Positions 1 through 48,576 of a stretch of 48,576 nucleotides of DNA are shown here, piece after piece. Source of the DNA: Nitrospirota bacterium (lineage in GTDB: Bacteria; Nitrospirota; Thermodesulfovibrionia; Thermodesulfovibrionales; Dissulfurispiraceae). Position 1 is the first letter of the stretch, and each line of letters begins with the position of its first letter. The stretch lies in contig WSNO01000020.1 in NCBI GenBank assembly GCA_009773415.1, positions 1 to 48,576 of the forward strand, in the 5' to 3' direction. Made by a program: the position numbers and the translations under genes. Under the pieces are notes generated by a model. It was not told the DNA's origin. It saw only the letters and a program-made list of their open reading frames with translations, and made no database searches.

Positions 1-257
1 GCCTTTGCCGGAGCTGCGTCCTTCTTGGCGTCCTTCTTCTCTTCAGCCTTTGCCGGAGCTGCGTCCTTCTTGGCGTCCTTTGCCGGAGCCGCGTCCTTCT
101 TGGCGTCCTTCTTGGCGTCCTTCTTGGCGTCCTTCTTCTCTTCAGCCTTTGCCGGAGCTGCGTCCTTCTTGGCGTCCTTTGCATCTGCTGCGAAGCTCAA
201 ACCTGCCATCGAAAGTGCGAAAAGAACTGCGACGACGAGTGCGAGAATCTTCTTCAT
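1..257 (-). CDS. Secreted Lys/Ala/Asp-rich repeat protein, 3' end cut by window edge
   Basis: Read on the minus strand from the ATG at 257, preceded by a strong Shine-Dalgarno GGAGGTGA (273-266). Eighty-five codons are visible and the frame is still open at base 1, so the protein is partial. Residues 1-23 form a clear signal peptide (MKKILALVVAVLFALSMAG then LSFA, with likely cleavage after the SFA). The mature part is low complexity, built from the words KKDA, AAPAKA and EEKKDA, with many Lys, Ala, Asp and Pro and no Cys or aromatic residues. It should be an extended, highly charged periplasmic or secreted protein. I recognise no domain and assign no function. Alanine/lysine-rich exported proteins of this type are common in sulfate reducers and Nitrospirota, but that comparison is from memory. 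The opposite strand is also open here only because of the repeat composition. Confidence 0.85.
   Translation of the reverse strand, partial: MKKILALVVAVLFALSMAGLSFAADAKDAKKDAAPAKAEEKKDAKKDAKKDAKKDAAPAKDAKKDAAPAKAEEKKDAKKDAAPAK
3..190. repeat. Tandem degenerate 12-15 bp coding repeats
   Basis: Within the first gene the 12-mer GCGTCCTTCTTG (plus strand; Ala-Lys-Lys-Asp on the minus strand) recurs many times. It is interleaved with a longer block encoding AAPAKAEEKKD, which appears at 1-45, 46-90 and 142-180 with few changes. Repeats this close to identical at the DNA level suggest recent expansion by slippage or unequal recombination, so copy number probably varies between strains. Confidence 0.8.
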
Positions 258-367
258 CTAAATAGTCACCTCCTTCCGTTCGTGAAATATTTCTTCTCTA
301 AGTGCAATAGTAATGCCAAGCATCAACTTATTTATTTTACAACAACTTCCATAAATTTGGTCAACAA

Positions 368-399
368 CAAAAATCCCGAAAAGAGGATCCAACTCCTCT
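368..399 (-). terminator. Probable intrinsic terminator of the YeeE-like gene
   Basis: On the minus strand, just after the stop at 414, a 6-bp stem (AGAGGA/TCCTCT, 399-382, loop of 6) is followed by TTTTCGGGATTTTTG. The stem is short and the T-tract is interrupted, so the call is moderate. Its position right after the downstream stop, and not after the internal UGA at 548-546, agrees with the long reading of the gene. Confidence 0.5.
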
Positions 400-413
400 G
401 TTGAGGCAACTTC

Positions 414-1508
414 TTATTCCATGTCCTGCATTGGCTTAATGAACATGAAATAGACCATGGTCCAGTTGCCGAGAACCATAAAAACGGTTGCAAGGATACT
501 CTGCAAAGCCAGGCCTGACACACCTGTCAGGGCATGACCGACGGTTCAGCCACCGGCGAGCGCGCCGCCGACACCCATAATCATACCGCCGAAAAAGACG
601 CGCATCAACTCATCCACCTGCTTCGGCGCCGTGAGCTTGAACTCGCTTAGCCCCTTAGCGCTCAGAAAAGCGCCTATCGGAACCCCGATAATATAGAGAG
701 CGCTCCAGGAAATCGCCCCGTAGCCGACGATGCTGAACAACTGGTCATTCTTTGCCATACTGTCGCCCAGCATAAAAAATGTCACCAGTTCCGACAGCGG
801 GCCGGAAAATGAAAGACCGCGGGCGCGTCCGCCCCACTCGTATGAAGTCCACCATGCAATTATAATAATCAGGCCGACCAGCAGTCCGCCGAGCGACCAT
901 GACCAGCCTTTTTTCGGCTGTTTGCCGAGCGGACCGCCCTTCCATACAATGGGAATGATGATCGCCACAATGACCGCGATGAATACCCATTTCAGGTTCG
1001 GTGCACTGAAGAGGTCCCAGAGCGCCGGGTTTGCAATGGCATCATCACCGCTTCCAATAGAAACCTTGTAGCTCTTAATCCACTTCATCACCGGTGCAAG
1101 CGGACCGTGATAGCTCATAATAAGCGTAAAAACAAAGCCGACGGTCGCTATAAAGGCAGCGAACTGTCCTTCACCCTGCTTGTACAGGACGCCGCTTCCG
1201 CATCCGCCCGCCATAACAATGCCGAGGCCGAAAATATAGCCTCCGACGATTGCGGATATCGGTGCGAATGCCTGGCGGGCCAAGCCATCTTCGCCAAGCA
1301 GACCGAAATCTTCAATAAGGTTTGAGCCGATAATCGCTACTCCCAATGCCAACAGCCAAGCCCGTAACAACGTCATGTCGTTTACAAAGATCACGTCTCT
1401 GAACGCTGAGTTCATTCAATAGCGGCCGCGCTGCAGCACAAAGCCAAAAACAAGACCGGTCAACACACCGCTCAGGATGACCATAATGCCGATAGGCTGG
1501 ACTTCCAT
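414..1508 (-). CDS. YeeE/YedE-family sulfur/selenium transporter with two predicted selenocysteines
   Basis: A 364-residue membrane protein read from ATG 1508 (Shine-Dalgarno AGGAGG at 1518-1513) to TAA 416-414, passing two in-frame UGA codons at 1418-1416 (residue 31) and 548-546 (residue 321). Conceptual translation gives GFVLQRGRY-U-MNSAFRD near the N-terminus, MAGGCGSGVLY around Cys103, and AGG-U-TVGHALTG near the C-terminus. These line up with the three cysteine motifs of E. coli YeeE (RGRFC, AGGC, AGGCSIG). In the thiosulfate transporter of this family the three cysteines lie along the substrate path and matter for uptake. Here the first and third are Sec codons while the middle one stays Cys. 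About eight hydrophobic segments are spread along the chain. Both UGAs have SECIS-like hairpins. Stopping at UGA would leave a 30-residue peptide and a headless 289-residue fragment, although coding and family similarity continue through both codons. Substrate (thiosulfate, a related sulfur anion or a selenium compound) is inference. Confidence 0.9.
514..531 (-). promoter_or_regulatory. Candidate bacterial SECIS element after UGA-2
   Basis: Fourteen nt after the second UGA (548-546) comes a perfect 7-bp hairpin, CCUGACA-GGUG-UGUCAGG. The loop begins 22 nt after the UGA and starts with GG, the hallmark of bacterial SECIS apical loops. The coding frame runs through it (TVGHALTGVSGLAL). It is the stronger of the two candidates. 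Confidence 0.75.
1379..1405 (-). promoter_or_regulatory. Candidate bacterial SECIS element after UGA-1
   Basis: Starting 11 nt after the first UGA (1418-1416), the mRNA can fold CAGAGA against UCUUUG (6 bp, one G-U) with apical loop CGUGA. The stem extends below through UU-AA and CG-CG pairs with two single-base bulges. The loop begins 21 nt after the UGA and has G at position 2, as expected for SelB-binding bacterial SECIS hairpins. The element lies inside the coding sequence and does not break the frame. Confidence 0.6.
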
Positions 1509-1535
1509 AGCAACCTCCTGTATGCATATTTCTAT

Positions 1536-1552
1536 AAGGACCAAAGGTCCTT
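1536..1552. promoter_or_regulatory. Inverted repeat in the leader of the YeeE-like gene
   Basis: Perfect 7-bp inverted repeat AAGGACC-AAA-GGTCCTT located 28 bp upstream of the ATG at 1508, just above the ribosome-binding site. It may be an operator or a leader hairpin. No T-run follows, so it is not a terminator. The upstream sequence (1553-1600) is AT-rich and probably holds the promoter. Confidence 0.5.
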
Positions 1553-1649
1553 TCTATCTGTTAATATTTACATATAGAATTGAAATATAGTACTGAAAGA
1601 GGTCGGAGCGAGGGAAATAAGGTTTTTTGATAGGGCAATAAGGAAAACA

Positions 1650-1683
1650 AAAAACGGGAGGGCCGGGTTGCCGTCTCCCCGGC
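1650..1683 (-). terminator. Intrinsic terminator of kup
   Basis: Immediately after the kup stop, the minus strand reads a GC-rich stem (alternatives GCCGGG/CCCGGC or CGGGGAG/CTCCCG) ending directly in TTTTTTG. It also separates kup from the downstream YeeE-like gene. Confidence 0.65.
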
Positions 1684-1686
1684 ATA

Positions 1687-3504
1687 CTACATTTCGACCC
1701 GCGTCACCACTCCATGAAGCAAATGCGGCGGCATACGATAAAACTGTACGAACGAAGGCGTAAGGCGCTTGATAACGGAAAAAACTTTCCAGATAAACGA
1801 CCGTGTCGAGATATCCTCAACGCCGTAAAAAATGGTTCTCGGAAAGATACTGGCTTCGCGAAAAACCTGCTCCATGTTGGGGATCTCCATATAGCCAATC
1901 TGGATCTCGAAGATGCGCAGGCCGGCAACCTGTTCATCGCGAAAAAACCACGCGATGCCGAAAGGATCATCACGGCGGACCAGCGATACGATGATATTGT
2001 CTTCATACACCACACCATTTTCGAACATGGTATTCACCATATAGGGAGGAACCTTGTCAAGGCCGCGGGAGAAAAAAAGCGCCGTTCCTTCTATGGGGTT
2101 CATATTTTCACGCCGGTTCGCATATTCAGCAAGAAACGGGGCGCGATCCATCGGCCTGAGCCGCTGATACAGACGTTTCTGTCCGCGCGTATACAGCAGG
2201 ATAAGCGCGAAAGGAATTGCTGCAATGATGAGCGACCAGTAGCCGCCGTGCGGAATCTTGTAGATATTGGCGAGAAGATACACAACATTGACGCAAAAGA
2301 CTGCCGCCGACAGGGCGGCGAAAGCGGTTTTCCGTTTCAGCCAGAATATCCAGGTCATGAACAGGCCGGTAAGCGCCATGGTGCCGGTAACTGCAAGCCC
2401 GTAAGCGGCTGCAAGTTTTTCCGACTCCCGAAACTCATACATCACAAACAGCACCGCACACAATAAAAACCAGTTCACAGCGCCGATATATATCTGTGAA
2501 TGCATTTCCTTCGAGGTATATTCGACCTTGAAAATCGGCATTATCCGTGTGGTCATGCTCTGATAGACAATCGAAAACATGCCGCTGATCATCGCTTGCG
2601 ACGCAATGACCGTCGCCAGTATGCTGAGAATGAGAAACGGCACATACAGTAGGGATGCCTGATGATAGATCATCTCAAACAGCACATTCTTCGCCTGCGG
2701 ATTCTGGATGAGATAGGCTGTCTGCCCCATGTAATTCAACAGAAGTGCGGTACAGACAAAATACCAGGCATTCACTATAGGCTTGCGACCGAGATGTCCC
2801 ATGTCGGCATAAAGAGCTTCACCGCCCGTTGCGCAGAGAATCACCGCCGACAGCACGAAAAAGCCGGTCAATCCGTTCTGCATGAGAAAATCGAGCGCGA
2901 AGTAAGGATTCAGAGCCTTGAGCACATGAGGCTCCTGTACTATTGCAAGAATGCCGGAACCGGCAAGCGCGCAAAACCAGATCACCATAATCGGTCCGAA
3001 AGCGCCGCCAACCTTTTCGGTTCCTTTTCGCTGAATCGCAAAAAGAGCTATCGCAATCAACGCTGCTGCAATGACGAGCGCATCAACCGGCGTTTTCTCA
3101 AACCCCGGAATAAGCAGCGCTCCTTCCACTGCAGAAAGAATACTGATGGCAGGCGTAATAACGCCGTCGCCGATGAGCAGTGAAATGCCGATGAATGACA
3201 GCACGGCAACGACGCCGATCCGACGCCCCGGCTTCAGCATGGGAGCAAGAATCTCCTTCAGGACGATAGTGCCGCCCTCCCCCTTTTTGCTGAGACTCAT
3301 GGCAAGCCAGGCATATTCAACAGAGACCAGAATCGTGATTGTCCAGATAATAAGAGAGAGTATGCCGATAAAATGGGCCTCGGATCGTTCGGTCAGCAAG
3401 AAAACGACGGTGAGTGTGTAAATCGGGCTGGTTCCGATATCACCGAAGACGAGCCCGAGCGGCTGCAAAAAAGACTTGATTTTCGACTCAGGGTGATGCG
3501 CCAT
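1687..3504 (-). CDS. kup: Kup-type low-affinity potassium uptake protein
   Basis: 605 residues, close to the E. coli Kup length of about 620. The N-terminus has the Kup signature around LGLVFGDIGTSPIYTL (residues about 16-31). About twelve hydrophobic segments follow to around residue 430, then a soluble C-terminal tail of about 170 residues. Kup proteins bring K+ in, probably with protons, across the cytoplasmic membrane. The start ATG 3504 has GGAGGG about 10 nt upstream. The gene stands downstream of trkA-trkH on the same strand but is separated from trkH by its own promoter, a c-di-AMP riboswitch and a terminator. Its expression is therefore expected to fall when c-di-AMP is high. The stop is TAG. 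Confidence 0.95.
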   Translation of the reverse strand: MAHHPESKIKSFLQPLGLVFGDIGTSPIYTLTVVFLLTERSEAHFIGILSLIIWTITILVSVEYAWLAMSLSKKGEGGTIVLKEILAPMLKPGRRIGVVAVLSFIGISLLIGDGVITPAISILSAVEGALLIPGFEKTPVDALVIAAALIAIALFAIQRKGTEKVGGAFGPIMVIWFCALAGSGILAIVQEPHVLKALNPYFALDFLMQNGLTGFFVLSAVILCATGGEALYADMGHLGRKPIVNAWYFVCTALLLNYMGQTAYLIQNPQAKNVLFEMIYHQASLLYVPFLILSILATVIASQAMISGMFSIVYQSMTTRIMPIFKVEYTSKEMHSQIYIGAVNWFLLCAVLFVMYEFRESEKLAAAYGLAVTGTMALTGLFMTWIFWLKRKTAFAALSAAVFCVNVVYLLANIYKIPHGGYWSLIIAAIPFALILLYTRGQKRLYQRLRPMDRAPFLAEYANRRENMNPIEGTALFFSRGLDKVPPYMVNTMFENGVVYEDNIIVSLVRRDDPFGIAWFFRDEQVAGLRIFEIQIGYMEIPNMEQVFREASIFPRTIFYGVEDISTRSFIWKVFSVIKRLTPSFVQFYRMPPHLLHGVVTRVEM

Positions 3505-3533
3505 GACAGACTATCCCTCCGCAAAAAAAGCAC

Positions 3534-3560
3534 AAAAAAACCGCCGGCATGGCCGGCGGT
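3534..3560 (-). terminator. Riboswitch-controlled terminator upstream of kup
   Basis: Perfect 9-bp hairpin (ACCGCCGGC/GCCGGCGGT, 3-nt loop) at 3560-3540 followed on the minus strand by TTTTTTTG. It lies between the c-di-AMP aptamer and the kup ribosome-binding site, so it is the likely expression platform. It would also stop readthrough from trkH. Confidence 0.85.
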
Positions 3561-3569
3561 CCGCGACTG

Positions 3570-3700
3570 CCTGTCCAGTGCCTTTCAAATGCCTGCGAGG
3601 TTAGCTGGCGGGCTCGGGCTTGAAAGTACCCTATCCTTTACGGAATACGCCCCAACAAACTGGGTCCCCCGCATCCGCCCGTCGGGCGAATCTTGGCTCA
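3570..3700 (-). promoter_or_regulatory. c-di-AMP riboswitch (ydaO/yuaA class) upstream of kup
   Basis: The minus strand between trkH and kup carries the conserved ydaO-class core. It includes CAGCUAACCUCGCAGGC (3607-3591), the upstream GGGUACUUUCA and CCCGAGCCCG segments, and GGGGGACCCA with UUGGGGCGUAUUCC further 5'. This class binds cyclic di-AMP, usually with two ligand molecules, and typically controls K+ transporter and cell-wall genes. Binding normally promotes termination, and a strong terminator follows at 3560-3534. Known K+ transporter linkage plus the match to the core makes the call firm; exact helix boundaries are not resolved by eye. Confidence 0.88.
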
Positions 3701-3705
3701 TTTTT

Positions 3706-3735
3706 ACGCTACTCCTGCTCTGTGAGATTTGTCAA
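3706..3735 (-). promoter_or_regulatory. Probable sigma-70-type promoter of the kup riboswitch transcript
   Basis: TTGACA (3735-3730), an 18-nt spacer, then TAGCGT (3711-3706), lying directly after the trkH stop. Transcription would begin near 3699, just before the aptamer. The -10 is weak. Confidence 0.5.
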
Positions 3736-3746
3736 CAGCGAGAGCG

Positions 3747-5195
3747 CTATTTTTTCCAGAACGCCGGAATGAAAAGAATGAGCACGGTATACACCTCAAG
3801 CCTGCCGGTCAGCATGCAGAACGACAGAATCCACTTCGCAGCGGGCGGCAGCCCTGCATAATTTTCTGCGGGTCCGGCTTCTCCAAGCGCCGGGCCTACG
3901 TTACATATGGCGGAAATAACCGTTGACGCCGACGTGACGATATCAATTCCGACCGCGGTCATTGCAAGCGTGGCAACAGCCGTGACCGATAGAAACAGGA
4001 AAAAAAACCCCCATATACTGCCAAGAAGTTCCTTGGTGAGATATTTCTCGTCAAGCTTCAGGGAAATAACCGCGCGTGGATGAATAAGCTGAAACAGCTC
4101 GCGATACCCCTGCTTCAGGATAATCAGCATTCGCACCTGTTTTATCCCGCCGCCGGTCGAGCCGATCATCCCGCCGAAGAACATGAGCATGACAAGAACC
4201 ATCTGCGCGAAGACCGGCCACTTCTCATAATCCGCCGTTGCGAAGCCGGTCGTTGTCATAATTGCTACAGCCTGAAAGGCTGCATAGCGAAGGGCATCCC
4301 ACGCCGGATACAGGCCGCATGCCCAAACCGTCAGGAACAGCAGCAATGTGGCAGTAAGTGCGACACATCCGTAAAAACGGAACTCGGCATTGCGGAAAAT
4401 CCGCAGCGGCTGTTTTTTGAGCACCAGAAAATAGAGTGAAAAATTCACACCGGCAAGAAACATGAAAACCACGGCAACGTAGTCGATGAAAGCGCTTTGG
4501 TAATGTCCTATGCTGGCATTCTTCGTCGAAAATCCTCCCGTGGCAAGGGTTGCAAAAGCATGACAGACCGCATCAAAGAGCGTCATTCCCCCGGCCATAT
4601 ACAGTGCGGCATTCGCAAGGGTGAGTCCTACATAAATGAACCAGAGCGCCTTGGCCGTATCGAGAATGCGGGGCTGAAGCCGGTCAACACTCAGTTCTGG
4701 AACTTCGGCCTTGAAAAGCTGCATTCCGCCGCCGCCGAGCATGGGAAGTACGGCAAGCGCCAGAACGATGATGCCCATGCCTCCGATCCAGTGTGTCAGT
4801 GCCCGCCAGAAAAGGACCCCTTTTGAGACGACTTCAATATCGGTGAGCACTGAAGCGCCTGTCGTTGTAAACCCCGACATTGACTCAAAGTAGGCATCGG
4901 TAAACGAGGTGAATGTTCCGGTCATCAGATAGGGAATGGTCGAAAAAAGCGACATGATGCTCCAGGTCAGCGTAACGATAAGAAAAGCATCCCGATGCCG
5001 TATCTCCTCACGCTTCTCCCCCCGGGACGCATAATAGACCACCCCCGCGACCATGAAGGTAAACACGCCCGCCATAAGAATGCGGGAGGCTTCACGCTCG
5101 GAGAAAAGGAACGAGACAAATGCGGCCAGTCCCATGAACAGACCGGTTATGGCAAGGGTAATCCCGAGAAAATTCGCTATCAGCCGGTAATGCAT
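3747..5195 (-). CDS. trkH: TrkH-type potassium channel subunit
   Basis: 482 residues, typical of TrkH/KtrB. Four pore-loop repeats are visible, with selectivity-filter-like segments TTTGASV, ATGGFST, TTTGFAT and, in the fourth, SAICNVGPALGEAGP. Hydrophobic segments span the chain. TrkH forms the K+-conducting dimer in the inner membrane and is gated by the cytoplasmic TrkA ring. It is encoded 12 bp downstream of trkA in the same direction with ribosome site AGGAG, so the two form an operon. The stop is TAG at 3747. Confidence is high from filter motifs, length and neighbour. Confidence 0.95.
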   Translation of the reverse strand: MHYRLIANFLGITLAITGLFMGLAAFVSFLFSEREASRILMAGVFTFMVAGVVYYASRGEKREEIRHRDAFLIVTLTWSIMSLFSTIPYLMTGTFTSFTDAYFESMSGFTTTGASVLTDIEVVSKGVLFWRALTHWIGGMGIIVLALAVLPMLGGGGMQLFKAEVPELSVDRLQPRILDTAKALWFIYVGLTLANAALYMAGGMTLFDAVCHAFATLATGGFSTKNASIGHYQSAFIDYVAVVFMFLAGVNFSLYFLVLKKQPLRIFRNAEFRFYGCVALTATLLLFLTVWACGLYPAWDALRYAAFQAVAIMTTTGFATADYEKWPVFAQMVLVMLMFFGGMIGSTGGGIKQVRMLIILKQGYRELFQLIHPRAVISLKLDEKYLTKELLGSIWGFFFLFLSVTAVATLAMTAVGIDIVTSASTVISAICNVGPALGEAGPAENYAGLPPAAKWILSFCMLTGRLEVYTVLILFIPAFWKK

Positions 5196-5207
5196 ACGAG
5201 CTCCTGC

Positions 5208-6545
5208 CTAAGCAAGCATCTGCTCTATGGAGCGGATTGACTCCCGCAGCACAAAGACAATGACCTTGTCGTCCGGCGCAACCGCGTCGTTGCCTCCCGG
5301 AATGATGACCAGCGGGCCGCGGATAATAGCCCCGATAACACAGCCGGAGGGGAGTCTGAGATCTTTCAGCCTGACGCCGATTATCTGTGAGTTCTTTCCT
5401 ACCCGTGTCTCGAGGATTTCCGCGCGGCCATCAGCTATCGCGGTCAGTGAGAGAACCTCGCCTTGCCTGACATAGCGGAGAATAGAGCTTGCCGTAAGGA
5501 GCCGAGGACTCAGAACACTGTGCAGGCCGAGGCCATGCGCAACCGACACATAGTCGGTCCGGTTCACGACTGCTATCGTCTTGCTTACCCCCAGCTTTTT
5601 GGCAAGCAGACAGGCAATGATATTCAGCTCGTCATTATTGGTCACCGAGATGTAGACATCCGTAGCGGCTATATTTTCATCAGAGAGCATCCGCTGCTCA
5701 GATCCGTCTCCATACAGCACGATTGCCCGGTGCAGCTGCTTGCTCAAATATTTGCACCGCTCAAGGTCCGTATCGATAATTTTTATCTCGACCGTTCGTT
5801 CCAGGGCAGCCGCAACAGCATATCCTATGCGGCCTCCTCCATTTATGATGACCCTGCGTACCGGCTGCATGTCGATTCCAAGCATGGCTACGGTGGCAGC
5901 AATCAGATCCCGCGGCACCGGAAGGTATACAATATCGCCCGGCTGCAGCACATCGTTTCCTCCGGGAATGAATATTTCGTCACCGCGCTCAACCAGACCG
6001 AACAGCAAGCGGTGACCGACAGAGGGCACCTCTTTCAGCGACTTTCCGGCTAAGGGAGAGGATTCCGGCAGCTTGCACCCGACTACGTAGACCAGCCCGT
6101 CTTCAAATGATTCAATAGTAGACGCAAACGGAGCCCGCAAAAGACGCGTGACTGCTTCGGCAGATTCATATTCAGGATTGATGGCCGGATTGATATCAAG
6201 ATTTTCCCTGCTGAGCAACTGCTTGTTGCCGAAATGGTCGGGATTTCTGATCCTGGCTATGCGCCGGGGAACATTAAACATCGTTCTCGCCAGCAGACAG
6301 GCAATCATGTTCGCCTCATCGCTGTCGGTAACCGCCAGCACCATATCAGCCCGATCGGCACCTGCTACGCGCAAGACCTCTGAGTCGCTGACCTCGCCCT
6401 CAAGTATTGCAACGTCAATATCCTCGGCAAGGCGGTTCAGCTTGCTTTTATCACGGTCGATGACGATGACATCCTGCGATTCCATGGAAAGGTATCGAGC
6501 AATCTGATAGCCGACTTCACCGGCTCCAAGTATAATCACACGCAC
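5208..6545 (-). CDS. trkA: TrkA, nucleotide-binding gating subunit of the Trk potassium system
   Basis: 445 residues with two tandem RCK units. The first Rossmann fold opens with VIILGAGEVGYQIARYL (GxGxxG at residues 7-12) and the second with VIINGGGRIGYAVAAAL near residue 230. Each is followed by an RCK-C domain (about 140-215 and 365-445). TrkA binds NAD(H)/ATP and regulates TrkH. The start ATG 6545 has AAGGAG 5 nt upstream. It is the first gene of trkA-trkH. A possible -10 (TACAAT, 6595-6590) and a structured upstream region suggest its own promoter, separate from the uspA gene before it. Confidence 0.95.
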   Translation of the reverse strand: MRVIILGAGEVGYQIARYLSMESQDVIVIDRDKSKLNRLAEDIDVAILEGEVSDSEVLRVAGADRADMVLAVTDSDEANMIACLLARTMFNVPRRIARIRNPDHFGNKQLLSRENLDINPAINPEYESAEAVTRLLRAPFASTIESFEDGLVYVVGCKLPESSPLAGKSLKEVPSVGHRLLFGLVERGDEIFIPGGNDVLQPGDIVYLPVPRDLIAATVAMLGIDMQPVRRVIINGGGRIGYAVAAALERTVEIKIIDTDLERCKYLSKQLHRAIVLYGDGSEQRMLSDENIAATDVYISVTNNDELNIIACLLAKKLGVSKTIAVVNRTDYVSVAHGLGLHSVLSPRLLTASSILRYVRQGEVLSLTAIADGRAEILETRVGKNSQIIGVRLKDLRLPSGCVIGAIIRGPLVIIPGGNDAVAPDDKVIVFVLRESIRSIEQMLA

Positions 6546-6679
6546 ATATATCTCCTTATCACACGGGGCAGAAAGTCAAAAAGCTTTTTATTGTATCAAA
6601 AAAAAGCGGGCGATTGCAGTGATTACGCTTCAGTCCGAAGCGCGGTCGATCGGCACTCCCCTGCAAGCCTCGCCAATCA

Positions 6680-6754
6680 CCTGCCCCGCTGACTATCCGG
6701 CACAGGTGAGCAGCCTGCAGGATCCACAATATTTTTGGCTGTCAGCGGGGCAGG
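6680..6754. repeat. Long-range 14-bp inverted repeat in the uspA-trkA intergenic region
   Basis: CCTGCCCCGCTGAC (6680-6693) and its exact reverse complement (6741-6754) flank 47 bp that hold further small complementary words. A separate hairpin CGCTTC-GGACT-GAAGCG lies nearby on the minus strand, ending about 20 nt before a run of eight T upstream of trkA. It could be the uspA terminator or a structured leader of trkA. I do not recognise a known riboswitch class in it. Confidence 0.6.
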
Positions 6755-6779
6755 AAACAAATGATTCATAGCACGCTCG

Positions 6780-7616
6780 TCACCTGATAATTAATACGGA
6801 ACAGGGCGCAAGTGCAACAATTTTTTCTGACACGCTTCCCATGAGGATACGCCTGAGTCCAGTCCTGCCGATACGTCCCACAACAATGAAATCAGCGTCT
6901 TCACGACTCGCCGCTTCAACAATCTCATGATAGGGACGCCCGACAACTGCAAGGGGAGTCACTTTCAGTCCCTGCGCTTCACCAAGTTTTCTCACACGCT
7001 CAACATTTTCCTCAGCCCATTTCTTCCGGTCCTGCGTACGGGCAACGCACATGGCAATCAGATTCCTTACCTTGTCGCACCGTTTTGCCATACTGATTGC
7101 CTCAGCCTCAGCCAGGCGCGCATGCTCGGATCCATCGGTGGCAATCAGAATCTGCTCACCACGGATTTCTGCATCCTTCGGCACAATAAGAACCTTGCAG
7201 GGGGCATATGCGATAACACGCTCCGTCACGCTTCCCATGAGAATCTTTCTGAGTCCGGTTCGGCCTCGGCGTCCCATTATGATGACGTCGACCTCGAGTC
7301 TCTTTGCCTCTTCGATAATCGCCTCATATGGCTTGTTGGTTCTTCGTATAACGGAACCGCACTCAACATTTTGATGGGTGCAGCACTCCCGGATACGGTC
7401 GAAATGGTCGCGGGCCCTGAACTCCATCAGCTCAACCTGGGCCTGACCTTCCGTCTCAAACTCGGGGTTCACTTCAAGCACCTGCATGACCGTCACATCA
7501 ATACCACAGGAGCTTGCTATAAACATTGCCTCGCGCTCGGCGCCGCGGCTGTATTCAGAACCATCGGTTGCAAGCATGATTCTCTTGATCTCTCCCATCA
7601 GATGCCGTCTGTGCAT
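6780..7616 (-). CDS. Tandem universal stress protein (two UspA domains)
   Basis: 278 residues from ATG 7616, chosen because GGAGG lies 9 nt upstream and the start falls 2 nt after the previous stop. Longer upstream frames have no family similarity. Two Usp domains are visible: residues 7-145 (RIMLATDGSEYS to APCKVLIV) and about 150-278 (ILIATDGSEHA to APCSVLIIR). Each ends with the ATP-binding pattern G-x2-G-x9-G-S (GRRGRTGLRKILMGS; GRIGRTGLRRILMGS), so both are of the ATP-binding type. Usp proteins are cytoplasmic and support survival under stress or starvation. It is the last gene of CBS-TauE-small membrane protein-uspA, which suggests a link to sulfur anion or membrane stress. Confidence 0.92.
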   Translation of the reverse strand: MHRRHLMGEIKRIMLATDGSEYSRGAEREAMFIASSCGIDVTVMQVLEVNPEFETEGQAQVELMEFRARDHFDRIRECCTHQNVECGSVIRRTNKPYEAIIEEAKRLEVDVIIMGRRGRTGLRKILMGSVTERVIAYAPCKVLIVPKDAEIRGEQILIATDGSEHARLAEAEAISMAKRCDKVRNLIAMCVARTQDRKKWAEENVERVRKLGEAQGLKVTPLAVVGRPYHEIVEAASREDADFIVVGRIGRTGLRRILMGSVSEKIVALAPCSVLIIR

Positions 7617-7618
7617 GA

Positions 7619-8059
7619 TCAGTGCCCTCCCGTCTGCAGGATGCCGGAGGCAGCTGCAACCAAAACCAGAATTTCGACTGCCGCGATAGCAGCATAGATG
7701 TAATCTTTTTTCCGCAGGAATATCGGAAGGATTGCGGCATAACACCATATCGTTGCCGCAGCAAGAAAGGCAACGCCGACAAAGTTCAGATAGTCGCCGG
7801 TTCCGATAAGCTGCACCCATGACCATCCGGGCTTCAGCCCGGTCGCTGCCAGATACTCATGCACCGGCAGGCTCCAGTAACGCGAAAGATCCTGCACGGG
7901 AATGTGAGGAGAGAGAAATCCGGTCACATAGATGGCATACGTCATGACCAGCATGACCAGTCCTGTACGCATGAGTAGTCGCAACAACCTAGCATAGCGG
8001 AGTTGTTCCTCCGTTGCAGGAGGTTTTCTCTGGACGGTGGCACTCGGTTTCAGTTCCAT
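7619..8059 (-). CDS. Small membrane protein translationally coupled to a TauE exporter
   Basis: 146 residues from ATG 8059. The start overlaps the end of the upstream TauE gene by 10 nt (ATGGAACTGA), so translation is coupled. The N-terminus is polar (MELKPSATVQRKPPATEEQ). Three or four hydrophobic segments follow: about 32-50 (LVMLVMTYAIYVTGFL), 85-103, 105-125 and 128-144. It resembles the small DUF1634-like partners found beside TauE/SafE proteins, but this is a contextual comparison and not a confirmed match. No catalytic residues are seen. The stop is UGA, 2 nt before uspA. Confidence 0.8.
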   Translation of the reverse strand: MELKPSATVQRKPPATEEQLRYARLLRLLMRTGLVMLVMTYAIYVTGFLSPHIPVQDLSRYWSLPVHEYLAATGLKPGWSWVQLIGTGDYLNFVGVAFLAAATIWCYAAILPIFLRKKDYIYAAIAAVEILVLVAAASGILQTGGH

Positions 8060-9051
8060 ATTCCCAATCCTTTCAACAGCGACCGCGAGCCGGCGAAGAA
8101 GAGAATCCCTATGACGATCAGCCTGATTGCGGCAGGTTTTGTCCTGGCCAGAATGCGCACGCCGACCATCGACCCCAGCATGATACCCACGATTGACGGA
8201 ACGACCATAAGGGGCAGCACTGCGCCGCCGTTGATATAAATCCATGCAGCAGAAGCATCCGTAATCGAAAGCAGAAACTTGCTGGTAGAAACAGACACCT
8301 TGAGCGGAGCTCCCATCAGCAGATTCAACACCGGCACATTCGCCCAGCCTGCTCCAAGTCCAAACATGCCTGCCATAACCCCGATAAGAATAAACAGGAC
8401 CAGTCCCTGCGGGGTGCGGTGAATCTTCCAGTTCACCGTATGTCCGGTTGAGACCTCATGATACACTCCGTGAATGCGAAGCGCCGTTGAGAGGACATCC
8501 GCCTTCTTCACATCCGGAAACTCGGATTTCTTCGCCATCATCATGATTGCCACAATCCCGAGAATAGAGGCACCCAGCGCGGTCTGAACCACATTCGTCG
8601 GAAGGGCAAGCCCGACTAACGCTCCGGCAATTGCCGCAGTCGATGCAATGAGTGCAACCGGAAGAGCAAGACGGATATCCGCCATGCCCTTGCGCAACAA
8701 CCCCGGTCCTGCCGCAAGCGCCCCGGCAAGGGCGACAAGCAGCCCGGCCCCGCGCACAAAATCGAGATGAAACGGAAGAAAGCCGCCGACAATCGGCACA
8801 TAGAGCACACCGCCGCCGACACCGCCCAGTACCGCCACAATGCCGAGAAAAAATGTCACGACAAAGAGAATCAGCGGCCATGCCCACCATGGCATGTCTG
8901 AAGCCGACGCGGCTTCCGCCCCGGAGGGATCGGCAGCCGACGCACTACCAAGAACGAAAAGACAAAGGAGAAGCTGCAGGAACATAATAGCCATTTGCTT
9001 GAGGAATCGTCTGTTCAGCAACGACATCAGCATCCTGAGGATGGATAGCAT
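8050..9051 (-). CDS. TauE/SafE-family sulfur-anion exporter (first of three)
   Basis: 333 residues. A cleavable-looking signal sequence (about 18-40, ending GSASAADPS) precedes eight or so membrane segments. TauE-type glycine-rich repeats are visible: LGGVGGGVLYVPI in the first half and MFGLGAGWANVPVLNLLMG in the second, followed by the SVSTSKFLLSI region. Family members export sulfite, sulfoacetate or related C-S compounds; the substrate here cannot be read from sequence. Start ATG 9051 has GGGAG 6 nt upstream. Its neighbours are a CBS protein, a small membrane protein and uspA, all on the same strand. The stop is UGA. Confidence 0.85.
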   Translation of the reverse strand: MLSILRMLMSLLNRRFLKQMAIMFLQLLLCLFVLGSASAADPSGAEAASASDMPWWAWPLILFVVTFFLGIVAVLGGVGGGVLYVPIVGGFLPFHLDFVRGAGLLVALAGALAAGPGLLRKGMADIRLALPVALIASTAAIAGALVGLALPTNVVQTALGASILGIVAIMMMAKKSEFPDVKKADVLSTALRIHGVYHEVSTGHTVNWKIHRTPQGLVLFILIGVMAGMFGLGAGWANVPVLNLLMGAPLKVSVSTSKFLLSITDASAAWIYINGGAVLPLMVVPSIVGIMLGSMVGVRILARTKPAAIRLIVIGILFFAGSRSLLKGLGIWN

Positions 9052-9135
9052 GTGTCACTCCCGGAAAAGAAAAACGCCCGCGAACGGGTCTGAATTACAG
9101 TCTATCAGAAAAAACGGATTGATGCAGCAGGAAAT

Positions 9136-9630
9136 CTATTCCGACAGGAGGGGATCGGTTATCGCATTAAAGACATTCATCATTTTTACGATGCCGATCA
9201 GTTTTCGCTTATCCTCCAGCACCGGCAGATATGCTCTGCTCTGAACCACCATGTAATATGCGGCAAGGGAGATAGGGTCATCCGGTCCGATAAAGAGGTC
9301 GGCAGGGCGCATGTATTCACTGACCGGCTTGTCGAGGAGATCGGTGTCCGTCTTCCGGTAGAGAACTGCCGGATCAGGGAGAACAGACTCTCCGTTGAGG
9401 TCTTTTAACTGAGGATCGAGCCCGCGCAGAATATCGCGGATATCGAGGGTTCCAAGCAGATTGTATTTTTCATCGAAAATGAGAATAGCCCGGGGGAAGT
9501 CGCTAACCCCGACCGCCGTTCCGGTCGCCTTGATGATATCGATTGCCTGCCGGAGTGAAAACCAGTAAGGCAGGTGAGGAAATTCAAAGATGTCTTCCAT
9601 GACGGCACTGACTTTCTGCGTCTGTTCCAT
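9136..9630 (-). CDS. CBS-domain pair protein
   Basis: 164 residues from ATG 9630 (GGAGG at 7 nt). Two CBS motifs cover almost the whole protein: about 8-70 (PYWFSLRQAIDIIKATG to ILIFDEKYNLLGTLDIRDILRG) and about 100-160 (VSEYMRPADLFIGPDDPISLA to LPVLEDKRKLIGIVKMMNVF). A longer central linker lies between them. CBS pairs bind adenosyl ligands such as AMP, ATP or SAM and act as energy or redox sensors; this one has no fused effector. It is encoded 85 bp upstream of tauE in the same direction and divergently from the PEP-synthase-like gene. It may sense energy charge for that cluster (inference). Confidence 0.88.
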   Translation of the reverse strand: MEQTQKVSAVMEDIFEFPHLPYWFSLRQAIDIIKATGTAVGVSDFPRAILIFDEKYNLLGTLDIRDILRGLDPQLKDLNGESVLPDPAVLYRKTDTDLLDKPVSEYMRPADLFIGPDDPISLAAYYMVVQSRAYLPVLEDKRKLIGIVKMMNVFNAITDPLLSE

Positions 9631-9828
9631 AAAGCCTCCAATCGTCACGGTGCTTCTGCAACGTTCAATACAATCTTAGTATATATAGCAAGGCTGATGC
9701 CAATTAGTTTTGACTTGCCTTGCATAAAAAAATCTTATACGAACCCCTTGCTCCTGATAGTCCCCTGTGGTAACATCATCATAGAAAGCTGCTTAGACTG
9801 CCTGCAGCCCGGAAAACGGTTCAAATGC

Positions 9829-12408
9829 ATGAAAATACTGGATTATATCAAGTTCATGTTCAGCATGGACCACGCTAAAGGTGAAAAACGCGATACGACT
9901 GCTCCGCTCAGGCTGCGCTTCGCTGCGTTTCGCAAACTGCTCGACCACAATAACACCGCCCTCGCCGCCATGGCAGACCTCGGCGAAAAACTGACCGGAG
10001 ATTATCTTTTCGACCGCCGATATGTTGAAACCAAAACTGCTGAAGTTGCTGATAACGTCGGCGCGATGATTGAGCATCTGAACGTTATCTGCCACGGCAC
10101 CTATTCCCGTCTCGCTGATTGCCACAAGGATATTGCAGCCGCTATCAACCAGATTGTCGGCCGCAGGCCGGTTCTCGCTAAAGATGTACTCACCATTCCC
10201 CTTTCGGAACTTACAAAAGAAACAGCTGACCGCGTCGGCGGAAAAATGGCAAATCTCGGGGAGATGCTTGGCCGTACTGCCATCCCGGTGCCGGAAGGGT
10301 TTGCGGTAACTGCATATGCATTCAGACTCTTTCTGGATTATAATGATCTCCCCGGTAAAATAGCCGCAAAGCTTGATGCATTAATGGAAAACGACCTCGC
10401 TGCTCTTGAGGAGGCCAGCGCGTCAATACAGGAAATGGTGCGCGGCGCTCACCTTCCCGATGATCTTGCAGAGGCAATCGCTGCGGCATATCGATGCCTT
10501 GAACAGTTGGTCGGCAGGCCGGTGACGGTGTCTGTCCGCAGCAGCGCTCTGCAGGAAGACGGAGAGTTCAGCTTTGCCGGACAATATTCGACGGTTCTGA
10601 ACGTTGCCGGTTCCGATATCGCGGATCGGTACAAGGACGTTCTGGCAAGCCTCTTTAACCAGAGAGCTCTTTTTTACTGGAAAACCAAAGGGTTTCATGA
10701 TTTCGACATGGCGATGCCGGTCGGTATACTTCGCATGGTCGATGCGAAAGCCGGGGGAGTTATGTACTCGCGGGATCCGAACAACCCTAGGAATGATGCC
10801 ATCCTTATCAGTGCTGTCCATGGCCTTGGGGTCACCGTAGTGGACGGAACCGTCTCCCCGGAAACGTACCTTTTTTCGCGGTCGACCGGCACGCATACGA
10901 CCCTTCAGAATGCCGAGCGCCAGCAAATCGTTGCCGTCTGCACAGCTGCTGGAGGAATAGAAAAGCGTCCGCTTACCCCTCAGGAAGCCGGGCGTCCCTG
11001 CATCAGCGCCGGGCAGATTACACAGCTCGCAGCGTATGCCGATAAACTTGAACAGCACTATAGCTGTCCCCAAGACATCGAGTGGGCCATAGACGTTGAC
11101 GACAGACCGATATTATTGCAATCCCGTCCTTTGCATATACTTGCCAGAGAAACCAAAAAGTCTGTTCCCACGAAAATTCCGGGCTATGATATCAGGCTTT
11201 CACGGGGAATCATTGCATGCAAGGGTATCGGTTTCGGCCCTGTTCATTATGTCCGCCTTCATGAAGATCTCAACACATTTCCGGATGGCGGAGTACTGCT
11301 GGCAAAGCACACATCTACAAAGTTTGTCACCGTGATGGACAGAGCATCTGCAATCATCACCGATGTCGGCTCTACAACGGGCCATATGGCATCCCTTGCG
11401 CGCGAATATCAGGTGCCCACGATTCTCGATGCGGAAACTGCGACTGAAACTCTCAAACAGGGAGAACTGGTCACCGTTGATGCGGTGAACGGGAATGTAT
11501 ATGCCGGAACGGTTGAAGAGCTTCGGGAGTTTGCAAATCCGAAAGAAGACCCGTTCAAGAGCACACAACTCTTCCGCTCTCTCGAAAAAGCACTAAAGCT
11601 GATTGCGCCGCTGAACCTCATTGACCCCGAAGACCCGGGGTTCAGTCCCGAGGCCTGCCGGACATTACATGACATTACCCGTTTTTGCCATGAAATAGCG
11701 GTGCGGGAACTTTTCAACATCGAGTTTATCTCCGCAGACGACGTCGGGTCGCAAAAGCTGGTTGCGGCCATTCCGACAGAGATCTGGGTACTGGACCTCG
11801 GTGGGGCGATCGAAGGAGCGCACAATCATCTGAATATCGACCATGTGCGCTGCCTGCCATTTCTGGCGCTCTTTAAAGGTCTTACCTCCATGCGCTGGCC
11901 GGAAGCCAAGCAGTTCGATGTATCCGGTTTCATGGGAGCGATTGCGCATACGGCTACGACGAGTGAAGAGCAACTGCGCAGGGCGGCAGAAAAGAGCTTT
12001 GCAATCCTGACCGATGAGTATATGACCTTTGCGGTCCGTCTCGGATACCACCTTTCGACCATCGAGGCATTTGCTGGCGAGAGCATCAACGATAACTACA
12101 TCCGTTTTTTCTTCAAGGGCGGGGGCGCGGCAATCGACCGACGGCTTCGCCGTGTGCGTCTGATTGCAGAAATTCTGAAGCATATGGACTTCAACGTGAA
12201 AACAACCGATGACGTTGTTGAAGCAACGCTCATGAAGTACAAAAAAGAGACCATTCAGGAAAAACTCGAAATCATGGGCAAGTTCACCGTCTTCACGAAG
12301 CAGCTTGATATGGTCATGTATAACGATGCCATCACTAACGGATACATCGCGCAGTTCATCAAGCAACACATCCCAATAAAAACACCCGTAAGCACCGCCT
12401 CGCACTGA
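9829..12408 (+). CDS. PEP synthase/PPDK-like protein with ATP-grasp and phosphohistidine domains but no recognisable PEP-binding barrel
   Basis: About 859 residues from ATG 9829; the frame is open further upstream, but the sequence there looks non-coding, and the start is uncertain because the ribosome site is poor. Order: a helical N-terminus (1-120), an ATP-grasp PEP/pyruvate-binding domain (about 130-460; GGKMANLGEML, VSVRSSALQEDGEFSFAGQY), then a swivelling phosphohistidine domain (about 480-570) with TDVGSTTGHMASLARE, catalytic His519 and Thr517 two residues before it. That T-x-H arrangement is what PPSR/PDRP enzymes phosphorylate. The remaining 290 residues do not look like the C-terminal TIM barrel of PpsA or PPDK and include a Gly/acid-rich stretch (EIWVLDLGGAIEGA). 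The reaction is probably phosphotransfer from ATP to an unknown acceptor. The stop is UGA. Confidence 0.85.
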   Translation: MKILDYIKFMFSMDHAKGEKRDTTAPLRLRFAAFRKLLDHNNTALAAMADLGEKLTGDYLFDRRYVETKTAEVADNVGAMIEHLNVICHGTYSRLADCHKDIAAAINQIVGRRPVLAKDVLTIPLSELTKETADRVGGKMANLGEMLGRTAIPVPEGFAVTAYAFRLFLDYNDLPGKIAAKLDALMENDLAALEEASASIQEMVRGAHLPDDLAEAIAAAYRCLEQLVGRPVTVSVRSSALQEDGEFSFAGQYSTVLNVAGSDIADRYKDVLASLFNQRALFYWKTKGFHDFDMAMPVGILRMVDAKAGGVMYSRDPNNPRNDAILISAVHGLGVTVVDGTVSPETYLFSRSTGTHTTLQNAERQQIVAVCTAAGGIEKRPLTPQEAGRPCISAGQITQLAAYADKLEQHYSCPQDIEWAIDVDDRPILLQSRPLHILARETKKSVPTKIPGYDIRLSRGIIACKGIGFGPVHYVRLHEDLNTFPDGGVLLAKHTSTKFVTVMDRASAIITDVGSTTGHMASLAREYQVPTILDAETATETLKQGELVTVDAVNGNVYAGTVEELREFANPKEDPFKSTQLFRSLEKALKLIAPLNLIDPEDPGFSPEACRTLHDITRFCHEIAVRELFNIEFISADDVGSQKLVAAIPTEIWVLDLGGAIEGAHNHLNIDHVRCLPFLALFKGLTSMRWPEAKQFDVSGFMGAIAHTATTSEEQLRRAAEKSFAILTDEYMTFAVRLGYHLSTIEAFAGESINDNYIRFFFKGGGAAIDRRLRRVRLIAEILKHMDFNVKTTDDVVEATLMKYKKETIQEKLEIMGKFTVFTKQLDMVMYNDAITNGYIAQFIKQHIPIKTPVSTASH

Positions 12409-12524
12409 AGGTTCGGATCGCCTGCGACTGCGCTTGCGGCTTCTGATATGGCATGCTATAGTTACTTCAGCGGGCTTCCCGTCGTGAAAAATCATTGCCT
12501 CAGGCATCCGTCAGGGAGGGAACT

Positions 12525-12845
12525 ATGAAAAAACTCTTTATCGCGGCACTCACGTTATTCCTCTGCTTTTCATTCATGGCTGGTTGTGCTTCAAGTGGTG
12601 GAGGCAGTCGCACCGCCGGGGAGGTAGTCGACGATGCGGTCATCGTCTCCGAGATAAACAAAAAAATCATCAGGGATGCAGATCTCAGCTACTGGAAGAT
12701 TAATGTTGACTCATCACAGGGGAATGTCACTTTGACGGGAACGGTCAGGAGCCAAGCGGCTGCAGATAAAGCCGTCGGCTATGCACAATCTACAAAGAGT
12801 GTCAAATCAGTAAGAAACGGACTGTTGATTCAGACTCAGAAATAG
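12525..12845 (+). CDS. BON-domain lipoprotein
   Basis: 106 residues from ATG 12525 with GGGAGGG 4 nt upstream. The signal ends in a lipobox (SFMAGC, Cys23), giving a lipoprotein with a Ser/Gly-rich linker. Residues about 38-103 form one BON domain (EINKKIIRDADLSYWKINVDS, GNVTLTGTVRSQAAADKAV, VRNGLLIQ). BON domains bind membranes or phospholipids, as in OsmY and DolP. It follows the PEP-synthase-like gene by 116 bp and is convergent with the response regulator gene. A role in envelope integrity is likely from family only. Confidence 0.9.
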   Translation: MKKLFIAALTLFLCFSFMAGCASSGGGSRTAGEVVDDAVIVSEINKKIIRDADLSYWKINVDSSQGNVTLTGTVRSQAAADKAVGYAQSTKSVKSVRNGLLIQTQK

Positions 12846-12856
12846 ATTACAGCGCA

Positions 12857-12895
12857 GGTCTTTCAGGAGCTTCTCCATGAAGTTCCTGAAAGACC
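12857..12895. terminator. Large hairpin between convergent genes
   Basis: Perfect 12-bp inverted repeat (GGTCTTTCAGGA/TCCTGAAAGACC) extended inward by about four more pairs to a 7-nt loop. It lies between the BON lipoprotein stop and the receiver gene stop. No T-run on either side, so it may act as a Rho-assisted terminator or an mRNA 3'-end stabiliser for both directions. Confidence 0.6.
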
Positions 12896-12907
12896 GATCC
12901 GCAGTAA

Positions 12908-13324
12908 TCAGCTTTTTGTCAGTTTTTCCTTGAGCAGCTTGTTTTCCCGGTGCGTGCGAAGCCACTTTATGGCCTTTTCTATCGTAAAGATAATCTGCTC
13001 TTTCCGAAACGGTTTTGTGATGAAGTCAAAGGCATTCTTGTCCATTGCTTCTGCTGCGGATTCAGCGGTAGCATACGCCGTAATAATGATAATCGGGATG
13101 TCCTGATCAAAGCTTCGGACAGCATTGAGCAGTTCAATACCGTCAAGCCCCGGCATCTTCAGATCGGTCAGCATCACGTCGAACCCACCCTTTCTGGCGA
13201 GCTCAAGCGCTTCAACCGGGTTGTTGGTAGTAATAAACTCATACGGTGTATTCGCCTTGATAATCATGCTGAGCAGTCTGAGCATATCCGGCTCATCGTC
13301 TACGATCAACAATCTTTCTGACAT
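12908..13324 (-). CDS. Stand-alone receiver (CheY-like) response regulator
   Basis: 138 residues. The receiver fold has the acidic pair in IVDDEPD, the phospho-acceptor Asp in MLTDLKMPG (about residue 55), the conserved Thr in ITAYAT and the Lys in ITKPF. After residue 120 only a short helix remains (KWLRTHRENKLLKEKL), resembling the linker of NtrC-type regulators but without AAA or DNA-binding domains. It overlaps the 3' end of the histidine kinase gene by 19 nt, so the two are co-translated partners. Output must be through protein contacts or another regulator, possibly the sigma-54 activator encoded elsewhere in the window (speculative). Confidence 0.92.
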   Translation of the reverse strand: MSERLLIVDDEPDMLRLLSMIIKANTPYEFITTNNPVEALELARKGGFDVMLTDLKMPGLDGIELLNAVRSFDQDIPIIIITAYATAESAAEAMDKNAFDFITKPFRKEQIIFTIEKAIKWLRTHRENKLLKEKLTKS

Positions 13325-15591
13325 ACATCCTCCTCTATTTTTTCAAGTGCGGCCGGAAGTGAAACGATAAACTTCGCGCCGGTCACTGCGGCTTCATCCG
13401 CAGTTTTTGTCTCAAATGTTATGGAGCCACCATGCTTGCTTATTATGCCATATGAAATGGAAAGACCGAGACCGGTTCCTTCCCCGACCTTCTTGGTCGT
13501 GAAAAAAGGATCGAAAATCTTGGAGCGCACCGCCTTAGGAATTCCAGGCCCGGTATCTGCAAATGACGCCTGCACGCACCCAGCATCCTGTGCATATGCC
13601 GTTTCAACGGTCAGCGTGCCTCCCGAGCCCTTCATGATCGAAGCAGCGTTTGCGATCAGATTAAAAAATACCTGTTGCAGTTCTCCGGGATCTGCGTTGA
13701 TATGCGGCAGATTGCCGGCAAGCCGCTTCTCAATGGCGACTTTATTGATGGCAAGATTATTGGCAACTACTGCCAAAACCTGCTCCAGATTTTCGTTCAG
13801 GTCGACCTCTTCCTCCTTATGCTCCGTAAATCTGGCGAAGCCGAGAAGGTTGTCTACAATCCGTTTGGCATTTATTCCCTGCCGTTCGATAGTCTTCAGC
13901 AGATCATGGTTGTCGGAATCCTTCGGGGTCTGTTCAAGCATCATTTCGGTAAATCCGAGAATCACCGCAAGCGGATTGTTGATCTCATGCGCAACGCCCG
14001 CAGCCAATGTGCCGACCGATGCTAGTTTCTCGGTATGAGACATCCGCTGCTCGATTTTCTTCTTCTCGGTGATGTCACGTCCTATGCCCAAAACCGCGTA
14101 TACCGCACCGTTTTCATCGGCAAGTCCGCTATAGTTGACGCTCAGCCAGCGTTCCTCTGCATCGACGGCAATCTGACTGGTCACTTCATCTTCAGTAAGC
14201 GTGCGATCAAAAATCCTGTGCACAACGGCCATCTGGTCTGCTCCTGCCTCTGCACCAAAAAGATCGTGCACCCAACTGCCGGCAAATGCGTCCTTCTCAA
14301 CCATGAAAAAGAGACATCCGCGGCTGTTGAGCGATATAACCACGCCTTTTCTGTCGACGGTAAAGATAATGTCTTTTGCATGCTCTATCAGCGAGCGATA
14401 TCGGTATTCTGACTTCTGGAGTTCGCAGGTCTTTTCTTCGACCTGATGCTGAATCGTTTTTGACCAGCGCACCAGAAGACTCACCAGCGAAAGCCCCCCA
14501 ATGAGCGTAAACAGAACCGCTGCGCCCTGCACCAGCGCCTGACGGAAGGCAATATCGTGGATAGCGCCTTCCACCTCGCTGATAGGTGCCACCACGGCAA
14601 CTGACCAATGCCTAGAGGAAGAGTCCCTGTCAAGCGCAACAGGCGAATAGGCAATCAGCTTTTTCATCTCTCCCTGCTGTCCCCGGTGCCAGCCCGAGAT
14701 AAACCAGCTCGCGCCTTCCTTGCCGGTCAGAATCATCTCTTTCTGGATTTCGTTGATGCGGGAGAATGAGATGGCCGGATTCTTCTCTTTGCGCGCTTCC
14801 ATTGCATTTTTGCCGATAAATTCAGCCTCAGGATGATACAGAAATATTCCCTCGTCGTCAATGACCCAGGTATAGCCGGCCTTCCCGGAGCGAAGCGCCC
14901 CGGCGACCTTCTCCGTCAGTCGGGAGGCGTCAATTACAAACAAAATGACCCCGGCAAAATCATTCGTTGCAACCGGATGGGCATCGTCCACGGAAACCTG
15001 CCATACCGGCATCGCCATGACGAATACCGTTGCGCTCCGGCCATTCAGCGGCTGTACAAGAATGTCGCTCATCTGCAGCTTGTTTTTCAGGGCGGGACGA
15101 CCAGCCTGCTCGAGGTAGTGCGCGTCTGAATCTGTAAGCACAACGATATGCACTCCATTTTTATCGATGGCATGCGTTTTACCCGATTTCTTTTCGACAT
15201 ACCGTATCTCGCGCATACCGTCATCCTGAAAGCTCGAATACACTATCTGAATGCGCCGGTGCATCTGGATGCGCTCGGAGTACTGAACTGCGGGAGAGAA
15301 GCTCAACAGGGTCAGTTCGCGCCTGAAATCGACAAGGCTGTTTTCGACCATGCTGGCCGCGTAACGGGCAATCACGAGCTGCTGATTATTAAAGTCCTCG
15401 ATTACCGTGTCGCGCACTGCCTGTGATGAAACCCATCCAAGCACGAGGATAATACCGAGCATAAGTCCGGTGACAAGAAAGGTGAGCAGCTTGTAATGAC
15501 GGGTATAAAAGGAGAACCACCACTCAAAAGCGGGGTGGCGGGTCTGATCAGGCTCGTTCGGGGTGCGGCAGGCCGGAGGAGTACGATTCAT
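13306..15591 (-). CDS. Membrane sensor histidine kinase (Cache-like, PAS, HisKA, HATPase)
   Basis: 761 residues. TM1 is at about 36-57 (LLTFLVTGLMLGIILVLGWV). A large periplasmic sensor of the double Cache type follows (about 60-340; GYTWVIDDEGIFLYHPE is typical), then TM2 near 350-370. After a short linker comes a PAS domain (about 395-510), then HisKA with the phospho-acceptor His535 in AAGVAHEINNPLAVILG, and an HATPase with N box (NLIANAAS), G1 (DTGPGIP), F box (DPFFTTK) and G2 (GTGLGLS). It should sense a small extracellular ligand and phosphorylate the receiver encoded just downstream. It is the first gene of a two-gene operon. Confidence 0.93.
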   Translation of the reverse strand: MNRTPPACRTPNEPDQTRHPAFEWWFSFYTRHYKLLTFLVTGLMLGIILVLGWVSSQAVRDTVIEDFNNQQLVIARYAASMVENSLVDFRRELTLLSFSPAVQYSERIQMHRRIQIVYSSFQDDGMREIRYVEKKSGKTHAIDKNGVHIVVLTDSDAHYLEQAGRPALKNKLQMSDILVQPLNGRSATVFVMAMPVWQVSVDDAHPVATNDFAGVILFVIDASRLTEKVAGALRSGKAGYTWVIDDEGIFLYHPEAEFIGKNAMEARKEKNPAISFSRINEIQKEMILTGKEGASWFISGWHRGQQGEMKKLIAYSPVALDRDSSSRHWSVAVVAPISEVEGAIHDIAFRQALVQGAAVLFTLIGGLSLVSLLVRWSKTIQHQVEEKTCELQKSEYRYRSLIEHAKDIIFTVDRKGVVISLNSRGCLFFMVEKDAFAGSWVHDLFGAEAGADQMAVVHRIFDRTLTEDEVTSQIAVDAEERWLSVNYSGLADENGAVYAVLGIGRDITEKKKIEQRMSHTEKLASVGTLAAGVAHEINNPLAVILGFTEMMLEQTPKDSDNHDLLKTIERQGINAKRIVDNLLGFARFTEHKEEEVDLNENLEQVLAVVANNLAINKVAIEKRLAGNLPHINADPGELQQVFFNLIANAASIMKGSGGTLTVETAYAQDAGCVQASFADTGPGIPKAVRSKIFDPFFTTKKVGEGTGLGLSISYGIISKHGGSITFETKTADEAAVTGAKFIVSLPAALEKIEEDVCQKDC

Positions 15592-15629
15592 GGTTGAATT
15601 ATAACGTATTCAGGCTATCCCGGGCACGA

Positions 15630-15663
15630 GGGATGGGGGAGAGAAGATCCTCTCCCCCATCCC
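15630..15663 (-). terminator. Strong hairpin at the end of the GntR-TauE array
   Basis: Perfect 14-bp inverted repeat (GGGATGGGGGAGAG and its complement, 6-nt loop) directly after the uspA stop at 15666 and before the kinase start. No T-run on the minus strand, so intrinsic termination is uncertain, but it sits where the long operon should end. Confidence 0.6.
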
Positions 15664-15665
15664 GG

Positions 15666-16139
15666 TTACTGAACGAGATTCGGAGCAGCACAGAACTCCA
15701 TGCAGCTTTCCTTCACAACATAGACACAACACGGGGCGTACTTCACAATCTTCGGAGCTTCGGCCCCCAGCAGAAAACGTGCTCCTTCAGATGCACCGCG
15801 CGCGCCGATGACAAGAAGATTGGCTTTTTCCTGCTCAACATATTCCACAATAGCCTCTGAAGGCGACGGACCCTTGATAATGAGCGCCTTTACATCCTTG
15901 ACTCCCTGTTTTTCGAGATACTCCATCGCCGACCGGAGAAGCTGTTCCGAGCGCTGCGTAAAATCATCCCGTGTAGTATCACGATCTGCCGGCAACAGTC
16001 CAACCTCCAGATCGGAAAAGTGCGGAAGGACATTAATGATATGTACTTTCAGATTGTCACGGTCTTTACAGAGGAAGGCCGCAGCAGCAAGACACATGTC
16101 GCTGTATTTTGAACCGTCTATCGATACAACTACTTTCAT
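15666..16139 (-). CDS. Universal stress protein, single domain
   Basis: 157 residues from ATG 16139 (AGGAGG at 8 nt). One Usp domain runs from MKVVVSIDGSKYSD to APCCVYVVKES, with a Cys-containing tail (CMEFCAAPNLVQ). The ATP loop reads GARGASEGARFLLGAEAP: the G-x2-G-x9-G frame is kept, but the usual Ser/Thr after the last Gly is Ala, so ATP binding may be altered. It is the final gene of the minus-strand array with two TauE exporters, which suggests expression together with sulfur-anion export. Confidence 0.9.
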   Translation of the reverse strand: MKVVVSIDGSKYSDMCLAAAAFLCKDRDNLKVHIINVLPHFSDLEVGLLPADRDTTRDDFTQRSEQLLRSAMEYLEKQGVKDVKALIIKGPSPSEAIVEYVEQEKANLLVIGARGASEGARFLLGAEAPKIVKYAPCCVYVVKESCMEFCAAPNLVQ

Positions 16140-16150
16140 CGCTCCGCCTC

Positions 16151-16867
16151 CTAAAGCTCTTTCTTGACTTTCACTTTCTTATGAACCGTGAGTCCCAGTC
16201 CTTCAAACAGGTGAAACAGCGCATACCCCCACCAGATGGTATAGCAGACGTAGAAAATAAGCAGTGCCGACATCATGCCGATGCGGTCGGTCACGCTCTG
16301 TGCCTGAATCCCGTAGAAATTATAGGAGGGCTCAACGACCTTCTTGCTCACTTCGTTAATCATCTTGGCATTATCGAAATCCTTCGAAAGCTGAAGCGCC
16401 TTGTCGACTTTGCCCAAAAGCGCCCACCAGTCTTTCATGGCTTGCTTCTCATCGTAACCATATGTTTCCTTCAGCTTTGCGCCGTCGTTCTTATACATGA
16501 AATCACCGTCGCGAATCACCACCGAAAGCATTTTCCCCAGATCGCCGCTCAGCTTGAGTTCACCGCCCTTCAGTTCTGCCGTGCCGCCTGCGACTGAAAC
16601 GAGATTCGCGGCTTTTTTTGCATCCTCCGGCTTGTCGTAATTGACCGTTGCCGAAATCTGTCTGCCGACGTACTTTTCATTCTCCTTGGCAACTTTCGGG
16701 ATAAAATATGCTGAGCCCTTGGACAGCTTGTTGAACATGTCGTCCGAAAACTCCAGCCCGTTCATGCCGCTTCCGAATATCGGCGACATGATCAGGCCGA
16801 ACAAACCGAAAAAAGCGAGCGACATGATAATGCCGGTGCCGAAATGTCTTTTATCTCGTATCAGCAT
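16151..16867 (-). CDS. Membrane protein with large extracytoplasmic domain, TauE-associated
   Basis: 238 residues. TM1 is at about 11-33 (GTGIIMSLAFFGLFGLIMSPIFG). About 150 polar residues follow, then TM2 at about 196-220 (GMMSALLIFYVCYTIWWGYALFHLF) and a basic C-terminus (HKKVKVKKEL). The central part has a short BON-like or ferredoxin-like alternation but no motif I can name. Start ATG 16867 has GGGAGGG upstream and lies 3 nt after the tauE stop, so it is tightly linked to the exporter. Probably an accessory or sensor subunit of the transporter; function unknown. Confidence 0.85.
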   Translation of the reverse strand: MLIRDKRHFGTGIIMSLAFFGLFGLIMSPIFGSGMNGLEFSDDMFNKLSKGSAYFIPKVAKENEKYVGRQISATVNYDKPEDAKKAANLVSVAGGTAELKGGELKLSGDLGKMLSVVIRDGDFMYKNDGAKLKETYGYDEKQAMKDWWALLGKVDKALQLSKDFDNAKMINEVSKKVVEPSYNFYGIQAQSVTDRIGMMSALLIFYVCYTIWWGYALFHLFEGLGLTVHKKVKVKKEL

Positions 16868-16870
16868 GGC

Positions 16871-18151
16871 TTAGCCCTCCCTGAATGTTTTGATGTTTTT
16901 TATGAAGCTCCACATAACCCATGCAACAAAAACAACAACCGTTATCCAGAAAAGATAGTTGCCCACCGTTTCAATAATCTGGCAAAGACCCATGGGCCAG
17001 TTGAGATATCCCATGTCCGCAAACTGCTTGGGAAGCGTTGAAAACCGGTTAATGAATCCTGCAAGGATGGTGACGACAAAGAACATTCTGATAGTCATGC
17101 CGCTGACGACCTTCGTTGTCAGCGCGCCTATCTGTATGCCGATCAGGGAGCCGAGCAGCATTCCCATGGCAAGGGTATAGAAGACGAAACCGTATACCGC
17201 ATACTGGGCGATGGCGCCGTATCCGGCAGTAAAAACAATCTGGAAGATGTCGGTTCCGACCGTGGTAAACGTCGATATTCCGAAGACGTAGACAAACATC
17301 GGGAACGTGATAAATCCGCCCCCCACTCCCATCATTGCCGAAGCAATGCCGACCACAAATCCACCGGCAGCAAGAATAAAGGCTGAAATCTGCCTGCCGC
17401 CCGGAACCATGTCCTCGTCGAACTTCACCATCGGCGGCAGACTGATTGACTGCAATTTTCCGGCTATGCCCGGCAGCTCCGTTGAACTCGGCACCTTCGG
17501 CGCGTCATGCCCCCCATGACCATGTCCGGCAGGCGGCACACCTGATTTTCTCTTCTTCAGGAAGTCGGAGACGCCGTACCAGCTCAGGAAGCCGAGGATA
17601 GTCGCATAAATGATGCTGGTAACTGCATCGCTCAAAATAGGGTCCTTTTCATAAATGGTCATCTGGATAAAGCCGCCGAGGGTAGCGCCCAAGATCGATC
17701 CGACAAGAAAAAAAGCGGCAATCCTCATATTGACGTTGCCCATTTTCTTGTGAAGCACCGAACCCATGATAGCTTTTGCAAAGATATGGAAGAGGTCAGT
17801 GCCGACGGCAAGTATTCCCTTTACGCCGGCTGCCATAAGGGCCGGCGTAATGATAAAGCCGCCGCCTGCACCGATACAACCGGTAATCAGGCCGGCGCAA
17901 AAACCGACAGCTATGGAAACAAGAAAGACAATGGGCGTATAAAATGAAGGTGCATACGCCTTTTTGCCGCCCAGCAGATCCGCTGCATCGGCAATGTAGA
18001 GTGAAAAGATAGGGACAAGCGCAGCCAGTGCAATCAGCACCAGCATGCGCTTCTTGCTGCGCAGAATGTTCATGGAGACTTCATAGTCCCATCGTGCATA
18101 GTGGATAGATGCTGCCATCATGCACTCGTACAGCTTTCTCGGAAAGCTCAT
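16871..18151 (-). CDS. TauE/SafE-family exporter with long central cytoplasmic loop (second of three)
   Basis: 426 residues from ATG 18151, chosen because GGGAGGTTG lies 4 nt upstream; a GTG at 18166 is in frame but lies on that ribosome site. The N-terminus (about 1-35) is cytoplasmic with Arg/Lys before TM1. TauE repeats are visible as GLITGCIGAGGGFIITPALMAAG and GIASAMMGVGGGFITFPMFVYVFG, each followed by a VGTDLF or VGTDIF motif. Between the halves is a His/Gly-rich loop (GHGHGGHDAP, about residues 210-245) that could bind metal. It should move sulfite or a related anion. A promoter with overlapping palindromes lies 150 bp upstream. Confidence 0.9.
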   Translation of the reverse strand: MSFPRKLYECMMAASIHYARWDYEVSMNILRSKKRMLVLIALAALVPIFSLYIADAADLLGGKKAYAPSFYTPIVFLVSIAVGFCAGLITGCIGAGGGFIITPALMAAGVKGILAVGTDLFHIFAKAIMGSVLHKKMGNVNMRIAAFFLVGSILGATLGGFIQMTIYEKDPILSDAVTSIIYATILGFLSWYGVSDFLKKRKSGVPPAGHGHGGHDAPKVPSSTELPGIAGKLQSISLPPMVKFDEDMVPGGRQISAFILAAGGFVVGIASAMMGVGGGFITFPMFVYVFGISTFTTVGTDIFQIVFTAGYGAIAQYAVYGFVFYTLAMGMLLGSLIGIQIGALTTKVVSGMTIRMFFVVTILAGFINRFSTLPKQFADMGYLNWPMGLCQIIETVGNYLFWITVVVFVAWVMWSFIKNIKTFREG

Positions 18152-18304
18152 CTTACAACCTCCCACCGGATAGAGTTCGGATGGTGCGAGTCATTCCCCC
18201 GATAACCGCACGCACCGCAGAATGTTAAGGACATGTCTAACTTGCAATTTACATGCCACAACTATAATCCCTTATCTGCTCTTGATCCTGCCTGATATCG
18301 CTGC

Positions 18305-18334
18305 ACTATATGCTACATATAGTTGCACGTGCAA
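18305..18334 (-). promoter_or_regulatory. Promoter of the second tauE overlapped by two palindromes
   Basis: TTGCAC (18334-18329), 18-nt spacer, TATAGT (18310-18305). The -35 is part of a perfect 12-bp palindrome TTGCACGTGCAA (18323-18334). Spacer and -10 are covered by the inverted repeat CTATATG-CTA-CATATAG (18306-18322). Back-to-back palindromes on a promoter suggest repressor operators. The transcript would have a leader of about 150 nt. The rest of 18166-18583 shows direct repeats of ACATGCAT (around 18420-18445) and no gene. Confidence 0.6.
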
Positions 18335-18583
18335 TTCCTGCGCATATCACGCAAAACAGCCGCAGAAAAAGCTTTATGTCATATCTTGAGAAGCGACCTT
18401 GGTGCACCCTATCTATGCACATGCATCATTTACATGCATATAAAAGAGTTTAGAACACCCTTCCAAGCTGCCAAATCTTAGCACATACGTTGACTGGATT
18501 CGACATGATATTTATTTATAAGTCAATAAGGAAACAGCCACAGGCGAAAGAGCTGCGGAGCAACAGGCAGGCGGAGAGGCTTC

Positions 18584-18676
18584 TTACTTCTTACTTCTGT
18601 TTCTGATTCTCGCTCCAATGACGACGCCGAGGAAAACCGCGCCAAAAGCGACAATACCGACGAGAAGGTAGTCCAT
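18584..18676 (-). CDS. 30-residue single-span membrane microprotein
   Basis: ATG 18676 to TAA 18584 with AAGGAG 8 nt upstream. It encodes a short acidic start, one hydrophobic helix and a very basic end (MDYLLVGIVAFGAVFLGVV then IGARIRNRSKK). The charge bias predicts the C-terminus in the cytoplasm. It lies between two conserved membrane protein genes in the same orientation, 52 nt after the stop of the preceding one. The good ribosome site and classic topology make it likely real. It may be a small subunit stabilising the neighbouring TauE complex; no homology can be claimed from sequence reading. Confidence 0.7.
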   Translation of the reverse strand: MDYLLVGIVAFGAVFLGVVIGARIRNRSKK

Positions 18677-18728
18677 ATGTCGTACTCCTTAAATAGAATT
18701 TTTGCTTTACAGCACTGCAGCGCTGCAG

Positions 18729-19514
18729 CTAACGCAATGAGACAATATCTCCGTCTTTGACCGGCACTTCAAGACCGACAAACGCAAGGGAATCCCCCTC
18801 GAATACCTTTTTTACCACTGCCGTCCCTCTCTGGCGACCTTCCGCATCCAGAAGAACCACGCGCGCTTCCGGCTGCAATCCATGGCGTGAACCGAGACCG
18901 AAAGCTATTTCATTCACATTATCGCCATGCACGATCCGGTAGATTTCGGCTTTTCCCTGGGTTGCCAGCAATGCTTCAATTTTCTTCGACATCAAAAACA
19001 CCGCCGCCATGGTAAGACCCGCCGAAAGCAAGCAGAAAAGCGCGGCAAGCCATGGCGCAACCCCGGTGTTCCTCTGGATAATTGACACAAAGCTGCCACG
19101 AAGACTTGCATAATCTTTATGCACAACAGCGCGAAAGACAAAGTGCTTCTTCGGGTCTGTCTCCCCTTTCGGGAAAACAGCGATATCGTATGCGCCGGGC
19201 GGTGCATCTTTTGTCACCGTAACAGTGCCGGTCCACATATTGCCGCCAAGAAAGTACCCTGACTTGGTTTCTTCAATCGCGAGCATCACCTTGTCCGACG
19301 GGCTGGTTTGCGCAAGTTCTGAGGCATGCTTGATCTTCGGGTCGACCGGGCCGTTCACGCCCACGGTCTGCCCCGGCAGAACATTATAGACATGCATGGG
19401 TTCACGCAGATTTGCAACGCACGCGTCCAGCAGGCAGACAAAAATAAAAATGAAAAAGAGCGCTCCAATCTTTCTGGCATGCTTTCTCGCTTTTATCAGC
19501 TGCTCAAGATTCAT
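18729..19514 (-). CDS. Two-span membrane protein with periplasmic beta domain, TauE-associated
   Basis: 261 residues. TM1 is at about 15-33 (KIGALFFIFIFVCLLDACV). A periplasmic, beta-rich domain follows (about 35-150; GTVTVTKDAPPGAYDIAVFPKG reads like an Ig-like fold). TM2 is at about 155-176, then a cytoplasmic tail (about 180-261) with short beta strands (ARVVLLDAEGRQRGTAVVKKVFEGDSLAFVGL is one continuous stretch, shown only in part: ARVVLLDAEG). The start overlaps the previous stop in ATGA fashion, showing coupling. Function unknown. The context suggests an accessory protein of the sulfur-anion export cluster. Confidence 0.82.
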   Translation of the reverse strand: MNLEQLIKARKHARKIGALFFIFIFVCLLDACVANLREPMHVYNVLPGQTVGVNGPVDPKIKHASELAQTSPSDKVMLAIEETKSGYFLGGNMWTGTVTVTKDAPPGAYDIAVFPKGETDPKKHFVFRAVVHKDYASLRGSFVSIIQRNTGVAPWLAALFCLLSAGLTMAAVFLMSKKIEALLATQGKAEIYRIVHGDNVNEIAFGLGSRHGLQPEARVVLLDAEGRQRGTAVVKKVFEGDSLAFVGLEVPVKDGDIVSLR

Positions 19515-19756
19515 GATTCCACCTCTTTATGAACATCCGCTTCCGGCGATCTGAGCTTTCTGACCAGAAAAATTCCTACAGCAAGCGTGGGAATGAACAT
19601 GCCGAGAAAGACTTTGAAGAAAACGGCGTTGAAATCGTCCGGATTCTTGACCGCGAAATACATGGCGACGCAGAGTTCGGCGAGTATCAGCACATCGATA
19701 ATCACAACCGTTATTTTTTGCTTCATGTTCACGAGAAAGCGCTGCTCCTTCGGCAT
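19511..19756 (-). CDS. Small two-span membrane protein, TauE-associated
   Basis: 81 residues with two hydrophobic stretches: about 14-36 (ITVVIIDVLILAELCVAMYF) and 45-66 (FFKVFLGMFIPTLAVGIFLV), and a polar C-terminus rich in Glu. The start is uncertain: ATG 19756 has no clear ribosome site, and Met11 (19726) is an alternative. It overlaps the next gene by 4 nt. A strong terminator just upstream means it is expressed by readthrough or from its own promoter. Function unknown. Confidence 0.75.
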   Translation of the reverse strand: MPKEQRFLVNMKQKITVVIIDVLILAELCVAMYFAVKNPDDFNAVFFKVFLGMFIPTLAVGIFLVRKLRSPEADVHKEVES

Positions 19757-19784
19757 GATTTAGTCTGACTATTCTACCATAGAC

Positions 19785-19819
19785 AAAAACCTTCCCCCGG
19801 CCGTGCAGCCGGGGGAAGG
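19785..19819 (-). terminator. Strong intrinsic terminator inside the GntR-TauE array
   Basis: Perfect 12-bp GC-rich hairpin (CCTTCCCCCGGC and complement, 6-nt loop) followed on the minus strand by TTTTTG. It lies after the DUF4881-like lipoprotein and before the 81-residue protein, splitting the array into two units or attenuating the second. Confidence 0.85.
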
Positions 19820-19844
19820 CGACAGCAGAAAAAAACTGGGAAGG

Positions 19845-20456
19845 CTATTTCTTGAAAATATCCGTTCTTGTGATGTTCATAAACCGCAACGCTTTGCCTT
19901 CCTCCTTATAGTAAACGCGCACCTCATCTCCTGCGTCCCATGTCTTTTCAGGCAGATCAAGGTATTGATCCGGCGGCGAGAAGACGATGAGCTGCTTCTG
20001 CCGTGCGGAATACAGCGTCACAGTCTTCTTTTCCTTGTTCACTTCCGGGAACTTCTTCCCTTTCACCAGTGCATTTTCCCGATCGATGTTCTCTTTTTTG
20101 TCGATAAGCTTGAAATCGATAACCTTGAAGCCCTGAGTAGCAGGGTCGAAAATGGTGATATTATTTTTCACGGTATCGATTTTCATCCTGTATCCTGCCT
20201 TCGGAGCGGCACCCATTTCCATAGGATCCGTCGGCAGCACATAGGCATGCGGCGGCAGCGTGTTGTAGTCCGGATTGCCCGGATCCGCCTTCTTGTCCTG
20301 AATGAGGATAGCTATATTCTTCGCCTTGTCGTATTCAATGACCCTTCCCTGATCGACCTGGCCAAGCTCTCCGCACCCAGAGACAAACGCCATGAAAAGG
20401 ACCAGCGGCAGTGCAATCAGACAGAGTTTTTTAAGAGACCTGACCCCGTTCTTCAT
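19845..20456 (-). CDS. Lipoprotein resembling the DUF4881 family
   Basis: 203 residues from ATG 20456 with GGGAGGG upstream, overlapping the tauE end region. The signal peptide ends in a lipobox (MAFVSGC, Cys at about residue 28). The mature part starts GELGQVDQGRVIEYDKAKN and contains DYNTLPPHAYVLPTDPMEMG, IDTVKNNITIFDPATQGFK and DAGDEVRVYY. I associate this pattern with small lipoproteins of sulfate reducers annotated DUF4881, from memory. It is probably anchored to the membrane facing the periplasm, next to the TauE exporter made from the gene just upstream. No enzymatic motif is visible. Confidence 0.82.
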   Translation of the reverse strand: MKNGVRSLKKLCLIALPLVLFMAFVSGCGELGQVDQGRVIEYDKAKNIAILIQDKKADPGNPDYNTLPPHAYVLPTDPMEMGAAPKAGYRMKIDTVKNNITIFDPATQGFKVIDFKLIDKKENIDRENALVKGKKFPEVNKEKKTVTLYSARQKQLIVFSPPDQYLDLPEKTWDAGDEVRVYYKEEGKALRFMNITRTDIFKK

Positions 20457-20458
20457 GA

Positions 20459-21514
20459 TTATGCCCTCCCTTTCTTCTGAGCAACTTCAGCACGCGCACC
20501 TTGGACCATCCTCACAAAAATGTACAGGGAAAGTAGGCTCACTAGGCCCAGAATCAGTATGGTGGACAACATATCCGTGATTGCTTTCGTCCCTTCCACA
20601 TACCTCGGAATGAGCTTCATGATAACGGAAATATTGCATCCCATGACCGCTATGCCGAAGGCGATTCGTATGCCGTAGCCCTTGATGTACTTGGTGGCAA
20701 CGGTTCCGACCTGCGCACCTATCGAAGCTCCGACGAGCATGATCATTGCGGCGACCAGTTCGGTTCTGCCCTTATAGGTATAGGTACCCGCCCCGTAAAG
20801 ACCTGATATCATGACCTCAAAAAGGTCCGTACCAACCGCGATATGCGTCGGACAGCCCATGAGGTAAATCAGCATCGGCATGCGGATTAGACCGCCGCCG
20901 ATGCCGAGAATGCCGGCGAGCCATCCGGTCAGAAAGCTGAGTAATATCGGCACCCAGATAGATACGATAAACCCGGAAACCTTTAAATTGACCATCGGCG
21001 GGATTCTTAACTTGTGAATGGTTTTGTGCCACTCAATGCCGGTGGCAAGCTTGTCGACTTCCTTGCCGGCAGCCTTTGCTTCCCTGTCCTTCTGCTTTCT
21101 TTTATTGATATCGTGAAAGACCGTCCAGGCGATTAGTGAGAGAAGGCAGACATACATCCAGCGGACATACAGATCGACCTTGCCGATACGCTCCAGCCAC
21201 ATGATCATCTGAGCGCCGACCTCAAACCCGACGACAGTGCCGACAATCATAATGACGCCGAGCCGGTAGTCAACGTTGCCGAACTTTCCGTGGCGCATGG
21301 TCGAAACGAGTGATTTCCCCGCCATGTGCGCAATGTCGGTGCCGATGGCAAAAGCCATGGGGAAGCCGAGAATATTGAGTCCCGGCGTAATCATCCAGGC
21401 ACCGCCCATCCCGAAAAAGCCGCCGATAATTCCGACGCCGAGACCAAGGATAATCAACCCCGGCCAGAATATCGTAACGCCCGAGATAGGCATAAGAACA
21501 TATAAAAACTCCAT
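20459..21514 (-). CDS. TauE/SafE-family exporter (third of three)
   Basis: 351 residues. Two TauE halves: GGFFGMGGAWMITPGLNILG then IGTDIAHM, and GILGIGGGLIRMPMLIYLMG then VGTDLFEV. These are the same landmarks as the second TauE, but without its His-rich loop. A charged loop (about 135-165, NKRKQKDREAKAAGKEVDK) separates the halves. About eight to nine membrane segments. Start ATG 21514 has GGAGG 7 nt upstream. It follows a GntR regulator and a small membrane protein and precedes a lipoprotein on the same strand. Export of sulfite or a similar anion is the family role; substrate unknown. Confidence 0.9.
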   Translation of the reverse strand: MEFLYVLMPISGVTIFWPGLIILGLGVGIIGGFFGMGGAWMITPGLNILGFPMAFAIGTDIAHMAGKSLVSTMRHGKFGNVDYRLGVIMIVGTVVGFEVGAQMIMWLERIGKVDLYVRWMYVCLLSLIAWTVFHDINKRKQKDREAKAAGKEVDKLATGIEWHKTIHKLRIPPMVNLKVSGFIVSIWVPILLSFLTGWLAGILGIGGGLIRMPMLIYLMGCPTHIAVGTDLFEVMISGLYGAGTYTYKGRTELVAAMIMLVGASIGAQVGTVATKYIKGYGIRIAFGIAVMGCNISVIMKLIPRYVEGTKAITDMLSTILILGLVSLLSLYIFVRMVQGARAEVAQKKGRA

Positions 21515-21538
21515 AACTTAACCTCCTCTAACCCGGTT

Positions 21539-21823
21539 TTAGTGCTCTGCCAGATCTCTGGACTTCAGGTCAATACCGATGCGGCTCATGACGACATCTG
21601 CCATCATTCCGAGCAATACGCCGACAATTGGAATAACCGCCACAGTCAGCAACGCAAAATAGATGTGGCTTTCATTGTACAGATTGGTGAACCATGCTTC
21701 CCATCCCGTGAATTTCCGCGTGTCGGCCACGATGACGATCGGCGGCGACTTGTCGGCGGCAGCAAAAGCAATCTGAGGGAGCATCGCCAGTGCCATTACG
21801 GCAAGCGTAAACAGTCTGTTCAT
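21539..21823 (-). CDS. Small signal-peptide membrane protein preceding tauE
   Basis: 94 residues from ATG 21823 (GGAGGAAAGG upstream; the longer frame to 21868 crosses this site). A signal peptide (MNRLFTLAVMALAMLPQIAFA) is followed by about 30 polar residues with several aromatics (GWEAWFTNLYNESHIYF), one membrane helix (about 52-72, FALLTVAVIPIVGVLLGMMADVV) and a charged tail (IGIDLKSRDLAEH). Its place between regulator and exporter, 24 nt before tauE, suggests an accessory subunit. Function unknown. Confidence 0.82.
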   Translation of the reverse strand: MNRLFTLAVMALAMLPQIAFAAADKSPPIVIVADTRKFTGWEAWFTNLYNESHIYFALLTVAVIPIVGVLLGMMADVVMSRIGIDLKSRDLAEH

Positions 21824-21992
21824 TTTCCTTTCCTCCTCAAGTAAAACTTCACTCACAGTGCGCAGCAACTGCGTCGATTTCTCCTATCGGAAACTCACCC
21901 TGTTACCAGCCGTTCCCCACCTCCTTGCCCCCCTTTCGCTCCCGACCGAACATCGGACGGCAAGCATATAATTGTTACGCAAAACCCCTGTT

Positions 21993-22739
21993 TCATTTCG
22001 AGCGGACAAGCTCAAACTCGTTCAACACTTTATACTTGCCCACCTTGCCGATCAGCTTCATGAAGGCAAGCGTATTCTCATCAGCGTCTATAAAAATGCG
22101 GTAGACCGCAACCGCAGATGCTCCCTCTTTTACCCCGAAATACTCGGCAACGTCGCCTTTTGCCCTGACGACATCCACCGACTGAACTACCTTCGCAATC
22201 TTGCGCAGTGCCCGTTCCTGAATGGCATCGAAGAAAGGCTGCGTTATAAGGTTGGCCTTTTCGATACCCGGGACAAGGCGGGAAGATACGTACAGGTCCT
22301 CGCAGCAGACCGGTTCACCGTTGACGGTATCGCGGCACTGCACATGAAGCACAGGTCCGCTGTCGTGGAGATACTGCAGTGATTCACCGTTCGTCTCATT
22401 GAGGGTCCGTTTTACTATTTTCCGCTCAAGCCGCACGCCGGATCCGAAGGTGTCTTCCGCAAAGCGGGTCCGAATGGTCATGCCGAGGTGAGGCACCGAG
22501 CTTTTCACGTATGTTCCCTTGCCCTGCTGCCGCTTCAGGTAGCCGTCCCGGACGAGATCGGTGATGGCAAGGCGAACCGTCGCCTTGCTGACGCTGAACA
22601 TGCGACAGAGTTCGTCTTCAGACGGAATGAGGGAATTGACGTTCCACTCGCCCTTTTCTATCTTCCGCTTAACGATGTCATAGATCTGCACATAGAGTTT
22701 TTGCTGACTGTCACGATCCACCACCACTGCTTCGATCAT
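21993..22739 (-). CDS. GntR/HutC-family transcriptional regulator (wHTH plus UTRA)
   Basis: 248 residues. The winged HTH is at about 14-80 (KLYVQIYDIVKRKIEKGEW, LIPSEDELCRMFSVSKATVR, GYLKRQQGKGTYV), followed by a UTRA-type ligand domain (about 100-245). Ribosome site AAGGGG lies upstream of ATG 22739. It is the first gene of the minus-strand array leading to the small membrane protein, TauE and lipoprotein, so it is a good candidate local repressor. A perfect 16-bp palindrome 130 bp upstream is a plausible binding site for autoregulation. The effector is unknown but may be a sulfur compound, given the targets (inference). A 124-bp gap before the next gene holds no other gene. Confidence 0.92.
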   Translation of the reverse strand: MIEAVVVDRDSQQKLYVQIYDIVKRKIEKGEWNVNSLIPSEDELCRMFSVSKATVRLAITDLVRDGYLKRQQGKGTYVKSSVPHLGMTIRTRFAEDTFGSGVRLERKIVKRTLNETNGESLQYLHDSGPVLHVQCRDTVNGEPVCCEDLYVSSRLVPGIEKANLITQPFFDAIQERALRKIAKVVQSVDVVRAKGDVAEYFGVKEGASAVAVYRIFIDADENTLAFMKLIGKVGKYKVLNEFELVRSK

Positions 22740-22868
22740 ATGGCATCCCCTTCAGTCTCTGTTTCATGCCGCGGTAGAGGTTCTTTTTTTTTGCAGCATG
22801 CCAAAACGCCCAACAGATATATGCAAGGGGAGTGCCAGGAACGGAACTCATTGTTTTTTCGGTAAATA

Positions 22869-22884
22869 GGTCTTTATAAAGACC
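22869..22884. promoter_or_regulatory. Perfect 16-bp palindrome upstream of gntR
   Basis: GGTCTTTATAAAGACC, perfectly self-complementary, 130 bp above the gntR start. Its centre contains TATAAA on the minus strand, which could be the -10. GT-rich half sites with a central AT core are common operators of HutC-type regulators, so this is a candidate GntR operator. Confidence 0.6.
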
Positions 22885-22942
22885 GGAGATGAGAATGATG
22901 TAGAAACATAATGATGCATAAGATCGGCTATCGGATAAAAAA

Positions 22943-22998
22943 AGCAAAAAAAACATAATCACACATAGCAACTATTTGTTGCTATGTGTGATTATGTT
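22943..22998 (-). terminator. Intrinsic terminator with 21-bp stem overlapping the stop codon
   Basis: Perfect inverted repeat, arms 22952-22972 and 22978-22998 with loop TATTT. On the minus strand it is followed by a run of eight T, then GC and seven more T. The right arm includes the TAA (22994-22992) of the sigma-54 activator. The stem is unusually long and AT-rich for an intrinsic terminator. Confidence 0.85.
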
Positions 22999-24284
22999 GC
23001 AATGCGAAGCTGTTTTATCTTGCGTTGAAGCTGCTGACGGTAGATGCCCAGAATCTGGGCCGCTTTTGATATGTTGCCGCGGGCTTCCTGCAAAGCAGCC
23101 CAAATGAGCTCCTTTTCATAGGCCGCGACCGCCTCGCGCATTTTCGGCGTTGCGCTCCGCTTCCTGGGTGGCGACTGCTGGAGCACCTGCGGCAAGCTGG
23201 AGGGAAGAATTTCCGGACCGCTCGTGAATGAGACGGTATGCTCGATGATGTTTTCGAGTTCCCGCACATTACCCGGATACGGATAGTTCATGAGCATAGT
23301 GAGTGCGTCGTCGGAAATATCCCGGATCAGGATGTCCTTTCGTTTCGGGGCGTGCTTCCGGATAAAGTGCTGCACGAGAAGCGGGACATCCTCCATGCGC
23401 TGGCGCAATGTCGGCAAATGAATGTTGATGACATTCAGACGGTAGTAAAGATCTTCGCGAAACGTGCCTTTCCTGCAGAGCGCCTTCAGATCCTGGTTGG
23501 TCGCGGCAATAAACCGGACATCAACATGGTGAACACGGGCGCCTCCCACCCGCATGAATTCACCCTCCTGGATGACACGGAGCACCTTCGTCTGGAAAAG
23601 CGGCGAAACGTCGCCGATCTCATCGAAGAAAACCGTTCCGCCATCGGCGAGTTCAAGAATCCCCTTTTTGGTATAGTTCGCGCCGGTAAAGGCGCCTTTC
23701 TCAAAACCGAAGAGCTCCGATTCCAGAAGGGTGTCGGGGATGGCACTGCAGTTAATGGTCATAAAGGACTTCTGACTGCGAGGACTCCAGCGGTGGATAG
23801 CGCGGGCAACCGGCTCCTTGCCGGTGCCGCTTTCGCCGGTAATCAGAACGTTGCTCTCGGTCAGGGCAGCTTTCTTGATGAGGCCGAAGACATCCTGCAT
23901 GAGCACGCTTTTGCCGATAATCTCATCAAAGCCCTCGCTATGCGTCAGAAACTTGCGTTTGTGCTTCGCTATCGTCTGTTCTATTGCCTTCCGCGTCAGG
24001 CTTTTTTCGATGATGTCGCTGACGCCGAGTTGCATCGCCTCTATCGCAACGGCAATCTCCGCAGCCGAAAACCCGACGACCGGCAGCCTCTGGCGCAACT
24101 GAAGCAGGCTGTCGCGCCACTCGTCCAGAGAAAGATCAAGAAACGCGATGTCATATCGGTCAAGTAATACGCCGTCAGGATGCTGGCTTTTCCGCTTCTG
24201 CCCCATGACCGTGCACTCGGAACAAAACGGCTTCAGCAGGCTTTCGATCTCTTTCGAATCGGATATGACAAGAATCTTGGGCAT
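22992..24284 (-). CDS. Sigma-54-dependent transcriptional activator (NtrC type)
   Basis: 430 residues. A receiver-like N-terminus (1-110) keeps an Asp at 50 (AFLDLSL) and a Lys near 94, but has only one acidic residue where regulators usually have two (ISDS instead of VDDE), so phosphorylation may be altered. The AAA+ domain (about 118-345) has Walker A GESGTGKE (150-157), GAFTGA (197-202, sigma-54 contact) and Walker B GGTVFFDEIG. The C-terminal Fis-type HTH (about 385-428) contains NISKAAQILGIYRQQLQRKI. No partner kinase is adjacent. Divergent from the PPSR gene with 129 bp between them. Confidence 0.93.
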   Translation of the reverse strand: MPKILVISDSKEIESLLKPFCSECTVMGQKRKSQHPDGVLLDRYDIAFLDLSLDEWRDSLLQLRQRLPVVGFSAAEIAVAIEAMQLGVSDIIEKSLTRKAIEQTIAKHKRKFLTHSEGFDEIIGKSVLMQDVFGLIKKAALTESNVLITGESGTGKEPVARAIHRWSPRSQKSFMTINCSAIPDTLLESELFGFEKGAFTGANYTKKGILELADGGTVFFDEIGDVSPLFQTKVLRVIQEGEFMRVGGARVHHVDVRFIAATNQDLKALCRKGTFREDLYYRLNVINIHLPTLRQRMEDVPLLVQHFIRKHAPKRKDILIRDISDDALTMLMNYPYPGNVRELENIIEHTVSFTSGPEILPSSLPQVLQQSPPRKRSATPKMREAVAAYEKELIWAALQEARGNISKAAQILGIYRQQLQRKIKQLRIAT

Positions 24285-24413
24285 ACACGTTTATTGTATA
24301 ACAACCAATGCGGCAAATAAAAGGATTGGACAGGTATGGACCTGGCATTAATGACTGCAGGATTGCTAAACTACTGTTATTCTCAATAGACAAAAAGGGA
24401 GCTTATCGCACTG

Positions 24414-25223
24414 ATGAAGAAGATATTTATTCTGTCTGACGGAACCGGCCAGAGCGGTATTGATGTGTTACGCGCCGCGCTTGTGCAGTTTCATGATTCA
24501 CCGGTAACCTTCACTATCCACTCGCGCGTCGAGACCCGCGAGAGGGTGAAGGAGCTCCTCATCGATGCGAAAAAGAAAGATGCCTTTGTGGCTTTCACCT
24601 TCGTCAAAAAGGACATCCGTGATTACGTGCATCAGTATTGCTTACGGCATCATATCGTCCACTTCGACATACTCGGCCCAATCATCCGCATTCTCTCCTC
24701 CTATCTTGGCGTTGCGCCGCTCGAGAAAGCGGCGCTTTTGCGCAAGGTTGACGAGCGCTATTTTCGCCGGATAGAAGCGATTGAATTCTCGATTGTCCAT
24801 GATGACGGCAAAAGCATCGAGCGGCTGGATGCTGCAGACATTATCATCGTTGGACTGTCCCGTACGTCGAAAACCCCGACTTCATTTTTCCTGGCACAGC
24901 AGGGGTACAAGGTGGTCAATATTCCGATTACCCCTCCCCTTGCATTGCCTGACGCGCTTTTCGAGACAGATCAGGGGAAAATTGTCTGCCTCCAGATGGA
25001 ACCCGAAGTTTTGCAGAAAGTGCGCCTTGCGAGGCTGCATCATGCGCACACATCCGACAATACCTATACCAACCTGAAGCGAATTTACGAAGAGGCAGAG
25101 CATGTGGAAGAACTGCTCAGGAAACACCGTCAATGGAAAGTTGTAAACACAACAAACAAATCGGTCGAGGAAACGTCAAGAGAGATTATCGATTTTGTCA
25201 TCGGCAAGGACGTTGTTATATAG
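24414..25223 (+). CDS. ppsR: PEP synthase/PPDK regulatory kinase-pyrophosphorylase (PPSR/PDRP, DUF299)
   Basis: 269 residues, standard for the family. It opens with IFILSDGTGQSGIDVLR and has the P-loop GLSRTSKTPTS at about residues 146-156, the ADP-binding hallmark. Members phosphorylate (ADP-dependent) and dephosphorylate (Pi-dependent) the Thr two residues from the catalytic His of PEP synthase or PPDK, switching the enzyme off and on. The PEP-synthase-like protein in this window has a suitable Thr517-Gly-His519, so it is a candidate target, although a canonical PpsA or PPDK elsewhere is equally possible. Start ATG 24414 has GGAG about 15 nt upstream. Confidence 0.93.
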   Translation: MKKIFILSDGTGQSGIDVLRAALVQFHDSPVTFTIHSRVETRERVKELLIDAKKKDAFVAFTFVKKDIRDYVHQYCLRHHIVHFDILGPIIRILSSYLGVAPLEKAALLRKVDERYFRRIEAIEFSIVHDDGKSIERLDAADIIIVGLSRTSKTPTSFFLAQQGYKVVNIPITPPLALPDALFETDQGKIVCLQMEPEVLQKVRLARLHHAHTSDNTYTNLKRIYEEAEHVEELLRKHRQWKVVNTTNKSVEETSREIIDFVIGKDVVI

Positions 25224-25277
25224 CAGTAAGGGCGGCTTCTGCTGTTTGCTGAATTCTGTTTTTCTGGAGGTATCGCC

Positions 25278-25481
25278 ATGACGGCCACACTGAAGATATC
25301 CGGAATGAGCTGCATGCACTGCGTGAATCGTGTAAAAAAGGCTGTTGATGCCCTGGGAGTGGCCAGAACCGATGTACAGATCGGCGTAGCTACCGTAGAA
25401 TTTGATGAGGCGCAGCTTTCGGCAGATGCCGTAAAAAAAGCCGTTGAAGAGGCCGGCTACACTGTTATAAGCGTTTCCTGA
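25278..25481 (+). CDS. Heavy-metal-associated domain protein (CopZ-like metallochaperone)
   Basis: 67 residues: one HMA domain with the metal site GMSCMHC (Cys13 and Cys16) and the usual ferredoxin-like alternation (VRTDVQIGVATVEFDE reads VARTDVQIGVATVEF here). Ribosome site GGAGG lies 8 nt upstream of ATG 25278. CopZ-like proteins carry Cu(I) to P-type ATPases or sensors. No ATPase gene is adjacent. Convergent with pheT across a strong hairpin. The stop is UGA. Confidence 0.92.
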   Translation: MTATLKISGMSCMHCVNRVKKAVDALGVARTDVQIGVATVEFDEAQLSADAVKKAVEEAGYTVISVS

Positions 25482-25494
25482 CCCTCATGCACAA

Positions 25495-25528
25495 AAGAAA
25501 GAGTCCCGCGCGAAAGGGACTCTTTCTT
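25495..25528. terminator. Bidirectional terminator between copZ-like gene and pheT
   Basis: Thirteen-bp hairpin (arms AAGAAAGAGTCCC and its complement, 8-nt loop) with T-rich tails on both strands. It lies between convergent genes and can serve both. Confidence 0.8.
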
Positions 25529-25558
25529 GTATTCTGTATGCTGCATGCTCAAAAAGCT

Positions 25559-27649
25559 TTATGCGCGAACATGGCCGCCGGTCTTTTCAGAGACATGCTG
25601 AACGAGTTCCGCATGAACAGCATCTACTTCATCATCCGTCAGTGTGCGATCAATCGCACGGTAGCGGACACTGAAGGCAACACTCTTCTTCCCTTCACCG
25701 AGCGAAGCTCCCTGATACACATCGAAAATAGCAGTATCCTCAATTACGTCGGAACGGAATGCGCGGACATGGCCAAGAATGGCGGCAGCGTCCAGTGAGG
25801 CATCCACCACCAGCGCAGTGTCGCGCTCCACAAAAGGGAAACGGGCAATCGCACGATAGTCCGCTCCGGCGCCAATATGCGGCATCAGGGATGTCAGGTC
25901 AAGCTCAACGACAATGACGGACGGTTTCTGCGCCTTGATGTCGAGCGTATTGACGACCAGCGGCGACAGCACCCCCGCAAAGCCGATCTTGCTCTCGCCG
26001 ATAAAAATATCAGCCGACTGGCCCGGATGCAGAAACGGCTCCTCCGAGCGTTTCCAGCAGACACCGGAAAGACGCATATCCGCAAACAACGCCTCAAGCA
26101 ACCCTTTGACGTGATAGAAATCGGGAGTCTCGTCACGATAAAGGCTTTTTATCTTTTCACGATACACGAGCGCCGCAAGATGTTCGCGCTCTTCAGGAAG
26201 CGCTTCGCCGGGACGCCCGAGAAAGATCCGCGCCTGCTCGAACAGCCGGAGCTCGCGGTTGCCCTGGGCAACATTTGTTGCCAGATTCCGGATGAGCGAC
26301 GGCAGCATGAAGGTCCGCATAAAGGCGTCTTCCTCGCGAAGCGGATTCTGCACGCGAACACAGACGTTCCGTTCATCGTCGGCAGCAAGGCGAAGCAGAT
26401 CCAGGTCTGCCTTGCCTATGAAGCTGTAGTTAATGGTTTCTGTATATCCGGAGGTCAGAAATGCAGCGCGAATCTTCCGCTTCAACGGCATGATTTTCCC
26501 GGCAGTGCTGACCGCATCATCGGCGGCAAATGCCGTGCGGGGCAACTCCGGTGAAATATTGTCAAACCCGACCATGCGGGCCACTTCTTCGATGACATCC
26601 TCTTCCATCGTAATGTCACGCCTGTACGGCGGCGTCTTCACGATGAAAAACTCCCGGGAGCCTTCCGTAATGTCGAGACCAAGCCCTTGCAGGCTCTCGA
26701 GAATCCGGCCATGGGTCAGGGCAAGCCCCAGCACATGGTTAACGCGACTGTAGCGGACCTTCACCTCGTACGGATGCCATCTCTTCGGATAAATATCCAG
26801 CTTGCCGTACATCGCGCCCTGCGCGAGATCCTTGATGAGCAGTGCTGCACGATCAAGAGCCTTTTTCATAATCTTGATATCGGTTCCGCGCTCAAAACGG
26901 TAGGAAGATTCGGTCTTCAGCCCAAGTGTTCTTGATGTCCTGCGGATTGAAGTCGGCTCAAAGTATGCGCTCTCAATAAAGACATCCGTCGTCAAATCTT
27001 TCACTTCGGTATTGAGCCCTCCCATAACGCCTGCGACCGCTACCGGAACTTCTGCATCCCAGATAAGCAGCATATCAGGGTCAATCCGGCGTTCCTCACC
27101 GTCAAGAGTGTAGAATCGCATCGGATTGTCGGACTGCAGGACGCTGCGCGGCGTGCCGACCCTGATGCGACCGCCTTTCAGCAGATTCAGGTCAAACGCG
27201 TGCAGCGGGTGGCCGAACTCCAGCAGCACATAGTTTGTGACGTCTACGACATTGTTGATGGCACGGACACCGCATTTCTCCAGCCGTTCCCGCATCCAGG
27301 CGGGAGAAGGTCCGATCTTCACATTCCGCACGATGCGTCCCGCATATCGGTTGCAGAGTTCGGCATCAAGCACATCGATATTGAAATCAAGCGCCTTCGC
27401 CTCTGAGACGATAGTGAGATCCGGCAGATTCACCGATCTGCCGTACAGCGCCGCAACTTCGCGAGCAATTCCGACTACGCTCAGGCAGTCCGGGCGGTTC
27501 GGCGTAACATTCACTTCAAATACAGCGTCGTCACCGATGCGCTCAATCGCCTCAACCTCAAACCCGGACATGGTCAGACGATGGGCAAGCGCCTCCGGAG
27601 CATCGCTGATTTCAACAAACTCTTTCAGCCAATTAAATGGAACACGCAT
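25559..27649 (-). CDS. pheT: Phenylalanyl-tRNA synthetase beta subunit, lacking the EMAP/OB domain
   Basis: 696 residues against about 795 in E. coli. It opens [14 protein letters not shown] and, after only about 40 residues, reaches FEVNVTPNRPDCLSVVGIAREVA, which in most PheT proteins comes after an EMAP-type tRNA-binding OB fold of about 110 residues. That domain is absent. B3/B4 (editing, about 95-270; NNVVDVTNYVLLEFGHPLHAFD), B5 (about 280-350), the catalytic-like core and the C-terminal FDX-ACB domain (about 600-694) are present. The start overlaps the pheS stop (TGATG), so translation is coupled. It is the last gene of thrS-infC-rpmI-rplT-pheS-pheT. Confidence 0.95.
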   Translation of the reverse strand: MRVPFNWLKEFVEISDAPEALAHRLTMSGFEVEAIERIGDDAVFEVNVTPNRPDCLSVVGIAREVAALYGRSVNLPDLTIVSEAKALDFNIDVLDAELCNRYAGRIVRNVKIGPSPAWMRERLEKCGVRAINNVVDVTNYVLLEFGHPLHAFDLNLLKGGRIRVGTPRSVLQSDNPMRFYTLDGEERRIDPDMLLIWDAEVPVAVAGVMGGLNTEVKDLTTDVFIESAYFEPTSIRRTSRTLGLKTESSYRFERGTDIKIMKKALDRAALLIKDLAQGAMYGKLDIYPKRWHPYEVKVRYSRVNHVLGLALTHGRILESLQGLGLDITEGSREFFIVKTPPYRRDITMEEDVIEEVARMVGFDNISPELPRTAFAADDAVSTAGKIMPLKRKIRAAFLTSGYTETINYSFIGKADLDLLRLAADDERNVCVRVQNPLREEDAFMRTFMLPSLIRNLATNVAQGNRELRLFEQARIFLGRPGEALPEEREHLAALVYREKIKSLYRDETPDFYHVKGLLEALFADMRLSGVCWKRSEEPFLHPGQSADIFIGESKIGFAGVLSPLVVNTLDIKAQKPSVIVVELDLTSLMPHIGAGADYRAIARFPFVERDTALVVDASLDAAAILGHVRAFRSDVIEDTAIFDVYQGASLGEGKKSVAFSVRYRAIDRTLTDDEVDAVHAELVQHVSEKTGGHVRA

Positions 27650-28656
27650 CAGAATTGCCTCAGAAATCGCAGATCATTTTCAAAGAAGAGCCGGATGTCA
27701 TCGACGCGGTACTTCAGCATCGTGATTCGCTCAACGCCCATGCCGAATGCAAAGCCTGTATATCGCTCCGTGTCGATTCCGCAAAAGCCGAGCACCTTCG
27801 GGTTCACCATGCCGGCACCGAGCACCTCAAGAAACCCGGAGCCCTTGCAGACACGGCAGCCCGCGCCGCCGCAGAGAATGCAACCTATATCGACCTCGGC
27901 CGACGGTTCCGTGAAGGGGAAAAAACTCGGGCGAAACCGCACCGGCACCTGCGGGCCAAACATCTGATGGACGAATGTTTCAAGCACGCCCTTCAGGTTG
28001 CTGAAGGTTATGCCTTCATCGACCATCAGACCCTCGACCTGATGAAACATCGGTGTATGAGAAACGTCGGCATCACACCGGTAGACTTTCCCGGGCGCAA
28101 TGAACCGGAGCGGCGGTTTTTTCTGCTCCATCACCCGCACCTGCACCGGCGAGGTATGCGTGCGGAGCACTACATCATCGCTCACATAAAAGGTATCCTG
28201 CATGTCTCGGGCAGGATGGTCCTTCGGGATATTCAAGGCTTCAAAATTGTAGCGATCAAGTTCAACTTCTGGCCCCTCCTCGACAGAAAAGCCCATGCGA
28301 ACAAAAATATCGATAATCTCGCTGAGAACCGTGTTGATGGGGTGTTCGCGGCCGATACCGGCAGTCCGCCCCGGAAGGGTGATGTCGATGGATTCGGAAG
28401 CAAGGCGCTTCGCAAGGTCCTTCCGGGTCAGTTCGTCTTCCCGCGCGGAACAGGCCGCTTCAATCGCATCTTTCAGTTCATTGATGCGCTTGCCTGCCGG
28501 AGGCCGATCTTCGGCAGAAAGAGTTCCGAGAGACTTCACCTGCAGCGTGATGAGCCCCTTTTTGCCTAAATACCTGGCTTTCAGCTGTGCCAGTTCCGGC
28601 AGCGATGTAATCGTTTTCAGTTCTTCAATAGCAGTATTTTTCAGTTCTTCACTCAT
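27649..28656 (-). CDS. pheS: Phenylalanyl-tRNA synthetase alpha subunit
   Basis: 335 residues from ATG 28656; an upstream in-frame start would read through the terminator hairpin, so it is rejected. The N-terminal coiled coil (about 1-85) is followed by the class II catalytic core with motif 2 ([19 protein letters not shown] is given here in part: [10 protein letters not shown]) and motif 3 ([14 protein letters not shown]). Pairs with PheT to form the alpha2-beta2 enzyme charging tRNA-Phe. A hairpin with T-tract separates it from rplT and may act as an attenuator. The stop is UGA. Confidence 0.96.
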
Positions 28657-28685
28657 ATCAGCGTTCCCGTCTGTATCTTTCGGTA

Positions 28686-28728
28686 AGAAAATGCGTCTTT
28701 CCGGGTGCCAGCGCCCGGAAAGACGCAT
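28686..28728 (-). terminator. Hairpin terminator/attenuator between rplT and pheS
   Basis: Perfect 15-bp GC-rich inverted repeat (28691-28705 with 28714-28728, 8-nt loop) followed on the minus strand by TTTTCTT. It sits 16 nt after the rplT stop and about 30 nt before the pheS start. It can lower pheST expression relative to ribosomal proteins or act as an attenuator; no Phe-rich leader peptide is visible. Confidence 0.8.
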
Positions 28729-28743
28729 GCCGACAACGACAAA

Positions 28744-29091
28744 TCAGCGATTGACCTGTGAGACAAGTGCCTTGAAGGCGTCCATGTCACTGTACGCAAG
28801 CTCTGCAAGCGAACGGCGATCCAGCTCAATGTTCGCCTTTTTCAGACGATCCATGAACTGGCTGTATGTCAGGCCGAGCGGTCGGACTGCAGCATTGATG
28901 CGCGCAATCCAGAGCGCCCTGAATTCACGTTTCTTCAGTCTCCGATCGTTGTAGGCAGCAAGCAGGGCCTTGTTGACCTGCTCCTTGGCATTGACGAAAA
29001 GACGGCTTTTTCCGCCGACATACCCTTTTGCTCTGTCAAGGACTTTTTTATGACGCTGTTTCGTCTTGAATCCACCACGTGCTCTTGGCAT
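28744..29091 (-). CDS. rplT: 50S ribosomal protein L20
   Basis: 115 residues from ATG 29091 (AAGGAGG 8 nt upstream), starting [18 protein letters not shown], typical for L20. It binds 23S rRNA early in 50S assembly and in many bacteria represses its own operon by binding a leader. The 173-nt gap from rpmI to rplT contains no gene that I can support and may hold such a structured region. The UGA stop here shows that UGA is a normal terminator codon in this genome. Confidence 0.97.
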
Positions 29092-29264
29092 TATTGTTCC
29101 TCCTTGCATCCGAATCTGGCAGTCCTGGTTGGCCAGGGACGGATTCATTGCTGTTCAAAATGATGAACGAAAATTTTAATAAAAACAGGCAGGTTCTGTC
29201 GAGACCCCCCTGTGCCTTGTTCACGACTCCTTCGGACACTTCCGAGGGCACTGCCCGCTGACGG

Positions 29265-29462
29265 CTACTGATACGGAAGCAGTTTCTTGATTCTGTCCTC
29301 AAATACCTCAGGGATCAGGCTGCCTCCGCGAAGACCGCGGATTCTTTTCGGGCTCTTGCCGGTAAGCAGATGCCCCCGGTATGCCTTGTATCTCCTGACC
29401 TTGCCGCTGCCGGTCACGCTGAACCGTTTGGCAGCGCCTCTGTGCGTCTTAAGTTTCGGCAT
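29265..29462 (-). CDS. rpmI: 50S ribosomal protein L35
   Basis: 65 residues, [20 protein letters not shown] at the start and IKKLLPYQ at the end, both diagnostic for L35. AAGGAGG lies upstream of ATG 29462. It lies between infC and rplT as in most bacteria. The 102-nt infC-rpmI spacer can form an imperfect hairpin with a T-rich tail (around 29505-29550), of uncertain role. Confidence 0.97.
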
Positions 29463-29564
29463 GTCTACCTCCTTTGCAGAAAAAATGAAATGTCAAAGAA
29501 ATGAAAGAAAGGGGAATCCGCAACGATTTGCGCCGCTTCCCTTTCTCCTTATTCGCTTTGCCCT

Positions 29565-30068
29565 TTATTTGCTGCTCGGCGCAACAACCATTGTAATGTG
29601 GTTGCCGTCAAGCCTCGGCTGCTGTTCAATGGTGAACTTCCCCGGAAGCGCAACCTTGATCTTCTCAAATACCTTCATGCCAAGCTCAGGCCGCACAATC
29701 TCGCGGCCGCGAAAGTACATGGTGACTTTTGCTTTATCTCCCTCATCTAGGAAACGCCGTACATTGCGGATCTTCAGCCCAAGATCGTGCTCCGAAATCT
29801 GAGGACGGATTTTAACCTCTTTTAGGTCTGTCGTCTTCTTCTGGGTGCTCTTCTTCCCCATCTGGTATTTATACTTGCCGTAGTCCATTACCCGGCACAC
29901 CGGCGGGGTGGCAGTCGCAGCGACTTCCACAAGGTCAAAACCCTTTTCCCGTGCAATCTGGAGAGCCTGGGAGGTAGGAACCACGCCGAGTTGCCCTCCC
30001 TCGTCGTCGATCAGACGGACCTCGCGGACCCTGATCTGCTCGTTCACTCTGACAATGTCTTTACTGAT
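29565..30068 (-). CDS. infC: Translation initiation factor IF-3, probably starting at AUC
   Basis: 167 residues if started at ATC 30068 (ISKDIVRVNEQIRV). The only nearby ATG (30086) lies directly before the Shine-Dalgarno GGAGGTGA (30080-30073), so the ribosome site would be inside the gene; ATC is 6 nt after GGAGGT. Non-AUG starts (AUU, AUC, AUA) are conserved in infC and let IF-3 repress its own synthesis, so AUC fits. N-domain (about 1-75, EVAATATPPVCRVMDYGKY) and C-domain (about 85-167, EVKIRPQISEHDLGLKI) are complete. The factor binds 30S and enforces correct start-codon selection. Confidence 0.93.
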   Translation of the reverse strand: MSKDIVRVNEQIRVREVRLIDDEGGQLGVVPTSQALQIAREKGFDLVEVAATATPPVCRVMDYGKYKYQMGKKSTQKKTTDLKEVKIRPQISEHDLGLKIRNVRRFLDEGDKAKVTMYFRGREIVRPELGMKVFEKIKVALPGKFTIEQQPRLDGNHITMVVAPSSK

Positions 30069-30118
30069 GTTGTCACCTCCGTGCATGCGGATCGGACGGC
30101 AGCCCCGTCTGTCCGCGT

Positions 30119-32011
30119 TTACTGTTTGTTTCGAACTGCTTCCGAGAGGAAGCCCGCAAACTCCTCTATGGTATAGGGACCGATGTTTTCACCATCCCGT
30201 TTGCGTACCGTAATTTTTCTTTCTTCGACCTCACGGTCGCCAAGAAGAACAAGGTACGGTATCTTCTTCATTGTTGCACGGCGAATCTTGAAGCCGATCT
30301 TCTCATTGTCGGCGTCAAGCTGCACGCGGAACCCCTGTGCTCTAAGCTGCTGATACACCTCCTGCGCAAACGGCTCATGCCGCTCCGCAATGGTCAGCAC
30401 GGCAACCTGCGTCGGCGTCAGCCAGACCGGGAAGTTTCCGGCATAATGTTCGACGAGAATACCGAAGAAACGCTCAAGCGACCCCATAAGCGCTCGGTGA
30501 ATCATGATTGGACGGTGGTCCTTGCCGTCGCTGCCGCGATAATTCATATCGAACCGGTCAGGATTGTTGAAGTCCAGTTGTATGGTGCTGCACTGCCAGG
30601 AACGGTTCAGGGCATCCTTGATCTTGATATCGATTTTCGGTCCGTAGAATGCGCCGCCGCCCTCGTCAATATGGTGCGGCAGATTGCCTGCCTCAAGCGC
30701 TCTCTTCAGCGCTTCTGTGGAACACTCCCATATTTCCGGGGTTCCGACAAACTTTTCTGGCTGAGTAGACAGGTAAATGTCATAGCTCTCAAAGCCGAAT
30801 GTATTCAGCACAAAGAGCGTGAAATTGAGAATCTTCCGGATTTCGTTTTCTATCTGGTCTTCCCGGCAGAAGATGTGCGCATCGTCCTGCGTGAAGCCAC
30901 GAACCCGGAGAAGGCCGTGCAGTACGCCCGACTTCTCGTAGCGATAAACCGTGCCGAGCTCTGCATAACGAATCGGAAGCTCGCGATAGCTTCGCAATGA
31001 ACTCTTGTAAATACTGATATGAAACGGACAGTTCATCGGCTTCAGTTCATACGCAACGTCGTCAATTTCCATCGGCTCGTACATGTTCTCGCGATAAAAC
31101 TGCCAGTGTCCGCTCCGCTCCCAGAGCTTCAGCTGCGCAATATGCGGTGTATACAGAATCTGGTAGTCCGCCTTGACATGCTCGTCGCGCCAGAAGTCTT
31201 CAATTGTCCTGCGTATGACGGAGCCGTTGGGATGCCAGAGAATCAGTCCCGAACCAATCTCATCATCAGTCGAAAAGAGGTCCAGCTCCCTGCCGATACG
31301 GCGATGGTCGCGCTTTTTCACTTCTTCGAGAAAATCGAGGTATGCCTTCAGTTCATCCTTCGTTTCGAAGCTCGTGCCGTAGATGCGCTGAAGCATCCTG
31401 TTTTTCGCGTCGCCGCGCCAGTATGCGCCGGCAACGCTCAGAAGCTTGAACGCCTTCACCCGTCCGGTGCGAAGCACATGCGGCCCGCGGCAGAGATCGA
31501 CAAAGCCGTCCTCGTCATACAGAGATACGGTTTCATCATGGATAGCTTCGACAAGCTCGACTTTATACGCTTCTCCCATCTGCTCAAACAGGGCGATTGC
31601 TTCCGCCCTGGAAACAACCTTCCGGACAAACGGGGAATTCTTCTTGATGATCTCCTTCATCTTCGTCTCGATTTTTGAGAGGTCTTCAGGAGTGAACGGC
31701 TCCGCCCGGTCGAAGTCGTAATAGAACCCATCGTCTATGGCGGGACCGATGGCAACTTTGGTGTCGGGGAACAGAAGCTTCACCGCATGCGCCATGATAT
31801 GCGACGTGCTGTGACGATACAGATCTTTTCCTTCAGGCAAAGCGAATGTGATGAGTTCGACGGCAGCATCAGGCGCAGCCGTTTCCGCGGCGGAGAGGTC
31901 AGTCAGGTCACCGTTGATCTTGAGGGCAAGCGCCCGTGATGCTTCGACATCCTTTTTGAGCTCAGCCGGCTCACGGTTGGTAACCGTACCGTCAGGCAGG
32001 ATTAGTTTGAT
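30119..32011 (-). CDS. thrS: Threonyl-tRNA synthetase with non-AUG (AUC) start or start-proximal frameshift
   Basis: About 630 residues when the frame is carried upstream of the TTG at 31840. The added part (IKLILPDGTVTNREPAELKK onward) is a normal TGS domain, and the total then equals the usual 635-640. No ATG, GTG or TTG lies in frame before it. ATC at 32011 is 6 nt after GGAGGA (32023-32018), the same spacing as in infC. The only ATG (32016) is out of frame and reads four codons to a stop. The catalytic core has HSTSHIMAHAV, the Zn-site region (MNCPFHISIY, RELPIRYAELGTVYR) and the C-terminal anticodon domain. First gene of thrS-infC-rpmI-rplT-pheST. Confidence 0.9.
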   Translation of the reverse strand: MKLILPDGTVTNREPAELKKDVEASRALALKINGDLTDLSAAETAAPDAAVELITFALPEGKDLYRHSTSHIMAHAVKLLFPDTKVAIGPAIDDGFYYDFDRAEPFTPEDLSKIETKMKEIIKKNSPFVRKVVSRAEAIALFEQMGEAYKVELVEAIHDETVSLYDEDGFVDLCRGPHVLRTGRVKAFKLLSVAGAYWRGDAKNRMLQRIYGTSFETKDELKAYLDFLEEVKKRDHRRIGRELDLFSTDDEIGSGLILWHPNGSVIRRTIEDFWRDEHVKADYQILYTPHIAQLKLWERSGHWQFYRENMYEPMEIDDVAYELKPMNCPFHISIYKSSLRSYRELPIRYAELGTVYRYEKSGVLHGLLRVRGFTQDDAHIFCREDQIENEIRKILNFTLFVLNTFGFESYDIYLSTQPEKFVGTPEIWECSTEALKRALEAGNLPHHIDEGGGAFYGPKIDIKIKDALNRSWQCSTIQLDFNNPDRFDMNYRGSDGKDHRPIMIHRALMGSLERFFGILVEHYAGNFPVWLTPTQVAVLTIAERHEPFAQEVYQQLRAQGFRVQLDADNEKIGFKIRRATMKKIPYLVLLGDREVEERKITVRKRDGENIGPYTIEEFAGFLSEAVRNKQ

Positions 32012-32062
32012 AACATTTCCTCCATATACAAAAAATAGATAAGTATAATAGCCTATATCAGG

Positions 32063-32779
32063 CTAACTATTCAATAACTTACCGTCAGCCATCTGCAGCC
32101 GCCGGTGGCACCGTGTTGCAAGAGACTCGTTGTGGGTCACCAAAATGATGGTGATGCCGAGCTCCCTGTTCAACCGCTCGAGTACGGCAAAAAGCTCCTC
32201 GCCGGTCTTTGTATCGAGGTTTCCGGTCGGCTCATCGGCAAGCATTACCCGTGGCCGGTTCACCAGCGCACGGGCGACAGCAACACGCTGTTGCTCGCCT
32301 CCCGAAAGTTCTCCCGGCTTGTGATGCAGGCGGTTGCCGAGCCCGAGCTGCGTGAGGAGATCGTCTGCATGATCCCGAATCTTTCCGGCACCGGCATGAC
32401 CTCTCATGCGCCCGATGAAGCCCGGCATCATCACATTTTCAAGCGCGCTGAACTCAGGCAGCAGGTGATGAAACTGAAAAACAAAGCCGATTGCCCTGTT
32501 CCGGAATACAGAGAGGTCTTCCCCGCCGAGCGAAAAAGGATTCACTTCTTCCTGTTCAGCCCTCTGCCACGGAATGTGGAAGGTCACCGAGCCGCTCGTC
32601 GGCGTGTCCAGAGTGCCGAGAATGTGAAGAAACGTACTCTTCCCTGCACCTGACGCCCCGACAATACTCACTATTTCCCCCGAGGCAAACGTGAGATCAA
32701 TCCCGTTCAGCACCGACACTTCGCAGGCAGGCATGGTGAAGGACTTCGAGAGATTCCTGACTGTTATCAGATCAGTCAT
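32063..32779 (-). CDS. lolD: LolD, ATPase of the lipoprotein-releasing ABC transporter
   Basis: 238 residues. Walker A GASGAGKST (about 40-48), Q-loop FVFQFHHLLPE, signature LSGGEQQRVAVARAL, Walker B VMLADEPTGNLD, H-loop TH. Between Walker A and the Q-loop is an insertion (around HIPWQRAEQEEVNPFSL) of about a dozen residues compared with E. coli LolD. LolCDE releases outer-membrane lipoproteins from the inner membrane. Encoded in one operon with lolC/E and a small protein, with 6 nt between. A short hairpin (AGCCT-GATAT-AGGCT) overlaps the stop. Confidence 0.95.
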   Translation of the reverse strand: MTDLITVRNLSKSFTMPACEVSVLNGIDLTFASGEIVSIVGASGAGKSTFLHILGTLDTPTSGSVTFHIPWQRAEQEEVNPFSLGGEDLSVFRNRAIGFVFQFHHLLPEFSALENVMMPGFIGRMRGHAGAGKIRDHADDLLTQLGLGNRLHHKPGELSGGEQQRVAVARALVNRPRVMLADEPTGNLDTKTGEELFAVLERLNRELGITIILVTHNESLATRCHRRLQMADGKLLNS

Positions 32780-32785
32780 GCGTTC

Positions 32786-33022
32786 CTATTCATACTTCTT
32801 CTTTGCCCCGGTAGAGCGCCCGACGCTTTCCTGCCATTTGTCGATATCCTTCTTGATGGAATCAGCCTTCTGCGCGACCTGCTCAAAATATTTTTTTGCA
32901 GTCGCCACCGGGATTTTAGCGCCCCACTCCCGAAACTGCTCTCCGCCGCTGTATGCGGCCATCAGGATAAATACGATGACACCGATGAATCCAAGACACC
33001 CCAGGTTTCGGATAGTTTTCAT
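32786..33022 (-). CDS. Small membrane-anchored protein inside the lol operon
   Basis: 78 residues from ATG 33022, which shares a base with the stop of lolC/E (TGATG), so translation is coupled. One N-terminal hydrophobic helix (about 6-26, LGCLGFIGVIVFILMAAYSGG) is followed by a charged helical segment rich in Lys and Glu (AKKYFEQVAQKADSIKKDID), probably amphipathic or coiled coil and facing the periplasm or cytoplasm. Not a standard part of lol operons; function unknown. Position between exporter subunits suggests an accessory role. Confidence 0.85.
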   Translation of the reverse strand: MKTIRNLGCLGFIGVIVFILMAAYSGGEQFREWGAKIPVATAKKYFEQVAQKADSIKKDIDKWQESVGRSTGAKKKYE

Positions 33023-34251
33023 CACTCATACCTCAACGGTTCCACAGGATTTACCTTCGCCGCCTGATAGGACGGATATATCGTCGAGAGGAAACTGATG
33101 GCGACTGCTGATACCGACACAACCGCAAAATCGAACAGATTCACCTTTACCGGCAGTTTGCTCAGATAATAAATGTCCGCCGGGAGGTCGATAACCTTAT
33201 ACTCGTTCAGGATATAACAGAGCGAAGACCCAAGCGTCAGGCCGATTGCCGTTCCGACAAGACCGATAAGCAGGCCCTGAATCATGAATATATGCATGAT
33301 TTCGCGATTGGTCGAGCCCATTGATTTGAGAATTGCGATCTCGCGCTCTTTCTCAACAACATTCATCATGAGCGTGCTGACAATATTGAACGACGCAACG
33401 AGAATTATCAGGACAAGAATAATAAACATGGCGAGTTTCTCGAGCTTCAGGGCGGAAAACAGGTTTCGGTTCATCTGCATCCAGTCGCGCGCGTAAAACG
33501 GGAAGCCGAGTTTTTCCATGACCACCGCATGGACAAGATTCGCCTTGTACGGGTCCTGCAGCCGCAATTCAATGCCGGTCACGCCAATGCCGTATCCGAA
33601 GAAATCCTGCGCCGATTTCAGGTCGGCCAGCACCAGGTTCGTGTCGTACTCGAACATGCCCATCTGGAAAACATCCACAACAATAAACTGCTTCACTTTG
33701 GGCAGCATGCCGAGCGGGCCGATCTCCCCGACGGGCGATACGACATTCACGGTGTCGCCGGGAATAATTCCGAGCATACCCGCCAGTTCATAGCCGACAA
33801 TTATCCAGGGCTTGCCGTCCTTCGGCTGGAGATTGTCGACAGACCCCACTTTCAGCTTCCGGAGAATTTCGGTCGTTTGCAGCTCAAGCTGCGGCTCAAT
33901 GCCGCGCATGTAAACCCCGTGCGCCCTTTTGCCGGATGAAAGCATCACCTGCCCCATTGCAAAAGGCGCCGCTGCGGTAATTCGCGGGTCGCTCTTCATC
34001 GTCTCCATGACCGACCGATAGTTCTCCATGACGCCTTTGTGATTCAGCACCACGGCATGCGCGTTTGCACCCAGAATCTTGCCCTGAAGATCTTCATGAA
34101 AGCCGGTCATGACCGATAAAACCACCAGAAGAGCCATGACGCCGACAGCAACTCCTCCGATGGAAACAGCGGTATTGAATGAAATGCCGCGATGTCGTTT
34201 TTTGGACTTCAGATAGCGAAGGGCGATAAATAGCTGATAGGGAATCTTCAT
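33022..34251 (-). CDS. lolE: LolC/LolE-type permease of the lipoprotein-releasing system
   Basis: 409 residues from ATG 34251 (MKIPYQLFIALRYLKSKK), the typical LolC/E beginning. TM1 is at about 25-48 and a large periplasmic MacB-like domain spans about 50-270. Three C-terminal membrane helices (about 275-300, 320-350, 370-395) follow, with the FtsX-like motif REIAILKSMGSTNREIMHIF. Only one permease gene is present beside lolD, as in bacteria where a single LolC/E homodimer (LolF-like) replaces LolC plus LolE. It works with LolD to load lipoproteins onto LolA. The symbol is by family. Confidence 0.9.
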   Translation of the reverse strand: MKIPYQLFIALRYLKSKKRHRGISFNTAVSIGGVAVGVMALLVVLSVMTGFHEDLQGKILGANAHAVVLNHKGVMENYRSVMETMKSDPRITAAAPFAMGQVMLSSGKRAHGVYMRGIEPQLELQTTEILRKLKVGSVDNLQPKDGKPWIIVGYELAGMLGIIPGDTVNVVSPVGEIGPLGMLPKVKQFIVVDVFQMGMFEYDTNLVLADLKSAQDFFGYGIGVTGIELRLQDPYKANLVHAVVMEKLGFPFYARDWMQMNRNLFSALKLEKLAMFIILVLIILVASFNIVSTLMMNVVEKEREIAILKSMGSTNREIMHIFMIQGLLIGLVGTAIGLTLGSSLCYILNEYKVIDLPADIYYLSKLPVKVNLFDFAVVSVSAVAISFLSTIYPSYQAAKVNPVEPLRYE

Positions 34252-34392
34252 GCCGGTTGCATGATTGCAGATTTTAGATTGCTGTCTATCACGTGCAGCA
34301 CAGAAACAGGGAGACTCAAACTGAACAGAGCGCATCCGGCCTCATGCTGTGCGGTATGAATTAATAATCCGAAATCGGGAATCTGCACTGTC

Positions 34393-35868
34393 TTATTGTT
34401 CCGGCTTCATCTGCGGAAAAAGGATCACGTCCCGGATAGACTGCGAGTTCGTGAGCAGCATAACAAGACGATCTATGCCGATTCCTTCGCCTGCTGCCGG
34501 CGGCATGCCGTATTCGAGCGCACGCACGAAGTCTTCATCCATCTCGTGAGCCTCGACGTCACCCTTCTGTCTTTCCTCGACCTGTTTTTCAAACCGTCCG
34601 CGCTGATCAATAGGATCGTTCAGTTCCGAAAAAGCGTTGGCAATTTCCCGCGCCCCGATGAAAAGTTCAAAACGCTCGACCAACTCCGGATTGTCCGGCT
34701 TCCGTTTCGCAAGCGGAGACAGTTCGACCGGATAGTCGGTAATAAAAGTCGGCTGAATCAGATACTGTTCAACGAACTCCTTGAAGACCTCGTCGATGAT
34801 CTTGGCGTGCGACGCGTCCTTCTTCACCTCAAGCTTCTGCTCCCATGCCCATCTGAGCGCAAAATCACGGTCATTCATGACTTCGTCCGGAACTCCCTTT
34901 TGGCGCAGCGACTCCAGCAGCGGAATGCGCGGCCACGGGGGAGAGAGATCGATAATAGTATCAGCATATGGAACCTTCAATGTGCCGAGCACCTTGTCGG
35001 CAATATAGGCAAACATCTCCTCAGTAAAATCCATAAGGAAGCGATAATCTTTATACGCCATATAGAACTCAAGCATCGTAAATTCTGGATTGTGCTTGAT
35101 TGAAATTCCTTCATTGCGGAAATTTTTGTTCAGCTCGTAGACGCGCTCGTAGCCGCCGACCAAAAGGCGTTTCAGGTAGAGCTCCGGAGCGATGCGGAGG
35201 AAAAGATCGATATCGAGCGCATTGTGGTGCGTTGAGAAAGGCCGGGCCGCCGCACCGCCCGGAATCTGATGCATCATTGGGGTTTCGACCTCGATAAATC
35301 CTTGTGCCTCCAGGAAATCACGAACCGTCTTGATGATGGCGCTCCTCTTGGCGAACGTTTCCTTTACCTGCGGATTCACGATGAGATCGACATAGCGCTG
35401 GCGATAACGCAGCTCTATGTTCGTAAGACCATGCCATTTTTCTGGCAGCGGAAGAAGCGATTTGCAGAGCAGAGCAAACTCCGTCACCTCAAGGGTCAGC
35501 TCATCGGTTTTGGTTCTGAAAACCCGGCCTTTGACGCCGACGATATCGCCGATGTCCATTTTCTTGAGAAGCGGATAGCTTTCGCCGAGCAGATCCTTGC
35601 GAAAATACAGCTGAAGCTTGCCTGACGCATCCTGCAGATGGGCAAATGCCGCCTTGCCGAAGTCACGCATTGCGACAATACGACCGGCTATCGCAGCAAA
35701 ACGATGCTCAACCTCCAGTTCATCTTTGGTCACCGTTTCGTTCGCCCCGCGGATTGCCGCGGTCGAGATGTCCGGCTCAAACCGGGCGGTAAAAGGATCT
35801 ATGCCTGCTTCCCGCAGCTCGGCAAGCTTCTTGCGGCGCATGGCTACCAGTTCATTCATTTCTTCCAT
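34393..35868 (-). CDS. lysS: Lysyl-tRNA synthetase, class II
   Basis: 491 residues from ATG 35868 (MEEMNELVAMRRKKLAELRE). The upstream open frame lacks similarity and contains the promoter. The N-terminal OB fold for the anticodon (about 50-150) is followed by the class II core with motif 2 (RNEGISIKHNPEFTMLE) and motif 3 (GIGIDRLVMLLT). Charges tRNA-Lys. No Shine-Dalgarno precedes the ATG, and a consensus promoter ends 8 nt upstream, so the mRNA is likely leaderless. Divergent from tpiA. Confidence 0.95.
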   Translation of the reverse strand: MEEMNELVAMRRKKLAELREAGIDPFTARFEPDISTAAIRGANETVTKDELEVEHRFAAIAGRIVAMRDFGKAAFAHLQDASGKLQLYFRKDLLGESYPLLKKMDIGDIVGVKGRVFRTKTDELTLEVTEFALLCKSLLPLPEKWHGLTNIELRYRQRYVDLIVNPQVKETFAKRSAIIKTVRDFLEAQGFIEVETPMMHQIPGGAAARPFSTHHNALDIDLFLRIAPELYLKRLLVGGYERVYELNKNFRNEGISIKHNPEFTMLEFYMAYKDYRFLMDFTEEMFAYIADKVLGTLKVPYADTIIDLSPPWPRIPLLESLRQKGVPDEVMNDRDFALRWAWEQKLEVKKDASHAKIIDEVFKEFVEQYLIQPTFITDYPVELSPLAKRKPDNPELVERFELFIGAREIANAFSELNDPIDQRGRFEKQVEERQKGDVEAHEMDEDFVRALEYGMPPAAGEGIGIDRLVMLLTNSQSIRDVILFPQMKPEQ

Positions 35869-35876
35869 GAGCAGAA

Positions 35877-35906
35877 AGTATACCCGCCGTTTCTCTGTGA
35901 AGTCAA
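35877..35906 (-). promoter_or_regulatory. Promoter of lysS, placed for a leaderless mRNA
   Basis: TTGACT (35906-35901), 18-nt spacer, TATACT (35882-35877). Transcription should start within about 2 nt of the lysS ATG at 35868. Confidence 0.7.
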
Positions 35907-35913
35907 CCGCAGC

Positions 35914-35943
35914 TTGACTAAAACTGCCGTGTGCCAATAGAAT
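35914..35943 (+). promoter_or_regulatory. Promoter of tpiA, placed for a leaderless mRNA
   Basis: TTGACT (35914-35919), 18-nt spacer, TAGAAT (35938-35943). The ATG of tpiA is 8 nt after the -10, so the start of transcription and translation nearly coincide. Back-to-back with the lysS promoter in an 82-bp divergent gap. Confidence 0.65.
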
Positions 35944-35950
35944 ATCTGGC

Positions 35951-36694
35951 ATGAGGAAACCGCTTATCGCAGCCAACTGGAAGATGAACAAGACGATTGC
36001 CGAAACGCAGGCGTTTCTGGATGCATTTCTGCCCGTCGTGGCGGATGTCTCCGATGTAGAGGTTATTATTGCGCCTCCGTTCACCTCTTTAACCGCAGCG
36101 GCTGAAAAGATGAAAAGTTCTCCGGCAAAGCTTTCCGCACAGAACGTCTTTCATGAAGAAAAGGGGGCATTCACCGGGGAGGTCTCTGCGGCCATGCTTA
36201 TTGACGCGGGGTGCGAAGCTGTTATTATCGGGCACTCGGAGCGTCGTCATATTCTCAAGGAAACCGATGAAGCGATCAACAAGAAAATAAAGGCGGCGAG
36301 GGCACACGGACTTGAAGTCATCTTCTGCGTGGGAGAATTGCTCGCAGAGCGCGAAGCCGGCAAGACGAATGAAGTGCTCCGCACCCAGATAACCGCAGGA
36401 CTGGCCGGAATTCCTGCTGAGGGAATTGTGGTTGCCTATGAGCCGGTCTGGGCAATCGGCACCGGAAAAACTGCATCTCCGGAAACAGCTCAGGAGGCGC
36501 ATGCTTTCATTCGTTCACTCCTCGCTGAGAAATATGGGAATGCCGCTCAGCAGCTTCGTATTCTTTACGGCGGCAGTGTAACACCAGAAAATATTGCCGG
36601 CCTCATGGCATGCCCTGACATCGACGGCGCGCTCGTCGGCGGCGCCAGCCTGAAACCTGAAAGTTTTATGCAGCTCGTGCAATTCAAACGATAA
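35951..36694 (+). CDS. tpiA: Triosephosphate isomerase
   Basis: 247 residues, the standard length. MRKPLIAANWKMNK carries the catalytic Asn and Lys; the catalytic His is in IGHSERR (about residue 95), the catalytic Glu in VVAYEPVWAIGTGK (about 167), and the phosphate site LYGGSVTPENI near 210. It interconverts dihydroxyacetone phosphate and glyceraldehyde 3-phosphate in glycolysis and gluconeogenesis. Followed by secG 31 bp downstream, a very common arrangement. Lacks a ribosome site. Confidence 0.97.
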   Translation: MRKPLIAANWKMNKTIAETQAFLDAFLPVVADVSDVEVIIAPPFTSLTAAAEKMKSSPAKLSAQNVFHEEKGAFTGEVSAAMLIDAGCEAVIIGHSERRHILKETDEAINKKIKAARAHGLEVIFCVGELLAEREAGKTNEVLRTQITAGLAGIPAEGIVVAYEPVWAIGTGKTASPETAQEAHAFIRSLLAEKYGNAAQQLRILYGGSVTPENIAGLMACPDIDGALVGGASLKPESFMQLVQFKR

Positions 36695-36725
36695 GATTCT
36701 GTTCAGAATACCGTAAGGAGGAAAA

Positions 36726-37058
36726 ATGGAAGTTGTGCTTACAGTTCTTCATGTGCTTGTCTCGCTGTTTCTGATCAGCGTAGTGCTGCTGCAGAGAGGC
36801 AAAGGCGCTGAAATGGGTGCCGCTTTCGGCGGTTCGAGCCAGACGATTTTCGGTAGCCGCGGACCGGCTGATTTTCTGAACAAACTCACCACCGGCGCGG
36901 CTGTTGTGTTCATGCTCACTTCGTTGTTGCTGACGGTTGCGACCAGCAAGAGCGGTTCCGTTATCGACAAGGCGGCCATCCCGGCAGAGCAGAAGTCAGC
37001 ACCGCAGCTCCCGCAGCAGCCGATACAGCAGGCACCCCAGCAGCCGCAAGGAAAATAA
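36726..37058 (+). CDS. secG: SecG subunit of the SecYEG protein channel
   Basis: 110 residues from ATG 36726 with AAGGAGG 6 nt upstream. Two membrane helices (about 3-22 and 52-72) flank the conserved LLQRGKGAEMGAAFGGSSQTIFGSRG. The C-terminal tail is Pro/Gln-rich (QLPQQPIQQAPQQPQGK), common in SecG. It assists SecYEG translocation. Followed after 4 nt by the binding-protein lipoprotein gene. Confidence 0.96.
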   Translation: MEVVLTVLHVLVSLFLISVVLLQRGKGAEMGAAFGGSSQTIFGSRGPADFLNKLTTGAAVVFMLTSLLLTVATSKSGSVIDKAAIPAEQKSAPQLPQQPIQQAPQQPQGK

Positions 37059-37062
37059 GTCT

Positions 37063-38670
37063 GTGGGAAGCAGGAAGCGCGTCGTTTTACCGGCGTTCAC
37101 CTTCCTGCTTCTTTTTTTATTTCTTCTGGCCGGATGCACCAAAGAACCAAAAATCAAAAATCCCGCCACGATTACGCTCGGAGCGCTTGCCGACGCAAAG
37201 CGCCTGCTGCCGATGCTCGCGTCCGACTCTGCTTCGGGACAGGTGAGCGGCTTTGTCCATAACGGACTTACGAAGTACGACAAAAACATCCGCATCAAGG
37301 GTGAGCTTGCCGAATCATGGGACATCAGCCGGGACGGGTTAACCGTCACGTTTCATCTCAGAAAAGGCGTGAAGTGGCACGACGGTAAGGAGTTCACCGC
37401 CGACGACGTCGTCTTTACCTATGAAACCGTTACCAATCCCAAAACGCCGACCCCATACGGAAGCAATTACGGTCCGGTCAGGTCGGTTCGGGCAATCGAT
37501 TCGCACACTGTCCGCGTAACCTATTCAGAACCGTATGCTCCGGCGCTCGAATCCTGGGGCATGGGGATTATTCCCAAACATCTGCTGGAGGGCAAAGACA
37601 TCGGCGCATCCGAGCTGAACCGCAAGCCTGTCGGAACCGGTCCCTACCGGCTCAAGGAGTGGGTTGCCGGCCAGAAAATCGTTCTTGAAGCGTTTGACGA
37701 GTATTTTGAAGGGCGTCCGAACATTGACCGCATCGTCATCCGCGTGATTCCTGATACCGCAACCATGTTTCTTGAGCTCAAGTTCGGGGGCATAGACGTC
37801 ATGAACGTAACACCCCCGCAGTTCAGGCTCCAGATCAACACCGAGTTCTTTGAGCGCTACTTTTCAACGTACCGATATCCGTCGTTCAGCTACACCTATC
37901 TCGGATACAATCTCAAACATCCGTTATTCGGCGACCTCAAAGTTCGCCAGGCCATCGCATACGCAATCAACAAAGATGAAATCATCGCCGGCGTGCTGCT
38001 CGGTCTCGGAGCGCCCTGCACCGGACCGTTTCCGCAGGAATCGTGGGCATTCAATCCGAATGTCCGCGACTATGCATATGATCCTGCAAAGGCACTGGCC
38101 ATACTCGGCGAACTCGGCTGGAAGAAAAATGCGCAGGGCAAACTCGAAAAGGACGGCAAGCCCTTTTCATTCACCGTGATTACCAATCAGGGCAATGACG
38201 CCCGGCTCAAGACCGCGCAGATTCTGAAAGAGCAGTTCAAGCGAGTCGGCATCGACATGAACATCAAGGTGCTTGAGTGGCAGGCCATGCTGAATGAGTT
38301 CGTCGACAAACGGCGCTTTGAGGGTATCCTCATGGGCTGGGGACTGTCGCGCGACCCTGACCTGTACGACATCTGGCACTCTTCCAAAACAAAAGAGAAA
38401 GAGTTCAATTTCATCTCGTACAAGAACGATGAAGTTGACCGTCTGCTCGTGGAAGGCCGGAGCACGTTCGACATCGAAAAGCGGAAACAGATTTACCGCC
38501 GAATTCACGAGATTCTTGCTGCCGAACAGCCCTATGCTTTTTTATATGTTCCCGACGCCCTGCCCGTTCTGCACAAGCGTTTTAAGGGGGTTGAAAAAGC
38601 GCCTCTCGGCATCTGGCATGACTTCATTCACTGGCATATTCCAAAAAACAGGGCGGAGTGGTATCAGTAG
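37063..38670 (+). CDS. Oligopeptide/nickel-type solute-binding lipoprotein (SBP_bac_5)
   Basis: 535 residues from GTG 37063, 4 nt after the secG stop with AAGGA upstream; the longer frame overlaps secG and is not supported. Lipobox FLLAGC with Cys about residue 24. SBP family 5 motifs: LAESWDISRDGLTVTFHLRK (about 85-104), GVKWHDGKEFTADDVVFTY, GTGPYRLKEW, VRQAIAYAINKDEI and the C-terminal FLYVPDALPVLH. It binds oligopeptides or similar ligands in the periplasm for an ABC importer. No permease or ATPase gene follows, so partners must be elsewhere. Co-transcribed with tpiA-secG. Confidence 0.92.
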   Translation: MGSRKRVVLPAFTFLLLFLFLLAGCTKEPKIKNPATITLGALADAKRLLPMLASDSASGQVSGFVHNGLTKYDKNIRIKGELAESWDISRDGLTVTFHLRKGVKWHDGKEFTADDVVFTYETVTNPKTPTPYGSNYGPVRSVRAIDSHTVRVTYSEPYAPALESWGMGIIPKHLLEGKDIGASELNRKPVGTGPYRLKEWVAGQKIVLEAFDEYFEGRPNIDRIVIRVIPDTATMFLELKFGGIDVMNVTPPQFRLQINTEFFERYFSTYRYPSFSYTYLGYNLKHPLFGDLKVRQAIAYAINKDEIIAGVLLGLGAPCTGPFPQESWAFNPNVRDYAYDPAKALAILGELGWKKNAQGKLEKDGKPFSFTVITNQGNDARLKTAQILKEQFKRVGIDMNIKVLEWQAMLNEFVDKRRFEGILMGWGLSRDPDLYDIWHSSKTKEKEFNFISYKNDEVDRLLVEGRSTFDIEKRKQIYRRIHEILAAEQPYAFLYVPDALPVLHKRFKGVEKAPLGIWHDFIHWHIPKNRAEWYQ

Positions 38671-38782
38671 GCATCTACCAACCCTGAAGTTAAAAAAGAC
38701 ATTCCGGCCATGAGGAATCCGATACCGCAATGACGATGCTCACTGGAAGATGATTCGGCAGAAATCACACAACAGAACTCAC

Positions 38783-38814
38783 AAAGAATGGAGGCCTTCC
38801 CGGCCTCCTTTCTT
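38783..38814. terminator. Bidirectional terminator between binding-protein gene and lipoprotein gene
   Basis: GGAGGCC-TTCCC-GGCCTCC hairpin extended by AAAGAA/TTCTTT around one mismatch, giving T-rich tails in both directions. Convergent genes flank it. Confidence 0.75.
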
Positions 38815-38830
38815 TGACTTTTAAAGATTT

Positions 38831-39289
38831 TTATGGGGCAATTTCTGCGCGAACCTTCTTTGCAAATTCAGCCGCTGCGCCTTCAACCTTGATTTTTGCA
38901 TCCTTCGCATCAACATCGCCGTCGAACTCGCCGTAATAACCGGCTACCCATTTGCTGTTGACATACCCTGCCGCGACTCCCTCTTTCACTATCGGACCGC
39001 GCTTCCAGATTTCAGCGACGCGCGGCTCAACTACAATGGCGCCAGCCTGGGGCTGCCCGTCAACGACTGAAGCCTGTCCCTTGTACTCATTCATCAGAGC
39101 ATTCTTCAGAACTTCGCCTGTATTAAACGTCACCTTCTGACCACCCGCAACAGGAACATCAATGGACTTGCCCGGCATAACAATAAACTTGTAAGCCGGA
39201 GCGGCCTTGGTATCAGCCGTTTGCGTAGAGGCGCACCCCAGCATTAACCCGAAGACTAGCACTACACATACGATTAGCAACTTTCTCAT
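38831..39289 (-). CDS. Small lipoprotein of unknown function
   Basis: 152 residues from ATG 39289 with AGGAGG 5-6 nt upstream; the longer frame to 39307 covers that site. Signal peptide with lipobox FGLMLGC (Cys19). The mature part has an early strand region (YKFIVMPGKSIDVPVAGGQK), a helix (VLKNALMNEYKG) and a closing helix (AAAEFAKKVRAEIAP). It resembles the DUF4410-type lipoproteins in layout, but I cannot confirm membership. It has its own promoter and stands alone. Confidence 0.85.
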   Translation of the reverse strand: MRKLLIVCVVLVFGLMLGCASTQTADTKAAPAYKFIVMPGKSIDVPVAGGQKVTFNTGEVLKNALMNEYKGQASVVDGQPQAGAIVVEPRVAEIWKRGPIVKEGVAAGYVNSKWVAGYYGEFDGDVDAKDAKIKVEGAAAEFAKKVRAEIAP

Positions 39290-39320
39290 CGTGACCTCCT
39301 GATTCAAATTATATAACTAC

Positions 39321-39348
39321 AGTATAGCTGCATTCACCGGAAATGCAA
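39321..39348 (-). promoter_or_regulatory. Promoter of the small lipoprotein gene
   Basis: TTGCAT (39348-39343), 16-nt spacer, TATACT (39326-39321). The leader is about 25 nt and contains the AGGAGG site. The rest of 39349-39546 shows no gene, only an imperfect AT-rich inverted repeat near 39465-39495. Confidence 0.6.
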
Positions 39349-39546
39349 CTTGATTTTATGGCTGGCGCAGAAAACCCATCATTGGCGTTCACCGAAGATA
39401 GAGCAGATGACAAGGGAAGTTTTTGCCGGCCAGTCCGGTCGTGCCGGCGTGAACCAACAACGCGATTGATTATTCATGGCTTAATTATCAATCAGTTATG
39501 AAAAAACAGCCAAGCGGAGCGCACGCGCAGGAATAGGCTTTCCATA

Positions 39547-39576
39547 TTGCACTTATATCTTTAATAACAGTATTAT
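39547..39576 (+). promoter_or_regulatory. Promoter of the diguanylate cyclase gene
   Basis: TTGCAC (39547-39552), 18-nt spacer, TATTAT (39571-39576). The start of transcription would be about 47 nt before the GTG at 39630. Confidence 0.6.
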
Positions 39577-39629
39577 AGTGCGTTGCGGAACAGACACATA
39601 CAAATAACCCTGCTGACGGAACAAAGGTT

Positions 39630-41207
39630 GTGAAGGAATACCATCCCATACTCAAAACGCAGATTCAGGAACACATCGGGGAGGCTACTCCCGTCATTGT
39701 GTATCTGAAGTCTTTTCTTGCAAGCGTCAGCGAAACATACTGGAATCTCCACGCCCTTCAGTCCGCTCCCGAACATCGCACATCTCCACCGCGCGTCAGC
39801 GAGCTGTATCAGTCAATTTTTGAAAACAGCGGCACCGCCATGTCCGTTATCAGCGATGACACAACTATCGTGCTGTCAAATAATGCTTTCGCTCGTGTAA
39901 CAGGCTATACGAGAAGTGAGCTGGAAAACCGGAAGAACCTTGCCGAATTTTTCTCTTCTCGTGATTTAGAACCAATCCTGTCGATGACGATGCCCCGGCG
40001 AAATGAGACGGATACCGGTTTGCACTATTGTGAAACAACGATGATTGATCGCGAAGGAGCAGCTCATCATATTTTACTCTGTCTTTCGCCGATTCCCTTC
40101 ACAGGCCAGTTTATCGTGTCATTTGCCGATATTTCAGAACGGAAAAAGGCTGAGGAAGAAGTACTGCGGCAGCGGTCAGAGCTGAAGCGCATGAATGCAA
40201 AACTGCGCGCACTGTTTGACGTCTCGGCGGTTGCCGCCCGGTCGCTCGACCTCGATACTCTTTTAACCGACGCGCTGTTTGCGATAACCGGAATCGATCT
40301 TCTGAACCTCGAACGCAAAGGCATGGTCTATGTGCTGAATGAGGGAAGCGCACAGCTGATGGCCCACATCGGCATTCCTCAAGAGATCCTTGCAGTTCAT
40401 CGGGACATTGACACAGAAGCAGCGCTCTGCATGAGCAGTGTGCGTGCCGGGAGCGCGGCGGATCCAATCATTTTCTGCAACAACCCCAGGCTTGACTGTG
40501 CTTATGCCGCGCAGAAAGCTGATCAAGTCATGCTTCAGCCTCACGTTATTGTTCATCTGTACTCCCATAACGCAATAACCGGGATTATGTGTCTGTATCC
40601 GAAAAACCACCTGAATCAGGACATGGGAGCGCGGGAACTGCTGCACACAATATCCAATCAGTTAGGCCTTTCAATAGAAAATGCGCTGCTCTATGAGAAG
40701 ACAAAGATTCTTTCTCTCCATGACCCGCTGACCGGACTCCCGAACCGTCGCTTCCTGAATCTGGAAATAGAGCGCAATTTCTTCAAGGCAAAGCGGTACG
40801 GGACTCCGCTCGCCCTGCTCATCTTCGATATCGACAACTTCAAGAAATATAACGATTCCTTCGGTCACACCGCCGGAGATTCCCTGCTGGCTGACATTGC
40901 CCGCATCATGCTTCGTGAGATACGCGAGTCTGACCTTGCCGTGCGATACGGGGGGGAGGAGTTTCTGATTCTGTTTCCGGAGACGAGCTTTCAGCAGGCA
41001 TTTGAAGTCGCCGAGCGAATCCGCAGTTCAATTACGGACAAAACACCCGTAACGGTCAGTATCGGGGTTTCCGCATTCGACGGGGCGATGAACAGTCACG
41101 AAGACATTATCAATAACGCCGACCGTGCGCTCTACCAGGCAAAGGCATACGGAAAAAACCGGGTTGAGGGCATCAGCCACCAGCTCAGGCTGCCGCTCAC
41201 CGACTGA
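39630..41207 (+). CDS. Diguanylate cyclase with PAS and GAF sensor domains
   Basis: 525 residues from GTG 39630 (start moderately certain). PAS at about 60-180 (SIFENSGTAMSVISDDTTIV, ISERKKAEEE at its end). GAF at about 190-355 (LFDVSAVAARSLDLDTLLTD to QLGLSIENALLYEKTK), containing several Cys (CMSSVRAG, CNNPRLDCAYA) that could hold a ligand. GGDEF at about 360-520 with active site GGEEF (441-445) and an intact inhibitory site RESD (432-435) five residues before it, so it should make c-di-GMP with product inhibition. No membrane segment: a cytoplasmic sensor. Convergent with purL, with 6 nt between the stops. Confidence 0.94.
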   Translation: MKEYHPILKTQIQEHIGEATPVIVYLKSFLASVSETYWNLHALQSAPEHRTSPPRVSELYQSIFENSGTAMSVISDDTTIVLSNNAFARVTGYTRSELENRKNLAEFFSSRDLEPILSMTMPRRNETDTGLHYCETTMIDREGAAHHILLCLSPIPFTGQFIVSFADISERKKAEEEVLRQRSELKRMNAKLRALFDVSAVAARSLDLDTLLTDALFAITGIDLLNLERKGMVYVLNEGSAQLMAHIGIPQEILAVHRDIDTEAALCMSSVRAGSAADPIIFCNNPRLDCAYAAQKADQVMLQPHVIVHLYSHNAITGIMCLYPKNHLNQDMGARELLHTISNQLGLSIENALLYEKTKILSLHDPLTGLPNRRFLNLEIERNFFKAKRYGTPLALLIFDIDNFKKYNDSFGHTAGDSLLADIARIMLREIRESDLAVRYGGEEFLILFPETSFQQAFEVAERIRSSITDKTPVTVSIGVSAFDGAMNSHEDIINNADRALYQAKAYGKNRVEGISHQLRLPLTD

Positions 41208-41213
41208 TTCCGT

Positions 41214-44200
41214 TTATTGCTTCTGCGCCCCTTCACACCACTTCCGGGCGTTCTGAAACATCCTGAGCCACGGCGATGCCTTAAGATCACGCTTGAGCGT
41301 CTCGGGCATCCACGCCCACTGCCATTTCAGAAACGCCCTTTCCGGATGCGGCATCATCGCAATGTGCCTGCCGTCGGGCGAACAAAGTGACGCGATACCG
41401 AGCGGAGAGCCGTTTGGGTTGAACGGATAGACTTCCGTCGGATTCCCGTCGTCATCAACATACCGCATCGGAGCCAGATTTTCTGACAGCACGGCACTCA
41501 GCATCGCCGGATCCGGGAAATGCGCCATACCCTCGCCGTGCGCGACCCATATGCCGAGAACTGAATCTTCCATGCCGGAGAGCATGATGGAAGGGCTTTT
41601 CAGAATCTTCACGGTTGCAAAGCGAGATTCAAACCGGCCGGACCGGTTATGAATAAACCGTGGCTGGAGTGGATCAGGAATCCCCTGCCACGGCACCCAG
41701 CCTAGAAGCGCGGCAAGCTGGCATCCATTGCAGACGCCGAGACTGAAGGTGTCGGTACGCAGGTAAAAACGCTGAAACTGCTCGACAATAGTGCCGTGGA
41801 ATCGTATCGTCGCAGCCCATCCCTTGGCCGAATCCAGAACATCGGCATAGCTGAAGCCGCCGACAAAAACAACCCCACGGAACGAGGTGAGTTCAATGCG
41901 TCCGGCCAGCAGATCGCTCATCGTGACGTCCCAGGACTCAAATCCGGCGCTATGAAATGCGGAATGCATCTCGCGGTCACCGTTGCTTCCTTCTTCACGG
42001 ATAATCGCCACTTTCGGTTTTGCATTGCGCTTGACAATAATATCCGGCGTCGGTTCCGGAACAAACGACACGATATAGGACGGGCCGGGCTGATCATATA
42101 TTGCAGCCTTTTCTGAGATCGCACATTCCGGGTTCATTTGCAGAAGTTCTAATTGATGGCTCGTTTCTTCCCAGATGCCGCGAAGTGCGCACATGTCATC
42201 GCTCAGCACGACCGTGTTGCCGAATAGAACACGAATTGTTTTTGCCTCGGTTGGCGAACCAATCTCCTGACAGGCAACGCCTGCCTTCCGGAAGACGTCG
42301 TCGACCGCATCGCAATTTTCATCGGCAACTTCCAGCACAAGCCCTAGCTCTTCAGCAAACAGCTGCTTAATGACCTCAACATGACCGTCGTCAGTCCGGA
42401 CATGTGAATGCTGGCCCCGCATTTTGATATCCAGTCCGCAGTTGCCTGCAAATGCCATTTCCAGTAGTGTTACTATAAGGCCGCCGTCGCTCCGATCATG
42501 GCCGGCCAGAATAAGACCCCTCTCGATACACTCCTGAACTGCGCGGAATGCATTTTTCAACAAAGACAGGTTTTCTACGTCAGGCGACTGGTCGCCAACT
42601 TGGCCGTAACACTGCGCGAGGGATGAACCGCCCAGCCGGTCTCTTCCCTGCCCGAGGTCAACGAACAGCAGCGTGCTTCTGCCGGGTTGTTTGATGTCGG
42701 GAGTAATAACCTTCTCAATATCAGGCACCGGCGCATACGCTGAAATGACGAGGGTTCCGGGCGATTTCACCACCTCCGCGGATCCGTCCGGGTTCGTAAC
42801 CCGCGCTGCCATGGAGAGGCTGTCCTTGCCACCGTCAAGTGCAATGCCAAGCTCGATCATAATATCGCGCATCGCAACAGCCGCATCATAAAGACGGGCG
42901 CCCTCTCCCGACAGCTTCGGCGCCCACATCCAGTTTCCGGAACATCTGATATTCTCAAGAGCGCTGATTTTTGCCCACACAATATTCGTCAGAGCTTCGC
43001 CAACGCTCAGCCGGGCCATAGCTGCGGGGTCAATCAATCCCTTGATGGGCTGTTCACCGATGGCGATTGCCGCACCCGTCTGCCCAAAATGGCTCTGCGC
43101 AACAACAGCGACATCCGATACGGTAAGCTGCAACGGCCCGGCGCACTGCTGACGAACAATAAGCCCGGTTACAGAACGGTCAACCTTGTTCGTCAGGAAG
43201 CGCTTTGAGCCGACCGAAACAAGGCGCACTACGCGGTCAAGTGCGTTACGAACCGTCAGATCAGCCGGAAGCCTCAGCGGTTCGCAGCCAAGGGGTATGC
43301 GCTCCATCCGAAACGTCTTCTGAGGCATATCGCCAAGCACCTTTTCGAGGTTCAGGCTTACCGGAATACGCTGGATTCCTTCAGGAGCCAGCGGGTCATA
43401 CAGGACTGCGAACCCATCGCCGCTAATATCGCCGATCACGGCAAACGGCACTTTTTCGCGTGCACAGAGCTGCCCGAATACCAATACATGTTCCGCCCTG
43501 AGCAGAATAGCGCTGTTTTCCTGATATTCCGCCCCCCATATTTCGAGTACTGAGAGAGACTCGTCGCCCAGCAGGATATTTCTCACATTGATCTTTGCAC
43601 CGGCAGGATAAATGATCTCCTTGACCACATTGCAGTTTCCGCCCGCACCCTGATCATGAATACTGACAATGGGGTTTTCCGCGCCCATCTCGACACATGC
43701 ACGGATAACCCGATTCAGCTTCTGCTCCATTTCAGCATCGCCGCGCTGGACGGCATTAAAGTCGAGTTCTTCGACATTTTCACCCTGAATCATGCTCGAT
43801 GCCGCACCGCCGCCCATGCCGATGCGATATGCCGGTCCGCCAACCTTTACGACAACCATTCCCTTCTCAGGTTCAGCCTTTTCAACGTGGCGACTGTCAA
43901 TCTGGCCAATGCCGGAGGTAAACATGATGGGTTTCAGCCACTCGCGCCGCTCGCCGTTCGGCATCCTCAAACCAAAGGAACGAGTAAAGCCCTGAATCAT
44001 CGGCTCGCCGAATTTGTTGCCGTAGTCTGATGCGCCGTTGCTCGCCTCGATCTCGATTTCGAGCGGTTTAGCGAGATTCGACGGATTGACAAACCTCGGG
44101 TCTTCCCACGGCTGCTCATAACCGGGGATGCGCAGATTGCCGACGCAGTATGCGCCGGTTCCCGCCACGACGAGGCTGCCCCGCCCGGTCGCATGCACAT

Positions 44201-45209
44201 CTCGCAGACGGCCGCCCGTGCCGGTTTCGGCACCGGGGAACGGCGCCACTCCGGTCGGAAAATTATGCGTCTCGGCGGTAAAGATGATGTGATAGGTCAG
44301 TTCCTGCTCCCGATAAGGCGACGGCTTGTCCTGTCTTTCAGGAAGAATCGTTCGGATTGCAAAGCCCCGGATCGCACTGGAGTTGTCCTTAAAGGCGATA
44401 ACGCTGTTGTTCGGATTGCGCTTGTATGGTTCTTTGACAATACGCATGAGGTGATCCGGCATCTCCTGACCGTCAATGACAAGACGTCCGCCGAAAAACC
44501 AGTGGCGGGAATGCTCGCTGTTGGACTGGCCAAGGTCAAAACACTCGACTGTCGTCGGATTCCGCTTCATATCCTTTACAAACAGGTTGAAATAGTAGTC
44601 GATATCCCGGTCATCGAGCCCGAGACCCATCTTCTGATTAATTTGAATAAGGGCTTCTTTGCCAACCTCTATCAAAGGCACTTCAGTGACCGGTTCGGGT
44701 GTGATGCCGGTTTCAAATGACCGCAGTCGTGCAGGATATTCGCATTCAGTCATCCTGTCGTGAACCAAGGGAAGAAACGCCTTCTTGTCGAAAGCAGCCA
44801 CGCTCGTCTGCTCCGGAAAGACAAGCCGGTAGCGTCGGGAGCGCTCGATGCGCTCAACCTTTGACAACCTTGCCGCATGACAGACGGAGACAGCATTTGT
44901 TGACCATGCGGTCGAAAAATTCATGCGCGGCCCAACCTCGATAATCAGCGACAGGGCATCTGCCGCCTGGGCAAGAAAGCTCTGGAACGCGTACTGATGC
45001 GGCTGGAATGTTTCAGCCAGAAGCCATCCGAGTGTCTGAAGCTCAATGCCCTGCAGCGGTTCGGTGACAGCGATATTGAAGCAATATTCGGTTTCAATGT
45101 CCATGACATCGGGGGCAACACGATCACGCACCGACTTGAGAAGCACCTCTTTTTTATAGGGAGAAAGCGCAGGATAGCGATAGGAATGCAAAAGGGTTCG
45201 GACTGCCAT
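41214..45209 (-). CDS. purL: Phosphoribosylformylglycinamidine synthase, single-chain with glutaminase
   Basis: 1331 residues from ATG 45209 (AAGGAG 9 nt upstream; the ATG at 45227 covers that site). Layout: N-terminal PurS-like region (1-170), linker, FGAM synthase core (HNFPTGVAPFPGAETGTGGR near 325, MGGGAASSM, DQGAGGNCNVVKEI), a second AIRS-like half, and a C-terminal class I glutaminase with GVCNGCQL (Cys1160) and the His-Glu of MPHPERAF (about 1288). It converts FGAR plus glutamine plus ATP to FGAM in purine synthesis. Many bacteria of related habitats use split PurS/Q/L; a one-chain form is noteworthy. Downstream of aroC by 53 bp. Confidence 0.95.
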   Translation of the reverse strand: MAVRTLLHSYRYPALSPYKKEVLLKSVRDRVAPDVMDIETEYCFNIAVTEPLQGIELQTLGWLLAETFQPHQYAFQSFLAQAADALSLIIEVGPRMNFSTAWSTNAVSVCHAARLSKVERIERSRRYRLVFPEQTSVAAFDKKAFLPLVHDRMTECEYPARLRSFETGITPEPVTEVPLIEVGKEALIQINQKMGLGLDDRDIDYYFNLFVKDMKRNPTTVECFDLGQSNSEHSRHWFFGGRLVIDGQEMPDHLMRIVKEPYKRNPNNSVIAFKDNSSAIRGFAIRTILPERQDKPSPYREQELTYHIIFTAETHNFPTGVAPFPGAETGTGGRLRDVHATGRGSLVVAGTGAYCVGNLRIPGYEQPWEDPRFVNPSNLAKPLEIEIEASNGASDYGNKFGEPMIQGFTRSFGLRMPNGERREWLKPIMFTSGIGQIDSRHVEKAEPEKGMVVVKVGGPAYRIGMGGGAASSMIQGENVEELDFNAVQRGDAEMEQKLNRVIRACVEMGAENPIVSIHDQGAGGNCNVVKEIIYPAGAKINVRNILLGDESLSVLEIWGAEYQENSAILLRAEHVLVFGQLCAREKVPFAVIGDISGDGFAVLYDPLAPEGIQRIPVSLNLEKVLGDMPQKTFRMERIPLGCEPLRLPADLTVRNALDRVVRLVSVGSKRFLTNKVDRSVTGLIVRQQCAGPLQLTVSDVAVVAQSHFGQTGAAIAIGEQPIKGLIDPAAMARLSVGEALTNIVWAKISALENIRCSGNWMWAPKLSGEGARLYDAAVAMRDIMIELGIALDGGKDSLSMAARVTNPDGSAEVVKSPGTLVISAYAPVPDIEKVITPDIKQPGRSTLLFVDLGQGRDRLGGSSLAQCYGQVGDQSPDVENLSLLKNAFRAVQECIERGLILAGHDRSDGGLIVTLLEMAFAGNCGLDIKMRGQHSHVRTDDGHVEVIKQLFAEELGLVLEVADENCDAVDDVFRKAGVACQEIGSPTEAKTIRVLFGNTVVLSDDMCALRGIWEETSHQLELLQMNPECAISEKAAIYDQPGPSYIVSFVPEPTPDIIVKRNAKPKVAIIREEGSNGDREMHSAFHSAGFESWDVTMSDLLAGRIELTSFRGVVFVGGFSYADVLDSAKGWAATIRFHGTIVEQFQRFYLRTDTFSLGVCNGCQLAALLGWVPWQGIPDPLQPRFIHNRSGRFESRFATVKILKSPSIMLSGMEDSVLGIWVAHGEGMAHFPDPAMLSAVLSENLAPMRYVDDDGNPTEVYPFNPNGSPLGIASLCSPDGRHIAMMPHPERAFLKWQWAWMPETLKRDLKASPWLRMFQNARKWCEGAQKQ

Positions 45210-45238
45210 GAACGGAATCTCCTTCAAAGACTGGAATG

Positions 45239-45264
45239 AAGAAGCGGTATATTTCCCGCTTCTT
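45239..45264 (-). terminator. Hairpin between aroC and purL
   Basis: Nine-bp inverted repeat (AAGAAGCGG/CCGCTTCTT, 8-nt loop) that begins inside the aroC stop codon and is followed by only a weak T-rich tail. It may attenuate readthrough from aroC into purL. Confidence 0.5.
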
Positions 45265-46465
45265 AACTGTTTATCTGTTTCAGATAGGAATCGTAGTTGC
45301 GCATTGTTTCGGCGAGGCTGTCGCCGCCGAACTTTTCAAGCATCGCGTCCGACAGCACCAGCGCCACCATCGCTTCGCCGACGACTGCAGCGGCCGGCAC
45401 CGCGCAGGTGTCTGAACGCTCATAGGCTGCTTCGAACGGCTTCTTCGTGCTCAAATCCACGGAACGCAACGCCTTTCTGAGCGTCGGAATCGGCTTCATG
45501 GCGCCGCGAACGATGACCGGCATGCCGTTTGTCATGCCGCCCTCAATGCCCCCGGCACGATTTGTTTCACGATAATAGGGCGAACAGTTCATCCGGTTTT
45601 TTGCCTTAGCCGCTCGCTTTTTGTCAAAAAATATCTCATCCATGACCTCAGAACCAAAGCGTTCGGACACGCCGAAGCCGAGGCCGATTTCAACTCCCTT
45701 GATCGCCTGAATGCTCATCACTGCATAAGCCAAGCGGGCATCGAGCTTCGCATCCCACTGGACATGGCTGCCGAGGCCGATGGGAAGATTGAGCGCAACG
45801 ACCTCAAAAACTCCGCCGACCGTGTCGCCCTGCTGTATCGCCCGATCGATCTGCTTTATCATCTTCTGTGAAACCTTCTCATCCGGGCATCTGACAGGGG
45901 ATGCGTCAGCAGCTTCAAACAGCGTCCTGTCAAGACAGGAACTGTCGACAGGCGGCATCTTTGCCGTGCCGATCTGTGTCACATATGAGCCGATGGTAAC
46001 GCCGAACCGGGCAAGAAACTGCTTCGCGATTGCGCCGATAGCGACGCGTGCTGCGGTTTCACGGGCGCTGGAACGCTCCAGAACATTGCGGACGTCGTCG
46101 TGTGCATACTTCAGTGCACCTGCCAAATCGGCATGCCCCGGCCGCGGCCTGGTCACGGCGGCAACAGACCCGCTATGCAGAGCCTCAGGCGACATTCCCT
46201 CCAGCCAGTTTTTGTGGTCACGGTTTTCTATGAAAACGGCTATCGGGGAACCGAGCGTTTTCCCCCAACGCACCCCTGAGAGAAGTTCTGCATGGTCCTG
46301 CTCGATCTTCATTCTACCGCCGCGGCCGTATCCGCCCTGCCTGCGGCGCAATTCATTGTCAATCGCATCCCGCTGTACCGGAACCCCGGACGGAAGCCCT
46401 TCCAGCATTCCGACCAGCCCCCTTCCGTGTGACTCCCCAGTGGTAAAAAATCTTAATTTTCCCAT
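45263..46465 (-). CDS. aroC: Chorismate synthase
   Basis: 400 residues. MGKLRFFTTGESHGRGLVGML has the FMN-binding GESHG; RRQGGYGRGGRM (about 42-53), RPRPGHADLAGALKY (about 110-125), SSARETAARVA and GGIEGGMTNGMPVIVRGAMKP are all signatures. It makes chorismate from EPSP, using reduced FMN, the last step of the shikimate pathway. Start ATG 46465 lacks a ribosome site; a good promoter ends 8 nt upstream, so the mRNA is probably leaderless. It precedes purL in the same direction. Confidence 0.96.
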   Translation of the reverse strand: MGKLRFFTTGESHGRGLVGMLEGLPSGVPVQRDAIDNELRRRQGGYGRGGRMKIEQDHAELLSGVRWGKTLGSPIAVFIENRDHKNWLEGMSPEALHSGSVAAVTRPRPGHADLAGALKYAHDDVRNVLERSSARETAARVAIGAIAKQFLARFGVTIGSYVTQIGTAKMPPVDSSCLDRTLFEAADASPVRCPDEKVSQKMIKQIDRAIQQGDTVGGVFEVVALNLPIGLGSHVQWDAKLDARLAYAVMSIQAIKGVEIGLGFGVSERFGSEVMDEIFFDKKRAAKAKNRMNCSPYYRETNRAGGIEGGMTNGMPVIVRGAMKPIPTLRKALRSVDLSTKKPFEAAYERSDTCAVPAAAVVGEAMVALVLSDAMLEKFGGDSLAETMRNYDSYLKQINS

Positions 46466-46473
46466 ACTTATAT

Positions 46474-46502
46474 AAGATACCGGATTCGACAGATGAGGTC
46501 AA
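46474..46502 (-). promoter_or_regulatory. Promoter of aroC, placed for a leaderless mRNA
   Basis: TTGACC (46502-46497), 17-nt spacer, TATCTT (46479-46474). The ATG is 9 nt after the -10, so transcription would start about 1-2 nt before it. Confidence 0.6.
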
Positions 46503-46646
46503 ACGAGAGAACTACATGAAATGAAAAAGTCTGATGCGGCAGAGCGCCGGCCACTGCTGGAGACATTTTCACCAGAACTGACAGGCCTTACATGCTTTGG
46601 CAGGCGCATTTTCGTCGATGGCCGATCGAAAACGGAACAGAGTGGT

Positions 46647-47093
46647 TCAGGTTCTTAATTGACGCTCAACGTGGGGATTCAGATGGATGCGGATGATAAC
46701 CTTTTTGTCTTTTTTCCGATAGGTCACTTCAAGGACTTCATCCGGTCCGAAAGCATGGGCTAAATATAAGGGCCTTACTTCAAATCCCACAACGGTATTG
46801 TCCTCATCCAGTATCTTTGCAAGACTCATGCGCTGAAAAACACTGTGATTGGTAACAAAATCAGCCGCCCGGTCAAGCGCTTCATCAGCGGAGAGGTGAG
46901 GAATAACGGTAAAGTCAAAATCAGGCGCGTAGGGCTCAAAAATCAGGTCGTCATCGTCGCGGTCGAGAAACGCGATGCGGCCGAGATGCTGCGGCTGTGA
47001 CCCGCTGTGAAGAATGAGGCGAAATGTTCCCTCGACCTCATCCGGGGAGGCGAACTGAAGGGTAAGCCTGGGCAATCCTGATAAGCCGAACAT
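46647..47093 (-). CDS. Hypothetical soluble protein
   Basis: 148 residues from ATG 47093 with GGGAG 6 nt upstream. No signal peptide or membrane segment. Beta-rich alternation (LPRLTLQFASPDEVEGTFRL, IAFLDRDDDDLIFEPY, VVGFEVRPLYLA) with an acidic DRDDDD patch (about 45-50) and a basic end (YRKKDKKVIIRIHLNPHVER). I do not recognise the family. It is a single gene between aroC and the DUF4139 gene; the 181-bp gap toward aroC holds the aroC promoter and a weak 45-codon frame on the plus strand. Confidence 0.8.
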   Translation of the reverse strand: MFGLSGLPRLTLQFASPDEVEGTFRLILHSGSQPQHLGRIAFLDRDDDDLIFEPYAPDFDFTVIPHLSADEALDRAADFVTNHSVFQRMSLAKILDEDNTVVGFEVRPLYLAHAFGPDEVLEVTYRKKDKKVIIRIHLNPHVERQLRT

Positions 47094-47249
47094 GGAATGC
47101 TCCCGTGTACTGACTCTCGTTGCGACGTTTGTTATATTTAATCATTGCGGTTCCGGCATGTCAAGCGACACGCTCTCTCTCCAGATAGCTTTTTGCGGGC
47201 GACTGCGGTAGACTTTCCAATACCAACAAAGCCCACGGAGGATGCCTTC

Positions 47250-48494
47250 ATGAAAACAGTTCTAATGCTGTTGCTCACGCTGATCTTTTATTCCGGCAGC
47301 CATGCTGCCGGAATAAAAGCCGCTGGAACTTCAACCGCTGAAGATCAGACAACCGTATCCATAACGATTTATAACAGCAATATCGGTCTGGTGAAGGATC
47401 AGCGAACGGTCCGGCTAGCCAAAGGCACCAGCACATTGCGTTTTATGGACGTTGCCGAGCAGGTCATGCCGGCGACCGTGCATATGAAGTCGCTCACAAA
47501 TCCGGATGGGCTTAGGATTCTTGAGCAGAATTATGAATACGACCTTCTGAATCCACAGAAACTGCTCGACAAGTATGTCGGCAAAGATGTGAAGCTCTAT
47601 CAGAAAAATCCCTACAGCGATAAAGAAGAGATTGTAAGGGCAAGGCTGCTTTCTAACAACAGCGGTGCGATCTACCAGATTGGCGATGAGATTACCTTCG
47701 GCCACCCCGGCCGCGTCATCTTCCCCGGAGTTCCGGATACCTTGATTGCAAAACCCACACTGCTCTGGCTGCTTGCAAACAGCGGTGTCTCAGAACAGAA
47801 GATTGAGACTTCCTATCTTACCAACGGGATTACCTGGCGTGCTGACTATGTCATCACCCTTAATGACCGGGATGACCGTTCTGATATTTCAGGCTGGGTC
47901 ACGATAGACAACAAGAGCGGAGGATCCTATCAGAACGCAAACGTGAAGCTCGTTGCCGGGGATGTAAACCGGGTAAAGGATGACGCTGAATACACTCGCA
48001 AGATGTATAGAGCAGCAACTGATGCTGCGCCCGCGCAGCAGTTCAGGGAAGAATCGCTGTTCGAGTATCACCTCTACACCCTGCTGCGTCCTTCCACAAT
48101 CAAGCAGAACCAGACCAAGCAAATCAGCTTCGTCACCGCCGATGAGATTCCGGTAAAAAAGGAGCTTGTGCTGCGTGGTGACCAGTCGTATTACTGGAAC
48201 CAGATTTCCGACACATCGCAGAAGCAGAAAATCGGAGTCTATCTCGAGATAGCAAACAGAAAAGAAAACAACCTCGGCATGCCGCTTCCGAAGGGCATAA
48301 TCCGGGCATATAAAAAAGACCGGGAAGGCAGTCTTCAGTTCATCGGCGAAGACCGTATCGACCATACGCCCAAAGATGAAAAGATTCTCATAAAACTTGG
48401 TGATGCGTTCGATGTTGTCGCGAGCCGGAAACAGACAGACTGGAAGAAAATCGCGAACAATATTTATGAGGCAAGCTCACTACTGTCCGGTTAA
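47250..48494 (+). CDS. Secreted DUF4139-family protein, C-terminus apparently truncated
   Basis: 414 residues from ATG 47250 (GGAGG 8 nt upstream). Signal peptide 1-20 (MKTVLMLLLTLIFYSGSHAA). DUF4139 features: SITIYNSNIGLVKDQRTVRL, WRADYVITLNDRDD near 210, the central polar linker and GDAFDVVASRKQTDWKKI near 395. In family members I know, the chain goes on for about 70-80 residues after this point with a beta-rich closing domain. Here YEAS is followed by SLLSG and a stop, and the following bases do not resume the family sequence in any frame I could follow. This suggests truncation by rearrangement or insertion. Function unknown, extracytoplasmic. Confidence 0.85.
   Translation: MKTVLMLLLTLIFYSGSHAAGIKAAGTSTAEDQTTVSITIYNSNIGLVKDQRTVRLAKGTSTLRFMDVAEQVMPATVHMKSLTNPDGLRILEQNYEYDLLNPQKLLDKYVGKDVKLYQKNPYSDKEEIVRARLLSNNSGAIYQIGDEITFGHPGRVIFPGVPDTLIAKPTLLWLLANSGVSEQKIETSYLTNGITWRADYVITLNDRDDRSDISGWVTIDNKSGGSYQNANVKLVAGDVNRVKDDAEYTRKMYRAATDAAPAQQFREESLFEYHLYTLLRPSTIKQNQTKQISFVTADEIPVKKELVLRGDQSYYWNQISDTSQKQKIGVYLEIANRKENNLGMPLPKGIIRAYKKDREGSLQFIGEDRIDHTPKDEKILIKLGDAFDVVASRKQTDWKKIANNIYEASSLLSG
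47286..47318. repeat. Perfect 14-bp hairpin inside a signal-peptide coding region
   Basis: Arms 47286-47299 and 47305-47318 (TTTTATTCCGGCAG and complement) with loop CCATG, about 37 nt into the DUF4139 gene. It spans codons for the end of the signal peptide. It could slow translation, cause early termination on the minus strand (T-run at its end) or be a chance consequence of codon choice. Confidence 0.7.
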
Positions 48495-48576
48495 AAAAGG
48501 GTGCCTTGCAAGCCCTGTTCGTGGGCAGTAAGGAGCCTATCTGCCCTGAGGGTTAGTATATCTATCAGCGTTTTTC

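Follow-up and report, generated by a model that had tools for sequence, protein, structure and literature searches.

YeeE/TsuA transporters, represented by S. thermophila YeeE (StYeeE; 6LEO/6LEP/8K1R) and E. coli TsuA, are the closest described relatives of the protein reported here. In StYeeE, the transport path from outside to inside runs over C293, then C91, and finally C22, with spacings of 8.6 and 6.7 Å, and C22 faces the TusA-like partner YeeD (PMC11073785). Transport by this all-cysteine form has been put down to S-H...S hydrogen bonding with thiosulfate (PMC11073785). At 6.7-8.6 Å, the gaps between the cysteines are too wide for a direct hand-over unless there is movement or a carrier (PMC11073785, PMC11582611). 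SoxT1 from Hyphomicrobium denitrificans is another YeeE-like protein with three path residues, all cysteines and all needed. For SoxT1A, thiosulfate was excluded and sulfane sulfur was proposed instead, with sulfane sulfur or polysulfide under discussion and the cysteine spacing an obstacle to direct transfer (PMC11582611). A yeeE-dsrEFH type II cluster (formerly YTD), found in Nitrospirota and Desulfobacterota, was proposed to import sulfane sulfur into TusA, DsrEFH, and DsrC, and the paper describing it mentions neither selenium nor UGA (PMC13293266).

The 'YeeE/YedE family' has already been listed as a predicted selenoprotein family (PMC9312934, PMC13188914). The newer listing gives a single selenocysteine (Sec, U), the motif GUxSG, and WP_012471001.1 as an example, and YeeE is not named in the main text of two of the papers cited for it. 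This example may be a half-size PmpA-type protein (GUPSG) or may carry its Sec in the middle-cysteine motif.

The gene described here lies in a stretch of 48,576 nucleotides from a Nitrospirota bacterium (GCA_009773415.1, contig WSNO01000020.1), called the window below. It very likely encodes a full-length, double-Sec sulfur transporter of the inner membrane, UGA being read as selenocysteine at residues 31 and 321, each with its own downstream hairpin. The initial annotation had proposed such a double selenoprotein, and the proposal is supported by the two UGAs being conserved across 16 orthologues, by cysteine at these positions in 46 homologues, by selection outside the UGAs, by two covarying hairpins, and by the Sec machinery of the genome. 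Selenium incorporation itself is inferred from sequence alone, without proteomic or selenium-labelling evidence. The protein shares its Pfam family and a predicted Sec with the listed single-Sec form, but it has two Sec residues, and its sites YUMNS and GUTVG do not match GUxSG. The earlier claim that no YeeE selenoprotein had been described failed in part, single-Sec YeeE/YedE proteins being already listed, whereas its narrower part held. Indeed, the literature searched, supplements and subscription articles excepted, yielded neither a double-Sec YeeE nor a selenoproteome of this lineage. What is likely to be new is therefore the form with two Sec residues, along with its positions and its pair of recoding elements.

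Reading frame, family and fold

Positions 417-1508 of the minus strand encode a read-through protein of 364 residues, two of which (31 and 321) correspond to in-frame UGAs (Table 1). Translation confirmed the frame that had been claimed, from a well-placed ATG preceded by AGGAGG to a terminal TAA. The prediction that standard calling would keep only the middle piece was also borne out, as only 546-1415 (289 aa) was recovered by standard ORF calling.

Table 1. Features of the yeeE locus, in window coordinates
Feature	Position	Strand	Description and basis
Small secreted protein with KKDA repeats	1..257	-	Downstream, cut by contig end; sequence, gene order of relatives
Double-Sec YeeE-family transporter gene (predicted)	414..1508	-	364 codons + TAA; translation, PF04143 match, orthologues, AlphaFold2 model
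U321 SECIS-like hairpin	514..531	-	6-7 bp, apical loop GGUG; covariation, RNAalifold
UGA codon 321, predicted Sec321	546..548	-	Equivalent of StYeeE Cys293, periplasmic entry; translation, homologue alignment, StYeeE alignment, PMC11073785
Cys103 codon	1200..1202	-	Retained middle cysteine (StYeeE Cys91); homologue and StYeeE alignments
U31 SECIS-like hairpin	1379..1405	-	10 bp with 2-nt bulge, apical loop CGUGA; covariation, RNAalifold
UGA codon 31, predicted Sec31	1416..1418	-	Equivalent of StYeeE Cys22, cytoplasmic exit, adjoining TusA-like partner; translation, homologue alignment, StYeeE alignment, PMC11073785
AGGAGG, Shine-Dalgarno-like	1514..1519	-	5' of ATG at 1508; sequence
Kup-like K+ transporter gene	1687..3504	-	Upstream neighbour; ORF calling; syntenic with relatives having dsrEFH-like genes between kup and yeeE

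The read-through product meets PF04143 (Sulf_transp, YeeE/YedE) over residues 27-350 with 235.5 bits against a curated cut-off of 27 (E 1.3e-69). The more specific models are not reached, neither those of TsuA (NF052577, 250.7 bits vs 400; NF041049, 161.5 vs 645) nor those of selenium-related YedE (TIGR04112, 44.5 vs 200; NF033796, 94.1 vs 350). TIGR04112 YedE is thus a distant relative, matching residues 12-127 far below the cut-off, and unlike the window protein it is described with cysteines and beside selenium genes.

By profile alignment with S. thermophila YeeE (6LEO), C22, C91, and C293 correspond to residues 31, 103, and 321. A chalcogen residue is therefore present at all three path-cysteine positions of TsuA, two of them as predicted Sec (U31/C103/U321). 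The claim that both UGAs fall on conserved YeeE cysteines, with the third one kept, had been made with reference to E. coli YeeE and held when checked on the solved StYeeE instead. The residue kept as Cys is the equivalent of the one replaced in a solved C91A mutant of YeeE, the entry of which is titled 'inactive'.

An AlphaFold2 model built on 46 homologues, with Cys in place of Sec, reached a pLDDT of 90.7 and a pTM of 0.88, an earlier run on 16 close sequences (pLDDT 54) having been discarded. It matches four YeeE crystal entries with Z of 43-46 over 311-322 residues (rmsd 1.6-2.1 Å) and 6LEO with a TM of 0.83/0.92. In the model, residues 31, 103, and 321 each lie in a break ahead of a short helix, as expected from the internal repeat of the family. 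The protein thus shares with YeeE/TsuA the fold and the places of the three path residues, but its entry and exit cysteines are replaced by predicted Sec, its scores stay below the TsuA equivalog cut-offs, and no TsuB/YeeD gene is adjacent in the window.

Conservation of the UGA codons and recoding hairpins

A homologue search over 60 relatives, and then over 395 genomes of the phylum Nitrospirota, identified 16 orthologues (window gene included) in which UGA occurs at both codons and nowhere else ahead of the stop. The 15 others are 64-91% identical to the window gene, and the set covers 10 genera in two families of Thermodesulfovibrionales, from 16 independent assemblies. All named relatives are Nitrospirota MAGs or contigs, for the most part from Thermodesulfovibrionales, except for a 3.4-kb contig in a MAG labelled Bacteroidetes. 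Among 81 aligned homologues, the path residues are C/C/C in 46, U/C/U in 16, C/C/U in 15, and U/C/D in two, the remaining two being one truncated sequence and one with unknown bases. UGA in homologues is confined to positions 31 and 321 or to the C-terminal stop at 359-364, and occurs nowhere else in the aligned body. For pairs with unsaturated dS, dN/dS is 0-0.10 over codons 2-30 and 0.03-0.09 over codons 322-362. Purifying selection thus acts both before U31 and after U321, so that both outer parts must be translated and needed.

A maximum-likelihood tree of 74 rows places the double-Sec proteins in a single clade (99/98), the sister clade of which is all-Cys (100/99). The window's genome holds one member of the former and one all-Cys paralogue, 62% identical. 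A lone Sec at the entry site (C/C/U) is found in 15 homologues (L049, L050, L051, L053, L062, L064, L067, L126, L127, L129, L130, L146-L148, and L150) scattered over several separate places in the tree, and Cys/Sec exchange at this site has therefore occurred repeatedly. One of them, L126 (genome G323, contig C113), stands inside the double-Sec clade; it has UGA and an intact hairpin at 321, and its Cys31 is an apparent reversion. No selA was found in its genome, which is 95% complete; this could reflect an absent contig, a binning error, or a selenoprotein that is being lost.

Both hairpins were recovered unprompted by RNAalifold. Over 12 distinct sequences, 96.7% of the pairs in the U31 helix are formed, and two of the pairs show compensatory changes. 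For the U321 helix, the figure is 94.8% over 22 sequences drawn from both double- and single-Sec forms, with a GGUG or GGUA loop and double-sided changes at two pairs (G-C to C-G and C-G to U-A). When either helix was slid by 1-3 columns as a control, pairing dropped to 58% or less. In Cys homologues, the same pairs are formed at 36% for 321 and at 70% for 31, the latter value being due to conservation of the encoded peptide FRDVIF. Bacterial SECIS elements are expected to have a loop that contains GU and begins some 20-21 nt beyond the UGA. Here, the apical loops begin about 20-21 nt past each UGA and most of them contain GU; at sequence level, the bacterial criterion of a hairpin just 3' of the UGA with a G in the apical loop is met at both sites.

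Synonymous conservation differs between the two elements. All 15 double-Sec genes compared share codons 37-41 (AGA GAC GUG AUC UUU), whereas Cys homologues vary there. At columns where the amino acid is invariant, double-Sec genes share the codon in 80% of pairs within columns 32-45 vs 44% overall, a value above every one of 20,000 random draws. Around U321, the constraint is weak over the block of columns as a whole (0.50 vs 0.44), with only L327, T328, and G329 standing out, and the case for recoding at this site rests on covariation. Folding energies of single sequences compared with shuffles were no better for the 57 nt from UGA31 (mean z -0.2) and only mildly better for UGA321 (-1.4). The evidence for the recoding elements is therefore covariation and synonymous conservation, not folding energy.

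The machinery for Sec insertion had been named as a check on the double-Sec reading, and it is complete, all four sel genes being present in the window's genome (2.46 Mb, 61 contigs, 100% complete). This includes selA on contig C7 (614 bits), selB on C11 (345 bits vs cut-off 242), the tRNA-Sec gene selC on C54 (Rfam 69 bits vs cut-off 47; ARAGORN call SeC tca), and selD at C59:99593-100507 (333 bits). The presence of selA across genomes is uninformative with respect to the Sec state of YeeE, as it is found in 62 of 66 genomes whatever their YeeE. The selD gene contains one in-frame TGA and is probably itself a selenoprotein gene.

Neighbouring genes and rival explanations

In 7 of the 16 orthologues, small DsrE-, DsrF-, and DsrH-like genes lie directly upstream on the same strand, mostly between kup and yeeE, and an eighth has the DsrF-like gene only. 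They are inferred to be DsrEFH type II from size, order, and a sub-threshold DsrE match (16.8 bits in Pfam, below the cut-off of 22.7). Several all-Cys relatives, some of another class in the phylum, carry the same set, and these neighbours are therefore inferred to be likely ancestral. The arrangement resembles the dsrEFH type II cluster, in which such genes stand beside yeeE in Nitrospirota (PMC13293266), but it differs in the window: dsrE/F/H-like genes are absent beside the gene, and a search of the genome, run without positive control, returned no DsrE-like gene. No TusA gene occurs on the yeeE contig (C46), which ends 413 bases past the gene; four TusA genes are located elsewhere in the genome. 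The upstream neighbour encodes a protein which we take to be Kup. A c-di-AMP riboswitch (ydaO/yuaA; 78.7 bits) is found directly upstream of this kup-like gene, at window positions 3575-3708 of the minus strand.

In 12 of the 16 orthologues, yeeE is followed by a gene for an ExtJ-like secreted protein, and the copy scanned against NCBIfam (L133, 9892-10164) scored 78 bits vs a cut-off of 52.5. The listed copies end in EGC, which makes a role as periplasmic carrier or partner of YeeE conceivable, although this remains speculation. In the window, the KKDA-repeat protein may occupy the place that the ExtJ-like protein has in most orthologues, an equivalence inferred from position and signal peptide. 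Weak Pfam matches link the ExtJ-like protein with myosin/KOW barrels; they are taken to be due to chance or to a small barrel in common, and a relationship was rejected.

A decaying or misassembled gene, in which both UGAs would be real stops, is suggested by the two in-frame stops themselves, by standard calling keeping the middle piece alone, and by L126, with its UGA at 321 in a genome where selA was not found. It is all but excluded by the recurrence of the same two codons, without any other UGA, in 16 assemblies that are independent of one another and cover 10 genera, and by the selection on both outer parts and the conserved hairpins. Close relatives with disrupted frames and neither Cys nor Sec would have pointed to a pseudogene according to the initial annotation; they have Cys or Sec at both positions. 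If UGA had been reassigned in this genome (to Trp or Gly) or were read through generally, its passage in yeeE would also be explained. This explanation can be ruled out too, since UGA ends 14 of the 39 rough ORFs in the window, including the truncated middle piece of the yeeE gene itself, and is the terminal stop of three double-Sec orthologues, in line with the earlier statement that UGA is otherwise a normal stop here. Moreover, internal UGA is restricted to positions that are Cys in homologues, and tRNA-Sec and selAB are present.

The main functional rival is a YedE-like selenium transporter moving selenide or another selenium compound; Sec would then be a ligand that matches the cargo, or its read-through a sensor of selenium status. 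In its favour, TIGR04112 YedE is linked to selenium metabolism (PMC5322559), ExtJ belongs to a selenite/tellurite reduction operon, its relative being the frequent downstream neighbour, and the all-Cys paralogue could substitute under selenium scarcity. It is nevertheless unlikely, as the YedE models are missed by a wide margin, the closest solved relatives bind thiosulfate, and the ancestral neighbours are dsrEFH-like sulfur transferases; the function of ExtJ itself is unknown, and no selenium-metabolism gene is adjacent in the window. Conditional truncation supposes that the UGAs act as a selenium switch and that, without selenium, the 289-residue protein is made from the Met after UGA31. 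An AUG directly follows UGA31 in all 16 genes, but most Cys homologues also have Met there (RYCMNSAF or similar), and this residue is thus conserved as protein. Since the preceding sequence (CGCGGCCGCTATTGA) has no Shine-Dalgarno and only one of the three path residues would remain in the middle piece, truncation is very unlikely.

Putative sulfur relay and related forms

Under the double-Sec reading, Sec321 at the periplasmic mouth would capture a sulfane-sulfur compound (thiosulfate, polysulfide, or carrier-borne sulfur), Cys103 would relay the sulfur onward as the middle thiol, and Sec31 at the cytoplasmic exit would deliver it to a TusA- or DsrEFH-type acceptor. With a pKa near 5.2, Sec is deprotonated at neutral pH; it is a strong nucleophile and a poor hydrogen-bond donor, which lends itself to attacking S-S bonds and to being released easily. 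In the double-Sec form, two of the three residues on which a solved transporter depends are naturally swapped for one unable to donate, at neutral pH, the hydrogen bonds that the published model requires. Because Sec is a selenolate at this pH, an S-H...S hydrogen-bond relay is unlikely at two of the three stations. A buried environment could shift the pKa, however, and a covalent relay therefore stays an inference only.

The altered pKa and reactivity toward sulfane sulfur or selenide that had been suggested are taken up here as an inference. The favoured chemistry is nucleophilic: sulfane sulfur would be relayed covalently, or at least by anion attack, via Se-S intermediates. The odds for this relay are slightly below even, and the substrate and direction of transport are inferred as well. 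A bolder reading, at similar odds, would make transport in the YeeE family a covalent relay, not a hydrogen-bond relay of thiosulfate, here of the selenolate-thiolate-selenolate type with Sec at both faces. The natural C/C/C, C/C/U, U/C/U, and U/C/D forms make the disputed mechanism (hydrogen-bond thiosulfate relay vs sulfane-sulfur transfer) directly testable. Most selenoproteins are redox enzymes, and Sec lining a membrane transport path, with two in one chain, is unusual. Such transporters are trimmed by standard annotation to the 289-residue middle piece.

Other YeeE-type genes with in-frame UGA were observed. In a distant YeeE-like subfamily (28-30% identity), represented by L082 (3998-4957, minus strand) and L083 (3992-4954, plus strand), UGA stands at the Cys22 position and Asp at the Cys293 position. 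The plasmid collection held no close relative of YeeE or of the half-size protein described next. In the window's genome, contig C53 (33.8-34.9 kb) carries a half-size pair made of a PmpB-like protein of 175 aa (GYC) and a PmpA-like protein with an in-frame UGA (LADGUPSGHG). The pair adjoins NifX-like and DUF134-like genes, and related loci are L022 (about 5813-6950), L003, and L004. It constitutes a second Sec-containing YeeE-type system in this genome and fits the published GUxSG motif.
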